A stretch of 64,000 nt of DNA from Pelagibacteraceae bacterium AG-349-E10 (GTDB taxonomy: Bacteria > Pseudomonadota > Alphaproteobacteria > HIMB59): the NCBI GenBank assembly GCA_003281065.1, contig QCDA01000001.1:1-64000 (forward strand). Direction: 5' to 3'. Numbering within the stretch: the stretch's first letter is position 1; every line of letters starts with the position of its first letter. Made by a program: the position numbers and the translations under genes. A model generated the notes under the pieces. That model was not told the origin of the DNA, did not search any database, and worked only from the letters and a program-made list of their open reading frames with translations. Shown here in pieces: positions 1-64,000 of this stretch.

Positions 1-95
1 TGCCAAATTTGATGAATTATTTTTAGAAATTAAATCGTAATAATTAAGATTACTGTTATCAAAAAAAATATTCAAAACTAAATAAAAATATATCA

Positions 96-1259
96 TTGAG
101 CTTTAATCATCCGCTGTATGTTTTATTTTCTAGTGGAACGACAGGGCTCCCAAAGTGTATTACGCACGGTCATGGAGGCTCACTCCTTCAACATTTAAAA
201 GAACTAGCATTACATACAAATGTAAAATCTAAAGATAAAATGCTTTTCTTAACTACTTGCGGGTGGATGATGTGGAACTGGACAGTTTCAAACTTACTAC
301 TGGGTTCCTCAATCGTTCTTTATGATGGTTCCCCATTTTATCCAAATATAAATCGAGTTATCAATATTACAAAAGATACTAATTCAACAATGCTAGGTGC
401 GGGAGCAAAAGTTTATGAAACTATTCAGAATAATTATAAATCAAATAAAAAAGATATTTTAAAAAAAATTAATTGTTTTATATCAACTGGCTCTCCTTTA
501 AGCCCAGACACTTTTAAGTTTATTAATAAAAGTTTAAATTCAAAATCTTTTATATATTCGGTGAGTGGTGGTACAGACATAGTTTCGTGTTTTATGTTAG
601 GAATACCAACTTTACCTGTTTATTCAGGTGAAATTCAAGGACCGGGCTTGGGCATGGATATTGATGTTTTCAATGATAATGGCAAGCCAACCAAAAAGAC
701 AGGAGAACTAGTTTGCAAGACCCCTTTCCCCTCTAAGCCTATCTACTTTTGGAATGACAGATTGAATGACAAGTATAAATCCGCATATTTTAAAAAATTT
801 CCAAACATATGGTCTCATGGAGATTATGTAAAAAAAACCAAAAATGGAGGTTATGTAATCTTTGGAAGGTCAGATGCTACTTTAAATCCAGGTGGTGTCA
901 GAATAGGAACAGGTGAAATATACAGTTGCTTACAAAAATTTCATTGGATCGAAGACTGTTTGGCAACAGGTTATTTGACTAAAAATGATGAAAAAATTGT
1001 CCTTTTTTTGAAATTGTTAAACACAAAAATTAATGTTGATTTTAATACAATATTGAAAAAACACCTCAAGACATCGCTTAGTCCAAGGCATGTTCCTTGG
1101 AAAATATTTATAGTTAAAGATATTCCAAGAACAAAAAGTGGTAAAAACTCTGAAATACTTGTCAAAAAAATTATCAATAATGATAAAGTGCAGAACTTGG
1201 GATCGTTGGCAAATCCTGAGTCAGTAATTGAATACAGAAAGATAAATATTAATGAGTGA
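96..1259 (+). CDS. Acetoacetyl-CoA synthetase (AMP-forming), C-terminal part only; N-terminal region missing
   Basis: VLFSSGTTGLPKCITHGHGGSLLQHLKE and LTTCGWMMWNW motifs typical of acetoacetyl-CoA synthetase; C-terminal RHVPWKIFIVKDIPRTKSGK. TTG start; all three + frames contain stops between 1 and 95. Confidence 0.8.
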   Translation: MSFNHPLYVLFSSGTTGLPKCITHGHGGSLLQHLKELALHTNVKSKDKMLFLTTCGWMMWNWTVSNLLLGSSIVLYDGSPFYPNINRVINITKDTNSTMLGAGAKVYETIQNNYKSNKKDILKKINCFISTGSPLSPDTFKFINKSLNSKSFIYSVSGGTDIVSCFMLGIPTLPVYSGEIQGPGLGMDIDVFNDNGKPTKKTGELVCKTPFPSKPIYFWNDRLNDKYKSAYFKKFPNIWSHGDYVKKTKNGGYVIFGRSDATLNPGGVRIGTGEIYSCLQKFHWIEDCLATGYLTKNDEKIVLFLKLLNTKINVDFNTILKKHLKTSLSPRHVPWKIFIVKDIPRTKSGKNSEILVKKIINNDKVQNLGSLANPESVIEYRKININE

Positions 1260-2403
1260 TGTTTTTATAATCGATGCAGTTAGAACACCAATAGGAGCTT
1301 ATTTAGGTAATTACAAAAAAACTGAGTCAGTAGAATTAGGAACCACTTGTCTCAAAGAATTATTTGATAGAAATAAAACAATCAATACTAAAGAAATTGA
1401 GGGGCTAATTTTAGGACAAGTATTAACTAGTGGACTAGGAATGAATACAGCAAGGCAAGTTGCATTAGGTTCCGGAATGCAGCAGACATCCTTTGGTTAT
1501 GTAGTAAATCAAGTTTGTGGAAGTGGTATGAGAGCTACAATAGATGGTTCATCTAAAATTTATTCCGGAGAGTCAAATTTATTAATTGTTGGTGGTCAAG
1601 AAAGTATGTCAAGGGCACGCCATGCGTATCTGAGTAGGACTGGAGAAAAAAAATTAGGAAATAATATCTTTATAGACACTTTAGTTAATGATGGCCTGAC
1701 TGATGCTTTTTCAAAAGAACATATGGGTATAACAGCTGAAAATGTTTCAAGAAAATACAATGTTACAAGACAAGACCAAGATCAATTTGCTTATCAGTCT
1801 TATCTAAAAACATATAAGGCAATTAAAAATAATTACTTCAAAAACGAGTTGACAAAAACATCTCTTAAAGATGAAGTTCGAAAAGATACGACTTTGCCTA
1901 AATTAAGCCAATTAAAAGCTGTTTTTAAAAAATCTGGAACAGTTACTGCTGGAAATGCTTCTTCATTAAATGATGGAGCTAGTTTTTTGGTTTTAGCTTC
2001 TGAAAAATATGTAACTTCAAACAAAATTAAACCAATAGCAAAAGTACTATCTTGGGCGTCCTCGGCGGGTAATCCTGATTATATGGGTATTACTCCAATT
2101 ACAGCTATACAGAAATTAATGAAGAAAATGAGTGTAAATATTAACTATTTTAATTTGGTTGAGGTCAATGAGGCGTTTGCTGCAACTTCAGTTGCTGTCC
2201 AAAGATCTTTAAAGATTGATCCAAGTAAATTAAATATTGCTGGGGGCGCTATTGCATTAGGACACCCCATTGGCTGTTCAGGTGCAAGAATTATTACAAC
2301 TTTGTCTCATCAACTTAGAAGAACAAAACAAAAGTTTGGTCTTGCAAGTATGTGTATTGGCGGTGGTCAAGGTCTAGCAATTGCTATTGAAAATTTAAAA
2401 TAA
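1252..2403 (+). CDS. Acetyl-CoA C-acetyltransferase (thiolase)
   Basis: Thiolase motifs VNQVCGSGMRA, NVNEAFAA-like (EVNEAFAATSVA), GGAIALGHPIGCSGARI, CIGGGQGLA. Confidence 0.93.
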   Translation: MSDVFIIDAVRTPIGAYLGNYKKTESVELGTTCLKELFDRNKTINTKEIEGLILGQVLTSGLGMNTARQVALGSGMQQTSFGYVVNQVCGSGMRATIDGSSKIYSGESNLLIVGGQESMSRARHAYLSRTGEKKLGNNIFIDTLVNDGLTDAFSKEHMGITAENVSRKYNVTRQDQDQFAYQSYLKTYKAIKNNYFKNELTKTSLKDEVRKDTTLPKLSQLKAVFKKSGTVTAGNASSLNDGASFLVLASEKYVTSNKIKPIAKVLSWASSAGNPDYMGITPITAIQKLMKKMSVNINYFNLVEVNEAFAATSVAVQRSLKIDPSKLNIAGGAIALGHPIGCSGARIITTLSHQLRRTKQKFGLASMCIGGGQGLAIAIENLK

Positions 2404-2412
2404 AAAATCTAA

Positions 2413-3303
2413 GTGAGTGTTTCTCTTAAAGCAGCGATATTTTTATGTTTTGCCTCCTTATTTTGGTCAGGCAATTTTATAGTAGGAAGATTATCTTCAG
2501 TTGAGGATTTAGTATCACCCTTATCGTTATCTTTTTATAGGTGGGTAATAGCTTTAATTATTTTAACTCCCTTTTGTTTAAAAAATGCTTTAGTTGACTT
2601 ATCACTTTTAAAAAAACAACCAGGAATGGTTTTTTTGATTATTTTAACTGGTCCGACACTATTTAACACATTAACTTATATTGGTCTAACAGCGACAACT
2701 GTTATTAATTCTTTATTAGTTATTTCGACAACCCCCATGTTGATAATCCTTTTAAACAAATTGATTTATAAAAATCAAACAAACTTGTTTCAAATGTTAG
2801 GTGTCATTTTATCTCTTATTGGTGTTAGCTATGTTATAACAAAAGGTAACTATCAAAATATATTTGATTCAAAATTTTACTCTGGAGATTTATTCATTCT
2901 ACTTGCTGTTATATCTTGGGCATTGTATTCAATATTTCTAAAAAAAAATGAAACAGGTGTTTCAGGATTTAGTTTTTTATATTTATCATTTGTATTCACA
3001 GTAATCTTACTCTTACCTGTTTATTTATATGACATTATAATTCAAAATAATTTCATAGCATTTGACTACAAAACCTTATTAGTAATTGGCTATACCGGAA
3101 CTTTTCCTAGTATTTTGTCATATATTTGCTGGAATACCGGGGTGGCTTTAATTGGCCCAAATAAATCAGGTCCTTTTCTACACTTAATGCCTATTTTTGG
3201 TGGAATTCTTGCATATTTAGTCTTTCAAGAAACATTACAGAGTTATCATTACGCTGGAATTTTATCTGTGATTGTTGGTATAATGATTACTAATAAAAAA
3301 TAA
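2413..3303 (+). CDS. DMT-superfamily (EamA) transporter
   Basis: About 10 hydrophobic segments; SLFWSGNFIVGRL N-terminus typical of EamA; GTG start. Confidence 0.8.
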   Translation: MSVSLKAAIFLCFASLFWSGNFIVGRLSSVEDLVSPLSLSFYRWVIALIILTPFCLKNALVDLSLLKKQPGMVFLIILTGPTLFNTLTYIGLTATTVINSLLVISTTPMLIILLNKLIYKNQTNLFQMLGVILSLIGVSYVITKGNYQNIFDSKFYSGDLFILLAVISWALYSIFLKKNETGVSGFSFLYLSFVFTVILLLPVYLYDIIIQNNFIAFDYKTLLVIGYTGTFPSILSYICWNTGVALIGPNKSGPFLHLMPIFGGILAYLVFQETLQSYHYAGILSVIVGIMITNKK

Positions 3304-3336
3304 TTAATTATTTCTAATATTAGGAGGGGAATATTT

Positions 3337-4464
3337 ATGGCAAAAAAGAAGACAAACAATAAGACCATGAAAAGAAGAAATTTCCTTAAAGGTGCAGGTG
3401 CTGCAGCACTGGGCGCCGCAGCAGTTTCTTCATTTCCAGCACCAGCAATATCAGGTGGACACATGGAATGGATTGCATGTTCTGCTTTTGGTAAAGCAGG
3501 AGGTCTTGGTAAAGCAATAGATAGATTTGCAAGTTACGTTAACAATGCTTCTGATAAATTAAAAATTACTGTTTATCATGGTGGTGAATTAGTACCACCA
3601 CTTGAGTCATTGGACGCAGTAAGATCTGGTGCTGCTCAAATGGCATATGGTGCAGGTTATTATTGGACAAACATTAGTATGGCACCATCATTTTCAGCAG
3701 CTTTACCTTTTGGTTTAACAGCTCAAGAACAAAATGCTTGGTGTTACTATGGTGGTGGAATTGAAGCAGCAGACAAAGCTTATAATGCTATCGGTGTAAA
3801 ATTTCTTCCAATGGGTAATACTGGTAACCAGATGGGTGGTTGGTTTAATAAAGAAATTAATTCTCTTGCAGACTTTGAAGGCTTAAAAATCAGAATGCCT
3901 GGTCTTGGTGGAGAGGTATTAAAATCTTTTGGTGCCAATACAGTTCTTTTGGCTGGAGCGGATGTGCTTCCATCACTTGCCTCAGGTGCGATTGATGCAA
4001 CAGAATGGATTGGTCCTGCTGCTGACTTAGGTAAAGGATTACACCAAGCAGCTAAATATTACTATAACCCAGGATGGCATGAGCCAGCTACTATTTTAGA
4101 TTGTTCAATAGATATGTTTGAGTGGGAAAAACTTGATGACGCAACTAAAGAGTTAGTCACAATTGCAACTAAAGCAGTTAACATGGAAGTTTTATCTATG
4201 TTCCAAGCTGCAAACGATAGTTCCTACCAAAAACTTATTAATGAACATGGTGTTCAAATGAGACAATTACCAGATCCGGTTATGAATGCTCTGGGTCAAA
4301 GAGCAGGAGAGGTTTGCAGCTCAATAGCAGCGGAAGACCCTGTTTCTCAGGCCCTTTTCTCACATATTGTTGAATTTAGATCATCAATTCTGAGATGGAC
4401 AAATACTTCTGAAAAAGAGTACATGAGAGTAAGAAGCCTACCATTTACTTATCCATCAGCATAA
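3337..4464 (+). CDS. TRAP transporter substrate-binding protein, DctP family (TakP/2-oxoacid-like)
   Basis: Tat signal KRRNFLKGAGAAALGAAA; DctP pattern GLKIRMPGLGGEVLKSFGA...SGAIDATEWIGP...YYYNPGWHEP. Strong SD taggagggg. Confidence 0.85.
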   Translation: MAKKKTNNKTMKRRNFLKGAGAAALGAAAVSSFPAPAISGGHMEWIACSAFGKAGGLGKAIDRFASYVNNASDKLKITVYHGGELVPPLESLDAVRSGAAQMAYGAGYYWTNISMAPSFSAALPFGLTAQEQNAWCYYGGGIEAADKAYNAIGVKFLPMGNTGNQMGGWFNKEINSLADFEGLKIRMPGLGGEVLKSFGANTVLLAGADVLPSLASGAIDATEWIGPAADLGKGLHQAAKYYYNPGWHEPATILDCSIDMFEWEKLDDATKELVTIATKAVNMEVLSMFQAANDSSYQKLINEHGVQMRQLPDPVMNALGQRAGEVCSSIAAEDPVSQALFSHIVEFRSSILRWTNTSEKEYMRVRSLPFTYPSA

Positions 4465-4479
4465 ATAAAAAATTAAAAT

Positions 4480-4510
4480 CATCCCCGATACCTATTCGGG
4501 GATGGTCTTT
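4480..4510. terminator. Bidirectional intrinsic terminator between convergent dctP and dctM
   Basis: Inverted repeat catccccga/tcggggatg (4480-4488 / 4496-4504) with T-rich flank gtcttttt, located between two convergent genes. Confidence 0.75.
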
Positions 4511-4519
4511 TTACTATTA

Positions 4520-5896
4520 TTAGAACATTTTATTTGGCAACCAAGTTGCTATTTCAGGATAAAAACCAACAATTAAAATAGCTAATACTTGAATACCAAT
4601 GAAGGGAATTACCCCTCTGTACATGTTTCTAGTTTTAATACTACTTGGGGCCACTCCTCTTAAAAAAAATAAAGAAAATCCAAACGGAGGCGTTAAAAAA
4701 CTAGTTTGTAAATTGAGTGAAATAAGAATACCTAACCACAAAGGGTCTGCTCCGTTTGCTATCAATATTGGGCCAACTAATGGAACGATTACAAAAATTA
4801 TTTCGATATAGTCCAGAAAAAAACCTAATAGAAAAATTACTATCATTACTAAAATGAGTGCTGCATAAAGTCCACCAGGTAGAGTTCCAAGAAAATGCTC
4901 AATCATTTCATCACCACCAAAACCACGAAATACAAGTGAAAACATTGAGGCACCAATTAAAATTACAAATACAAAAGAGCTAAGTTTCACAGTTCCTAAA
5001 GCTGTCTCTTTAATATTCTTTAAATTCAATTCTCCCTTTAACAGTGCAATTATTGCAGCTCCAACAGCTCCTACTGAAGCAGACTCTGTGGGAGTAGCTA
5101 TTCCAAATAAAATTGAGCCTAAAACCAGCACAATAAGAGTTATGGGAGGCACAACTGATTTAGCAGCTTCAATATATATTTCAGTTCTTGATTTTGTAGT
5201 TTCGACTGGCGGGCAACTTAATGGATTTATTCTAGCGTAAATAAAAATAAAAATTATAAATAAAACTACTAACATCAATCCAGGTAGAATAGCACCTGCA
5301 AATAAATCAATTGCTGTAACTGGATCTGGAGCTAAATTACCAACTAACATCGCTGCTTCTTCATTTGCGCCTTGTAAAATTGTTGCCAGTAAAACTAAAA
5401 CAATTGAGGGAGGTATTATTTGTCCTAATGTACCAGCGGCACAAATTGTGCCTGTGGCTATTTTCTGATCATAGCCTGCTTTCATCATTGAGGGCAAAGA
5501 TAACATTCCCATAGTTACAACTGTTGCACCAACAATGCCTGTTGATGCAGCTAGCAACATACCCACTATTACAACTCCTATTCCAAGACCTCCTTTAGTA
5601 GTTCCAAAAAGTTCACCTATTGAATGTAATAGTCCTGCTGCAATTTTTGTTTTTTCTAACATTATTCCCATAAAAATGAATAGAGGCACAGCCACAAGGG
5701 GCTCATTAATCATTGTTCCAAAAATGCGTTGAGGAAAAAATCCTAGCATTCTGAAATTAAATATTTCTAGAGCATCTCCTAAAAATCCAAACAGAAGAGC
5801 TGTTCCAGCGAGTGTAAAAGCAACGGGAAAACCGAAAAGCAATAACCCCAATGTTGTTACAAACATTATAATTGCCAAAATTTCAGGACTAATCAT
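4520..5896 (-). CDS. TRAP transporter large permease, DctM family
   Basis: 458 aa, multiple TM segments, GATVVTMGMLSLPSMMKAGYD, TPTESASVGAVGA motif. Confidence 0.9.
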   Translation of the reverse strand: MISPEILAIIMFVTTLGLLLFGFPVAFTLAGTALLFGFLGDALEIFNFRMLGFFPQRIFGTMINEPLVAVPLFIFMGIMLEKTKIAAGLLHSIGELFGTTKGGLGIGVVIVGMLLAASTGIVGATVVTMGMLSLPSMMKAGYDQKIATGTICAAGTLGQIIPPSIVLVLLATILQGANEEAAMLVGNLAPDPVTAIDLFAGAILPGLMLVVLFIIFIFIYARINPLSCPPVETTKSRTEIYIEAAKSVVPPITLIVLVLGSILFGIATPTESASVGAVGAAIIALLKGELNLKNIKETALGTVKLSSFVFVILIGASMFSLVFRGFGGDEMIEHFLGTLPGGLYAALILVMIVIFLLGFFLDYIEIIFVIVPLVGPILIANGADPLWLGILISLNLQTSFLTPPFGFSLFFLRGVAPSSIKTRNMYRGVIPFIGIQVLAILIVGFYPEIATWLPNKMF

Positions 5897-6420
5897 GATT
5901 TATTATCAGACAAATGATAGTTTGAAAGTGTAAGTATTGATTTAATTACATTAGAGACTAATTGAAGAAATAAAACTAAACAAAACCATAGAATTGCACT
6001 TTTTAAAATATATAGTGCAGGCATACCGCCCGCTTCTCTGGAAACCTCTCCCATTAAAAAAGATCTATATACAAATGGATAGCTGTAATTCCAAATAATA
6101 TATAAAAAAGGTAGAAGTAAAAAAATATTTCCAAATAGATCTACAGTAGCTTTATATTTTTTTGATGCCTCTCGGTAAAAGACGTCTATTCTAACATGCT
6201 CATTAGCTAAATAAGTAAAACCAGCACCTAACATAAAAACAAAACTATGAAGCCAAACATAAACTTCTTGCATCCATATAAATCCAATATTGAACCCATA
6301 TCTTAAGACGACAACAGTGAATACAACTATGACCATAGAGAAAACAAAAAAAGCACATAGATATCCTATGATTGTATTAAATCGATCAATAAATTTGGAT
6401 ATTTGTGCCAAGGCAGACAT
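5893..6420 (-). CDS. TRAP transporter small permease, DctQ family
   Basis: 175 aa, 4 TM, WMQEVYVWLHSFVFMLGAGFTYLANEHVRIDVFY typical DctQ; overlaps dctM start. Confidence 0.88.
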   Translation of the reverse strand: MSALAQISKFIDRFNTIIGYLCAFFVFSMVIVVFTVVVLRYGFNIGFIWMQEVYVWLHSFVFMLGAGFTYLANEHVRIDVFYREASKKYKATVDLFGNIFLLLPFLYIIWNYSYPFVYRSFLMGEVSREAGGMPALYILKSAILWFCLVLFLQLVSNVIKSILTLSNYHLSDNKS

Positions 6421-6469
6421 AGCAGCAGATTATATATAGACAATAAACATATTAAAGAGAGTATATTGA

Positions 6470-6555
6470 TAGGTCGTGGTGCCAACTTTATATGAATAAA
6501 GCTTTCTCATGCGGGGTGAGATTCGGCACATTTAAACAAAAATGTTCACGACCTA
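6470..6555. ncRNA. Candidate structured RNA / riboswitch-like element (unassigned, strand uncertain)
   Basis: 9-bp closing stem TAGGTCGTG/CACGACCTA enclosing GTGCC/GGCAC, CTTTAT/ATAAAG, TCTCA/TGAGA and ACATTT/AAATGT helices. Confidence 0.45.
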
Positions 6556-6644
6556 ATTGAATTTTAATTGAATATAGGGCATTTTCAGAACCTTTATTTT
6601 AATGAATGGGCAATTTGATCAACATTTTTTCCACAGTCTTATTT

Positions 6645-6663
6645 ATTCATGTAACGCATGAAT
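6645..6663. promoter_or_regulatory. Palindromic operator-like site upstream of sdhC
   Basis: ATTCATG-taacg-CATGAAT perfect 7-bp inverted repeat ~55 bp upstream of sdhC start. Confidence 0.35.
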
Positions 6664-6716
6664 TAATAAAATAATAGTTTTTTACTATAAGACATTTTTA
6701 AATATATTGCCTTTCT

Positions 6717-7082
6717 ATGGCTCCGATATCACCCCATTTGCAAATATATAGGCCTTTTTTGACAATGGTATTTTCTATCTCCAGCAGGATAGGAGTAATT
6801 GCATTTGCATTTTCTTTACCTTTTTTTGCAATTTGGTTAGGAAGCTTAAATTTTCTCCCTCAACTTAATCAAGTATTAACATTGTTGATAAACTTGATAC
6901 CTATAAGGCTAATATTTGTCTTTTGGTTTTTTATCTTTAATCATCATTTGTTAAACGGTTTTAAATATTTCTTATGGTCATTTTCAATTGGAATGGATCT
7001 TAAAAATGTCTACTTAGTGACATATCTTATTCTAGTAGCAAACATTATAATGACTTTAATTTTTACTTGGATGATATTTTAA
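6717..7082 (+). CDS. sdhC: Succinate dehydrogenase cytochrome b556 subunit
   Basis: SPHLQIYRPFLTMVFSISSRIGV and HHLLNGFKYFLWSF typical SdhC; directly upstream of sdhDAB. Confidence 0.88.
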   Translation: MAPISPHLQIYRPFLTMVFSISSRIGVIAFAFSLPFFAIWLGSLNFLPQLNQVLTLLINLIPIRLIFVFWFFIFNHHLLNGFKYFLWSFSIGMDLKNVYLVTYLILVANIIMTLIFTWMIF

Positions 7083-7393
7083 TGAAAGCTTCTCAAAAGT
7101 GGAAAATAGAAAGAATTTTATATCTAGCATTAATTCCTATTAGTTATTGGTTTATTTTATTTTTTTTAAGTTCTTACCCCGATGTAAATTCTCTCAATAT
7201 TGCATTATCTACTACCACTAATAAAATTTTATTATTAATTTTTTTTATCATATCAATGCTTCATATTAGAATTCAACTGGGCAAAGTTTATGAGGATTAT
7301 TTTCAATTAAATAAAATGAAACTTTATTCTTTAATAACAGACAGTATTATTGGTATTTCCTTCCTCTTCTTTTTACCGGTGTTATTTATTTAA
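7082..7393 (+). CDS. sdhD: Succinate dehydrogenase membrane anchor subunit
   Basis: Small 3-TM protein with H-x-R-x-Q motif [19 protein letters not shown] overlap with sdhC supports start at 7082 rather than 7067. Confidence 0.8.
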
Positions 7394-7394
7394 T

Positions 7395-9173
7395 ATGAAT
7401 TATACAGATCATAAATTAGATGTAGTTGTATTAGGTGCTGGTGGAGCGGGCTTGAGAGCAGCTTTGGGGTGCTCTGAACAAGGCCTTAAAACTGCATGTG
7501 TCTCAAAAGTTTACCCTACAAGAAGTCATACTGTTGCGGCTCAAGGTGGAATTGGAGCTGCCTTAGCTAATATGGGTGAGGATAGCTGGCAGTGGCATAT
7601 GTTTGACACTGTAAAAGGCTCAGATTGGCTGGGTGATCAAGACAGCATTGAATATTTATGCTCAAATGCAGTCGACTCAATTGTTGAGCTCGAACATTAT
7701 GGTATGCCATTTTCAAGAACAGATGATGGTAAGATTTATCAAAGACCTTTTGGTGGCCATATGACAAAAAATGGTAAGGGCGAGCCAGCAAGCCGAGCTT
7801 GCGCTGCAGCTGACAGGACCGGCCACGCATTACTCCATACTCTGTATCAACAAAGCCTCAAAAATAACGTTGATTTTTATAACGAATATTTCGCTATAGA
7901 CTTATTAAAAGATGACAATGATACAATTTGTGGTCTTTTAGCAATTAGTATAGAAGACGGATCATTGCATCGTTTTATTGCAAAAATGACAATACTCGCA
8001 ACCGGGGGTTATGGAAGAATTTTTCAATCCTCAACAAGTGCCCATATTTGCACTGGTGATGGAGCAGGCATAGCGCTGAGAGCCGGTCTTCCTCTATCTG
8101 ATATGGAGTTTATTCAATTTCATCCAACAGGAATATATGGTGTGGGAGTTTTAATTTCAGAAGCAGCTAGAGGTGAAGGAGGTATTCTTAAGAACAACGA
8201 AGGCACAAGGTTTATGTTAGAATATGCCCCAAATGCAAAAGATCTTGCTGCTAGAGATGTTATATCAAGATTCATAAGTAAAGAGATTAGCGCAGGTAGA
8301 GGATGCGGACCTAACAAAGATTATATAAATCTTCATTTGGAACATCTTGATGCTGATATGCTTGCGAAAAGATTACCTGGTATTTCTGAGTCAGTTAAAG
8401 CCTTTTGTGGAAGAGATATTTCAAAAGAGCCAATCCCAGTAATTCCAACTGTTCATTATTGTATGGGCGGAATTCCTACAAACTTTAAAGCAGAGGTTTT
8501 GAAACCAAATGACTCTAATACAGAAGAAGTCTGTGAGGGACTAATGGCTATCGGAGAAGCTGCATGCGCTTCAGTTCATGGAGCTAATCGACTTGGAACA
8601 AATGCTTTAGCTGAGCTCGTAGTTTTTGGAAGGGGCGCAGCAATTCAGGCCGGTCAAGTTATTGATACCAAAGAGTCATTGAGAACCCCATCTCTGTCGC
8701 AAACAAATTCTATCATAGAGAGATTAGAATCCATTAAAAGTAACAAAGGAGATGTTTCAGTCGGTGAGCTAAGAGAGAGGATGCAAAAGACTGTTCAAAA
8801 AAGATTTGGCGTTTACAGAGAAAGTGAAACTTTGAAATTAGGCAATGATGAATTAGCCTCGATGTCACAAGATTTAAAACATATTAAAGTTAAAGATCAG
8901 TCAGATGTTTTTAATACAGATCTAGTTGAAGCTTTAGAACTACATAATTTAATGCAGGTTGCTGGAAGTGTTGGTGTTTCTGCTGAGCAAAGAACTGAAA
9001 GTAGAGGTGCTCACGCCAGAGAGGACTTTCCAGATAGAGATGATGAAAATTGGTTAAAACACACTCTTTTTTGGGGTGATGTCACTGATTATAAAGTCAC
9101 CCATAGACCAGTGAGAATGACCACACTGAGTAATCAAATCTCTGTTATCCAACCACAAGTAAGGGTTTATTAG
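7395..9173 (+). CDS. sdhA: Succinate dehydrogenase flavoprotein subunit
   Basis: [21 protein letters not shown] motif, [25 protein letters not shown]; start set at ATG 7395 (ORF track start 7350 overlaps sdhD). Confidence 0.96.
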
Positions 9174-9977
9174 ATGGTACAACTTACTCTTCCAAAAAAC
9201 TCAGTTCCAGTAAAAGGAAAATCTTATTCCAATGTCGATCTCATTGACGAGCAATCTCAACAAAATCACGATATCCGAATTATAAATGTTTATAGGTGGT
9301 CTGGGGATGAAAATACCCCTCCTCAAATCGATCGATTTGAAATTGATGTAGCTAAAGCAGGAACAATGGTTCTAGATATATTAAATAAAATTAAAGCTGA
9401 AGTTGATCCAAGTTTAACTTTTAGAAAATCATGTAGAGAAGGTGTTTGTGGATCATGTGCAATGAACATAGATGGAGTAAATACACTTGCATGTCAAAAA
9501 CATATAGAAGAGTGTTCGGATGAAATAAATATTTATCCTCTTCCTCATATGAAGGTTTTAAAAGATCTAGTGGTTGATTTAAAAAAAGCATTTGAACAAT
9601 TTAAATCTATAAAACCATGGTTAAATAAAAAGTCCCCAAATAATAAACGTGAAAACTTACAGTCAGTCGAAGACAGAGATAAGTTAGATGGTAAATGGGA
9701 ATGTGTTATGTGTTTCTCATGTAGCACTTCTTGTCCTAGTTATTGGTGGAACGAGGATAAATATTTAGGACCAGCTGTATTGCTTCAAGCAAATCGCTGG
9801 ATACAAGATAGTAGAGATGAAGAAAAAAAAGAAAGGTTGAATGAATTAGATGATAGTTTTAAACTATATAGATGTCATTCGATTATGAATTGCACGAACT
9901 CTTGTCCGAAAGGATTAAATCCAGCTAAAGCGATAGCTGAAATAAAACATGAAATATCCAAAATGGATAATAAGTGA
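9174..9977 (+). CDS. sdhB: Succinate dehydrogenase iron-sulfur subunit
   Basis: [43 protein letters not shown] Fe-S cluster motifs. Confidence 0.96.
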
Positions 9978-10918
9978 ATAAAGTATCATTAATTGGTGCC
10001 GGAAATATTGGAGGCACACTTGCACATTTATTAGCTTTAAAAAAACTCGGTAACATAACACTTATTGATGTTGTTTCTGGGATGCCTCAAGGAAAAGCTT
10101 TAGACCTTAGTCAATCATCAGCTGTCGAGGGTTTCACAGGGTCAATAGAAGGTACCAATGATTTTTCAAAAATGAAGGGATCTGACGTTATCATCATAAC
10201 TGCTGGCTTACCCCGTAAACCTGGAATGAGTAGAGATGATTTACTTGAGATCAATGGAAAAATAATAAAAAAAATTGCACTAGATATAAAAAAATATGCT
10301 CCTAAAGCATTTGTTATTTGTATTACAAACCCACTAGATGCGATGGTATACGTTCTCCAGAAATATTCCAAACTACCCAAAAATATGTGTGTGGGCATGG
10401 CGGGAGTATTGGACTCCTCCCGAATGAAATACTTCTTATCAGATGCTTTGAAGGTATCCGTGAATGATGTTGAAACATTTGTATTAGGAGGCCATGGAGA
10501 TGACATGGTGCCGCTAATTAATTACACAACAATAGGAGGTGTCCCTTTAATCGATTTTATAAAGCTTAAAAAATTCCCTCATTCGAAAATTGAAAAAATA
10601 GTCGATCGAACAAGAATGGGCGGTGGTGAAATCGTGAAGTTATTAAAAAATGGATCAGCTTTCTACGCACCTGCTAGTTCGGCAATTCAGATGGCAGAGG
10701 CCTTTTTATTAAATCAAAAAAAACTTTTACCTTGTGCTGCTTATATCAATGGCCAATATGGCCTTAAAAATATGTATATGGGAGTACCTACAATTATTGG
10801 AAATAAAGGAATTGAAAAAATTATTGAGGTAAAACTTTCAGCCAAAGAGAAATTAATGCTAAAAAAATCTGTCAAATCTGTGCAGGGTTTAGTATCAGCT
10901 GTTGATAAGCTTTTATGA
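9974..10918 (+). CDS. mdh: Malate dehydrogenase (LDH-like type)
   Basis: [54 protein letters not shown]. Confidence 0.95.
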
Positions 10919-10969
10919 TCAAAAATCAAATGACATCTTTATTAGATAGGCGTATACATAAACCTATTA

Positions 10970-13819
10970 ATGAGATCTTATAATTCATTTCTCACAACTA
11001 ATAATGCCTCTCAAGTAATAGCGATATATAGAGATTATATTAAAGACCCAAGTCTTGTTGATAAGAGCTGGCATGAATTCTTTAAAGCTCTCGCTCCTGA
11101 GGAAATTTCTATTCTAGCTGACTATCAAAAAATAAATTGGTCACAGGCCTCAAGAGACATTGATTTTAATCAGATTTCTCTTGATCAGGCAATAACTGAC
11201 TCTCTTCGACTTGTTATGATGATAAGAGCTTACAGAGAGATAGGGCACCTTATAGCTGATTTAGACCCTTTAGGTTTAATGGCAAAGAACAATCCATCAG
11301 GTTTAGATCCCGAGTATTACGGTTTTCAAAAAAAAGATTATGATCGAAAAATTTTTCTATTTGGATATTTAGGATTTCAGAAAGCTACTGTACGTGAAGT
11401 TTTTGAAAAACTTCAAAGCATCTATTCTGGCACCTTGGCAATTGAATACAAACATATTCAGTCCGCCGAAGAATACAAATGGCTGAAGGATAGAATAGAA
11501 GAAAAAAAAGATATGCAATTAACCCCTAAGGGTAAAAGGACAATCTTGGAGAGATTAATTACAGCAGAATATTTTGAAAAGTTTCTAGATACAAAGTACA
11601 GAGGTACCAAAAGGTTTGGACTTGAAGGAGCTGAGTCTACAATACCAGCGCTTGAACAGATTTTAAAAAGATCTTCAGAATATGGTGTAGAAGATTTTTC
11701 CTTTGCATGCGCCCACAGAGGAAGACTAAATATATTAGCTAACATAGTAAAAAAACCTCATGTTCAAATTTTTGGAGAATTTATCCATGGAGGCGAAAAT
11801 GCCCTCAGTGATCAGGGCTCTGGTGATGTCAAATATCATTTAGGTGCAAGCTCTGATAGAAGTTTTGGAGGTAAGATTATTCATGTGAGTATGGCAGCTA
11901 ATCCCTCTCACTTAGAAGCGGTAAATCCAGTTGTAGCTGGCAAAATAAGAGCTAAACAAACAATCATTCAAGACAAAAATAATACGAAAGTTTCAGGTCT
12001 ACTTATTCATGGAGACGCAGCAATTGCTGGACAAGGTATTGTTGCTGAAACCTTTACTATGTCACAATTAAATGGCTACAGAATTGGCGGACTAATTCAC
12101 TTTATTATTAATAATCAAATTGGATTTACAACCAGTCCTCAATATAGCCGATCTGCGCCTTACTCTTCAGAGATAGGAAAAATTGTTCAATCCCCAATAT
12201 TTCATGTAAATGGAGATGACCCAGAGGCTGTTGTTTTAGCCTCAAGAGCTGCAACAGAGTTTAGAAACACATTCAAAAAAGATACACTTGTCGATATGTT
12301 TTGCTATAGAAAACATGGACACAACGAGGGTGACGAGCCCTCTTTCACTCAACCATTGATGTATCAAACTATAAAAAAGAAAAAAACAGTTGCTAGTATT
12401 TATGCAGATAAACTTATAAGCCAAGAAGTAGTAAATACAAAACAGGTAGACTTCATCAAAGAAAGAATATGGTCTGATCTCGAGAAGAAATTTGAAAAAG
12501 CAAAAAACTATAAATTAAAAACAAAATCTTGGATGGGTGGGCAATGGAGTGGATTAAGTCTCGCACCTAAAGACCCACTTAGAAGAGGTAGAACAGCTGA
12601 GTCAGAAAAATCCTTAAAGGAAATTGGTACAAAAATTTCACAAATACCTAAAGGATTTAATCTTCATCCGAAATTAGAAAAGTTTAATAAATCTCGATTA
12701 ACTTCAATAAAATCAGGAAAGAATATTGACTGGTCTTTTGCTGAGGCTTTAGCATTTGGAGCATTGTTAAAGGAAGGATATAGAGTGAGACTTGCAGGTC
12801 AAGACTCTGGAAGGGGAACTTTCAGTCAGAGACACTCAGTTTTTTATGATCAAAAATCAGAAGAGAGATATATACCACTCAATCACATTGCTAAAAATCA
12901 AAAACAGTTTGAAGTAATTGATAGTTTTCTCTCTGAATTAGGTGTCCTAGGTTTTGAATATGGGTACTCATTAGCAGACCCAAATACTTTGGTTTTATGG
13001 GAGGCCCAATTTGGAGATTTTGCCAACGGTGCCCAAATTATTATTGACCAGTTTATTGCTTCAAGTGAGAGAAAATGGATGCAAATGAGTGGATTAGTCA
13101 TGCTATTACCTCATGGTCATGAGGGCATGGGTCCTGAGCACTCTAGTGCAAGAATAGAAAGGTTTCTTCAAATGGCAGCAGAAGATAACGTTCAGATTGT
13201 AAATTGCACCACTCCCGCGAGCTACTTTCATGCTTTGAGAAGGCAAATACATAGAAATTTTAGAAAACCGCTAATAGTATTTACACCTAAATCCACACTG
13301 CGCCACCCAAACAATGTATCCTCTATTAGTGAATTTACTGGACGCTCGTCATTCCATCGCCTTATTGAAGATGAAATCAAAAACCCAAAAAGAATAATTT
13401 TCTGCTCTGGAAAAATATTTTATGAATTAGATGATTTTAGAACAAAGAATAATATTAAAGATGTGAAAATAGTTCGTATTGAGCAAATTTATCCATTTCC
13501 ATTTGATGCCATAGGTGAGGTTATATTAAAACATAAAGAAAGTGAGATTTTATGGGTTCAAGAGGAGCCAAAAAATATGGGAGCATGGAGTTTTGTTAAA
13601 AGTCGTATTAGACATGTTTTAGTAAAAAATAATTTAACCAAAAAAGTTCATTATGTTGGAAGGCGCCCTGCAGCAGCTCCTGCTACAGGTATATCAAAAA
13701 GACATAGTACTAATCAGCAATTAATCAAAGAATTAGCTCTTAAATCATCAATAAAACGTGTTATAAAAGAAAGAAGTGGTGTCAGTTTTATGAAATTTAA
13801 AAACTTACCTAAAGAGTAA
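10970..13819 (+). CDS. sucA: 2-oxoglutarate dehydrogenase E1 component
   Basis: 949 aa; [42 protein letters not shown]-like, [23 protein letters not shown]. Confidence 0.97.
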
Positions 13820-14904
13820 TGAAAAACATAACAGTACCTGAGCTTGGAGAGTCGATCATTGAAGGCACACTTACATCTTGGTTGATCAAAGAGGGAGATA
13901 GCTTTGAGTCTGGCGATAATTTAGCTGAAATTGAAACAGAGAAAATAACAATTGAAATTCCCGCTCAAACCTCTGGAAAATTAACAAAAATAATAACCCC
14001 AGAGGGATCTACCGTGAATGTAGGTCAATCTATCGCTGAAATATCAGAAAATACGACTACAGAACAAAAGCCCAAACCAGAGACAAGTCAAATCGAAGAA
14101 ATAAATGAAGAAAAGGAAATAATAGACTCACCTAATGTTTCTAAAGTTACCGAAAATCATACAAAAACTCCTGCTAAGGCAGTTGATCTCCCAAACTTCG
14201 ACAAAGATGACTCTACGTTAGATGAAAAAACTATCCCAATGTCAAAATTAAGGCAAACAATTGCCAGAAGGTTAAAAGAAGCTCAAAATACAGCTGCCAT
14301 TCTCACAACATTTAACGAAGTCGATATGTCAGCAATTATGTCTCTTAGAAAAAAAGAACAAACAAGTTTTCAAAAAAAACATGGTGTGAAACTTGGCATT
14401 ATGTCTTTTTTTGTTAAAGCCTGCACAGAAGTTTTAAAAGAAATACCTGAGATTAATTCAGAAATTCACGAAGATAAAATAATTTATAAAAACTACTTTG
14501 ATATAGGTATTGCAATTGGATCTGAAAAAGGGCTAGTTGTTCCAATAATTAGAAATGCTGGAGATTTATCAAATGCAGAAATTGAAAAGTATATTATTGA
14601 ATTATCTGAGAAAGCAAATTCAAATAAACTTGCCATGAGTGATTTATCAGGAGGAACATTCTCAATTACAAATGGAGGAATATATGGCTCTATGATGAGC
14701 ACCCCAATTATCAACCCACCTCAAAGTGCTATATTAGGTATGCACTCAATAATTGATAGACCTATCGCTGTAAAAAAGAAGATTGTTATAAAGCCAATGA
14801 TGTATATTGCATTAAGTTATGACCACAGATTGATAGATGGTAAGCAAGCAGTAACTTTTTTAGTTAGACTGAAAGAACTGTTAGAAAATCCAAAAATTAA
14901 TTAA
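13819..14904 (+). CDS. sucB: Dihydrolipoamide succinyltransferase (E2)
   Basis: Lipoyl domain ([13 protein letters not shown]) and catalytic [16 protein letters not shown]. Confidence 0.95.
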
Positions 14905-17534
14905 TTTTTTAGAATATTTTTTAAAACAAAATTTAATATGCCGTCTGCTTTATAATATTGTAGCTCATTGATAGTATCAATTCTTAAAATACAATCTATT
15001 TTTATATTTCTCACATTGCTTTGAATAATGACTTCTAATTCTTGTAAAGGCTTCAGGTCTTCAGTAAGTTTTACATTTATTAAATCAGACGATTGAATAT
15101 TTAAATCATTTATTGTGTGACTTTTAAGTTGTATAGGCAGAACTCCCATTCCAACCAAATTTGATCGGTGTATTCTTTCAAAACCTTCAGCAATAACTGC
15201 CTTAATACCTAATAACTTCGTACCTTTTGCAGCCCAATCACGCGATGATCCAGTTCCGTATTCTTTTCCTGCAAAAACTACAACATTTTCAGATCTTTTT
15301 GCATACTCCATAGCAACATCATAAACACTCATTTTTTTCTTATCAGGTTCTAAAATCGAGTATCCGCCCTCAACGTTTGATAGCAGTTGGTTTTTAATTC
15401 TTATATTGGCAAAAGTACCCCTTACCATTACTTCATGATTGCCCCTTCTAGCACCATATGAATTAAAATCATTTTGACGTATTTGCCTTTCCATGAAGTA
15501 GTTACCAGCAGGACTATCAACTTTAATAGCCCCTGCAGGTGAAATGTGATCTGTAGTAACACTATTGCCTAGAAGTAATAAAGGTCTTGCATTCTCAATT
15601 GGCTTAATCTCTTTATCATCATTTGATTGATTATCAAAAAACGGAGGTTTCTGAATGTAAGTTGATGAAGAATTCCAATTATAAAGGTCTCCCGTAGAAG
15701 TATTAATTTTTTGCCATTCTTTTGGCCCATCTAAAGCATTAGAGTATTGTTTTTTAAACATTTCAGGCGATACATTTTTTTCAACAGCATTTCGGATTTC
15801 TCTATTGCTTGGCCAAATGTCTTTTAAAAATACTTCATTACCATCTGTGTCAATACCAATGGGATCACTTGTTAAATTAATAAGTACAGACCCTGCTAAA
15901 GCATATGCTACAACTAAAGGTGGTGAGGCAAGATAATTAGCTTTAACGTGTGGATTAACTCTGCCTTCAAAATTTCTATTACCTGAAAGTACTGAAGCAA
16001 CTGTTAAATCATTTTTTGAGATACACTCGGCAATATCTTTATCAAGTGGCCCTGAGTTTCCTATACACGTAGTGCATCCATAACCAACTAGATGAAAACC
16101 AAGTTGGTCTAAATATTTATTCAAACCCGATTTATCCAAATAATCAGTAACAACTTTTGAACCAGGTGCTAAAGAAGTCTTAACCCAAGGTTTTACTTGT
16201 AGACCTAATTCACAAGCCTTTTTTGCGACTAAGCCTGCTGCAACTAAAACATCTGGATTAGAGGTATTAGTACATGAAGTAATAGCAGCTATTACTACGT
16301 TACCATCTCGCATTTTATAATTGTGATTTTTAATTTCTTTTTCAACGGGTTTGTTTTTTGAAAATTCTTTGAAGTTTAAATTCACTTTTTCTAAATTAAT
16401 TCTATCTTGAGGTCTTTTTGGCCCTGCTAATGATGCTTGAACATTTTCTAGTTGTAAATGAACGGTATCATTATAATTACATGTGTCATCGGCCCACAAA
16501 CCTTGGATTCTGTTATATTTTTCAATAGTATTTATCAGATCGGAGTCTCTAGATGTCAACTTCAAGTACTTGATAGTCTCTTCATCAACTGCAAAAAAAC
16601 CACAAGTTGCTCCATATTCTGGAGCCATGTTGGCAATAGTTGCTCTGTCAGCGAGTGATAAATTTTTTAAGCCATCGCCATAAAATTCTACAAATTTTCC
16701 AACAACTCCTTTATCTCGTAGCATTTGAACAATTGTTAAAACTAAATCTGTTGCTGTAACACCTTCTTTCATTTTTCCTAATACTTCAAAACCAACAACC
16801 TCAGGAAGCAGCATAGAAACTGATTGACCAAGCATAGCAGCTTCAGCTTCAATCCCTCCTACTCCCCAACCTAGAACTCCTAGAGCATTTACCATTGTTG
16901 TATGGCTATCAGTTCCAACTAAAGTGTCAGGGTATAAGAAATTTTTTTCATTAATTTCTCTGCTCCACACCACCTGTGCCAAATATTCTAAATTAACTTG
17001 ATGACATATTCCCGTGCCAGGAGGAATAACTCTAAAATTTTTAAAAGCTTGTTGCCCCCATTTTAGAAATTCATACCTCTCTGCATTTCTTCCAAATTCC
17101 ATATCCACATTTTTTTGGAAAGCATTTGGGCTTGCAAAATAATCAACCATTACAGAATGATCTATAACTAAATCAACTTGCGACATAGGATTAACTTTTG
17201 ATGGATCTCCTCCATTTTTTGAAACAGCATCACGCATAGCTGCTAAATCTGCAACTGCAGGAACTCCAGTGAAGTCTTGCATTAATACTCTTGATGGAAG
17301 AAAAAATATTTCGTGTTTTTTTTCAGGATTTTCTAATACATTTTCAATAAGATCTTTATTAACATCTTTTCCATCTTCTAATCTCAACAAGTTTTCAATA
17401 AGTATTTTTTTGGATCTAGGTAGATTTTTTATTTTGGGAAAACTATCTTCTAATTTTGATAAATTAAAGAAATTGTATTGTTTTCCATTATTTGAAAATT
17501 GATCTAGGGTATTAAAACTATCTACTGACAACAT
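14901..17534 (-). CDS. acnA: Aconitate hydratase
   Basis: 877 aa; [59 protein letters not shown]. Confidence 0.97.
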
Positions 17535-17587
17535 AGTTTTATTATTAACATTAATTAGTAAATTTATTTATGCATTATTCTAATTAA

Positions 17588-18478
17588 TTATCTTTTAAAT
17601 CTCTCTTTTAAAAGATCATATAACTTTTGCGAGTCATAACTAAGATCCCTTCCAGATCTTTTTATCAAACCTATTGTTCTTGTTACAGACGGATCAATTA
17701 AAGGTCTGTAAGATAAAGAAGAATAATCTTTAGAAATAGCTAACTTAGGGGCTAGAGTTATGCCAAGTCCTTGCTCAACCATATTCAATGCTGTTGGTAT
17801 ATGTCTCACTTCGTAGGCCCAATCTATATCTTCATCTTGCAGGGCAAGGGCATTTTCAATGTAAATTCTACTCCCAGAGCCTTTCCAAATTGAAATAAAG
17901 TTCCTACCTTTGATTTCAGATATTTTTATTTTTCTTTTTTTTTCTAACTTATCCCCTTTAGGAAAGACAACTACGTAGTCTTCTACAAATAAATTCTCAA
18001 AATTTATTCCAGGTTCTTGTTTGCCAGTAAAATTAATACCAAAGTCACATTCTCCCCCTAAAACACTATCAACAACATTATTGGATGATCTTTCAATAAT
18101 TTGAACCTTGCATCTTGGTTCAATCTCTTTAAATTTTTTTAAAGACGAAAATAATATATTTCTTAGAGCTGAGTGAACTACTCCAATTTTAATAATCGAG
18201 GGGAAACTGTATTTTTCGTTAAGGGTTTTTGTTGCTGTTTTAACAGCTTCTATAATTCCTCTAGCACGGTCATAAAAGTTTCTACCAGAATAAGACAATT
18301 GAACTTTTCTTGTAGTTCTGTCAAATAAAGTAGTGCCTAATTCATGTTCTAATTTCTGAATTCTTCTTGAAAGAGCAGGTTGAGATAAATTCAAATTATT
18401 TGCAGCTTTTGCAAATGAATTAGTTTCGGTTAATTCTATAAATGCTTCTATATCACCAATCTCAATATTTATGCGCAT
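17588..18478 (-). CDS. LysR-family transcriptional regulator
   Basis: N-terminal HTH NSFAKAANNLNLSQPALSRRIQKLEHELGTTLFDRTTR. Confidence 0.92.
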   Translation of the reverse strand: MRINIEIGDIEAFIELTETNSFAKAANNLNLSQPALSRRIQKLEHELGTTLFDRTTRKVQLSYSGRNFYDRARGIIEAVKTATKTLNEKYSFPSIIKIGVVHSALRNILFSSLKKFKEIEPRCKVQIIERSSNNVVDSVLGGECDFGINFTGKQEPGINFENLFVEDYVVVFPKGDKLEKKRKIKISEIKGRNFISIWKGSGSRIYIENALALQDEDIDWAYEVRHIPTALNMVEQGLGITLAPKLAISKDYSSLSYRPLIDPSVTRTIGLIKRSGRDLSYDSQKLYDLLKERFKR

Positions 18479-18502
18479 ACAACATAAATATCAAAATTTT
18501 TT

Positions 18503-19993
18503 TTATTTTCTATTCTTTTTTACAATTATTTTATTAACTGCCTTTAACCAACCTTGGTAAAGATATTTTACTTCTTTTTTGTGTAACTTTGGTTTGAATA
18601 ATTTTTGACTTTGCCATTTTTTGGAAATTTCTTTCGTGCTTCCAAGCATCCCACTGGATAGTCCAGCTAAATAAGCTGCTCCCAATGAAGTGGTTTCTGT
18701 AATCTTAGGACGATCACACTCTGATAATAAGATATTTGAGAGAAATTGAAGAAACTGTTCATTTTTTACCATGCCACCATCAACCTTAATTTTATTGATT
18801 TTTATTCCACTGTCTTTTTCCATAGAAATAATCAAGTCTTTCGTTTGATAGGCAACACTATCTATTGCTGATTTTACAAGTTCTGAAACACCAGTATTTC
18901 TTGTCATTCCAAAAATTGCTCCCCTAGCCTCACCGTCCCAATAGGGTGCACCTAAACCTACAAATGCAGGCACAAAGTAGATTTGTTGAGATTTGTCATT
19001 ACTTTTATATAATTCCTCGGTTTCTTCTGCACTACTAATTACTTTTAATGAATCTCGAAGCCATTGTATCGCTGCACCCGCAATAAAAATTGAACCCTCA
19101 AGAGCGTATGTAGTTTTTCCTTTGATACGGTAGGCAATTGTTGTTAATAAATTATTCTTAGATATCTTTATATTTTTTCCTATATTCATAATCATAAAAC
19201 AGCCAGTACCATATGTTGACTTTATAGAGCCTGGCTCAAAGCATGCTTGCCCTATTGTTGCTGCTTGTTGATCTCCAGCAATCCCCCCAATTTTAATTTT
19301 TGAGCCAAAAATTGTAGTGTAGCCAAACTCATCTACGCTATCTTTAACCTCAGGTAAAATTGATGCCGGTATATTAAATATTTTTAATAGGCTTTTTGAC
19401 CATGAATTTTTACTTATATCATACAGCATTGTTCTAGATGCATTAGTAGCCTCAGTATAGTGTGACCTGCCCTCAGTTAACTTCCAAAGAATCCAAGTAT
19501 CAATTGTCCCAAATAAAAGCCTATTTTCTTTTAAAAGTTTTTTAGTGGATTCTAAATTGTCGATAATCCATTTTATCTTGGTTGCTGAAAAATATGAGTC
19601 AATCACTAATCCAGTAATTTTTTGAATTTTTTTTGTATAACCTTTTTTTTGTAATTCTTTACAATAATTTACTGTTCTTCGATCTTGCCATACTATTGCT
19701 TTGTAAACAGGTTCTCCTGTCTCTTTGTCCCAAAGTACTGTCGTCTCTCTCTGATTTGTTATACCAATTGCAGATATATCTGTTGGTCTAATGTTGGATT
19801 TTTTTATAGCATTTTCAGTTGTTTTTAGGACCGTTTCAAAAATCTCTTTAGGGTCATGTTCAACGCAACCATCTTTTGGAAAATATTGTTTTAACTCTAT
19901 CTGATCAAAGGAAACTATTTCAAATTTATTATTGAAAATTATAGACCTGGTTGAGGTAGTTCCTTGATCAATTGAAAGAATGTATTTACTCAT
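18503..19993 (-). CDS. glpK: Glycerol kinase
   Basis: SIDQGTTSTRSIIFN, ITNQRETTVLWDKETGEPVYKAIVWQDRRT, GIAGDQQAATIGQACF, PAFVGLGAPYWDGEARG. Confidence 0.95.
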   Translation of the reverse strand: MSKYILSIDQGTTSTRSIIFNNKFEIVSFDQIELKQYFPKDGCVEHDPKEIFETVLKTTENAIKKSNIRPTDISAIGITNQRETTVLWDKETGEPVYKAIVWQDRRTVNYCKELQKKGYTKKIQKITGLVIDSYFSATKIKWIIDNLESTKKLLKENRLLFGTIDTWILWKLTEGRSHYTEATNASRTMLYDISKNSWSKSLLKIFNIPASILPEVKDSVDEFGYTTIFGSKIKIGGIAGDQQAATIGQACFEPGSIKSTYGTGCFMIMNIGKNIKISKNNLLTTIAYRIKGKTTYALEGSIFIAGAAIQWLRDSLKVISSAEETEELYKSNDKSQQIYFVPAFVGLGAPYWDGEARGAIFGMTRNTGVSELVKSAIDSVAYQTKDLIISMEKDSGIKINKIKVDGGMVKNEQFLQFLSNILLSECDRPKITETTSLGAAYLAGLSSGMLGSTKEISKKWQSQKLFKPKLHKKEVKYLYQGWLKAVNKIIVKKNRK

Positions 19994-20020
19994 TTAATTG
20001 AAGTACTATACATTAAGATA

Positions 20021-21451
20021 CTATATATATTTTTTTAAAATATTTTCTAAAATTGCCAATTTTTCCTTTGGAAATTTTATCCCTAATTTAGTCCTCCTAA
20101 AGAGTATATCTTCTGGAGTTTTAGCCATTTCCTCTTGAACGAGATATTTAATTTCGAACTCATAAAGATCCTCAAAAATATGTTCTCCACCATCCATAAA
20201 ACTCTGATAATATTGGTTTAAATAAATTATTTTATCTCCATATGTTTTTATCAACCTTTTTAAGAGTTTTTCAGGTATTAAAAAATTTTTATCTATAATC
20301 TCTTTTGCGCCGGGTAAAATCTCATTTCCAGTCCAAGATTTGTTAGTAACCTTAATATATTTTGAAATTTTTTTTAACGCATGTTCTGATAATTTTCTGT
20401 AAGTAGTAAGTTTCCCACCAAAAATTGTAAGTATTGGAGCACCGTTATCATCTATCTCAAATGTATAGTCTCTTGTAATCTTCGAAGCATTTTCGTTTAA
20501 GTCTTCAACCAAGGGTCTAACACCTGAATAAGTCCAAATAATATCATCTTCAGTAATTTCTTTTTTAATAAATTTATTAACTGATTTAATAAGATAATTT
20601 TTTTCAATATCAGTTATCTCAGGATTGTCGTAAGTTCTAACTTCATGATCTGTTGTTCCAATTAATGTAAATTTATCTAAATATGGTATTAAAAATATTA
20701 TTCGTTTATCACTTAACTGTAGTATATAAGCCTGTTCACCAACATATAGTTTCTCTGTTATAATATGACTCCCTTGCACATGGCGTATTTTCTTTTTAGA
20801 CTCAATTCCAATAATATTTTTTAACACATCTAAAACATAGGGACCTGAAGCATTTATAATAACTTTTGATTGCAACACCTCACCATTACTTAAAAAAACT
20901 TCCCAATAATTTTTTTTTCTAACAACTTTTTGGACTTCTGAATTAGTGCAAATTTTAGCACCTCTGCTTATGGCATCTTGAGCATTTAAAAGAACCAACC
21001 TAGCATCATCAACAAATAAGTCTGAGTATTCATAGCCAGTTATGAAATTAGATTTAATAGGATTTTCATTATAATCAGTACCTAAGTTTACCACCTTTGA
21101 CTTTGGAAAGGATATAAAACCTCCCATCCAATCGTACAGCATTAGTCCTAAACGTATCAACCATGTAGGGCGTAAACTTGGCACATGGGGTAAAACAAAT
21201 CTTATCGGTTTGGTAATATGGGGTGCTATTTTTCTAATCACCTCACGCTCTTTTAAAGACTCTCGTACTAATCTAAATTCGTAATTTTCTAAGTATCTTA
21301 TTCCACCATGTATTAATTTTGTGGACCAAGATGAAGTTTTTGAAGCCAGGTCTCCTTTTTCAATTAATGTAACTTTTAAACCCCTTCCGGACGCATCTCT
21401 TGCGATTCCTACTCCATTAATCCCACCACCAATAATTAATAAATCTTGCAA
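20021..21451 (-). CDS. glpD: FAD-dependent glycerol-3-phosphate dehydrogenase
   Basis: DLLIIGGGINGVGIARDASGRGL, SSWSTKLIHGGIRYLE, TDHEV, YSGVRPLVED, GGKLTTYRKLSE. Confidence 0.93.
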   Translation of the reverse strand: MQDLLIIGGGINGVGIARDASGRGLKVTLIEKGDLASKTSSWSTKLIHGGIRYLENYEFRLVRESLKEREVIRKIAPHITKPIRFVLPHVPSLRPTWLIRLGLMLYDWMGGFISFPKSKVVNLGTDYNENPIKSNFITGYEYSDLFVDDARLVLLNAQDAISRGAKICTNSEVQKVVRKKNYWEVFLSNGEVLQSKVIINASGPYVLDVLKNIIGIESKKKIRHVQGSHIITEKLYVGEQAYILQLSDKRIIFLIPYLDKFTLIGTTDHEVRTYDNPEITDIEKNYLIKSVNKFIKKEITEDDIIWTYSGVRPLVEDLNENASKITRDYTFEIDDNGAPILTIFGGKLTTYRKLSEHALKKISKYIKVTNKSWTGNEILPGAKEIIDKNFLIPEKLLKRLIKTYGDKIIYLNQYYQSFMDGGEHIFEDLYEFEIKYLVQEEMAKTPEDILFRRTKLGIKFPKEKLAILENILKKYI

Positions 21452-21559
21452 AGCATCTTTACCTTAAAGGAAAAAAAATAATTTTTTAAAATTTTCTATT
21501 TTTTCTTGTTCATTTTAATCAAAATAGTTGAAAAATTTATTGACAAATCGATCAATATT

Positions 21560-22870
21560 TCAATCTTTTATAAAGTAGTCACTTAAGGTCATTGTGTAAT
21601 GAGCAACATCTAAATATGAAAATCTATCTCTTAAAAGAAAAGAATTCTTTATTGCAAGATTATAAAAATTATTTGGTATTCTTAACTCAACATTGTTTGT
21701 AGGTGCACCACAATTTTTCAAAGCTTTTTCAATGCTTTCTGTTGGTAAAAGGTGCTTTTTAAGAATTGCTTTTTGTTCTGGCCACTTTTTTTCTAGCAAA
21801 TTATTTAGATTATCTAATCTCTCACCATCAAAATATTTTTTTTTAAATTGCTCATACATTTGAGTAAAAATTTTATCTCCAAATAATTCTCGGAAATTAT
21901 TATCAGTTATATTTAATTTTTTAAATACCAACGTATCTGAAAAATTAATAATCTGATTTTGAATTTTTGATAATAAAAGCGTTGTTACAGCAACTTGCTC
22001 TCCATGAAGTGTTCCAGGATGTTTTTCACCCATAAACATGTCAATATAATGACTAATTAAATGTTCTCCCATACTTCCAGCATGAGTTGAACCAATTATG
22101 ATAGCTGCAATGCCATTTAGTAAAGTCATTCTAGATAGTGCCGCAAGTGTATCATAGTCACCTTCTAAAATTTTATATGAATTATCCAAAAGCAATCTCT
22201 CATCTTCATATTGCAGTGCGAATGGTGTCTCGTCATACTCCGTGCTTAAAAATAAATGAGAAGTAAGCCAATCAATTTGACAAGTGCTACGGCAAAGAAC
22301 ATCACCCAATGCACTTCTTAAAAGACGTAATGGCGCCATTCTAAGATTGTCTAAGTCAATTATAATTGATTGAGCAATTTTAGATTTTATTGTTTCTTTA
22401 ACACCATCATTATTTAGAGAAACAGTACTTGTAGTCGCTGCAGCAGTAAGGGAGCTACAAAACACTATTAAGTTTTGTTTATTTTTAAAAGAAACAAATT
22501 TACATAAATCAATTAAAGATCCAGATCCGATTACAATAATATTTTCATATTCTTTTGATGATAGAGATAAATTAGTGGCAAATGTTTGGCTAGACTCATA
22601 TTTTTTTAATATGTTAAGGTCAAAATCTAAATTGTTATTCCTTAGTGATTTTAATACTTTTTCACCAAAAGCTTTGAATGAGTTCTCTCCAGATATCACT
22701 AAATTTTTTTTATTTAATAAGTTTTTGGTAAATTTAAATTTTATATTTTCAATAGATCTCTCTATGACTATCTCATCAATAGGGAGAGATATACTTTTTT
22801 TGGAAAAAGGGCTGATATAACTTCCTGAAAGAAGATTGTTGATAACTCCTAAATACTTACTCATTAACAC
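21560..22870 (-). CDS. AraM / sn-glycerol-1-phosphate dehydrogenase-family protein (copy 1)
   Basis: VIGSGSLIDLCKFVSF, GDVLCRSTCQIDW, GSTHAGSMGEHLISHYIDMF...HPGTLHGEQVAV metal-site motifs. Confidence 0.8.
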   Translation of the reverse strand: MLMSKYLGVINNLLSGSYISPFSKKSISLPIDEIVIERSIENIKFKFTKNLLNKKNLVISGENSFKAFGEKVLKSLRNNNLDFDLNILKKYESSQTFATNLSLSSKEYENIIVIGSGSLIDLCKFVSFKNKQNLIVFCSSLTAAATTSTVSLNNDGVKETIKSKIAQSIIIDLDNLRMAPLRLLRSALGDVLCRSTCQIDWLTSHLFLSTEYDETPFALQYEDERLLLDNSYKILEGDYDTLAALSRMTLLNGIAAIIIGSTHAGSMGEHLISHYIDMFMGEKHPGTLHGEQVAVTTLLLSKIQNQIINFSDTLVFKKLNITDNNFRELFGDKIFTQMYEQFKKKYFDGERLDNLNNLLEKKWPEQKAILKKHLLPTESIEKALKNCGAPTNNVELRIPNNFYNLAIKNSFLLRDRFSYLDVAHYTMTLSDYFIKD

Positions 22871-22975
22871 TGAAAATTGTGGTTTTTTTATTGAACATCT
22901 TTATTAAAATAACATAAATCACGTTGTCTTTAATATGTTTAATGCTAATCTTATAAATAATAGGAGGAATAAGAT

Positions 22976-24430
22976 ATGTCTCATTCGAAGATGAAGAGTG
23001 CTATTGACACTTTCCTTAAGGGAAAAATGTCTAGACGTGATCTCCTAATCAAAGCTGGAAAATATGGTATTGGATTTGCTGCATTAACCAAGTTAATGGG
23101 AATGCAAGTAACTAGTGCTTTAGCTGCCCAAGACTTTGATTGGAAGAAACACAGTGGCACTACAATCAAACTTTTAATGAATAAACATCCATACATGGAT
23201 TCCATGATTGCGGAACTTGACAACTTCAAAGCCCTAACAGGCATGAATGTAGAATATGACATTTTCGCAGAAGATGTTTATTTTGACAAAGTAACGGCTG
23301 CTTTATCATCTAAGTCATCAGAATACGATGCATTTATGACAGGTGCTTACATGACTTGGACTTATGGTCCAGCAGGATGGTGCGCAGATTTAAATGACTT
23401 TATTCAGGACTCAAATAAAACAAATCCAAGTTACAACTGGAATGATGTAGTAGGTAATTTAAGAGATGCTTGCTCTTGGAGTGGTGTGGCTGGTGATGTA
23501 CCAGGTGCAGCAGGATCCAAACAGTGGTGTATGCCTTGGGGTTTTGAGTTAAACAGTGTTACTTATAACATGAGATATTTTGAAAAGGCGGGCATGAAGC
23601 CTCCAGGAGATCTTGTTGAAATGACAGATCAAGCAGAATATTTCACAAAAAATGCTGGATCAAATGAATGGTCTTATGGTATCGGAACCAGAGGAAGTAG
23701 AAGTTGGGCAACAATCCACCCAGGATTTATGTCAGCATATGCTAACTATGGACTGGTAGATTTTGAGAATAACGGTGGAAAATTAAAAGCTGCTATGAAC
23801 TCTCAAGCGTCTAAAGACTTCCATAAACAATGGGTAAAAATGATATCATCATCTGGACCTGCAAACTGGTCTGGTTACACATGGTATGAAGTAGGAAATG
23901 ATATTGGAGCTGGAGCCTCAGCTATGATTTTCGATGCTGATATTTTAGGCTACTTCTTCAACGGAAATCCAGAAAATAAAGAAGCTGGAAACTTCGGTTT
24001 CCATGGTTTCACACCTAATCCAAGTGCAAGTGCTCCAACACCTAACGTTTGGATCTGGTCTCTAGCTATGAGCAACTTCTCTAAAAAGAAGGATGCTGCT
24101 TGGTACTGGATGCAATGGTGTAATGGACCAGAAAACGCAATGGCTGGTGGTGTTAAACATAACCAAGTGAACCCTGTGAGAGAGTCTGTTTGGGCCTCAG
24201 GTGATTTTGACGATAAAATTCGTGGAACATCTCCTGGTTACATGGAGCAATATAACAGCTCAATAGATGGATCAAAAATCCACTTCACAGCTCAGCCTTT
24301 ATTCTTTGAAACAACAACAGAATGGGCTGCAGCACTTCAAGAGATGCAAACAGGATCAAATGTTGATGAAACACTTGATAAATTAGCATCTAAGATTGAC
24401 AGAATGATGAAAGATGTTGGTCTAGCTTAA
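22976..24430 (+). CDS. ABC transporter substrate-binding protein (carbohydrate/polyol, family 1-like), possibly GlpV-like
   Basis: RR-containing signal (MSRRDLLIKAGKYGIGFAALTKLMG), SBP fold motifs; first gene of five-gene ABC operon; SD aggagg. Confidence 0.85.
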   Translation: MSHSKMKSAIDTFLKGKMSRRDLLIKAGKYGIGFAALTKLMGMQVTSALAAQDFDWKKHSGTTIKLLMNKHPYMDSMIAELDNFKALTGMNVEYDIFAEDVYFDKVTAALSSKSSEYDAFMTGAYMTWTYGPAGWCADLNDFIQDSNKTNPSYNWNDVVGNLRDACSWSGVAGDVPGAAGSKQWCMPWGFELNSVTYNMRYFEKAGMKPPGDLVEMTDQAEYFTKNAGSNEWSYGIGTRGSRSWATIHPGFMSAYANYGLVDFENNGGKLKAAMNSQASKDFHKQWVKMISSSGPANWSGYTWYEVGNDIGAGASAMIFDADILGYFFNGNPENKEAGNFGFHGFTPNPSASAPTPNVWIWSLAMSNFSKKKDAAWYWMQWCNGPENAMAGGVKHNQVNPVRESVWASGDFDDKIRGTSPGYMEQYNSSIDGSKIHFTAQPLFFETTTEWAAALQEMQTGSNVDETLDKLASKIDRMMKDVGLA

Positions 24431-24444
24431 CAACCTCCTTGTTC

Positions 24445-24478
24445 TCTACACCGTTTTATCTCGATAAAGCGGTGTAGA
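24445..24478 (+). terminator. Intergenic stem-loop behind SBP gene (attenuator / 3'-end stabiliser)
   Basis: TCTACACCGTTTTATC-tc-GATAAAGCGGTGTAGA, 16-bp stem with one G-T wobble, no long T tract, inside the operon. Confidence 0.75.
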
Positions 24479-24486
24479 TCTTTAAG

Positions 24487-25377
24487 ATGAAAATTAACCG
24501 TAAACTTTTCCCCTATGTACTTACTTTACCTGCTTTGCTTGTATGTGTTGGTATATTAATTCCTTTTTTTACTGCAGTTTACTATTCGCTTCAAAGATAC
24601 AATTTGAAAATGCCTCACATGAAGGGTTTTATTTGGTTTGATAATTATGTAAATATATTTACGGACCCTTCGTTTTGGAACACAATAAGAGTCTCACTAA
24701 CCTATACATTTTTTACAATAATTATTGAACTTTTACTTGGACTTGGAATAGCTTTACTTTTAGCTAAACGTACTTGGCTTAACAATGTTTTGGGTGTTTT
24801 ATTAGTTCTACCACTAATGATTGCACCAGCTCTTGCCTCTTTAATTTGGAGACTTTTAATTAATCCTAATTTTGGTGTTGTTAATTATATTTTATCATTT
24901 TTGGGATTAGAGGATTTCACCTGGGCTAGTCACCCAGATACAGTTTTATTTACTTTGATCATGGTAGATGTATGGGTATTTACACCATTTATAATGATTT
25001 TACTTTTAGCAGGTTTAAGATCACTTCCAAGGCAACCTTTTGAAGCTGCCGAACTAGACGGTGTACCCGAGTATTATAAATTTTTCAGGATTACCCTTCC
25101 GATGTTGTTCCCCTTTATCCTTACTGCCTCACTATTTAGATTATTAGAGAGCATACAACAATTTGACATTATTTATGCTCTTTCTCAAGGTGGGCCAGGT
25201 GAAAGTAGTATGGTCTTTCAAGTTTCGGCATACCTTCAAACTTTCCAATACACTAATATTGGAAAAGCTGCTGCGATGATGGTTGTTTTATGGGCAATTT
25301 GTTATTTCTTATGTCATGTTTTTGTACAACAATGGCATAAGTTAAAAATTAAAACTAAAGGGGAGCTGCTTCAATGA
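24487..25377 (+). CDS. ABC transporter permease, MalF-type
   Basis: EAA loop EAAELDGVPEYYKFFRITLPML; 6 TM. Confidence 0.9.
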   Translation: MKINRKLFPYVLTLPALLVCVGILIPFFTAVYYSLQRYNLKMPHMKGFIWFDNYVNIFTDPSFWNTIRVSLTYTFFTIIIELLLGLGIALLLAKRTWLNNVLGVLLVLPLMIAPALASLIWRLLINPNFGVVNYILSFLGLEDFTWASHPDTVLFTLIMVDVWVFTPFIMILLLAGLRSLPRQPFEAAELDGVPEYYKFFRITLPMLFPFILTASLFRLLESIQQFDIIYALSQGGPGESSMVFQVSAYLQTFQYTNIGKAAAMMVVLWAICYFLCHVFVQQWHKLKIKTKGELLQ

Positions 25378-26228
25378 GTATTAATGTATGGAGCATTCTT
25401 AAATTCTTCGCTTACGTGGCTATAATTATGTTTTTTTTATTCCCAATAGCCTGGATTTTTAACATGTCTTTTATGACTAATGATGAAATTTTAAGAAAAG
25501 TGCCAGTTTTATTTTATGAACCCACTTTTAAAAATTATATAGGTCTATGGGAGGGAGAAATTGCAATTGAGGGGTTTGCCACAATGTATGTTTATTTCAA
25601 ACAAAATTTAATTAATAGTGCAATACTCTCAGTTGGTTCGGTTTCAGTAACATTACTTCTAGGGGTTCCGGCTGCATATGCTTTTGCCAGATATAAGTTT
25701 AAGGGAGGCGAGGATATAGCTTTCACACTTCTAAGTTTTAGATTTGCTCCAGCGTTACTAATTATTCTTCCGCTTAATCTATATTTTTCAGAAATAGGAT
25801 TATACGACAGCTACTTTGCTTTAATATGGGTATATCAATTAATAACACTTCCTCTTTTATTATGGATAGTTAGAGGTTACTTTGAGGACATTAGCCCAGA
25901 TATCGAATATGCTTATAGATTAGACGGTCACTCTTGGTTTCAATCTTTTTGGAAAATTTCAATACCATTAGCTAAACCTGGAATAGCAGCCGCATCCTTA
26001 TTATGTTTCATATATGCTTGGAATAATTTTGTATTTGCGCTTATACTTGGCTCAAGTCAGATTCAACCAGTCACTGTTGGTGCGTTAGCATTTATTACTG
26101 CCAGCGCAATACCTTATGGTTTAATTGCGTGTGGTATTGTTGTTTCAGTTTTACCGACTTTAATTTTAGCATTATTTATTCAAAAATATCTTGTACAAGG
26201 ATTAAGTCTAGGCGCCATTAAAGGATAA
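25374..26228 (+). CDS. ABC transporter permease, MalG-type
   Basis: EAA-type loop EYAYRLDGHSWFQSFWKISIPLAKPGIAA; overlaps previous gene. Confidence 0.9.
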   Translation: MSINVWSILKFFAYVAIIMFFLFPIAWIFNMSFMTNDEILRKVPVLFYEPTFKNYIGLWEGEIAIEGFATMYVYFKQNLINSAILSVGSVSVTLLLGVPAAYAFARYKFKGGEDIAFTLLSFRFAPALLIILPLNLYFSEIGLYDSYFALIWVYQLITLPLLLWIVRGYFEDISPDIEYAYRLDGHSWFQSFWKISIPLAKPGIAAASLLCFIYAWNNFVFALILGSSQIQPVTVGALAFITASAIPYGLIACGIVVSVLPTLILALFIQKYLVQGLSLGAIKG

Positions 26229-26230
26229 GG

Positions 26231-27319
26231 ATGTCTTATTTAGATTTAGATAATTTATCCAAAAGTTTTAAAGACGATAAAATAATTTCTAATTTAAATG
26301 CCAAGATTGATAAAGGAGAATTTTTTGTAGTTTTTGGCCCGTCTGGATCAGGCAAAACTGTCTTATTAAGACTTTTATCTGGAATTATGATGGCAGACAG
26401 TGGTGAAATAAAAATGGATAATCAAATCATCAATGAACTTCACCCTGAAGAAAGAGATGTATCCATGGCATTTCAAAATTTTGCTTTATACCCCCATATG
26501 AAGGCATACGAAAATATTGCTAGCCCACTAAGGGCAAAAAATAAAAATATGCCAGAAAATGAAATTCATGAAAAAGTCAATGAAATCGCTAATCTTTTAA
26601 AAATAGGGCATGTCCTTAATCAATTTCCAAAAGAATTATCTAATGGTCAAAAACAGAGAACATCACTTGCAAGAAGTTTGGTGGACAAGCCATCTGTAGT
26701 TTTGTTAGACGATCCGCTAAGGAATGTTGATGCTAAAATTAGATTTGAAATGAGACTTGAGCTACCTAAGGTTTTAAAAGAATTTAATACGACTGTAATT
26801 TACATTACTCAAGACTTCAGAGAAGCTATGGCTTTGGGTGATAGAATAGCAGTTTTATATGACGGTAAATTTAATGATATTGACTCTCCAAAAAATATAT
26901 ATCAAAACCCTTCTTCATTAACTACCGCAAAGCTTTTTGGAGACCCTACAATTAACAATTTTGATGCAACTATTAAAAAGCAAGATGGTTTTGTCAAAGT
27001 CGATGTAAATGGTGAAATTTTTAATTTAAAGAGAAATACTAAAATCCAAGATGGCAAATGTATTGTTGGTATACGTCCAGAAGATATAGTCTTATCGAAC
27101 GATCACTCAGAAAATTCTATTGAAGTGGAGTTCAGAACAAAGACCCCTTTAAATTTGAGGATAGTATTTTTAGTCAGATTGAAAAATGGTTTGGAGCTTT
27201 TATGTTCAACGACAGAAGAGGAGTCACATTTAATTGATGAAAACAAAAAAATGTATATTTATTTTATAGAGGAAAAATCACATTTTTTTGACATAGAAAC
27301 AAAAAGGAATTTAGAGTAG
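26231..27319 (+). CDS. ABC transporter ATP-binding protein (MalK/UgpC-like) with non-consensus catalytic site
   Basis: Walker A GPSGSGKT, Q-loop AFQNFALYPHM, signature LSNGQKQR, but Walker B LLDDP and H-loop ITQDF. Confidence 0.92.
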   Translation: MSYLDLDNLSKSFKDDKIISNLNAKIDKGEFFVVFGPSGSGKTVLLRLLSGIMMADSGEIKMDNQIINELHPEERDVSMAFQNFALYPHMKAYENIASPLRAKNKNMPENEIHEKVNEIANLLKIGHVLNQFPKELSNGQKQRTSLARSLVDKPSVVLLDDPLRNVDAKIRFEMRLELPKVLKEFNTTVIYITQDFREAMALGDRIAVLYDGKFNDIDSPKNIYQNPSSLTTAKLFGDPTINNFDATIKKQDGFVKVDVNGEIFNLKRNTKIQDGKCIVGIRPEDIVLSNDHSENSIEVEFRTKTPLNLRIVFLVRLKNGLELLCSTTEEESHLIDENKKMYIYFIEEKSHFFDIETKRNLE

Positions 27320-28453
27320 TTGGCAAAAGTAACATTAGAAAATTTAAATAAAATTTTTGTTTCAAAAATTGGAAAAGATGTCAAAGCAGTAAATGACTTT
27401 AATTTATTATTAGAAAATGGAGAAATTCTAGCTTTACTTGGATCGTCAGGCTGTGGAAAAACAACAACATTAAGAATGATAGCTGGATTTGAAACTGCAA
27501 CTTCTGGTCAGATCAAAATAGGTGAAAGAATTGTAAATGATTTAAAACCTGCTGATAGAAACGTGGCTATGGCATTTGAGGGATATGCTCTTTACCCCCC
27601 ATTAACTGTTAAGGATAATATCGCTTTTAGCTTAATGAGAGAAAAGATATCAAAAGATAAAGTTGACTCAAAAGTAATGGAAGTAGCAGAATTGCTTGAA
27701 ATCACTGATATTTTGGAAAGATATCCGCCATCTATCTCTGGAGGTCAACAACAAAGAGTTAGTTTAGCTAGGGCACTTGTCAGAGACTCTGACGCATTAT
27801 TACTCGATGAGCCAATGTCTCAACTTGAGCCACAACTAAGAGCTGTTCTAAGAGCTAGAGTAAAAGACTATATTCAACATAATAACAAGACAGTTATTTT
27901 TGTTACACATGATCAAACCGAAGCTGTTGCTTTAGCTGATAAAATTGCAGTCATGGAAAATGGCGATTTAAAACAATTAGCATCACCATATGAAATAAGT
28001 GCAAAACCATCAAATGTATTTGTAGCTTCTTTTATTGGAGAACCACCAATGAATATTTTAAAAGCAAAAATTAATAAATCTAATAACACATTAAAATTTG
28101 AAATATTAAATGAAAAAAATGAAAAAACATTCTCAGTTAATTTCAGTAATGAAAGTATACAAAAAGAAAATTTAAATAAATTAGCAAATGATCAATTAAT
28201 TACATTAGGTATTAGACCTCATAAAATTTTCTTTAATCAAAAAGATTCTAACTTTGATGGCAAGGCAAGTAGTTCTTCATATCATTGGTTAGGTGACCAA
28301 GTCCATATTGGTATTGAAATTAATGGCTCTTCTATCATTGGAGTTGCAGACAGGAATTTTGAACCAAGCTCTGATGTAAAATTAAATTTTCCTCTAGAGT
28401 CCATAAATATTTTTAATCTTGAAACTGAGGAAGTAATTCTTAACGGATTATAA
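27320..28453 (+). CDS. ABC transporter ATP-binding protein (MalK/UgpC-like) with altered Q-loop and D-loop
   Basis: Walker A GSSGCGKTT, signature ISGGQQQR, Walker B LLLDEP, H-loop VTHDQ, but AFEGYALYPPLTV (Q to E) and SQLEPQLR D-loop. TTG start. Confidence 0.92.
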   Translation: MAKVTLENLNKIFVSKIGKDVKAVNDFNLLLENGEILALLGSSGCGKTTTLRMIAGFETATSGQIKIGERIVNDLKPADRNVAMAFEGYALYPPLTVKDNIAFSLMREKISKDKVDSKVMEVAELLEITDILERYPPSISGGQQQRVSLARALVRDSDALLLDEPMSQLEPQLRAVLRARVKDYIQHNNKTVIFVTHDQTEAVALADKIAVMENGDLKQLASPYEISAKPSNVFVASFIGEPPMNILKAKINKSNNTLKFEILNEKNEKTFSVNFSNESIQKENLNKLANDQLITLGIRPHKIFFNQKDSNFDGKASSSSYHWLGDQVHIGIEINGSSIIGVADRNFEPSSDVKLNFPLESINIFNLETEEVILNGL

Positions 28454-30021
28454 TGTCCAAAGAAATAATTGTAGGATTAGACGCGGGCACATCATTAATT
28501 AAATTTGTAGCTTTTGATAAATATGGAAAGTACATCGACTCTGCATCAGTCGAAAATAAGGTTTATTATAGAGAAGGCGGTAAGGCAGAGCAAAATCTTG
28601 AAGAAACTTGGAATAAGGTCATTGAAGCATTTAAATTGTTGAATAACAAGATTGATCGTTTGTCTGAAAAATTAGAGGCTATCTGTATAACTGGTCAAGG
28701 TGATGGGTCCTGGCCAATAGATAAAGAAGGCGCTCCTGTCGGAGACGCAGCCCTTTGGCTAGATGGTAGATCTGGTGATATTATTGATAACTGGAGAAAC
28801 TCTGAAATAGGACCTAAAATTACTGAAATCACTCATACTGGTCTGAACCCCTCCATGCAAAGTGGTCAAATGTTTCATATTTTTAAAAACGAACCTGAGA
28901 GATTTAATAAAATTGACAAAGTTATTAGATGTAAAGATTGGATATTTTATAAGCTTACTGGTGAACTAGTTACAGATATTAGTGAGTCTTTTATGACATG
29001 GGGGTCACCAATTGAAAGAAAATACAAGAATGAAGTATTTGAAATTTTCAATTTTAAGCAAATGAAAGAAAAATTACCTGAACCTGTTGATAGCACCGAT
29101 TATGTTGGAAAACTTTCTAGTCAATCAGCAAAAATAATATCTTTAAATGAAGGATTGCCAATAGTACTAGCACCTGTAGATGTTGTATGCTCAGGAATAG
29201 GAAGTGGTTTTGTTGATAAGAAAAAAAAAATAGGTTGTACAATTCTGGGTACAGCTGGAATTCATATTTTTACAGATTTTGAAAATAAGAAACCTAATTT
29301 CAAGAAACAACTTGGATACACTTGTTCTTTAGCAGGCTCTCCTGCAAATGCAAAAATGGTTTCAAATATGGTTGCATCATTAAACACCGATTGGCTAATA
29401 GAAATTTTTAATTCTTTTTTTAAAGATACTAATGGAAGTGATCTTGAAAAAAAAAATATTCTTGAGTTGTTTGAAAAAAATGCATCTTTGGCTGATCCTG
29501 CAAAAATATTTTATCATCCATTTATCTCCCCTAATGGAGAAAGAGGACCATTTGTAAATGTTAAGGCTAGAGCACAATTTTTAGGTCTTAATACAACTAC
29601 GAAAGTTTATGACTTAGTAAGAGCTTTGTATGAGTCATTAGCTTATGCGTGCAAAGATTGTTATTCGGAGTTTGGAGCTGAGCTCGAACTTCTTAGGTTA
29701 ACTGGTGGCGCAAGTAATAGTTCCTTAGTAAGAAAAATTGTTGGTTCGGTTAATCAATTAGATACTCAGGTTATTGAAAACAGTGAACAAGGTGCTGCTG
29801 GTGCTTGTATGGTAGGAATGATTGCTTTAAACGAGGCCAAGTCATACGAGGATCTTAATGACAAATGGGTAAATCAATATCTAAAAAATGTTGAAAAATT
29901 TGATGAAAAATTATCAATTATTTATGAAAAAGCATTTTCTGTGTATAAGAAGGGATATGAAAATATGAGTGAATTTTGGAATTCAAATTATAATTTTCAA
30001 AACAAAATTAATGAAAATTAG
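28453..30021 (+). CDS. FGGY carbohydrate kinase, erythritol kinase (EryA)-like
   Basis: VGLDAGTSLIKFVAFD, ITGQGDGSWPI, LWLDGRSG, YHPFISPNGERGPFVNVKARAQFLGL resembles remembered EryA pattern. Confidence 0.75.
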   Translation: MSKEIIVGLDAGTSLIKFVAFDKYGKYIDSASVENKVYYREGGKAEQNLEETWNKVIEAFKLLNNKIDRLSEKLEAICITGQGDGSWPIDKEGAPVGDAALWLDGRSGDIIDNWRNSEIGPKITEITHTGLNPSMQSGQMFHIFKNEPERFNKIDKVIRCKDWIFYKLTGELVTDISESFMTWGSPIERKYKNEVFEIFNFKQMKEKLPEPVDSTDYVGKLSSQSAKIISLNEGLPIVLAPVDVVCSGIGSGFVDKKKKIGCTILGTAGIHIFTDFENKKPNFKKQLGYTCSLAGSPANAKMVSNMVASLNTDWLIEIFNSFFKDTNGSDLEKKNILELFEKNASLADPAKIFYHPFISPNGERGPFVNVKARAQFLGLNTTTKVYDLVRALYESLAYACKDCYSEFGAELELLRLTGGASNSSLVRKIVGSVNQLDTQVIENSEQGAAGACMVGMIALNEAKSYEDLNDKWVNQYLKNVEKFDEKLSIIYEKAFSVYKKGYENMSEFWNSNYNFQNKINEN

Positions 30022-31048
30022 TATTTACGGAGACAGTTTTGTTACATCTGGGATATTTAAATCAGCACTTATAAATCAAATTGGAAATGATCATACTTTT
30101 AAATTAAAAGATGTTAACTGGCCTGACACGCCATTTCATAATGATTATGGAGAGGGAAATTTTAGTAAAATTAAAGAATATCTCGGAAATGAAGAAGACG
30201 TAATAAACTTTATTGAAGATAGTGAAATATTAGTAACTGATCTTGCACCAGTCAGTAAGTCAATTTTAGATAATGTGAAAAATCTAAAATACATTGGTGT
30301 TTCAAGAGGGGGGCCGGTTAACATTGATATAGATGCTTGCAAAAAAAAATCAATTATTGTTGCAAATGCTCCTGGAAGAAATGCTTCTGCTGTAGCAGAG
30401 TTTACAGTTGCAAAAATATTAGCACAAACAAGACTAATTACTCTAGGACACACCACATTAATGCAAGGAGAATGGAGAGGAGATTTATATCGCCTAGATA
30501 AAACTGGTAGAGAATTAAGTGAGTTAACCATAGGCCTAATTGGATATAGTCATATAGGAAAATTAGTAAAAAATTTATTAGTTCCATTTGGATGTAAAAT
30601 TGTTTTTTCTGATCCATATGTTGAACTAAACAAGGAAGATATCGCGGACGGTATAAAAAAAGTATCTTTAGAAAATTTATTAGAGATTTCAGATGTAGTA
30701 TCTATTCATGCAAGAGTTACAAAAGAAACAGTTAATCTTATAGGTAAGAAAGAAATTTCCCTCATGAAAAAAGATAGTTATTTAATTAACACTGCTAGAG
30801 GGCCATTGTTAGATTATAAAGCACTTCACGATGCACTATCTAATGGAAAGCTCAAGGGTGCTGCCTTAGATACTTTTTATGAGGAACCTTTACCAGAAAA
30901 TCATATTTTTAAAAATTTAAATAATGTTACTATTACACCTCATATAGCTGGCGCTTCTGTAAAAACAGCATATTACGCAGCTGAAGTTATAGCAAAAGAT
31001 GTTCGAAACTTTATTGATGGAAAAAAACTCGTGAATAGGATCTGTTAA
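30011..31048 (+). CDS. D-isomer-specific 2-hydroxyacid dehydrogenase
   Basis: Rossmann LTIGLIGYSHIGKLVKNLL, NTARGPLLDYKALHDALSNGKLKGAALDTFYEEPLP; ATG at 30011 chosen over ORF start 29969. Confidence 0.9.
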   Translation: MKISIYGDSFVTSGIFKSALINQIGNDHTFKLKDVNWPDTPFHNDYGEGNFSKIKEYLGNEEDVINFIEDSEILVTDLAPVSKSILDNVKNLKYIGVSRGGPVNIDIDACKKKSIIVANAPGRNASAVAEFTVAKILAQTRLITLGHTTLMQGEWRGDLYRLDKTGRELSELTIGLIGYSHIGKLVKNLLVPFGCKIVFSDPYVELNKEDIADGIKKVSLENLLEISDVVSIHARVTKETVNLIGKKEISLMKKDSYLINTARGPLLDYKALHDALSNGKLKGAALDTFYEEPLPENHIFKNLNNVTITPHIAGASVKTAYYAAEVIAKDVRNFIDGKKLVNRIC

Positions 31049-31690
31049 ATGACAAAAAATGAAATAAAAATAAGAAAACAGATAATAGAAGCTTGCCTTT
31101 TAATGGAAAAAAAAGGCTTAAATCAAGGTAAAGCGGGCAACATTAGCGTAAGATGGAAAGATGGGATGCTTATAACACCATCTGGCATTTCCTATGAAGG
31201 CATGAAAGCTAAAGATATAGTTTTTGTAGACTCTAAAACCAAATCTCATGGAATATGGAAGCCTTCAAGTGAGTGGAGATTTCACTTTGACATATTAAAA
31301 GGAAGAAAAGAATTTGATGCAGTTGTACACAATCATCCTGCTTATGGTACAGGAATGTCGATACTAGGAAAGGATATAAAAGCCTATCACTATATGATTG
31401 CTTTTTTAGGTGGTGACACAATTAAATGTTCTACTTTTGCATTACCAGGATCACAAGAATTATCAGACGCAGCCTTAAAAGCTCTTAAAGGAAGGAAAGC
31501 ATGCTTATTAGCAAATCATGGTACAATTACGTGTGGTAAAAATTTAGACGAAGCAATGTTTTTAACTGAAGAATTTGAAATTTTATGTAAGCAAATTACT
31601 ATTGCAAAAATAAATGGTAAGCCTCAATTGGTCGAAAAGAAACATATGAAAAAAATAATTGAGGCTATTAAAATGTATGGTAAATACTAA
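31049..31690 (+). CDS. Class II aldolase (fuculose-phosphate aldolase-like)
   Basis: GKAGNISVRW, VVHNHPAYGTGMSILG, LLANHGTITCG. Confidence 0.9.
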   Translation: MTKNEIKIRKQIIEACLLMEKKGLNQGKAGNISVRWKDGMLITPSGISYEGMKAKDIVFVDSKTKSHGIWKPSSEWRFHFDILKGRKEFDAVVHNHPAYGTGMSILGKDIKAYHYMIAFLGGDTIKCSTFALPGSQELSDAALKALKGRKACLLANHGTITCGKNLDEAMFLTEEFEILCKQITIAKINGKPQLVEKKHMKKIIEAIKMYGKY

Positions 31691-32705
31691 TTCTTCATTT
31701 CCTCAGGAAGAATTAAAATCTTTTAAAGATATTTCTTTTAAACTTGGCTCAAATAGTCATTTAGTTCAAGCCGCAGGTGGGAATACTTCAATTAAGTCTG
31801 ATGGGAGAATGCTAATTAAAGCATCTGGAACTTGGTTAATCAATTCTTTAGATAAAGATATTTTTGTTGAAGTTGATTTAAATTCTATTTCTGAAAAAAT
31901 AAATAATGGAAAAGAAGATAATTTTATAGATGACATAATATCTAAAAATAATTTACATCCTTCATCTGAAACTTCATTTCATGCATTAATTAATCGTAAA
32001 TATGTTTTACATGTTCATTCTACTACAATAATTGCAAATGCAATTTCACAAAGTAGTGAGTCTGATTTAAGAAAATACCTCGATGAAGATTTCATTTTTG
32101 TTCCATACTGTCGACCTGGTTTTACTTTAACAATGGAAATAAAAAAACTAATTTTACCTTCAACTAACATATTGGTTCTCGAAAATCATGGATTGATAGT
32201 TGCGGGTGATGATATTGAGGATACCTATAAATTGCTTTTAAAAATTCATGAAAAATTAGATTTAATTAGAAATGAAAAATTAGGCCTCGATTTTTTAGAG
32301 AAAATTACAAATATCGATGGTTATATTCATAAAAATACTGATAAATATAAATTTTTCTCAACACAAAATGAAAAATTATTCTCACTTTTCTCTAAATCAT
32401 TTTATCCAGATCATGTAATTTTCTTAGGCCCTGGCATACCTACATTTTCAGAGGTGAAAGAAGCAAATGAATTTATTCAAAATCTAAAAAGAAAGAATAT
32501 TAATCTTCCACCCTATTTAATTCTAAAAAATAAAGGTCTTTTTGAAAACACTCTAGCTATTCCAGCTGCGAAAGAAATGATCGACTGTTTTTTGGAAGTT
32601 CTGCTAAGAATTGATTTATCAAAGTCTTTTAAATTTCTATCAAGTCATCAAGAGAGTGAATTATTGAATTGGGATATTGAGATATATCGCCAATCTATAA
32701 ACTAA
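31677..32705 (+). CDS. Class II aldolase/adducin-family protein, stand-alone homologue of the RhaD-type fusion's aldolase half
   Basis: AAGGNTSIKSDGRMLIKASGTWL, LHVHSTTIIANAI, LENHGLIVAG, C-terminal YPDHVIFLGPG; ATG at 31677. Confidence 0.8.
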   Translation: MVNTNSSFPQEELKSFKDISFKLGSNSHLVQAAGGNTSIKSDGRMLIKASGTWLINSLDKDIFVEVDLNSISEKINNGKEDNFIDDIISKNNLHPSSETSFHALINRKYVLHVHSTTIIANAISQSSESDLRKYLDEDFIFVPYCRPGFTLTMEIKKLILPSTNILVLENHGLIVAGDDIEDTYKLLLKIHEKLDLIRNEKLGLDFLEKITNIDGYIHKNTDKYKFFSTQNEKLFSLFSKSFYPDHVIFLGPGIPTFSEVKEANEFIQNLKRKNINLPPYLILKNKGLFENTLAIPAAKEMIDCFLEVLLRIDLSKSFKFLSSHQESELLNWDIEIYRQSIN

Positions 32706-33973
32706 TGTCACTTTTTCTGGGGATTGACTTTGGAACGACTGGTGTCAGATCTTCTATTATTGATAAGAATAAAAAAGAATTAATTAATTTTTCAGTTTCT
32801 ATTGATAGCCCAATAAGTAAGGGATCATTAGTTTATCAAAATCCAAGCTTATGGTGGAGTGCGTTAATTAAAAATCTTACATTTTTAAAAACTAAAATAG
32901 AATTAAATAAAATTGAAAGATTATCAATCGATGGAACATCAGGTACAGTACTTATAACCGACCATCTTGGTAACCCTTTAGATGATGCATTAATGTACAA
33001 TGATGCTTCAGCTGTAAAAGAGTCTAAGTTAGTTGAGAGTATATCTGATAACCATCCAATTGTATCCACCTCTACTAATGCATTAGTAAGGGCGTTATCA
33101 TTAATTAATAAACTTAAAAAAGAAAAATATAGAATACTTCATCAAGCAGATTGGATAGCTTGTAAACTAATTAATGATTATACCTATTCAGACGAAAATA
33201 ATGCTCTTAAACTAGGTTATGATTGTGTCGAAAGATCTTGGCCAAAATGGTTTGATCAGTTACCTATTGAAATGAGTAGCCTACCAAATATAAAAATACC
33301 AGGTCAGTCTATAGGTGAATTAAGAAACTCTGAACTTATTGACTTAGGTTTTAATAACAAAACCAAGGTTATAGCAGGCACTACGGATAGCATAGCAGCA
33401 TTTTTAGCTACTGGAGCCAAAAATATAGGAGAAGCAGTTTCTTCAATTGGCACAACTCTGGTAGTAAAAGCTATCTCAAATAAGCCAATTTATAATAAGG
33501 AATTTGGGATCTACAGTCATCGTTTGGGCGAAAATTGGTTAGCCGGAGGAGCTTCCAATGTTGGAGGAAAAATTCTAAAAGAACTATTTTCAGATAGAAT
33601 AGAGGAATTATCAAAAGATATAGACCCAAATAATCTATTGAATTTAAATTACTATCCTCTGGCACAAAAAGGTGAAAGATTTCCTTTTAACGACCCTAAC
33701 AAACTCCCAATTTTAGAACCTCGTCCTGATTCTGAGATTAAATTTTTTCAGGCTGTACTTGAGGGTATAACTAATGTTGAAAAATTGAGTTACGAAAAGA
33801 TATTAGAGATAGGCGGTAAATATCCTAAAACTATTTTTACAATAGGAGGCGGAGGAAATAATTTAAAATGGAATGAAATTAGAAAAAAAATTCTTGGTGT
33901 GAAACTAAATAAGCCTTTATCAAATGATGCTTCTTTTGGATCTGCACTTTTAGCTTTGGGTAATATTTTTTAA
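32705..33973 (+). CDS. FGGY carbohydrate kinase
   Basis: LGIDFGTTGVRSSIID, IAGTTDSIAAFLATGA, TIGGGGNNLKWNEIR. Confidence 0.88.
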   Translation: MSLFLGIDFGTTGVRSSIIDKNKKELINFSVSIDSPISKGSLVYQNPSLWWSALIKNLTFLKTKIELNKIERLSIDGTSGTVLITDHLGNPLDDALMYNDASAVKESKLVESISDNHPIVSTSTNALVRALSLINKLKKEKYRILHQADWIACKLINDYTYSDENNALKLGYDCVERSWPKWFDQLPIEMSSLPNIKIPGQSIGELRNSELIDLGFNNKTKVIAGTTDSIAAFLATGAKNIGEAVSSIGTTLVVKAISNKPIYNKEFGIYSHRLGENWLAGGASNVGGKILKELFSDRIEELSKDIDPNNLLNLNYYPLAQKGERFPFNDPNKLPILEPRPDSEIKFFQAVLEGITNVEKLSYEKILEIGGKYPKTIFTIGGGGNNLKWNEIRKKILGVKLNKPLSNDASFGSALLALGNIF

Positions 33974-34822
33974 ATGGTAAAAAAAATATTATCCCTTAAA
34001 GAAATTTCAGAATATTACGATACTTATTATTTTGATCAATGGGGAGTTGTTCATGATGGAATAAATATTTTTAATGAAGCAGAACAAGTTTTTTCATATT
34101 TACAATCACAAAATAAAAAAATTTATATAATTAGTAATTCAGGAAAAAAATCTTCAGATAATACTGACCGTTTGATAAAAATGGGCGCAAAAAATATTTT
34201 GAAATCTCATTTAATTACATCAGGAGATGTATGCTTAGAATATCTAAAATCTAAAAGGAGCCCCTTTGAAAATATTGGAAATAAATATTTTGTGGTTGCA
34301 ACAGATTATCCCTTATTGCAAAACACAACATTTGAAAAGACGAGTTCTATAGAAAACGCTAATTTTCTTTTATTAACCTCTACTACTGGTCTGAAAAAAA
34401 CTGATTTAATTGACAAAATTTATATGAGAGCTATAGAAATGAAGTTACCCCTAGTGTGCTCAAATCCTGATATTTTGGGTGTTTCTGGAGATAATATTCA
34501 TCCTTCAACAGGAGATCTTGCAGTTAAGTACAAAAAAATGGGAGGACAGGCATTTATAATTGGTAAACCAAATATTGAAATCTTTCATTATGTTCAAGAG
34601 TTATCCAATAGTAATAAATTAAAAACTTTGATGATAGGAGACTCTTTATTTAATGATATTGCAGGCGCCAATAGCTTTGGTATAGACTCATTACTGATCA
34701 CCTCTGGAATTCATAAAGAAGAATTTATGCAAAACATACCAACGAACGATATAATTGATAATATAAAATCGGATTTTCAAATCACCGGAAAGCCAGACTA
34801 TATAATGGATAGACTTAAATGA
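33974..34822 (+). CDS. HAD-superfamily class IIA hydrolase (TIGR01459-like sugar phosphatase)
   Basis: YYFDQWGVVHDG...NSGKKSS...IIGKPNIEIFHY...MIGDSLFNDIAGANSFGIDSLLITSGIH. Confidence 0.85.
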   Translation: MVKKILSLKEISEYYDTYYFDQWGVVHDGINIFNEAEQVFSYLQSQNKKIYIISNSGKKSSDNTDRLIKMGAKNILKSHLITSGDVCLEYLKSKRSPFENIGNKYFVVATDYPLLQNTTFEKTSSIENANFLLLTSTTGLKKTDLIDKIYMRAIEMKLPLVCSNPDILGVSGDNIHPSTGDLAVKYKKMGGQAFIIGKPNIEIFHYVQELSNSNKLKTLMIGDSLFNDIAGANSFGIDSLLITSGIHKEEFMQNIPTNDIIDNIKSDFQITGKPDYIMDRLK

Positions 34823-35589
34823 CATTTGATTTTAGTGAATTCAAAAACAAAAAGATTATTGTTACGGGTTCAAGTACAGGCATAGGTTTTGAGACAGGTG
34901 TTGAGTTTTTAAACTTGGGAGCTAATGTAATTTTTCATGGTAACCAATCAATTAATGATCTTGAAACTAGAATTAAAGCTAAATCTCAAAGCCAAAAATT
35001 TAAAATATTCAAATCTGATTTTACAGATTTATCTCAAGTAGATAACTTTATGAACAATGCTATAAATTATTTAAATGGTCTAGATATATTAGTTAATAAT
35101 GCTGGAACAATGGTAGGAAGATATCAATTAGAAACAATAAGTGAAAAAGATTTTTTAAAAATATTTGATCTCAATGCCAAATCTGCATATTTTGCAACAA
35201 AAAGTGCGTGTACAATTTTCAAAAAACAAAATTATGGAAATATTATTAATGTATCAACTATCAGTGCGAGAACAGGAGGTAGTGCGGGTTCAAGTGTATA
35301 TGCTGCGTCTAAAGCTTTTGTTTCAGGAATTACTAGATCGCTTGTTTCAGAATTATCACCCTACAACATAAGAATAAACGCTATTTCACCTGGCACAATT
35401 ACCACAAAGTTTCATGAACAATATTCTTCACCAGAAAAATTAGAAGCAACAAGATTAAAAATACCTATGAAAAGACTTGGCTCAGCAGAGGACTGCGTAG
35501 GGCCTATAATTTTTTTATCCTCACAGACAATGAGTGGCTATATAACAGGACAAATATTAGAGGTAAATGGAGGCCAATTTATTTCGTAA
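34819..35589 (+). CDS. Short-chain dehydrogenase/reductase
   Basis: VTGSSTGIGFETG, NNAGTMVG, YAASKAFVSGITR. Confidence 0.92.
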   Translation: MTFDFSEFKNKKIIVTGSSTGIGFETGVEFLNLGANVIFHGNQSINDLETRIKAKSQSQKFKIFKSDFTDLSQVDNFMNNAINYLNGLDILVNNAGTMVGRYQLETISEKDFLKIFDLNAKSAYFATKSACTIFKKQNYGNIINVSTISARTGGSAGSSVYAASKAFVSGITRSLVSELSPYNIRINAISPGTITTKFHEQYSSPEKLEATRLKIPMKRLGSAEDCVGPIIFLSSQTMSGYITGQILEVNGGQFIS

Positions 35590-36596
35590 TGTCAAAGATA
35601 TTATCTATAGGTGCAGGCGTTATGGGAACAGCAATTACTGTTCCAGCAGTTTCAAATGGTCACGAAGCAAAACTCGTTGGTACTAGTTTTGACGAGGATA
35701 TTATTAACTCAGTTAATAAAAATTCTTCTCACCCAAAACTAGGTATTAAATTAACAAATACGTCAGCAATAAGATTTAATGAAATGTCTCAAGAGGACAT
35801 TAGTACATCTGATGTCATTGTTATTGGAATTAGTTCATCAGGTGTCGATTGGTTCATTAACTTCATTAAAAACTTTAATGTTACGAATAAACACTTCCTT
35901 ATAGTTACTAAGGGTCTGTATATTAACGAAAAAGAAGAGTTAGATATTTTCCCAAATAAAATTAAAAAACAAATTAATCAAGATTTCACCTTAACCGCGG
36001 TTACTGGTCCTTGTAAAGCAGTTGAGCTTGCAAAGAAAAATTTAACAAATATATGTTTTGTAAATCCTGATATAGAGGTTGCTAAGAGTTTATCCAATAT
36101 ATTCAAAAATGAATACTATGTAGTAAATTTACAGACTGACTTATTAGGCTCAGAGCTTTGTGCAGCTCTTAAGAACATGTACGCAATTGCTGTTGGCTAC
36201 TCACAAACGTATTTCTCCGATGATGAAAAAATCTTTAATCCTGAGTCCGCATTATTTTCACACTGTGTTAATGAGATGAGCCATTTTGTAAAATTAATAG
36301 GCGGTCTTCAAGAAACAGTATTTGGGCTATCTGGGATTGGAGACTTACATGTTACCTCAGGAACTGGAAGAAACGGTCTTTTAGGTAATTTATTAGCAAA
36401 GAACAGATCATATGAGGATATTATGTCTAAGGAATTAAAAGATGAAACTGTCGAAGGAGCACAAACCATTAGAGAATTAAATCATTTATTAAACAAACTG
36501 GTAAAAAATAACAAACTTCCAATTTTGGATAGTTTAGTGAGATGTATCTGTCAAAACGAAAAACTGCATATACCTTGGAATGATTTAAATATATAA
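35589..36596 (+). CDS. NAD(P)-dependent glycerol-3-phosphate dehydrogenase (GpsA)-like
   Basis: ILSIGAGVMGTAI, TVTGPCKAVELAKK-like, ELCAALKNMYAIAVGYS, GLSGIGDLHVTSGTGRNGLLG. Confidence 0.82.
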   Translation: MSKILSIGAGVMGTAITVPAVSNGHEAKLVGTSFDEDIINSVNKNSSHPKLGIKLTNTSAIRFNEMSQEDISTSDVIVIGISSSGVDWFINFIKNFNVTNKHFLIVTKGLYINEKEELDIFPNKIKKQINQDFTLTAVTGPCKAVELAKKNLTNICFVNPDIEVAKSLSNIFKNEYYVVNLQTDLLGSELCAALKNMYAIAVGYSQTYFSDDEKIFNPESALFSHCVNEMSHFVKLIGGLQETVFGLSGIGDLHVTSGTGRNGLLGNLLAKNRSYEDIMSKELKDETVEGAQTIRELNHLLNKLVKNNKLPILDSLVRCICQNEKLHIPWNDLNI

Positions 36597-36602
36597 TTAA
36601 CT

Positions 36603-37046
36603 ATGCTCAAAAAAATCGTTATTGGTGCAGACCATCTAGGGAGAAACCTTAAAGACAAAATCAAAGAACATTTGGAGTCTAAAGGTATTGAAGTCATGGA
36701 TGTAGGAGTCACAGATGAATCACAAGTAGATTATCCAGACGTTGGTAAAACATTGGCTAAAAAGGTACAAGATAGTGAATTTGAAAGGGGAATTCTAGTT
36801 TGCGGAACTGGTGCTGGAATGGCTATTGTCGCTAATAAATTTTCAGGTGTGAGGGCGGTTTGTGTGAACGATGCTTACACAGCAGAGAGATCTATTGCGA
36901 GCAACAATGCTCAAATCATTACTTTTGGTGCTTTAATTACAGGTACCCCGAATGCAATTATGTATACAGATATTTGGTTGAAAAATAATTTTCAATCTGA
37001 GAGATCTGGAAAAAAAGTTGATAAAATTAATCAGTTAGATAGCTAG
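36603..37046 (+). CDS. rpiB: RpiB/LacAB-family sugar-phosphate isomerase
   Basis: GADHLGRNLKDKIKEHL, GILVCGTGAGMAIVANKFSGVRA. Confidence 0.93.
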   Translation: MLKKIVIGADHLGRNLKDKIKEHLESKGIEVMDVGVTDESQVDYPDVGKTLAKKVQDSEFERGILVCGTGAGMAIVANKFSGVRAVCVNDAYTAERSIASNNAQIITFGALITGTPNAIMYTDIWLKNNFQSERSGKKVDKINQLDS

Positions 37047-37163
37047 TTTTAAGATTTATAATTACATAAAAAATTTTTTTTAATAAAATTTAAAATCTAT
37101 TCAAGTTAAGGATAAAGAATGAATCTTTTTTCATTTCTCTAAAATTCATAAAGTAGTAAGCGT

Positions 37164-37997
37164 CTATTCTTTAACAGTTCCTAGAGTCAACCCTCTGACA
37201 AAGTGTTTTCTAACTGCTAAAATCATAATAAATACTGGAATTATTGAAATTGTTGTAAATGCAGCCATCATATCCCAACTGGGTATAGTTTTCATTATAG
37301 AGGCTTGAATCGGGATTGTCTTAATTTTCATTTGTCCAATCATTAATGCACAAATAAATTCTGTCCAACTGAATATTATAGATAAAATAAATGTGACAGC
37401 TATCCCACCTTTTGCACACGGTATAATTAATTTATGAAGAATTTTAATTTTACTCGCACCATCTATAAAAGCATTTTCATCGATTTGTTTTGGTACTTCG
37501 TCAAAAAAACTTTTTAATAAAAGAACTGCCAATGGTAGATTTATAAATGTATGAATTAATATTAAACCAACATATGTATCAAGAAGATTAATTTTTTCGT
37601 AAACAAAATATAGTGGAATGGCAATTGATATTAACGGCATCATCCTCGCACTAAGAATTGACATGATTAAAAAATTTTTATATTTGAAATTAGCTCTAGA
37701 AATATAGTAACCAGCATAAATTCCAATTATCAATGTTAGAGATGATGAACCAATTCCTACAATTAAACTATCTAATATCCTTGATGTTAAATATAGCTCT
37801 CCGTAAGAGGGGTCAAATTTTAGTAATTTTGAAAAACCAAAAACTCTCTCATACGCTGAAAAGTCAATATTAAATAGAAATAATTTTGGGGGTATTGAAA
37901 AAAGATCAATATTATTTTTAAAAGAGGATGTAATAAGAAAAAATATTGGAAATATAAAAATTAAAGCAATAGAGAATGCTAGAATTTTTCTAATCAA
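37164..37997 (-). CDS. ABC transporter permease, MalG-type (divergent paralogue)
   Basis: Homologous along its length to the next gene; EAA loop reads ENAFIDGASKIKILHKLIIP. Confidence 0.88.
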   Translation of the reverse strand: MIRKILAFSIALIFIFPIFFLITSSFKNNIDLFSIPPKLFLFNIDFSAYERVFGFSKLLKFDPSYGELYLTSRILDSLIVGIGSSSLTLIIGIYAGYYISRANFKYKNFLIMSILSARMMPLISIAIPLYFVYEKINLLDTYVGLILIHTFINLPLAVLLLKSFFDEVPKQIDENAFIDGASKIKILHKLIIPCAKGGIAVTFILSIIFSWTEFICALMIGQMKIKTIPIQASIMKTIPSWDMMAAFTTISIIPVFIMILAVRKHFVRGLTLGTVKE

Positions 37998-38003
37998 ATT
38001 ACC

Positions 38004-38870
38004 TTATTGTTTTACTGAACCTAAAGTCAATCCTCTTACTAAATGTCTTTGAACTAAAAGTATAAAAATGAAGGCTGGTATAATAGCGGCTGTGCCTAAT
38101 GCTGCCATGTTATCCCATGCAGTTCCAGTAGAAGTAACAAAAGATGTGGAAACCACAGGAATTGTTTTTAGTCCCGTTTGTGTAAGCATAAGAACAAAGA
38201 TAAATTCTGTCCAACTAAATATAAAACAAAGCACAGCAGTTGCCGCTATTCCACCTATGGCAAGAGGCACTACTAATCTCCAAAATACAAAAAATCTCGT
38301 AGCCCCATCTAGTAAAGCAGCTTCATCTATGTCCTTTGGAATGTCATCAAAAAAGCTTTTCATGAGTAAAACAGCAAGTGGGAGATTCATCAACGCGTGA
38401 ATAATAATGATACCTAGATGCGTATCCATTAAGCCTATGTTTTTGTAAATAAAAAACATTGGTATTGCTACTGCAACTGGTGGCATCATTCTTGTTGATA
38501 AAATCCATCCCATAAAATGCTGTTGACCCCTGATAGGTAATCTTGAGAGTGAATATGCTGCTAGTATAGATATAAGCATTGCTATACCTGTAGAGCCTAA
38601 AGCAATAATGATACTATCCACAAGATTTGGCATCATATAAAAATCTCCACCGCCAGGTCGAACAGCGCCCATATCTTCTACATAGAGAAAGCGAGAAATA
38701 CCAAACACCTCTTCATAAGCAGCGAATGATACTTCAAAATCAAATAATTTCGGAGGTAAAGCAAAAATATCTTTATCCTTTTTAATAGATACAGTAATCC
38801 AGAAATATATTGGAAAGAAAAATATCGCAGCAATAAACCAACCTAATACTTGTTTTAATACTTTATTCAA
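38004..38870 (-). CDS. ABC transporter permease, MalG-type
   Basis: EAA loop EAALLDGATRFFVFWRLVVPLAIGGIAA; VRGLTLGSVKQ C-terminus. Confidence 0.92.
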   Translation of the reverse strand: MNKVLKQVLGWFIAAIFFFPIYFWITVSIKKDKDIFALPPKLFDFEVSFAAYEEVFGISRFLYVEDMGAVRPGGGDFYMMPNLVDSIIIALGSTGIAMLISILAAYSLSRLPIRGQQHFMGWILSTRMMPPVAVAIPMFFIYKNIGLMDTHLGIIIIHALMNLPLAVLLMKSFFDDIPKDIDEAALLDGATRFFVFWRLVVPLAIGGIAATAVLCFIFSWTEFIFVLMLTQTGLKTIPVVSTSFVTSTGTAWDNMAALGTAAIIPAFIFILLVQRHLVRGLTLGSVKQ

Positions 38871-38874
38871 TTCC

Positions 38875-39783
38875 TCACCATTTTACTTTTGCGAAATGAA
38901 TAAATGCATTTCCAACTATTAAAATTACAATTAAAGAAAATAAACTAATTGTTGCTCCGTAACCCCATTGAACAAAAGTAAACCTTTGCCATGAATATAA
39001 ACTTAAAGTGTAAGTGGCTGTACCTGGTCCACCTGATGTTAAAACAAATACATAATCTACCATTCTCCATAGATCTATTCCTCTTATCAAAATTGCTACT
39101 GCAATTACTTTGTGAAGCATTGGTAGTGTTAATCTTCTAAAAACTTGAAAAGGTCTTGCGCCATCTATGACAGCTGACTCAAAAGGTTCACTTGGTAAAG
39201 ATCTTAAACCAGCAACTAAGATTAAAACCATAAAGGGAGTCCATTGCCAAATGTCAACTATCATTACACCCCACAGGGCTAATGTTGGATCTGCTAAAAT
39301 TGTATCTTCAGGACCTATAAGCCCAACTGATTTCAAGAGCCATGGTATTAAACCATAATTAGCATCCTCCATTATTAAGAATATCATACCAGCAATTGCT
39401 GGAGGTATGACTAAAGTGAGAGTTAAAATAGATCTTATAATTCCAAATCCTGGATCGTCGGAGTCAATTAGTAGTGCAATTCCCATGCCCAAAACTAGTT
39501 GAATTAATAAACACATAAATGTGTAATATAAGGACACCTTTAAAGATCCCCAGAATACTCCATCAGTAAATAGCCTTATCCAATTATCCCATCCCACAAA
39601 AAGTAGTGCCCTTTTTGCTGGGACAAACTCATGAAAGCTTAGGTAAATATTGTAAAAGAAAGGAATAATCGCAAATACTATCAGCATAGTGATCAATGGC
39701 AAAAGCCAAGGCAGAGAACTGTCAGAATTCATAAAACTTGGCAAAGAATAAGACTTTTGAGCGGCCATAGTGAGACTATACAC
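38875..39783 (-). CDS. ABC transporter permease, MalF-type
   Basis: EAA loop ESAVIDGARPFQVFRRLTLPML; 6 TM. Confidence 0.92.
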   Translation of the reverse strand: MYSLTMAAQKSYSLPSFMNSDSSLPWLLPLITMLIVFAIIPFFYNIYLSFHEFVPAKRALLFVGWDNWIRLFTDGVFWGSLKVSLYYTFMCLLIQLVLGMGIALLIDSDDPGFGIIRSILTLTLVIPPAIAGMIFLIMEDANYGLIPWLLKSVGLIGPEDTILADPTLALWGVMIVDIWQWTPFMVLILVAGLRSLPSEPFESAVIDGARPFQVFRRLTLPMLHKVIAVAILIRGIDLWRMVDYVFVLTSGGPGTATYTLSLYSWQRFTFVQWGYGATISLFSLIVILIVGNAFIHFAKVKW

Positions 39784-39960
39784 TTAAATTTCAAAGAGTT
39801 TATTTTAAAATACCTCTATTTTTCTATTAGATATTCTTAATGAAACTGAAGATTATTAAAAGAAGTCAACATAATAAAATAATATTTTGTGTATAACTAT
39901 ATTAAGTCCCTTGCTAAGAAACAATGTTTATGCAAAAATTTTATATCGGAGGGATATCAT

Positions 39961-41481
39961 ATGCGCGATATGTATAGAAAAATGCACCTTGCAAACATTG
40001 TAGGCAAGTACGTAAACGGTAATATGAAGAGAAGAGATTTTCTTAAAAATGCCGGTATGCTTGGCCTAGGAGCTGGTTGCTTGGGCACAATGGGAACTAT
40101 GAGCAGAAAATTTATTCCTCAAGCTCATGCTGGTTCTCATGGAATAGAATGGAGAGGGGATATGATGGATTGGTTAAAAGATGTATCATCTCCTTTCAGA
40201 GGCCAAACAGTATCTTTGGCAACTGAGTCAACTCCTCCTTCTAATGCGATAAATACAACTTTAAAACCTTTCTTTGAGGAAGTAACAGGTATTAAAGTTA
40301 ACATTGAGGTTTTACCTTTAGAGCAAGTTTTACAAAAACTAACTTTAGACGTTGCCTCTGGATTAGGAACTTACGACACTTATTACCTAGATCAAAGTTG
40401 GATGGCAGCCTTTAGAGGTGATGCAGAAGATCCTCGTGAGCTTTATGCAGCAAATCCTACCTTAGCTATGCCTAATTATAACTTTGACGATTTCCTAGGA
40501 CCACTTGTAGATGGTATTTCCATGTACGACGGCACTATGGTTGGTGTTCCTTATGACATTCCTGTCTTTATTATGATGTACAGAGATGATGTTTACAAAG
40601 AGCTTGGACTAAGTGTTCCAACAACATTTGATCAGTACATGAGTAATGCTCAAGTAATACAGGCAGCAAAACTTGGTCATTTAAATCCAGACGGAAGACC
40701 AATATACGGAACTAATGGTCAAATGAAATCTGGTCACTACAGCTTAGAGTGTGACTGGACTATGTTTGCCTGGGCTTTCGGTGGTTCAATTACCAATCCT
40801 GATGGAAGTTTTGCAGGTAATGATGCAAACGGTTTAGCAGGTATGGATTACTGGACAAAACTTAAAGAGTATATGCCTTCGGGTGTTACAAGTTGGACAT
40901 GGGATGGTCAAGGACAGGATATCCTTCAAGGTGGTTCTGCTCAAACAATCTCATGGGGTGAATTTTTCCCATGGTGGGACTCTGATGAGTCAAATGTTCA
41001 AGGGAAAATGATGGCAGCAGCCTGCCCTGCTCCAGCGAGTCCTTTAAGATCAACAAGTGATTGTGGTTATGGTGAAATTCCAGGTGTTGCACACCAAGGT
41101 GGATCTTCACTAGCTGTATCTAAATATTCAAAAAATAAGGATGCAGCTTGGTTATTTGCTCAATGGGCAACTAGCTATGAAACACAAGTCTATATCACTG
41201 CACTTGGTGGTGGTACTGGTCCAACTAGATCAGCTGTTTATGACGATGAGAGAGTTAAAGCTAATAATAGAAGCGGTAACGGTACAACTCGTCACCTAGA
41301 TGTTGTTAGAGATGCTATCTTTAATGATATGGGATCAGAACCAGATCTTCCTGAATGGGCTGACATGTCAAGCAACATGATACCTATTGAGCTTGGTAGG
41401 TATTTTGCTGGAGAATACGGATCAGCAAAAGATTGTTTAGACACTATTGCTAAAAACTTTAACAAAACTGTTGGGGTTTAA
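39961..41481 (+). CDS. ABC transporter substrate-binding protein (carbohydrate/polyol) with Tat signal
   Basis: KRRDFLKNAGMLGLGAGCLG signal; SBP motifs (PYDIPVFIMMYRDDVYKELGL); ATG 39961 preceded by SD ggaggg. Confidence 0.88.
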   Translation: MRDMYRKMHLANIVGKYVNGNMKRRDFLKNAGMLGLGAGCLGTMGTMSRKFIPQAHAGSHGIEWRGDMMDWLKDVSSPFRGQTVSLATESTPPSNAINTTLKPFFEEVTGIKVNIEVLPLEQVLQKLTLDVASGLGTYDTYYLDQSWMAAFRGDAEDPRELYAANPTLAMPNYNFDDFLGPLVDGISMYDGTMVGVPYDIPVFIMMYRDDVYKELGLSVPTTFDQYMSNAQVIQAAKLGHLNPDGRPIYGTNGQMKSGHYSLECDWTMFAWAFGGSITNPDGSFAGNDANGLAGMDYWTKLKEYMPSGVTSWTWDGQGQDILQGGSAQTISWGEFFPWWDSDESNVQGKMMAAACPAPASPLRSTSDCGYGEIPGVAHQGGSSLAVSKYSKNKDAAWLFAQWATSYETQVYITALGGGTGPTRSAVYDDERVKANNRSGNGTTRHLDVVRDAIFNDMGSEPDLPEWADMSSNMIPIELGRYFAGEYGSAKDCLDTIAKNFNKTVGV

Positions 41482-41492
41482 TTAAAAAAATT

Positions 41493-41520
41493 AACTAGGG
41501 TGGTTTTAACCACCCTAGTT
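41493..41520 (+). terminator. Intergenic stem-loop behind second SBP gene (attenuator / 3'-end stabiliser)
   Basis: AACTAGGGTGGTT-tt-AACCACCCTAGTT perfect 13-bp inverted repeat, no T tract. Confidence 0.75.
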
Positions 41521-41540
41521 ATGATGTGTTAGATAAAAAT

Positions 41541-42263
41541 ATGAAAAAGCCTTTAGCAGTTATAACTGGTGCAAGTAGTGGTATAGGTGCCGCTACTGCA
41601 AAAGCATTTTCAAAAGCAGGATACCCTACTTTATTGATAGCAAGAAGGCTGGATATAATGGAGTCGTTTAAATTAGAAAACTCAATGTGTAGAAAAGTAG
41701 ATGTTCGAGATAGAGAGGCGCTTATAGCCGCTATACGTGAGGCTGAAAAAGAGTATGGACCAACTGACATGATTTTTAACAATGCTGGTGTGGCCAGACT
41801 TGCAGAAATTGGAACTCAAGATCCATCTGAATGGGATGAAATGATTGACGTTAACACGAAAGGCGTAATGAATGGAATTTATGCTGTGATGAGCGATATG
41901 AAAGCCCGAAAAGGTGGTACTATTGTTAATATGAGTTCAATAGCAGGAAGAAAAATTTATGAAGACCATACTGTCTATTGTGGTACAAAATTTTTTGTAC
42001 ATGCAATATCAGAGAGTATTAGAGGTTATCTGTCACCGCATAATGTTAGAGTGATAGTAATGTCACCTGGAAATATTGAAGCGGAAGTTTTAAATGGAAT
42101 TACCGATCCTAACACTTTAGAAGCTTATAAAAAAAATATCGAGAGAATTGGAGGAAGAATATCCCCAGACTATGTTGCAAAAATGATACTTTTTGCATAT
42201 GAAATGCCACAAAATGTTATCATGCAAGAAGTGGTAGTGACACCTACAAAACAAGATTACTAA
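41541..42263 (+). CDS. Short-chain dehydrogenase/reductase
   Basis: VITGASSGIGAATAKAF, NNAGVA, YCGTKFFVHAISE. Confidence 0.92.
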   Translation: MKKPLAVITGASSGIGAATAKAFSKAGYPTLLIARRLDIMESFKLENSMCRKVDVRDREALIAAIREAEKEYGPTDMIFNNAGVARLAEIGTQDPSEWDEMIDVNTKGVMNGIYAVMSDMKARKGGTIVNMSSIAGRKIYEDHTVYCGTKFFVHAISESIRGYLSPHNVRVIVMSPGNIEAEVLNGITDPNTLEAYKKNIERIGGRISPDYVAKMILFAYEMPQNVIMQEVVVTPTKQDY

Positions 42264-43784
42264 ATGACACGTCTAGTTATTGGCGTCGACAGTTCAACAC
42301 AATCAACAAAAGCAATTGCATGGGATGATAAAGGTAATGCGATCGCTGAGGGTAGATGTGATATTCCTTTAAACAACCCAAGCCTTGAAAAATTTGAACA
42401 AGATGTCGAGGATTGGTGGAAAGCTTTTTGCGTATCATGTAGTGAATTAGCTAAAAAAATAGATATGACTAAAGTTGAAGGACTAGCCATATCCAATCAA
42501 CGTGAGACTTTAGCAAAATTAGACAAGTCAGGGAAAGCAGTTTACCCAGCAACAGTTTGGATGGACAAAAGATCTGTAGAGGAAGTAGAAGAGTTGAATT
42601 CTATAATGGGTGAAGGCCAAATTCACAAAATTACAGGACGTCCAAAAGATCCATGTCCATGTCTTTATAGAGTTTATTGGCTTAAGAAAAATGAAAAAAA
42701 AATATTTGATGAAGTTGCTTGTTTTGCAGATGTTCAAGCTTTTTTAGTTTATAGATTATCAGGCGAATTTAACACTGGTTGGATTAGTTCGGATCCTCAT
42801 GGAATGTTTGATGTTGTTAATAAATGCTGGTCTAAAGATATATTGGAACATTTGAATATTGATGAATCAAGACTTCCTAAATCTTTCAAACCAGGAACCT
42901 GCATAGGCAAAGTTTCAAAGGATGCATCTAACCAAACTGGTTTAAAAGAGGGTTTAAGAATATTTGCTGCAGGGGGTGATGGGCAACTCGCTGGTCTTGG
43001 CACAAATTGTACAAAATCAGATAGAGCATATATCAATCTTGGAACAGCTGTCGTTTCTGGGGTTTGGTCAAAGGATTATAAAATTTCAAAAAACTGGAGA
43101 ACAGAAATTGCTGCACACGGAGAAGGTTTTATAATGGAAAATGTTTTATTGTCAGGAGCTTTGCTAGTCAACTGGTATGTCGACCAATTTATTCATGGTG
43201 ATAGGAAAGATCCAAATTTTTTTAAAAACTTAGAAGAACAAATTAATAAAATACCAATTGGAAGTGATGGATTGATTTTACAACCATACACTGGTGGAGT
43301 AATGGATCCTTATTGGGACTCATATGCAAGAGGTATTATAGTTGGTTTAAGTATAAGTCACACTCCATATCATGTTTATAGATCGATATTAGAGGGATTG
43401 ACTTTAGACTCCGTTTTTAGAACTCAAAATATCGAAAAAGAAACAGGTATAAATGTAAAAGAATATCTAGCTATAGGAGGAGGGGCGAATAGTCCTGCAT
43501 GGGTGCAAATGTTGGCTGATGCCTCTGGAAAGAATGTGCTAATTGCTGACACTGTAGAAGCATCTTCATTGGGTGCTGGTATGATAGCTGCTTATGGCGC
43601 AGGTTGGTATAGCAACATAAAAGAGTCCGCAGAAAATATGTCAGGAAAAACTCGGCTTATCGAACCTAACTTAGATAACAAATCAATATATCAAGATTTA
43701 ATTAATATTTACCAAAATGTTTATGACTCAAATAAATTAATTAATAAATCACTTGTTCAATTTACTGATAAATATAAATCATGA
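42264..43784 (+). CDS. FGGY carbohydrate kinase
   Basis: VIGVDSSTQSTKAIAWD, AISNQRETLAKLD, TVWMDKRS, AIGGGANSPAWVQMLAD. Confidence 0.9.
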   Translation: MTRLVIGVDSSTQSTKAIAWDDKGNAIAEGRCDIPLNNPSLEKFEQDVEDWWKAFCVSCSELAKKIDMTKVEGLAISNQRETLAKLDKSGKAVYPATVWMDKRSVEEVEELNSIMGEGQIHKITGRPKDPCPCLYRVYWLKKNEKKIFDEVACFADVQAFLVYRLSGEFNTGWISSDPHGMFDVVNKCWSKDILEHLNIDESRLPKSFKPGTCIGKVSKDASNQTGLKEGLRIFAAGGDGQLAGLGTNCTKSDRAYINLGTAVVSGVWSKDYKISKNWRTEIAAHGEGFIMENVLLSGALLVNWYVDQFIHGDRKDPNFFKNLEEQINKIPIGSDGLILQPYTGGVMDPYWDSYARGIIVGLSISHTPYHVYRSILEGLTLDSVFRTQNIEKETGINVKEYLAIGGGANSPAWVQMLADASGKNVLIADTVEASSLGAGMIAAYGAGWYSNIKESAENMSGKTRLIEPNLDNKSIYQDLINIYQNVYDSNKLINKSLVQFTDKYKS

Positions 43785-45082
43785 CCGATTATAATGGCGT
43801 AATAAAAGATTTAATTGCTGGTGAATGGGTTAATCCTGAAGATAAAAGGAAATACGGCATCCCAATTAAAAAAATTGAAATAGATAAAAGTTTAGACGGT
43901 AAAGAGTCATTATTGATTTCTCAATTACATCCAAACCAAAATCTTCTTATTGTAAGTGATCAATTTACACACAAAGCCCTTGGTTCAAGAATTTATAAAA
44001 ATCTTCAAGGTAAAGTAAAAGCAGATGAGTATATATGGGAGAGCCCATCTTCAAGTATTGAAGGTGTAGAATTCTTAAGAAAAAAAATAAAAGATTACGA
44101 TGGAGTTATTGCAGTCGGGTCAGGTACAGTCAGCGATAGTATAAAGTATGCAACTTTTCTTGAAAAAAAATCATACTCCGTTTTTGCGACCACTCCCATG
44201 AATGCTTATACAACAGGCACAGCCTCTATATCTTTTGATGGGATCAAAAAATCATTGGTTGCGCATTATGCACAAGGTGTTTTCTTTGATTTAGAAGTTC
44301 TCAGTATGTGTCCTAAAAGACTCACTGCAGCTGCTTTTGCAGATGTAATTTGTCGAACAACTGCACAAGTTGATTGGTTGATGTCTCATAAAATTTTAAA
44401 GACTGATTATCAAACAGCACCGTATTCTCTTTTAGCTTTATATGAGAAAGATATGATTGAAAGTGCTTCATTAATTGCAAAAGGAGATATAGAAGCCCTT
44501 GCTTTACTTACACGTATCTCTGCAATAATGGGATTAGGCACATCATTTACACAGACAACTCATGTGGGAAGTATGGGTGAACATGGAATTTCTCATTACA
44601 TAGATATGTTTGCAAAAGACAACCATCCCGGAACCTCTCATGGAGAACAAGTAGGAATTGCAACTATTAGTATTTCAAAAATCCAAAATTCTATTCTAAA
44701 TAAAGATACTCCACCAATAATAAAACCAACTCAAATACCTGAGCAAGAAATTATTCAAAAACTTGGTCATCAAATGTTAGACACAATTCATGATGCAATG
44801 AAGACAAAAATATTCGATGAAAAGAGAGCAGAGATGATAAATAACTTTTTTCACAAGAACTGGCTCGAATTTGTCCAACCCCTAAGAGAGAAAATGTTAG
44901 ACTTTGACATTATTTGGAATTCTATGGGAGAGTGCGGCGCATTAAGAACTCCAGAAGACGCTAAACTTGATAGTAATTTTTATAAAGATGCTCTAAGATA
45001 TGCTAGGTTCATAAGGGATCGATACACTATTCTTGATCTAGCCGGGGATAGCAATCAACTAGATGAATTAATAAATGTCTGA
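43781..45082 (+). CDS. AraM / sn-glycerol-1-phosphate dehydrogenase-family protein (copy 2)
   Basis: IAVGSGTVSDSIKYATF, FADVICRTTAQVDWL, TTHVGSMGEHGISHYIDMFAKDNHPGTSHGEQVGIAT. Confidence 0.82.
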   Translation: MTDYNGVIKDLIAGEWVNPEDKRKYGIPIKKIEIDKSLDGKESLLISQLHPNQNLLIVSDQFTHKALGSRIYKNLQGKVKADEYIWESPSSSIEGVEFLRKKIKDYDGVIAVGSGTVSDSIKYATFLEKKSYSVFATTPMNAYTTGTASISFDGIKKSLVAHYAQGVFFDLEVLSMCPKRLTAAAFADVICRTTAQVDWLMSHKILKTDYQTAPYSLLALYEKDMIESASLIAKGDIEALALLTRISAIMGLGTSFTQTTHVGSMGEHGISHYIDMFAKDNHPGTSHGEQVGIATISISKIQNSILNKDTPPIIKPTQIPEQEIIQKLGHQMLDTIHDAMKTKIFDEKRAEMINNFFHKNWLEFVQPLREKMLDFDIIWNSMGECGALRTPEDAKLDSNFYKDALRYARFIRDRYTILDLAGDSNQLDELINV

Positions 45083-46133
45083 AGTAGAATATATAAATAT
45101 TAAAAAAAACTTTGGTTCTGTAGAGGTACTAAAAGATATAAATCTAAATATTGGTAATCAAAAATTTGTTGTTTTACTTGGCCCTTCAGGGTGTGGAAAG
45201 ACTACTTTATTGAGAATGACCGCTGGATTAGAAACTATATCTAGTGGGGAAATTTCAATAGGTGGAGACATTATTAATAATATCCACCCAAGAGATAGAG
45301 ATATAGCAATGGTTTTTCAAAACTACGCTTTATACCCTCAAATGAATGTCTTTGATAATATTGCATTCAGTTTACAGATCAGAAAAATGGCTAGCCAAGA
45401 GATAAAGGAAAAAGTTGAGTGGGCTGCTTCTGTATTAAATTTAACAGATTTTTTAAACAGAACACCAAAAGAGCTGTCAGGTGGACAAAGGCAAAGGGTA
45501 GCTATGGGTAGAGCATTAGTAAGAGACCCAAAGGTGTTTTTGTTCGATGAGCCATTGTCAAATCTTGATGCAAAACTAAGAGCTCATATGAGATTGGAGA
45601 TTAGAAAATTACATAATCAACAAAATGCTACCACTATTTATGTAACTCATGATCAAATTGAGGCTATGACTATGGCTGACGAGATAGTGATTATGAACAA
45701 TGGTATTATTGAACAAATAGCAACTCCAAATGAAATTTATGAAAAACCAAATAATTTATTTGTTGCCGATTTTATTGGCACTCCTGCAATTAATCTTCTT
45801 GAGGGAGTTGTAACAGATAAGAGTAGTATTAAATTAAACTCACAGGATATACCTCACTCCAAAAAAAATGTATTAAATAATCAAAGTGTAGTTTATGGCA
45901 TCAGACCTACTGACGTGAGCATAGATCCAAGCTCAAATATCAAAGCAGAGGTAGTTTTAGTAGAAACAACTGGTTCAGAGACTCATATTATAACAATGTT
46001 AGATAATAACGAATTTAGAGTAGTTCAAAATGGTGGACGTACCACAATTAAAAATGGTGATGTCATTCCTCTTTCAATTAATATTGAAAAAGCACATTTA
46101 TTTGATCATTCATCAACCAAAAGAATAGATTAA
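45075..46133 (+). CDS. ABC transporter ATP-binding protein, MalK/UgpC type
   Basis: GPSGCGKTTLLRM, VFQNYALYPQM, LSGGQRQRVAMGRALVRDPKVFLFDEPLSNLDAKLR, VTHDQ all canonical. Confidence 0.94.
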   Translation: MSEVEYINIKKNFGSVEVLKDINLNIGNQKFVVLLGPSGCGKTTLLRMTAGLETISSGEISIGGDIINNIHPRDRDIAMVFQNYALYPQMNVFDNIAFSLQIRKMASQEIKEKVEWAASVLNLTDFLNRTPKELSGGQRQRVAMGRALVRDPKVFLFDEPLSNLDAKLRAHMRLEIRKLHNQQNATTIYVTHDQIEAMTMADEIVIMNNGIIEQIATPNEIYEKPNNLFVADFIGTPAINLLEGVVTDKSSIKLNSQDIPHSKKNVLNNQSVVYGIRPTDVSIDPSSNIKAEVVLVETTGSETHIITMLDNNEFRVVQNGGRTTIKNGDVIPLSINIEKAHLFDHSSTKRID

Positions 46134-46152
46134 TTTATACTCAGCTTATTCA

Positions 46153-48183
46153 ATGAAAAGTAAATATAACGAAAACGAAGCGAAATCTTACATCAAAAAA
46201 TATGCAAAAAGAGGTATTTCTAAAGACTTAGCACTTCGCATTTATACAACACAACTTTTGGGAAATGATCCTACCGTTGTTCTGCATGGAGGAGGGAATA
46301 CATCGGTGAAATCGTCATTAGATACACTTCTTGGTGAAAATGAGGAAATTATTTATGTAAAAGGTAGTGGGAAAGATATGGGTAATATTGAGGAGGATGG
46401 TTTCCCGGCTTTAGAAATGAAAAATCTTCTTTGTATGAGAAAACTAACTAAGCTAGATGACTTTCAAATGGTTAATTATCAGCGTAAATATATGCTTGAT
46501 ACTTCTTTCCCAAATGCTTCTGTAGAAACTCTTTTACACGCGTTCCTCCCTCACAAATTCGTTGATCACTCGCACTCTAATGCAATTCTCTCACTTATTG
46601 ATCAACCTAATCCAGAAAAAATTTGTAAGCATGTATTTGGTGATGAAATGGGTATTGTTCCATACATTATGCCTGGTTTTGAATTAGCAAAAAAAGCTTC
46701 TGAGGTTTTTGATAAAAATCCAAATGTAAAAGGATTAATTCTTTTAAATCATGGAATTTTCACTTTTGCAAATAATGCAAAAGAAAGTTACGAAAGAATG
46801 ATTAAATATATAACGAAGGCTGAAAAAGAGCTCACAAAAAAATCTAAATTTATTAGAGTAAGCAAATACGTTGAAAAAAAAATTAGCATTTCAGAAATTT
46901 CAAACCTGATAAGGCAACAAATAGCCAATATACGTGGTGATGATTTTGAAAGAAAGATTGTGTATTTTAATAAACCAAAATTCTTTGACGAATTATTTTC
47001 ACACCCTAACTTAAAAAAATTTACAAATGAAGGACCAGTTACACCTGATCATGTTATAAGGATTAAATCTAAACCATTAATTATCGATTTATCAAAAGAA
47101 AAAACTAATAATTTAGAAAAAAACATTATTCAATCCATTGAAAATTTTAAAGATAATTATAAAAAATATTTTAAACGTAATCATAAATATAACTCTAGCG
47201 CCTCAATGTTAGACCCTTATCCAAGATTAATTTTAGTAAAAGGCATTGGAATTTTTTCCACAGGGCCAACATTTAAAGATGCCAAAATAGCAATGGATGT
47301 AGGTTTAAATTCTCTCTCAGTAATTTTACAGGCTGCTAAGTTTGGAAATTTTAAGTCAATACCTGAAAAAGAAATTTTTAGAATGGAATATTGGCCCCTT
47401 GAGCTTGCAAAAATTAAAAATTCATCTCAAAAACTTAAAGGACAGGTAGCAGTTGTTACAGGCGGCCTTGGTGGTATCGGTTATATTACAGCATTAAAGT
47501 TTAAAGCAGAGGGAGCAGATGTAATCATTATTGATATTATCAACCCTAAAAATATCAAACAGGATATAACAGGGATGAGTTATATAAAATGTGATATCAC
47601 AAATGAAGATAAAGTCAGGGATGTATTTAAACAAATATCCGCTATTTATGGCGGTGTAGATATCCTTATTTCTAATGCAGGGTTTGCTACTGTTGAGTCT
47701 TTGGAAAAACTCACAAAGCAACAATTTGATAAAAGTTTTGATCTTAACCTTTTTGCACATCACTATTTCGTTAAACACGGAGTTGAAATAATGAAAAGGC
47801 AAAAAACCAGAGGAGTAGTTTTGTTTAATATTTCTAAACAAGCTGTAAATCCTGGAAAAAATTATGCTGCCTATGGTCTTACAAAAGCTGCTCTATTATT
47901 TTTAATGAAACAATACGTAACAGAGTACAGTGATTATGGAATTCGTTTTAATGGAGTGAATGCTGATAGGATTAGAAGTGGCTTAATGACCAATGATATG
48001 ATTACAAAGAGATCTAAGGCAAGAGGTTTAACAACTAAGCAATATATGTCTGGAAACTTATTAAAACAGGAAGTTAAAGCAATCGATGTAGCCGATGCTT
48101 TTTATCATTTGACTTTGTCTTACAAGTCGACTGCAAGTGTAATAACTGTAGATGGTGGAAATTTAGAGTCTTCGTTTAGATAA
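46153..48183 (+). CDS. Bifunctional class II aldolase / short-chain dehydrogenase (RhaD aldolase-ADH-like)
   Basis: Aldolase half (HGGGNTSVKS, DHSHSNAIL, LLNHGIFTF) fused to SDR half (VAVVTGGLGGIGYITALKF, YAAYGLTKAALLF). Confidence 0.9.
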   Translation: MKSKYNENEAKSYIKKYAKRGISKDLALRIYTTQLLGNDPTVVLHGGGNTSVKSSLDTLLGENEEIIYVKGSGKDMGNIEEDGFPALEMKNLLCMRKLTKLDDFQMVNYQRKYMLDTSFPNASVETLLHAFLPHKFVDHSHSNAILSLIDQPNPEKICKHVFGDEMGIVPYIMPGFELAKKASEVFDKNPNVKGLILLNHGIFTFANNAKESYERMIKYITKAEKELTKKSKFIRVSKYVEKKISISEISNLIRQQIANIRGDDFERKIVYFNKPKFFDELFSHPNLKKFTNEGPVTPDHVIRIKSKPLIIDLSKEKTNNLEKNIIQSIENFKDNYKKYFKRNHKYNSSASMLDPYPRLILVKGIGIFSTGPTFKDAKIAMDVGLNSLSVILQAAKFGNFKSIPEKEIFRMEYWPLELAKIKNSSQKLKGQVAVVTGGLGGIGYITALKFKAEGADVIIIDIINPKNIKQDITGMSYIKCDITNEDKVRDVFKQISAIYGGVDILISNAGFATVESLEKLTKQQFDKSFDLNLFAHHYFVKHGVEIMKRQKTRGVVLFNISKQAVNPGKNYAAYGLTKAALLFLMKQYVTEYSDYGIRFNGVNADRIRSGLMTNDMITKRSKARGLTTKQYMSGNLLKQEVKAIDVADAFYHLTLSYKSTASVITVDGGNLESSFR

Positions 48184-48185
48184 AA

Positions 48186-48593
48186 TTATCTATATACCCT
48201 TTTTAAATTAAGCCCTAACTTTTTGAATTTTTTTTTGAAACTATAGAATTCTTTGTTATGTTTAGCAGAATTCTGTTTTAAAATTAGCTTTTGGTAGTAA
48301 TGAACCATTTCATGACCAAGAATTTCTACGAATTCTCTAAAATTTTTAAATTTATTATGAATAGTTATTTTGTAACAAAATTTTGTAGCGTAAGGATTAA
48401 ATTCAAATAGACCCAGAGCTCCATGCATTCTTCTTATTGTAATCTTTGGATTTTTGAGCCGATTATTAAAGATATGCTTGTTTAATATTTTATAAATAGC
48501 AGGTACTTTATTTGCTTTAGGATTATATATTCTTTCTTCACCATAATGTTCTATGAGCGCTGCTAAGCTTTTTGTTCTAGGCATGAATTTCAA
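48186..48593 (-). CDS. SprT-like zinc metalloprotease-family protein
   Basis: ILGHEMVHYYQKL (HExxH) with SprT-like flanks. Confidence 0.7.
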   Translation of the reverse strand: MKFMPRTKSLAALIEHYGEERIYNPKANKVPAIYKILNKHIFNNRLKNPKITIRRMHGALGLFEFNPYATKFCYKITIHNKFKNFREFVEILGHEMVHYYQKLILKQNSAKHNKEFYSFKKKFKKLGLNLKRVYR

Positions 48594-48631
48594 TTTACAA
48601 ATAAAGTTTATCAGAAAAAAATCAAGAAAAT

Positions 48632-48859
48632 TTAGTTAGGACTCTTTCTCAAATTTTCTAAAAACAAAATGACTTCTTCATATTGATCATCAGGAATATC
48701 TTTGTAGCTGCAACCATACTTATCTTTAATGCTAAGTGCAATATGTGCATATACATTTCTACCCTTTGGATGAAAAGGCGAAGGCTTCAAAAGTGGTTGA
48801 ATTTCGTCGCCGATTAACTGAACTTTATTCCAGATTTTTTTTCTATTATCTTCATTCAA
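48632..48859 (-). CDS. Small conserved-looking protein of unknown function (~75 aa)
   Basis: ORF 48632..48925 open; TTG at 48859 more likely because the 5' 66 nt overlap a separate small TM ORF. HPKGRNVYAHIALSIKDKYGCSYKDIPDDQYEEVILFLENL. Confidence 0.45.
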   Translation of the reverse strand: MNEDNRKKIWNKVQLIGDEIQPLLKPSPFHPKGRNVYAHIALSIKDKYGCSYKDIPDDQYEEVILFLENLRKSPN

Positions 48860-48861
48860 AA

Positions 48862-48960
48862 TTATATTCCACCAGGAAAAAATGACTCTAGTAAAATTCT
48901 TATGACTGCAAACCCTATCCCACAAAAAATGATAATAGTAATTAATTGTTTATTCATCAT
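48862..48960 (-). CDS. Putative 32-aa single-TM small protein
   Basis: Translation MMNKQLITIIIFCGIGFAVIRILLESFFPGGI, stop 48862-48864, directly before the TTG of the next gene; absent from ORF track because of size. Confidence 0.4.
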   Translation of the reverse strand: MMNKQLITIIIFCGIGFAVIRILLESFFPGGI

Positions 48961-48978
48961 GATATATAAGTACCAAAT

Positions 48979-49365
48979 ATGAAAAATTTTATCATTATTT
49001 TCTTTATATTACTGCCAAATTTAAGTTATGCGGATTTATTAGAAAAATTTTCTCTAGCCTGTATTTGTGACAAGAGTATCAATGCACTCAAGTATTTTGA
49101 CTGTAAGCAAAAAGTTTCTGGTACACAATTAGATTTATTAAAAGAGGAAAACTTAAAAGATAAAATTTATATATATAGTAGTTTTGATGAAAAAAAATAT
49201 GAGCTTATCGAAAATGACCCCAATTTCATTTTTAATTATGAGACTGAAGATTATATATCTACCATATCAATTAATAGTAATTTGGATTTAGATTTTTCAA
49301 TATCTTACAAAGAATTCGATAAAAACTGGTCCTATGAACTAAAGTGTGTTTCTCTAAAAAAATAA
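48979..49365 (+). CDS. Hypothetical exported protein
   Basis: Signal peptide MKNFIIIFFILLPNLSYA; no recognised family. Confidence 0.6.
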   Translation: MKNFIIIFFILLPNLSYADLLEKFSLACICDKSINALKYFDCKQKVSGTQLDLLKEENLKDKIYIYSSFDEKKYELIENDPNFIFNYETEDYISTISINSNLDLDFSISYKEFDKNWSYELKCVSLKK

Positions 49366-49384
49366 TGATCTTAATTTCTCTTAA

Positions 49385-50257
49385 ATGATTAAAAAAGTTT
49401 TTATAATACCTTTTTTTGTATCTTTAATTGGATTTGTGTTACTAGTTTCAATGGACTCTGTAATTAAAATTCTAGGGTACAGATATCCTATTTTGCAATT
49501 ATTATTTTTAAATGCATTGTTTTCTTTAATCCCCTTAGCTTATTTCATATTTAAAAATCACGGCTTTAAATTTTATCAAAATCAAAATTACACTTTTCAG
49601 ATTATAAGAGGCATAGTGCATACATTAGGATTTCTTTGTGTCTTAAAAGGAGTACTGCTTCTACCTCTTTCAATTGTTTATCCTGTTTTATTCACTTCGC
49701 CTTTAATGCTTTTAGTAATGTCTCATTTTTTTTTGAGCGATGATATAAACATTATAAGAGTGATGGCAATACTGATGGGTTTTTTTGGAGTATTGATTTC
49801 AGCAGAACCCTTAGGCTCTAGTAATGTATCTATTCATGGAGTTTTGTATGTATTTATTGGTGCCTTTTGTATTGCTGTCACCCACTTAATTACGCGTAAA
49901 TATAATTATCTAACATCTTCATATTCTGCAGCTTTTTTTAGCATGGCCGTAAGTGTTGTAATCTTTTTTTTTGCAACGAAATTTCAGTTAGTAATAATGA
50001 CATATAATGATCTGTCTTTATCAATTTTGGGCGGGCTATTTGCTGGACTTGGTGTTAGCGCTGTAATATATGGATCAAGAACACTACCTTCTGCAGTATT
50101 TGGTTTAACAAGTTATTTCCAAATTATTTATGGTGTATTTTTAGGTTGGATTATTTTTAATCAATTACCCTCAATTTATAATTATTTTGGAATACTCATA
50201 GTTATAATCGCGGGTGTTCTTCTTTTTTACTTCGATAAAAGCAAAAATGAAAGTTAG
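49385..50257 (+). CDS. DMT-superfamily (EamA) transporter
   Basis: 10 TM-like protein; SMDSVIKILGYRYPILQLLFLNALFSLIPL and GILIVIIAGVLLFY pattern. Confidence 0.8.
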   Translation: MIKKVFIIPFFVSLIGFVLLVSMDSVIKILGYRYPILQLLFLNALFSLIPLAYFIFKNHGFKFYQNQNYTFQIIRGIVHTLGFLCVLKGVLLLPLSIVYPVLFTSPLMLLVMSHFFLSDDINIIRVMAILMGFFGVLISAEPLGSSNVSIHGVLYVFIGAFCIAVTHLITRKYNYLTSSYSAAFFSMAVSVVIFFFATKFQLVIMTYNDLSLSILGGLFAGLGVSAVIYGSRTLPSAVFGLTSYFQIIYGVFLGWIIFNQLPSIYNYFGILIVIIAGVLLFYFDKSKNES

Positions 50258-51290
50258 GGTAATGTTATCTATCATCACTCTCTACTTCATTTCGTATTTA
50301 ATTTTTATATTTCCATTTGATGTTTTATCTACTTGGCTAGGTAATCCAACTTCACCATTAGAGGTTTTTATAACCACTACATTGGTATTTTCTCTTTGTC
50401 TTTATTATTTTAGATCAAAAAGTACAAATAAATTTATAAAAATTTTTGTTTATGAGGGGTTTGGTATAGGCACAGTATCTTTTTTTTTAATAATACCTCT
50501 AATTGCTTTTGAATATCTTAATATTGTAAGTAGTTACAAGCTAGCAATTTTTTTCTTTTTCATTCAAATCCCTACAATCATTTACGGATATATTAATTCA
50601 AAAAAGACTAAAATAAAAAATTTCTCATTAAATTCAGAACTGATAGACAAGAGTTTTAAATTTGTTTTTATCAGTGATGTCCATATAGGTTCAAATCATC
50701 CATCCTCACTTAAAAAAATTATATCTGAAATCATTGAACTAGATCCATCTTTTTTAATTATTGGTGGTGATTTAATTGATAGTAGTTCTTTTAAAATCGA
50801 AGATCTCAAAGAGTTTAAAAAACTTAACAAACCTATCTATTTTGTTACTGGCAACCATGAGTACTATATTAAAAACTCAAAAAAACATCTTGATGATCTT
50901 GATAGTGTTGGAATACAAACACTAAACAATGAATCTTTAAAAATTAATGGAATTAATTTAATTGGACTCTCAGATAACATAAGTGATAAATCAAAAATTT
51001 CTAATTTTGAAAAACTTTTTCAAAAAGACTTATTTAATCTGTTGATTGTTCATAAACCCTCTATTTGGGAAAAAGTTTCACCTAAAGCTAATTTAATGCT
51101 TTCTGGACACACACATAATGGGCAGATCTTTCCTTTCAATTTTATTGTAAGACTTAAATTTCCTCAAATTTATGGGCTTTACCAAAGAATGAATAACTAT
51201 TTATATGTGAGCTCTGGATCAGCGACATGGGGCCCAAAGATAAGATTAGGATCTAACAATGAGATTGTTCAAATAAAATTAAAAAATTAA
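50247..51290 (+). CDS. Membrane-anchored metallophosphoesterase
   Basis: FISDVHIGSNHPSS, GGDLIDSS, VTGNHEYY, LSGHTHNGQIFPF; ATG 50247 preferred. Confidence 0.9.
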   Translation: MKVRVMLSIITLYFISYLIFIFPFDVLSTWLGNPTSPLEVFITTTLVFSLCLYYFRSKSTNKFIKIFVYEGFGIGTVSFFLIIPLIAFEYLNIVSSYKLAIFFFFIQIPTIIYGYINSKKTKIKNFSLNSELIDKSFKFVFISDVHIGSNHPSSLKKIISEIIELDPSFLIIGGDLIDSSSFKIEDLKEFKKLNKPIYFVTGNHEYYIKNSKKHLDDLDSVGIQTLNNESLKINGINLIGLSDNISDKSKISNFEKLFQKDLFNLLIVHKPSIWEKVSPKANLMLSGHTHNGQIFPFNFIVRLKFPQIYGLYQRMNNYLYVSSGSATWGPKIRLGSNNEIVQIKLKN

Positions 51291-51320
51291 CAATTTCTCT
51301 TATTGATGTAGATTAAATTA

Positions 51321-51824
51321 ATGTTTTCTTTTTTATCTAAATTAATTTTTCTTTTCTTTTTTTTTATAAGTTCGGTTTTTGCAGATAGTCATATTTTGGA
51401 GCAAGAAAACTTTGAGGCTTGGCAATATACTTGTGTTTCTGAACAAAATCAAAAAATATGTGATTTAAGAGAGCTTGTATTTGACTCCAACACAAATGAA
51501 GTCGTAAGTTATCTATCTATATCCATAAATCCAGATAAATTAACACAAATGCAAATTGCATTTCCCCATGCAGTGAATCTGAAAAGTCCAATTAAATTAC
51601 AAATCGACGAAAAAGATCCAATAGATCTTAATTATGCTTACTGTAATCAAAGCGCATGTTTTGTGGCAGAGATAATTGGAGAAAATTTTGTGAATTTTTT
51701 CAAAGCTGGAAATCAAATTTCTATAAAGACTTTATTTCTTGATAACCGAGAGGCCACTATAACTTATTCATTAAAAGGTTTCACAGCTGGTTACAACAGA
51801 TTGTTTTCTTCAATTAATAATTAA
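51321..51824 (+). CDS. Invasion-associated locus B (IalB)-family exported protein
   Basis: Signal peptide; WQYTCVSEQNQKICDLRELVFD...AYCNQSACFVAEI pattern. Confidence 0.78.
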   Translation: MFSFLSKLIFLFFFFISSVFADSHILEQENFEAWQYTCVSEQNQKICDLRELVFDSNTNEVVSYLSISINPDKLTQMQIAFPHAVNLKSPIKLQIDEKDPIDLNYAYCNQSACFVAEIIGENFVNFFKAGNQISIKTLFLDNREATITYSLKGFTAGYNRLFSSINN

Positions 51825-51828
51825 ATAT

Positions 51829-53367
51829 TTAGTTTTTAACTAAATTAATTTTATTTTTAATTAACAACAAACATATCAGAGATGGTATTACCATGATGGC
51901 AGTTATCATAAAGAATAATCCCCAATCACCACCTAGCCCGTCAACCATAGCACCGGAAGAGGATGCTAATAATGTTCTTCCCGCAGTTCCAACAGAGGCT
52001 AGCAAAGCGTATTGTGTAGCAGTGAAGCTTCGATCAACAAGGAGTGATATAAATGTTACAAATGCAACAGTTGCAAAAGCTGCCGCGAGGTCATCAATGA
52101 TTACCGCAAATGCAAACAGAACTTTTGATGGCCCTACCCATGCCAGAACTGAAAATAGTATATTCGTAGCTGACATTGCTATTCCTGCTATAATTAGAGT
52201 TTTAATTATACCAGATCTCATTGCAATAGCCCCTCCAATAAGAGTAAAAACAATGGTAGTAATCCAGCCAAGTGCCTTTGAATAGATAGCTATATCCCCC
52301 TTCGAAAAACCAATTTCTTTATAAAAAACTAAACTCATCCTCCCCAAAAAAGCTTCGCCAATTTTAAATAAAAAAACAAAAGCTAAGATAGCAATTCCAA
52401 TTCTAACTCCATTATTATTAAAAAAACTACTTAGTGGATTTGCTACAACATTATTTAGGTAGTAAAATGTTTGTGAAATAGGATTTTCCGCACCAAATTT
52501 TTTTATAAAAAATGAAAAAATATAAAATACTGCACCAATTACAACAAAAGTAAGACCCCCATTAGTGAACCATATTTTTTCAAAGAATTGACCAATTAAA
52601 AAACATAATGCTCCAATTGCTATAAATAGATAACTTGCCTTTACAACACTTTCGACATTCGTATTAGATGCATCAGTATTTAAAATATTTTGAAATCTCT
52701 CTTTATTGGTCTCCGGAATAAAAGATAATCCTACATTACATAAGACTATTATACCCATTAAAAAAATAAAAGTTACTTGCCAATATTGATCAATTCCAGA
52801 TTTTTCTAACTTTTCTGCAATCTCTAAACATACATAACCACCTAATTTAAATCCAGTCCACCATCCAACAACTGCCATTGCAGCTCCTGCTGCCATACTA
52901 GCCGATTCTTCTTTTTTAATTTGCTCAATTCTTAAGGCGTCTATTGTTATATCTTGCGTAGCAGATGATATTGCAATAGCTAAACCTACACCAATGATTA
53001 ATGCTAAATTTTGAGTTGGTTCAAGGACACTCCAAATAATTAAGCAAATTAAAATTATAGTTTGCATTAAAAGGATTATGGATTTTCGATGCCCTATTTT
53101 ATTTGTTAAAAAAGGTAATTTCATTCGATCAATTATTGGTGCCCACAAAAAATTAAATGCATAAACACCAAATATTAACCCAGCCCATCCTATTGTACTT
53201 CTGCTAAGCCCTTCTTCTTTTAGCCACAAAGACAAAGCGCTAGCAATAAGAACCCAAGGAAATCCACTTATGATGCCTAATAAAAGAATACGTAACATTC
53301 TTCTGTCATAGTAAGCACCAATTAAGGATTTTAATTTATTCGAATCTACTGAAACCGAACTCATCAA
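51829..53367 (-). CDS. MFS transporter, AmpG/PAT-like
   Basis: 512 aa, 12+ TM; LLGIISGFPWVLIASALSLWLKEEGLSRSTIGWAGL and SSATQDITIDALRIE typical. Confidence 0.85.
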   Translation of the reverse strand: MMSSVSVDSNKLKSLIGAYYDRRMLRILLLGIISGFPWVLIASALSLWLKEEGLSRSTIGWAGLIFGVYAFNFLWAPIIDRMKLPFLTNKIGHRKSIILLMQTIILICLIIWSVLEPTQNLALIIGVGLAIAISSATQDITIDALRIEQIKKEESASMAAGAAMAVVGWWTGFKLGGYVCLEIAEKLEKSGIDQYWQVTFIFLMGIIVLCNVGLSFIPETNKERFQNILNTDASNTNVESVVKASYLFIAIGALCFLIGQFFEKIWFTNGGLTFVVIGAVFYIFSFFIKKFGAENPISQTFYYLNNVVANPLSSFFNNNGVRIGIAILAFVFLFKIGEAFLGRMSLVFYKEIGFSKGDIAIYSKALGWITTIVFTLIGGAIAMRSGIIKTLIIAGIAMSATNILFSVLAWVGPSKVLFAFAVIIDDLAAAFATVAFVTFISLLVDRSFTATQYALLASVGTAGRTLLASSSGAMVDGLGGDWGLFFMITAIMVIPSLICLLLIKNKINLVKN

Positions 53368-53402
53368 TTATTATGTTATTCTAAAAAATAATTAATTAAA
53401 CT

Positions 53403-53921
53403 TTAATCGCTAAGAGAACTTAACCACTTTATTAAATCAGCCCTATCTTGGTCTTTTTTAATTCCGTTGTAGTTCATTTTCGTGCCAGTAATATACTTTT
53501 TTGGCTTTAATAAGAATTTGTTTAGTTCTTCTACATTCCAATCGCCACCAAATGCTGCAAGTGCTCCGGAGTATGCGAAGCCCTCTGCTGATCCTTTTTC
53601 TCTATTGACTATACCCCACATCGCTGGACCAGTTTTATTTTCACCACCTTTAACATGAGTATGGCAAGATGCACATTTTTTAAAAATCTTTTCACCATTT
53701 TCCATACTAGCTGATGCAAGCATAGGTGTAATGTCTGGTAAAACAGCAAAAATATCCACATCTTCACTTACAGAGGTTGTAACACCGCCTTCAGGTATTT
53801 CAATTTTGTATGCAAGTTCATCTGGAAACTCGGGGTGTATCGCCATATCAGCAACCTTTGAGAATACAGCAGCAAGAAGTAAGGCAAGTATTATTGCACC
53901 TAGAATTTTATTAGTTTCCAT
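53403..53921 (-). CDS. Membrane-anchored cytochrome c (c552-like)
   Basis: N-terminal TM; CASCH haem motif; GPAMWGIVNREKGSAEGFAYSGAL; distal Met GTKMNY. Confidence 0.9.
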   Translation of the reverse strand: METNKILGAIILALLLAAVFSKVADMAIHPEFPDELAYKIEIPEGGVTTSVSEDVDIFAVLPDITPMLASASMENGEKIFKKCASCHTHVKGGENKTGPAMWGIVNREKGSAEGFAYSGALAAFGGDWNVEELNKFLLKPKKYITGTKMNYNGIKKDQDRADLIKWLSSLSD

Positions 53922-53981
53922 ATTAAAAAGAGAAGTCTATGTTTAAAAATATACCACTAAAAACGGATTTTTGTCGCATTA

Positions 53982-54698
53982 ATGAATGATACGCTAGTTA
54001 TAATACCAATAAGATTAAAGGCATCTAGATTTCCAAATAAGCCATTTGCAAAAATTGGTGAGTTACCAATGCTGCATCACGTTTATAATCGTGTAATAGA
54101 TTTTACAGAAAATGTAATTTTAGCTATTTGTGATCAAGAGGTAAAAGATTACTGTGCAAAGATGGATCTCAAGCACGTTATGACAGATCCTAATCATCCA
54201 TCAGGAAGTGACCGTATTGGAGAGGCATTAAAAAAACTTGAGGATACAATAAATTTTAAATACGTAATAAATGTCCAAGGAGATATGCCATTTATTAAAG
54301 ATAACCACATTAATGTATTAAAAGAGAAACTTCTAAAATTTCAAATGAGCACTTTAGCTTGTCCATTCGTAAACTTAAATGAAGCTTATGATAGTTCTAA
54401 AGTGAAAGTCTTAATTGATGAAAATAATTGCGCTTTAGATTTTTCAAGAACATTAAATGATAAACAAAAAGTTAATAAGAATATTTTTCATCACATTGGT
54501 ATCTATGGGTATCATAAAGATTTTTTGTCAAATTTTATCTCTTTATCACCTACTAAAAGAGAGCTCAGTGAGAAACTCGAACAGCTTCGTGTTATTGAAA
54601 CAGATAAAATTGGAATTACAATAATTAAAGAAGAGATTTTGGGAGTTGATACACAAGAAGATTTAGATAGAGTAAATCGATTAATTTATAAAAAATGA
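53982..54698 (+). CDS. kdsB: 3-deoxy-manno-octulosonate cytidylyltransferase
   Basis: IIPIRLKASRFPNKPFAKIGELPMLHHVYNR, HPSGSDRIGEAL, NVQGDMPFI. Confidence 0.93.
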   Translation: MNDTLVIIPIRLKASRFPNKPFAKIGELPMLHHVYNRVIDFTENVILAICDQEVKDYCAKMDLKHVMTDPNHPSGSDRIGEALKKLEDTINFKYVINVQGDMPFIKDNHINVLKEKLLKFQMSTLACPFVNLNEAYDSSKVKVLIDENNCALDFSRTLNDKQKVNKNIFHHIGIYGYHKDFLSNFISLSPTKRELSEKLEQLRVIETDKIGITIIKEEILGVDTQEDLDRVNRLIYKK

Positions 54699-55534
54699 AT
54701 AAAAAAATATCTTTTCAAGGAGTCGAAGGAGCATACAGTCATCTTGCGGTGCAAGAGTTCTTTCCTGGGGCAGAACCGTTACCCTGCAAAACATTTGAGA
54801 TTGCTTTAAACGAGGCTGAGATTGGAAATGTTGATTATGCAATGATTCCTATTGAGAACTCTGCTGCAGGCAGAGTAGCTGATATTCATCGATTGATACC
54901 AAAATCTAATTTGCATATTAACTTTGAACATTTTCAAAAAGTTGAACACAAGCTTTTAATTCATCCAGACAGTAAAATTGAAAATATCAAAAATATTATC
55001 AGTCATGAACAGGCCTTAGCACAATGTAGCGATAAAATTCAAAAATTAAATTTAGATATTTTGATCGGAGCTGATACAGCAGGTTCAGCAAAAAAAATCC
55101 ATGATGAGAAAATAATAGATACAGCTGCTATTGCTTCAAGTTTGGCGGGAAAAATCTATGGCTTAAAAGTTATTGATGATAATTTTGCAAACTCTGTTAA
55201 CAACATCACAAGATTTTATATAATGTCTAAAAATGAAAATTTAGAATTTGATGAAACTAAAACATACATTTCATCCTTTTTATTTTCAGTTAAAAATACA
55301 CCAGGATCTTTATTTAAAGTAATGGGGGGATTTGCGACTAATAATGTTAATATGATTAAACTTGAAAGTTATAATTATGGAGCTGATTTCGTCATTACAC
55401 AATTTTATTGTGAAATTGAAGGACATCCTGAACAACAAAACACTAAATTTGCCCTTGATGATATGTATCATTATTGTTCAAAGGTTAGAAAATTAGGAGT
55501 TTTTGAAAAATCTCCATATAGAGTAAGACAATAA
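54695..55534 (+). CDS. pheA: Prephenate dehydratase
   Basis: ISFQGVEGAYSHLAVQEFFPGAEPLPCKTFE, MIPIENSAAGRV, ACT-domain NTPGSLFKVMGGFATNNVNMIKLES. Confidence 0.93.
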   Translation: MNKKISFQGVEGAYSHLAVQEFFPGAEPLPCKTFEIALNEAEIGNVDYAMIPIENSAAGRVADIHRLIPKSNLHINFEHFQKVEHKLLIHPDSKIENIKNIISHEQALAQCSDKIQKLNLDILIGADTAGSAKKIHDEKIIDTAAIASSLAGKIYGLKVIDDNFANSVNNITRFYIMSKNENLEFDETKTYISSFLFSVKNTPGSLFKVMGGFATNNVNMIKLESYNYGADFVITQFYCEIEGHPEQQNTKFALDDMYHYCSKVRKLGVFEKSPYRVRQ

Positions 55535-55571
55535 CTTCATATTTCTATTTAATACTGTTATAAGATAATTT

Positions 55572-55659
55572 GAGAATTACATGGGCAACATTTTATGCCA
55601 ATCCGGTCAGGTTCGAAAGAAAGCAGCCGTAACATAAGAGGTTGGGTCGTGTAATTCTC
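55572..55659 (+). ncRNA. ffs: Bacterial signal recognition particle RNA (small/4.5S type)
   Basis: Conserved core GGTCAGGTTCGAAAGAAAGCAGCC with GAAA tetraloop; closing stem gagaattac/gtaattctc. Confidence 0.93.
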
Positions 55660-55672
55660 CTTTGAGTCCGTT

Positions 55673-57277
55673 ATGAAACATCAATCGAATATTCTTGCAT
55701 TAAAATATAGACCTTTAAATTTCCAAGATCTAATTGGTCAAGAGTATTTAGTTGAAACTATTCAAAAATCAATACAGCAAAACAAAATTCCTAATGCATA
55801 TATTTTTACAGGTATACGTGGAGTAGGCAAAACAACAACAGCAAGAATTGTTGCAAAAATGTTGAACTGTACAGTTTTTGATAAAAATAATAATCCTGAT
55901 TTAATCAATTGTGAACAAGCAAAAGCTATCACTGAAGATAGACACCCAGATGTTATAGAAATTGATGCTGCATCAAATACAAGCGTTGAAAATGCGAGAG
56001 AGATTATAGAAAATGTAAAATATAATCCTGTTCTGGGAAAATATAAAGTTTATATAGTCGATGAGGTGCATATGCTATCGAAAAGTGCATTTAATGCCCT
56101 TCTCAAAACCCTGGAAGAACCACCCCCTCACTCAAAATTTATATTTGCAACAACTGAGATATCAAAAGTACCTATTACCATTCTTTCAAGATGTCAAAGG
56201 TTCGACTTAAGACGAGTCGAGAAGAAGACACTATCTGATTTTCTAAAAAGCATTGCCAAAAAAGAGGATATAAAAATTTCTACTGAGGCATTAAATTTAA
56301 TTGTGAAGGCTAGTGATGGTTCAGTAAGGGACTCCTTAAGTATATTAGATCAAGCTAATATATTTAAATCACAAAAAGAAATTCAAGTTGAAGAAATCGT
56401 AAACATGCTAGGTTTTGCAAAGCAAAGTGATTTGTATGAATTATCAAAATGTATATTTGATAATAATTTATCAAAACTAATTTCTATTCTTGACGATATG
56501 TATCAAAGAGGTTCTGAGACATCTAAAATCATTGAAGATATGATGAATATAATAAATTGGTCATGCAAATTAAAAATAGATCAAGAACTTATTGAGGATG
56601 AATTTTTAACTGAAGAAGATAAAAATTTTGCTTCTTATGTTATCCAATTTGATAATGGCAAGTTAAATATTTTTTGGCAAAGTTTGATGAAAGGTTATGA
56701 TGAAATTAAAATCTCACCTCAACCTCATTCAACCCTAGAAATGGTAATGCTTAGGTGTGCTTTCTTGTTAAATGATAATCAATTAACAGACTTAGTAGAA
56801 AAAAAAAAGTCTGAAATAAATCAGAATACAATTCAATCCTCTCCTAATATTGAGCAAGTAATTCAAAACAAAGTTGAACAAGTATCACAAATTTCTCTAA
56901 AAGAAAAAATTGATATTCATCAGAAATTTTTTCAATTTTATGGAAAAAATTTCTCACCTCTTATGGCAGGAATTATTATTGAAAATGTTGAAATTATTGA
57001 TTTTTCAGAGAAAAATAAAATATTACGATTAAATGTGTCTGACAAAAATTTCAACGGAAGTGAAGAATTATACAATAATTTGGAAAATGATTACAAAATC
57101 GAAATGAAACTTAAAACAGAAATAACAACTTTAGAAACAATTAAGTCTCTCTATAAAAAAGAATTAATTGACCAGGAGATGAAGACTGATGAATTTAAAA
57201 AAGTTCTTGCTAAATTTCCTAATGCAAAGATTATAGATATTGAAGAATTAGAAAGAGGTGATGGAAATGATGGGTAA
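55673..57277 (+). CDS. dnaX: DNA polymerase III gamma/tau subunit
   Basis: ALKYRPLNFQDLIGQEYLVETI, FTGIRGVGKTTTARI, VDEVHMLSKSAFNALLKTLEEPPPH, SRCQRFDLRR. Confidence 0.96.
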   Translation: MKHQSNILALKYRPLNFQDLIGQEYLVETIQKSIQQNKIPNAYIFTGIRGVGKTTTARIVAKMLNCTVFDKNNNPDLINCEQAKAITEDRHPDVIEIDAASNTSVENAREIIENVKYNPVLGKYKVYIVDEVHMLSKSAFNALLKTLEEPPPHSKFIFATTEISKVPITILSRCQRFDLRRVEKKTLSDFLKSIAKKEDIKISTEALNLIVKASDGSVRDSLSILDQANIFKSQKEIQVEEIVNMLGFAKQSDLYELSKCIFDNNLSKLISILDDMYQRGSETSKIIEDMMNIINWSCKLKIDQELIEDEFLTEEDKNFASYVIQFDNGKLNIFWQSLMKGYDEIKISPQPHSTLEMVMLRCAFLLNDNQLTDLVEKKKSEINQNTIQSSPNIEQVIQNKVEQVSQISLKEKIDIHQKFFQFYGKNFSPLMAGIIIENVEIIDFSEKNKILRLNVSDKNFNGSEELYNNLENDYKIEMKLKTEITTLETIKSLYKKELIDQEMKTDEFKKVLAKFPNAKIIDIEELERGDGNDG

Positions 57278-57593
57278 TATGGGCGGTATGATGAAAAAAG
57301 TCCAAGAAATGCAAGCCAAAATGCAAGAAATGCAAAAGGAGCTTGAGAATAAAACCGTTGAGGCTGAGTCAGGAGGAGGAATGGTTAAAGTTATAATGAA
57401 TGGTAAACAAATTGTTCAATCAATTGATATAGATCCATCACTGTTGTCTTCTGATGAAAAAGAGGTATTGGAGGATTTAATCAAAGCAGCACTCAATCAA
57501 GCTAAAGAAAAAGTTGAGGAAATGTCAGCTGAAGAAATGAAAAAAATAACTGGTGGGTTACCATTGCCTCCAGGAATGAAGATGCCTTTTTAA
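57258..57593 (+). CDS. YbaB/EbfC-family nucleoid-associated protein
   Basis: MGGMMKKVQEMQAKMQEMQKELE...GGGMVKVIMNGKQ...GGLPLPPGMKMPF; between dnaX and recR. Exact start uncertain (several ATGs). Confidence 0.93.
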   Translation: MMEMMGNMGGMMKKVQEMQAKMQEMQKELENKTVEAESGGGMVKVIMNGKQIVQSIDIDPSLLSSDEKEVLEDLIKAALNQAKEKVEEMSAEEMKKITGGLPLPPGMKMPF

Positions 57594-57594
57594 A

Positions 57595-58191
57595 TTGTCT
57601 CAAGACGAACTTCAAAAATTTATTAATTTAATTTCTAGGCTACCTGGAATTGGCCAACGTTCAGCACAAAGAATAGCCTTATATTTGATAAAAAATAAAC
57701 AAGAATTAATGTTACCTTTAGGAGAAAGTATAAAGGAAACTGCTTCTGTGGTAAAAAAATGCACCAATTGTGGAATATTAGATGTTATTGTTCCATGTAA
57801 AATTTGCTCTTCAGAAAATAGATCAAAAACTACAATATGCATCGTTGAAGATATGGCTGATGTATGGGCATTTGAAAGATCTGGATATCATAAAGGTCTT
57901 TATCATGTTATTGGCGGGCTTTTATCAGCCTCAAAAAATTTTACAGAACAGGATTTAAATTTAAATAAACTCAAAGAAAGAATTATAAACAATCAAGTAC
58001 AAGAAATTATTTTAGCATTGAGCGCAACAATTGAGGGACAAACTACAGCCTTAGTAATAAAGGATAAACTAGAAAATCAAAATATTAAAATTACGCAACT
58101 CGCATATGGTGTTCCTGTAGGAAGTGAAATTCATTATCTAGATGATAATACCTTAGGGGCAGCTTTAGAGTCGCGTAAAAACTTAAGCTAA
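57595..58191 (+). CDS. recR: Recombination protein RecR
   Basis: LPGIGQRSAQRIALYL, C4 zinc finger CTNCGILDVIVPCKIC, TOPRIM ICIVEDMADVWAFE; TTG start. Confidence 0.95.
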   Translation: MSQDELQKFINLISRLPGIGQRSAQRIALYLIKNKQELMLPLGESIKETASVVKKCTNCGILDVIVPCKICSSENRSKTTICIVEDMADVWAFERSGYHKGLYHVIGGLLSASKNFTEQDLNLNKLKERIINNQVQEIILALSATIEGQTTALVIKDKLENQNIKITQLAYGVPVGSEIHYLDDNTLGAALESRKNLS

Positions 58192-58262
58192 TTTGATCAG
58201 CACTAACACTCTAAAAGTTTGATTTATTGTCTCTGATAACTGTATAAACTATATTAAATTCC

Positions 58263-58775
58263 ATGTTGAAGCTTATTTATGCTCCCGATCCCATATTAAA
58301 AAAAGAGAGTTTATCTATTCCTCAGGTAGACGATCATCATAGGGAACTTATAAAACAAATGTATGAGATTATGTATTCTTCGAATGGAGTTGGTTTAGCT
58401 GCTCCACAGATAGGTCTAAATATTCGCATATTTGTTCTTGATGCAGGCTCAAGAGATGAAGAAAAAAAACCTATCACAATGATAAATCCTAAAATTATAT
58501 CATTACATGAAAATAAAGTTCCATATGAAGAGGGTTGTTTATCTTTCCCAGAGCATTTTGCAGAAATAGACCGTCCTGAAAAAATTAAGTTAGAGTATAT
58601 TGATGAGAACAACTCAAAAAAAATCTCTACATTTACAGGTTTTGAGTCGAGGATAATACAACATGAATTGGATCACTTAAACGGTATTTTATTCGTTGAC
58701 CATTTAAGTCGTTTAAAAAGAGACGTGATTATCAGAAAGATGAAAAAGTATAAAAAAGAAAAAGAAATAATTTAA
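58263..58775 (+). CDS. def: Peptide deformylase
   Basis: GVGLAAPQIG, EEGCLSFP, QHELDHLNGILFVD. Confidence 0.96.
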   Translation: MLKLIYAPDPILKKESLSIPQVDDHHRELIKQMYEIMYSSNGVGLAAPQIGLNIRIFVLDAGSRDEEKKPITMINPKIISLHENKVPYEEGCLSFPEHFAEIDRPEKIKLEYIDENNSKKISTFTGFESRIIQHELDHLNGILFVDHLSRLKRDVIIRKMKKYKKEKEII

Positions 58776-59705
58776 ATGAAAAAAAAACGTGTAGTTTATT
58801 TTGGTTCACCAGAATTTTCTCTTCCTCCTCTTAAGACCCTCTATCTTGGGGGATATGATATAGTGGGGGTCTATACACAAGAGCCAAAAAAAAAATTTAG
58901 AGGACAAAAAAAATATAATACGCCAGTTCAACAATGGGCAGAAGGTCAACTTCTACCTGTTTTTACTCCCAAAATACTTGATGATACATCTTTGAAAGAA
59001 TTTCAATCATTAAAGCCTGATGTCGCGATCCTTTTTGCTTATGGTAAAATAGTTCCACTTAATTGGTTAAACACTCCTTTAAATGGTTTTATAAATATAC
59101 ATGCCTCACTTTTACCAAGATGGAGAGGTGCGGCACCTGTTCAAAGAGCCATTGAAAATAATGATAAAGAGACAGGTATTACAATTATAAAAATGAACAA
59201 TAAAATTGATGAAGGTCCAATTTTAGTCCAGCAGAATATAGAAATTAATGAATTAACTGATGGTAAACAACTAATTGATCAAATCAGTCATGAATCTTGC
59301 TCATTGATATATAATACGTTAAAAAAATATTTTTTAGGTCAAATCCAATTAAAAGAACAAGACCATTCACAATCTACATATGCAAATAAAATAAACAAAT
59401 TTGAAACACAAGTAGATTGGGGATTATCTGCTAGTATAATTGAAAAAAAAGTAAGGGCTTTTTACCCATCACCAGCAATGTGGTTTAAATATAAGGGTCA
59501 GAGATTTAAAATTTTAAAAGCTAAAATATCTAACTTACAAGATGAAAAGGGCAAGATTATTAACTTACCTCTAACTATAGCATGTAAAAATAACAGTCTA
59601 GATATTTTAGAAATTCAAGCTGAAGGAAAGAAACCATTAAACATTAAAGAATTTGTTTTAGGGAATAATCAATTTCAATTAAATGCAATAATCGATAATG
59701 ACTAA
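58776..59705 (+). CDS. fmt: Methionyl-tRNA formyltransferase
   Basis: VYFGSPEFSLPPL, FINIHASLLPRWRGAAPVQRAI. Confidence 0.96.
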   Translation: MKKKRVVYFGSPEFSLPPLKTLYLGGYDIVGVYTQEPKKKFRGQKKYNTPVQQWAEGQLLPVFTPKILDDTSLKEFQSLKPDVAILFAYGKIVPLNWLNTPLNGFINIHASLLPRWRGAAPVQRAIENNDKETGITIIKMNNKIDEGPILVQQNIEINELTDGKQLIDQISHESCSLIYNTLKKYFLGQIQLKEQDHSQSTYANKINKFETQVDWGLSASIIEKKVRAFYPSPAMWFKYKGQRFKILKAKISNLQDEKGKIINLPLTIACKNNSLDILEIQAEGKKPLNIKEFVLGNNQFQLNAIIDND

Positions 59706-60435
59706 TATAAAACTTACAATTGAATATCATGGTTTACCTTATTGTGGTTGGCAATATCAAAAAAATGAGAAAACTGTGCAAGGTGAAATAGAAAAAGCAA
59801 TATTTAAATTTTCTGGTGAAAAAAAAACTATTCAAGGTGCTGGAAGAACAGATGCTGGTGTTCACGCTATTGGACAATGTGCCAATTTTGAGTTAGAAAA
59901 AAAATTTGATGTCTATCAAATTCTAAGTGGAATTAATTTTCACCTCGGGACTGAAAAGATAAGAGTTACTAAAGTTGAAAGTGTTGATAATGAATTTAAT
60001 GCTCGTTTTACTGCTAAAAATAAAATTTATAATTATCAAGTTTTCAATAGTCTAGCCCCATCAGTTATTGAGGATGATTTTAGTATTCACATTCGTCAAC
60101 CTTTAGATTTAGAGGCAATGCAAGATGCAATTAAGCTGTTTATTGGTAAACATGATTTTTCTTCGTTTAGAGCACATGGTTGTCAAGCTAACAAACCGCT
60201 TAGAACTATTGACGAGGCATCAATTGATATTAAAGGTAATAAAATTATTTTTGTATTCAAGGCACAGTCCTTCCTTTATCAACAGATTAGAATAATGGTT
60301 GGATCTTTATTGGAAGTTGGATTAAAAAATAAAAATACTAATTGGATAAGAGAATTAATTGAAGCTAAGGATAGAAGCTTAGCAGGACCAACGGTCCCTT
60401 CAAAAGGTTTGATTTTAAAGGAGATATATTATTAA
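59698..60435 (+). CDS. truA: tRNA pseudouridine(38-40) synthase
   Basis: IEYHGLPYCGWQYQKNEKTVQGEIEKAI, GAGRTDAGVHAIGQCANFE, FLYQQIRIMVGSLLEVG. Confidence 0.95.
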   Translation: MTNIKLTIEYHGLPYCGWQYQKNEKTVQGEIEKAIFKFSGEKKTIQGAGRTDAGVHAIGQCANFELEKKFDVYQILSGINFHLGTEKIRVTKVESVDNEFNARFTAKNKIYNYQVFNSLAPSVIEDDFSIHIRQPLDLEAMQDAIKLFIGKHDFSSFRAHGCQANKPLRTIDEASIDIKGNKIIFVFKAQSFLYQQIRIMVGSLLEVGLKNKNTNWIRELIEAKDRSLAGPTVPSKGLILKEIYY

Positions 60436-61480
60436 CATTCTTATTTACACACAATGTTTTGCACCCAAAGTAGGTGGTATTGAGTCTGTAATGACAAATA
60501 TAGCTCAACATGCATTTAACACGCAAAATAAAGTAACAGTTCTCTCTGATGGATCTAAACTGTTTTCTTCAGATTTTGATAGTAAATGTAAGTTTGATAT
60601 ACACAGATTTGATCAAATCAAGTTTCTTAGAAAAAGAATTAAATCAAGTTTTGCTCAGAATTTTTTAAACAAAAATAAAATTGATATTATTTTTTTTGAT
60701 AGTTGGAAATCACTAGAGCTATTTAATAATACTAATGATATTAAAAAAATTTGTTTAGCTCATGGAAATGAAATACTAAAATTAAGTGATAAAAATAGAA
60801 TTTTTAATTCTTTAAATAAAGCGGATTTAATAATCTATAATTCTCAATTTACTAAAAATAAAACATTTAAAAATTTTAAAAATTTAAAAAAATTTAATCA
60901 TAAAATAATATATCCAGCTTTTATAAAAAAAATCTCTAAAAATAAAAATAATAAAAAAAAATATGATTTATGCACTGTAGCCAGACTAGAATACAGAAAG
61001 GGTCACCACTTAGTATTTGAAGCAATGTCTATAATAAGAAATGAATATAAAATTATTCTTAAATATGCCATTCTTGGAGATGGACCAGAATTATCAAGAT
61101 TAAAGGATTTAGTTTTGAAATTTTCACTACAAAGGCAGGTAGATTTCATACACCACGAAGTCTCAAGTGAAAAAATTTTTAAGAATTCTTCTGTTCATAT
61201 AATGCCAACTATAACCACACCTGAAAGTATTGAGGGCTTTGGAATATCCAATGTTGAAGCAGCTTCTTATGGATTACCTTGCATAGTCAGTAATAGCGCT
61301 GGAACTCCAGAGTCAATAGGTAACAATGGTATAATTGTAAAAGAAAATAACCTCAAACAACTTGTCAAAGCAATTATCGATATTTTCAAGAAGTATAAAA
61401 GTTATAGTAAAAAAAGTTACTTATTTGCTAACAATTTTGAGTCAAATAAAAAAATAAAAGAATATTTAAATTCTATCTAA
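60431..61480 (+). CDS. GT4-family glycosyltransferase, probable AUU start
   Basis: Reading frame extends upstream of ORF-track ATG 60491 as (M)NILIYTQCFAPKVGGIESVM, a GT4 N-terminus; C-terminal domain MPTITTPESIEGFGISNVEAASYGLPCIVSNSAGTPE. Confidence 0.82.
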   Translation: MNILIYTQCFAPKVGGIESVMTNIAQHAFNTQNKVTVLSDGSKLFSSDFDSKCKFDIHRFDQIKFLRKRIKSSFAQNFLNKNKIDIIFFDSWKSLELFNNTNDIKKICLAHGNEILKLSDKNRIFNSLNKADLIIYNSQFTKNKTFKNFKNLKKFNHKIIYPAFIKKISKNKNNKKKYDLCTVARLEYRKGHHLVFEAMSIIRNEYKIILKYAILGDGPELSRLKDLVLKFSLQRQVDFIHHEVSSEKIFKNSSVHIMPTITTPESIEGFGISNVEAASYGLPCIVSNSAGTPESIGNNGIIVKENNLKQLVKAIIDIFKKYKSYSKKSYLFANNFESNKKIKEYLNSI

Positions 61481-61942
61481 AATAGCCTCATAGCTTGTTT
61501 CTTTTAATTCACCTGGATTATCACAAATTAATTTTTCAACTTTAAGATTATTTATTAGGATAATTGAACGAATAAGTCTCTGACCCATAAAGCTTTTTTC
61601 ATGATTTCTTATTAATTTAGAAGATAATAAAAATTCATTATTTCCATCTGATAAAAATAAAATTTCTGACTCACCTAACTCTTTTCTCCACAAATCAAGC
61701 ACGTAAGGATCATTAGTGGTCATGCAACAAATTTGATCAATTTGCTTTTCAGACATCAACTTTTTTGCACCTTTAATAAATGGAGGAAGATGTTGTATGT
61801 GACATGTTGAAGTAAATGCTCCTGGGACACAAATTATCATTGCCCTTTTAAATTTGAAGTTGTTGTGTAATCCAAAATTTTTTGTACCATCTGCCGAAAC
61901 AGATCTTAAAGTAATATCAGGAATTAAATCTCCTTCTTTCAA
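61466..61942 (-). CDS. Peroxiredoxin (Prx5-like)
   Basis: VPGAFTSTCHIQHLPPF active site; MTTNDPYVLDLWRKELG. Confidence 0.88.
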   Translation of the reverse strand: MKEGDLIPDITLRSVSADGTKNFGLHNNFKFKRAMIICVPGAFTSTCHIQHLPPFIKGAKKLMSEKQIDQICCMTTNDPYVLDLWRKELGESEILFLSDGNNEFLLSSKLIRNHEKSFMGQRLIRSIILINNLKVEKLICDNPGELKETSYEAILDRI

Positions 61943-63102
61943 TTATTAAAAAAGTTTTCTAAAGTTTTATAGTAAATTTGTTCAGTCGTTTTCAGATCCT
62001 CTATTGAAACACACTCATTAACTTTGTGCAGGGTTTTGTTAATCGTTCCAAATTCGAAGACAGGACAGACCTCTTGCATAAATCTAGCATCTGATGTTCC
62101 ACCTCCAGTATCTTGGCTAGCTTCTAATCCCGTAACATCTTTAATTGCTTTAATACAATGTTTTGTAAATGGATTATCGAAAGATTGGAAAGGCATACCT
62201 CTAAAAGTTAATTTCAATTTATACGTACAATTATTTTCAGAGCAAATCTTAGTCAAGTGTTCATCAAAATAGTTTTGTATTTTTTCTTGATCCCAGTTGT
62301 CATTAAAGCGCATATCACCAACAGTAATCAATTTTTCAGGTATTACATTCTTTGCCTTGTTATTTAAATTGATTTGAGTAAATTGCAGAGTGGATGGTTC
62401 AAAGTATTCTGCACCATCATCAAGTTTTTGATCATCAAAAAACGAGATAACCTTAGACAAACAATGTAGAGGGTTTTGAGCTAGCTGAGGATACGCAGCA
62501 TGCCCCTGTTTTCCAATAATTTCAACTTGAACATCCACAGCTCCTTTTCTTCCAACTTTGATCTGATCACCAATTATTTTCTCAGAGGATGACTCAGTGG
62601 CTATTGACCCGTCTATTCTTATATTATTTTCCTTCAACCATTTTACGACTTTCTTTACACCATTTACGGAGTCTGCTTCTTCATCCCCAGTTATGATAAA
62701 ACTTATTGTGCCATTAAAATCTTTATTTTCCTTAATGAATTTAAAGACACTTACCATGCTAGCTGCCGTACACCCTTTCATATCCTCTGATCCACGACCA
62801 TAAAGATATCCATCTTTAATTGTTGGTTCAAAAGGTGGAGTGTCCCAATCCTCTAAGTTACCAGGAGGCACTACATCAACATGACATAAAAAATTAAAAT
62901 GTTTTCCATTTGTATTAATTGGACCATAAGTAGCCATGATATTAATTACTTCGTAACTCCCATCTCCATCAAAGTTTAGTTGTTTTGTTGTAAAACCATT
63001 TTCTTCAAATACTCCCATTAAGAAATCAAAAATATCTTGTTTTGCCGGGGTAACGGAGTCGAAAGATATTAATTTTTTTGATAGCTCTATTGTGTCTAAC
63101 AT
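61939..63102 (-). CDS. dapE: Succinyl-diaminopimelate desuccinylase
   Basis: FLCHVDVVPPGNLEDWDTPPFEPTIKDGYLYGRGSEDMKGCTAA, TGDEEAD, GGTSDARFM. Confidence 0.94.
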   Translation of the reverse strand: MLDTIELSKKLISFDSVTPAKQDIFDFLMGVFEENGFTTKQLNFDGDGSYEVINIMATYGPINTNGKHFNFLCHVDVVPPGNLEDWDTPPFEPTIKDGYLYGRGSEDMKGCTAASMVSVFKFIKENKDFNGTISFIITGDEEADSVNGVKKVVKWLKENNIRIDGSIATESSSEKIIGDQIKVGRKGAVDVQVEIIGKQGHAAYPQLAQNPLHCLSKVISFFDDQKLDDGAEYFEPSTLQFTQINLNNKAKNVIPEKLITVGDMRFNDNWDQEKIQNYFDEHLTKICSENNCTYKLKLTFRGMPFQSFDNPFTKHCIKAIKDVTGLEASQDTGGGTSDARFMQEVCPVFEFGTINKTLHKVNECVSIEDLKTTEQIYYKTLENFFNN

Positions 63103-63103
63103 T

Positions 63104-63934
63104 TTAATCTCTTAGTAATTCATTGACGGAGGTTTTTGAACGAGTTTTTTCATCAACCGTTTTCACAATCACAACACAGTACAATGATGCATCTCCTTTA
63201 GAACTCGGAAGACTACCTGGAACAACTACAGAATATGGAGGAACCTTCCCCATATATATTTCTTTAGTTTCACGATTATAAATTTTTGTTGAAGCACCAA
63301 TAAATACCCCCATGGATAATACTGATCCCTCTCCAACAATTACACCCTCGGCGACTTCTGACCTCGCACCAATAAAACAATTATCCTCTATTATAACTGG
63401 ATTTGCCTGCAAGGGTTCTAAGACTCCTCCTATGCCTGCACCTCCTGAGATATGACAGTTTTTTCCAACTTGAGCACAAGAACCAACTGTAGCCCAAGTA
63501 TCAACCATAGTTCCTTCATCTACATATGCGCCCAAATTAACAAAACAAGGCATAAGCACAGCACTTTTTGCAATAAATGCAGACCTCCTTACAACACAGT
63601 TAGGAACAGCTCTAAAACCAGCTGACTGAAAATTTTCTGATTTCCAATCTTGGAATTTTGAAGGAACTTTATCCCACCATGAAGTAGAGCCGTCTTTTGC
63701 ACTCGGACCGCCAGTAATTATTTCCATATCTTGAATTCTAAAACTTAAAAGAATTGCTTTTTTAAGCCATTGATTTACATGCCAATCGTTTTCTTTTTTT
63801 TCGCATACTCGAAGCTTTCCCTCATCCAATAAGTTAAGAACACTCTCTACATTTTTTTTTGCTTCATTATCCTCAATAAAATTAATCTGATCTCTTTGAT
63901 CCCATAATTTTTCAATTATATTTTGATGGCTCAT
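63104..63934 (-). CDS. dapD: 2,3,4,5-tetrahydropyridine-2,6-dicarboxylate N-succinyltransferase
   Basis: Left-handed beta-helix hexapeptides; [40 protein letters not shown]; adjacent to dapE. Confidence 0.95.
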
Positions 63935-64000
63935 AATACTTTTATATCACGTTTTTTAAAAAATTTTCCAAATCATCAGTAACGTGTGATATGTATCCTT

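Follow-up and report, generated by a model that had tools for sequence, protein, structure and literature searches.

The 296 bases that separate the divergent genes dctQ (minus strand) and sdhC (plus strand) in a bacterium of the HIMB59 family contain a set of RNA helices that we read, with moderate confidence, as a stand-alone small RNA gene, the product of which would act in trans as an antisense RNA on ftsZ and lower FtsZ synthesis. This reading is backed here by a conserved structure, a minus-strand reading of that structure, a conserved -10 box, and the complementarity between an RNA loop and ftsZ together with its change between two families. The window, i.e. the whole stretch of 64,000 nucleotides that was analysed, belongs to a draft genome of 902,891 bases that is 68% complete; the closest complete relative (G001), a single contig of 1,410,127 bases, was taken as strain HIMB59.

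The core of the RNA consists of five helices arranged in two nested three-way junctions (Table 1). An earlier note on this DNA had named the helices GTGCC/GGCAC, CTTTAT/ATAAAG and TCTCA/TGAGA inside a 9-bp outer pair, and had placed them about 50 nt from the dctQ start and about 160 nt from sdhC; all of these helices were found in the sequence, and the distances were measured as 50 nt and 161 nt. On the plus strand, the outer helix reads TAGGTCGTG at 6470-6478 and CACGACCTA at 6547-6555, which makes a perfect 9-bp terminal inverted repeat, CTTTAT lies at 6486-6491 and ATAAAG at 6496-6501, and TCTCA (6505-6509) and TGAGA (6517-6521) enclose the loop TGCGGGG (6510-6516). The loop described as G-rich is so on this strand, whereas on the probable transcript strand it is C-rich (CCCCGCA). 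The element is, as described, a multi-helix RNA; its invariant letters are confined to a single hairpin, the loop of which is exposed, and do not lie in a junction. Compared with 200 shuffles, the fold had a z of -3.4 on the plus strand and -5.4 on the minus strand, and none of the 200 shuffles equalled it. The predicted RNA is about 85-95 nt long, a length that rises to about 130 nt in the family's deepest branch; in the deep-branching loci L046, L047 and L049, P1a is replaced by a longer branched arm with nine to ten well-matched closing pairs, as judged by eye.

Table 1. Features of the dctQ-sdhC region and the RNA of the sister family (f2), with the basis of each assignment
Feature	Position	Strand	Basis or remark
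Small RNA gene, core of about 84 nt, 5' end at about 6554	6471-6554	minus	fold, homologues, wobble bias
P1 5' arm, TAGGTCGTG	6547-6555	minus	partner 6470-6478; both-side changes at two P1 pairs
P1 3' arm, CACGACCTA	6470-6478	minus	partner 6547-6555
P1a hairpin, AAC-AUUUUU-GUU (plus strand: AAAC/GTTC)	6534-6547	minus	fold; three pairs changed on both sides
P2 5' arm, GTGCC (relatives GGNGCC)	6525-6529	minus	partner 6479-6483; three pairs changed on both sides
P2 3' arm, GGCAC	6479-6483	minus	both-side changes
P3 hairpin, UCUCA-CCCCGCA-UGAGA, most conserved part of the RNA	6505-6521	minus	loop invariant across all homologues
P3 loop, CCCCGCA, exposed; predicted to seed pairing with UGCGGGG, the ftsZ ribosome-binding site	6510-6516	minus	unpaired probability at least 0.99
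P4 hairpin, CUUUAU-UCAU-AUAAAG	6486-6501	minus	three pairs changed on both sides
Small RNA -10 box, TAAAAT (relatives TAnnAT, -13 from GG of P1)	6561-6566	minus	consensus scan
Small RNA -35 box, CTGAAA, weak, 16-nt spacer	6583-6588	minus	scan; C at -35 in 14 of 17
dctQ -10 box, TATAAT, 8 nt before ATG	6429-6434	minus	at 8-9 nt in most relatives
sdhC -10 box, TATATT, 8 nt before ATG	6703-6708	plus	leaderless-type start
dctQ, TRAP small permease subunit	5893-6420	minus	Pfam DctQ, E = 4.9e-16
sdhC, succinate dehydrogenase cytochrome b556 subunit	6717-7082	plus	TIGR02970 above cut-off
f2 RNA	L195:1493-1630	opposite to sdhC	also L190, L191, L194, L196-L199, L201

In a DNA search, the element was found in 42 of the 52 HIMB59-family genomes and always between dctQ and sdhC. 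Of the ten genomes in which it was missing, nine gave no genuine match to sdhA, and the remaining one has a contig that breaks off within sdhC; thus, the dctQ-sdhC locus is absent from these ten assemblies and there is no sign that the element was lost. R1, a covariance model built from the element, matched the genome of the window at G000:C1:6471-6554:- (E = 3.1e-18) and occurred as a single copy per HIMB59-family genome. Among 385 sampled alphaproteobacterial genomes, its matches were limited to the four that belong to the HIMB59 family; a sister family gave weak matches, at E 0.07 to 0.6, which on inspection were put down to chance. Viral contigs that contain the 15-mer CTCACCCCGCATGAG were scattered and missed the rest of the structure, except for L059, which gave a weak full-length match of 23 bits; a search with TGCGTTCCTCC, a poorly chosen query, was uninformative.

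The earlier note had asked for covariation in homologous upstream regions, and the 42 syntenic homologues do carry compensatory changes, in four helices. Among 26 distinct sequences, in an alignment that was fitted to the structure and is therefore biased towards it, 11 of the 28 pairs were changed on both sides compared with 4.9 +/- 1.4 in shuffles, and 92% of the cells were paired compared with 38-49% when the partners were slid; none of 500 shuffles reached either value. Alignment A3, made with MAFFT and without fitting to the structure, gave the same picture with eight pairs changed on both sides (0 of 500 shuffles). The changes are distributed over P1, P1a, P2 and P4, and those in P2 include UA to CG and GC to AU. 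P3 is almost without variation: no change was seen in its loop, and very little in its stem. A protein-coding reading was rejected: the minus strand of the window has an ATG-led frame, but the relatives lack the ATG and differ by indels of 1-2 bases, as judged by eye. In total, we conclude that the element is a conserved structured RNA and that its conservation exceeds chance.

Read on the minus strand, the pairs comprise 31 G-U as against 6 A-C combinations and, therefore, the RNA most likely lies on the minus strand. A hexamer at -13 matched TATAAT at a mean of 4.29 of 6 positions over 17 diverse loci, the highest value among the positions tested on both strands, whereas a plus-strand start lacked a conserved -10 box (best mean 3.24). 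The transcript start predicted from this box, at about 6554, is the exact base of P1. The combined promoter pattern CTGAAA-16-TAAAAT at 6588-6561 is of a kind for which about two chance sites are expected in a stretch of such size. A U-run follows P1 in several relatives but is missing in the window's own group, and in that group we found no clear terminator after P1.

No Shine-Dalgarno sequence precedes dctQ or sdhC. The position of the -10 boxes of both genes suggests that their mRNAs are leaderless and that the RNA gene lies outside both. Because these boxes lie 8-9 nt before the ATG, the RNA is probably a stand-alone small RNA and not a riboswitch leader. Genome-wide in HIMB59, TATAAT shows little enrichment at the leaderless position and, therefore, the leaderless argument rests on the conservation at dctQ and sdhC and not on a general rule.

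The region contains further conserved sites. A DnaA-box-like TTTTCCACA at 6627-6635 in the window occupies a nearly fixed spot, mostly 90 nt before sdhC, and in most relatives this is between the RNA promoter and sdhC; the sister family has TTATCCACA-like boxes at the corresponding spot. This box might tie the small RNA or sdhC to the cell cycle. Immediately 5' of the sdhC -10 box, at 6670-6695, there is a strongly conserved palindrome, TAATAG-TTTTTT-ACTATAA, a probable site for a regulator of the sdh genes. In L034 and L036-L041, DctQ is merely 64-67% identical to that of the window while SdhC is about 80% identical; in the more distant HIMB59 strain the order is reversed (DctQ 84%, SdhC 59%). 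An exchange of the TRAP genes, with the RNA retained, may explain this. Finally, L012:2218-2377 and L045:1-639 have sdhA fragments next to sdhC or sdhD in the wrong order, and these are probably assembly chimeras.

In a comparison of the window with Rfam (4227 families) at the gathering score, the sole match was an SRP RNA at 55571-55663. The dctQ-sdhC intergenic region searched at E up to 10 gave nothing sensible, and ten divergent relatives searched at E up to 1 gave no match. The earlier note had seen no fit to the TPP, SAM-II, SAM-V, ZTP, glycine, cobalamin or glnA motifs, and no Rfam family matched the element. Two specific candidates were rejected. DicF (RF00039) had no family-model match in the window, the intergenic region or the divergent relatives. 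6S RNA (RF00013) was absent from the matches in 12 genomes of the order, in a search that detected the Caulobacter control; moreover, the element is branched whereas 6S RNA is a long rod with a central bubble. As for a riboswitch expression platform, neither a terminator nor a ribosome-binding site was found before dctQ, and we regard a riboswitch reading as unlikely. We found no literature on small RNAs of HIMB59.

The P3 loop points to ftsZ. In the HIMB59 genome, its complement TGCGGGG occurs 20 times on both strands, and the sole occurrence near a gene start is at -12 of ftsZ. We called 1,426 ORFs in this genome and calculated the duplex energy of the loop with positions -30 to +5 of each ORF start; ftsZ ranked first among the 1,426 starts (-14.5 kcal/mol). 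With one flanking base added to the loop on each side, ftsZ ranked second, after a spurious ORF overlying a tRNA gene, and with the whole P3 hairpin as the query it dropped to rank 13. Several other ORF starts were within 3-4 kcal/mol of ftsZ, and the 5' end of the initiator tRNA (CGCGGGG) likewise fits the loop; the seed spans few bases, and any G-rich ribosome-binding site can be matched by a C-rich loop. GCGGGG was present in all 24 HIMB59-family ftsZ leaders examined, with varying adjacent letters and spacing. Three genomes of the family have CGCGGGG as the ftsZ site and an unchanged loop, which leaves 6 bp and not 7. The window's own draft genome had no ftsZ match and, therefore, the target was read in relatives that carry the same element: in G044 and G015, for example, in which the element is identical, TTTGCGGGGAAAAAA precedes the ftsZ ATG.

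The loop is predicted to be accessible, but joint folding of the whole molecules did not by itself favour a complex for the RNA of the window, because in the HIMB59 family the predicted fold of the ftsZ leader occupies part of the site. Conceivably, the ribosome that finishes ftsA just upstream might open this site. The small RNA gene is far from ftsZ, at 246.6 kb compared with 22 kb in G001. A tblastn search recognised no Hfq in HIMB59; an RNA that folds stably by itself and presents its loop ready for pairing would therefore be plausible.

The sister family, f2, has a different RNA in the corresponding place. It is about 140 nt long and lies about 200-250 nt upstream of sdhC on the opposite strand. 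Its P1 comprises about 7-10 pairs and is followed in most members by a T-rich stretch; the RNA further has a hairpin loop CCGCCGUUU or a variant of it, and the invariant motifs GUGUCUGCCAAGGUAC and GGAGGAACG. The strict pattern was present in 73 of the 110 f2 genomes, and no match was found for this RNA in Rfam. The f2 RNA points at the end of a convergent gene and, thus, is the leader of no gene there; the f2 orthologue of dctQ lacks such an RNA. The RNAs of the two families, which need not be homologous, resemble each other in place and orientation, in having a P1 where the transcript begins, and in a hairpin loop rich in C.

In f2, too, the loop fits ftsZ. The f2 ftsZ site AAACGGCGG is complementary to the loop CCGCCGUUU; in 10 of 10 genomes read, the site was AAACGGCGGAG, the perfect partner of CCGCCGUUU, or nearly so. 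Used as a query against 713 ORF starts, taken from 710 kb of genome G130 with the ftsZ of that genome added, the f2 loop again ranked ftsZ first. Given the first result, the chance that ftsZ comes first in a second family is about 1 in 700, as estimated from the ranks with all starts treated as equal, and this repeated top rank is the main argument for the proposed antisense mechanism. Duplexes of loop and ftsZ from the same family had energies of -15.1 and -16.8 kcal/mol; by contrast, the crossed duplexes were far weaker, i.e. -7.9 kcal/mol for the HIMB59 loop with f2 ftsZ and -10.7 kcal/mol for the f2 loop with HIMB59 ftsZ. Each loop is therefore suited to the ftsZ of its own family and not to that of the other. 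Seed and target changed together, from CCCCGCA/UGCGGGG to CCGCCGUUU/AAACGGCGG or the reverse, in what is one between-family comparison; loop and ftsZ site hardly vary inside each family and, thus, the co-change counts as one event. In the f2 RNA, predicted pairing inside the loop involves two of the nine seed bases, whereas the HIMB59-family loop is fully unpaired.

Among the alternatives, the strongest is a structured small RNA with another job, such as binding a protein or other mRNAs; its match to ftsZ would then be an accident, or just one among many. The P3 stem is conserved almost as strictly as the loop, which exceeds the needs of pairing with ftsZ, and both the ORF starts with energies close to that of ftsZ and the initiator tRNA would suit this alternative. 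We nevertheless consider it unlikely, as ftsZ ranks at the top in two families despite different letters in loop and target. A cis-acting leader of dctQM, i.e. a riboswitch or attenuator on a minus-strand transcript that starts from the promoter at 6561-6588, continues into dctQ and senses a ligand, would explain why the element adjoins dctQ in 42 of 42 genomes and why the transcript is aimed at this gene from 50 nt away with no strong terminator in between. However, dctQ has a conserved -10 box of its own and offers no ribosome-binding site for hiding, the invariant letters are confined to a hairpin loop, the f2 RNA faces the end of a convergent gene while the f2 dctQ orthologue is without an RNA, and the ftsZ match would have to be a coincidence in two families. 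We hold such a leader to be quite improbable. A sensor of metabolites that would couple organic-acid uptake or the TCA cycle, which the earlier note held to be plausible, likewise found no support, given the apparent promoters of both genes directly at their start codons, the lack of a leader role in the sister family and the loop that matches ftsZ.

That the element is instead a plus-strand RNA serving as a long sdhC leader fits its place 161 nt upstream of sdhC, and the plus strand folds too; this is very improbable in view of the wobble bias of 31 to 6 towards the minus strand, the lack of a conserved plus-strand -10 box (3.24 compared with 4.29) and the sdhC -10 box directly before its ATG. 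As to a palindrome at the DNA level or a mobile repeat with no RNA function, which the perfect terminal inverted repeat would allow, the single copy per genome at a fixed place, with no dispersed copies found, and the compensatory changes together with the wobble bias leave it with hardly any probability.

The preferred reading, that of a trans-acting ftsZ antisense RNA, has precedents. In E. coli, DicF from the Qin prophage (RF00039) acts in trans and represses ftsZ translation by pairing at the ribosome-binding site (PMC5069750). The likeness lies in the proposed action of the HIMB59-family RNA on ftsZ; DicF itself is unrelated. DicF is a 53-nt, prophage-borne, processed and Hfq-binding RNA, whereas the HIMB59-family RNA is encoded by a chromosomal single-copy gene, has five helices and a hairpin-loop seed, and belongs to a host without a recognisable Hfq. 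Because DicF blocks ftsZ in this way, the mode of action is known; what sets the HIMB59-family RNA apart from DicF is the molecule itself, with its structure and its seed of the loop type. We conclude that the small RNA family is previously undescribed and has no Rfam entry. EcpR1 of Sinorhizobium meliloti is a trans-acting alphaproteobacterial RNA that acts on cell-cycle genes (PMC4414408); its studied targets are gcrA and dnaA, and an ftsZ site predicted within the coding region was not confirmed. Its gene neighbourhood differs from that of the HIMB59-family RNA, and the two have no Rfam family in common. The ftsZ mRNA is also the proposed target of Yfr28 in Prochlorococcus, another streamlined marine host (PMC7368042), where the RNA is encoded opposite ftsQ-ftsZ; Yfr28 is thus antisense in cis, whereas the HIMB59-family RNA gene is distant from ftsZ. 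The conserved candidate structured RNAs of Pelagibacter (PMC2704228) are likewise situated in AT-rich stretches between the genes of a marine alphaproteobacterium with a streamlined genome; that paper names no motif linked to sdh or TRAP genes.

In the mechanism that we propose, the compact RNA would be transcribed from the minus strand by its own promoter, and the P3 loop CCCCGCA would meet UGCGGGG at -12 of the ftsZ mRNA to form 7 base pairs. The duplex would cover the ftsZ ribosome-binding site, block initiation and reduce FtsZ synthesis, by which cell division could be held back. Our judgement is evenly balanced on the wider proposition that, throughout the order HIMB59/AEGEAN-169, an sdhC-adjacent small RNA controls ftsZ translation without Hfq by means of a loop that co-evolves with its target, its body having been rebuilt while place, orientation and target were kept.

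HIMB59/AEGEAN-169 bacteria abound in surface waters of the ocean; their genomes are very small and encode few regulators. If the reading is correct, the joint change of seed and target would have made it possible, as is rarely the case, to name from sequence what an unknown bacterial RNA acts on. Moreover, an RNA dedicated to ftsZ would offer a direct and testable handle on how division is coupled to growth in such cells.
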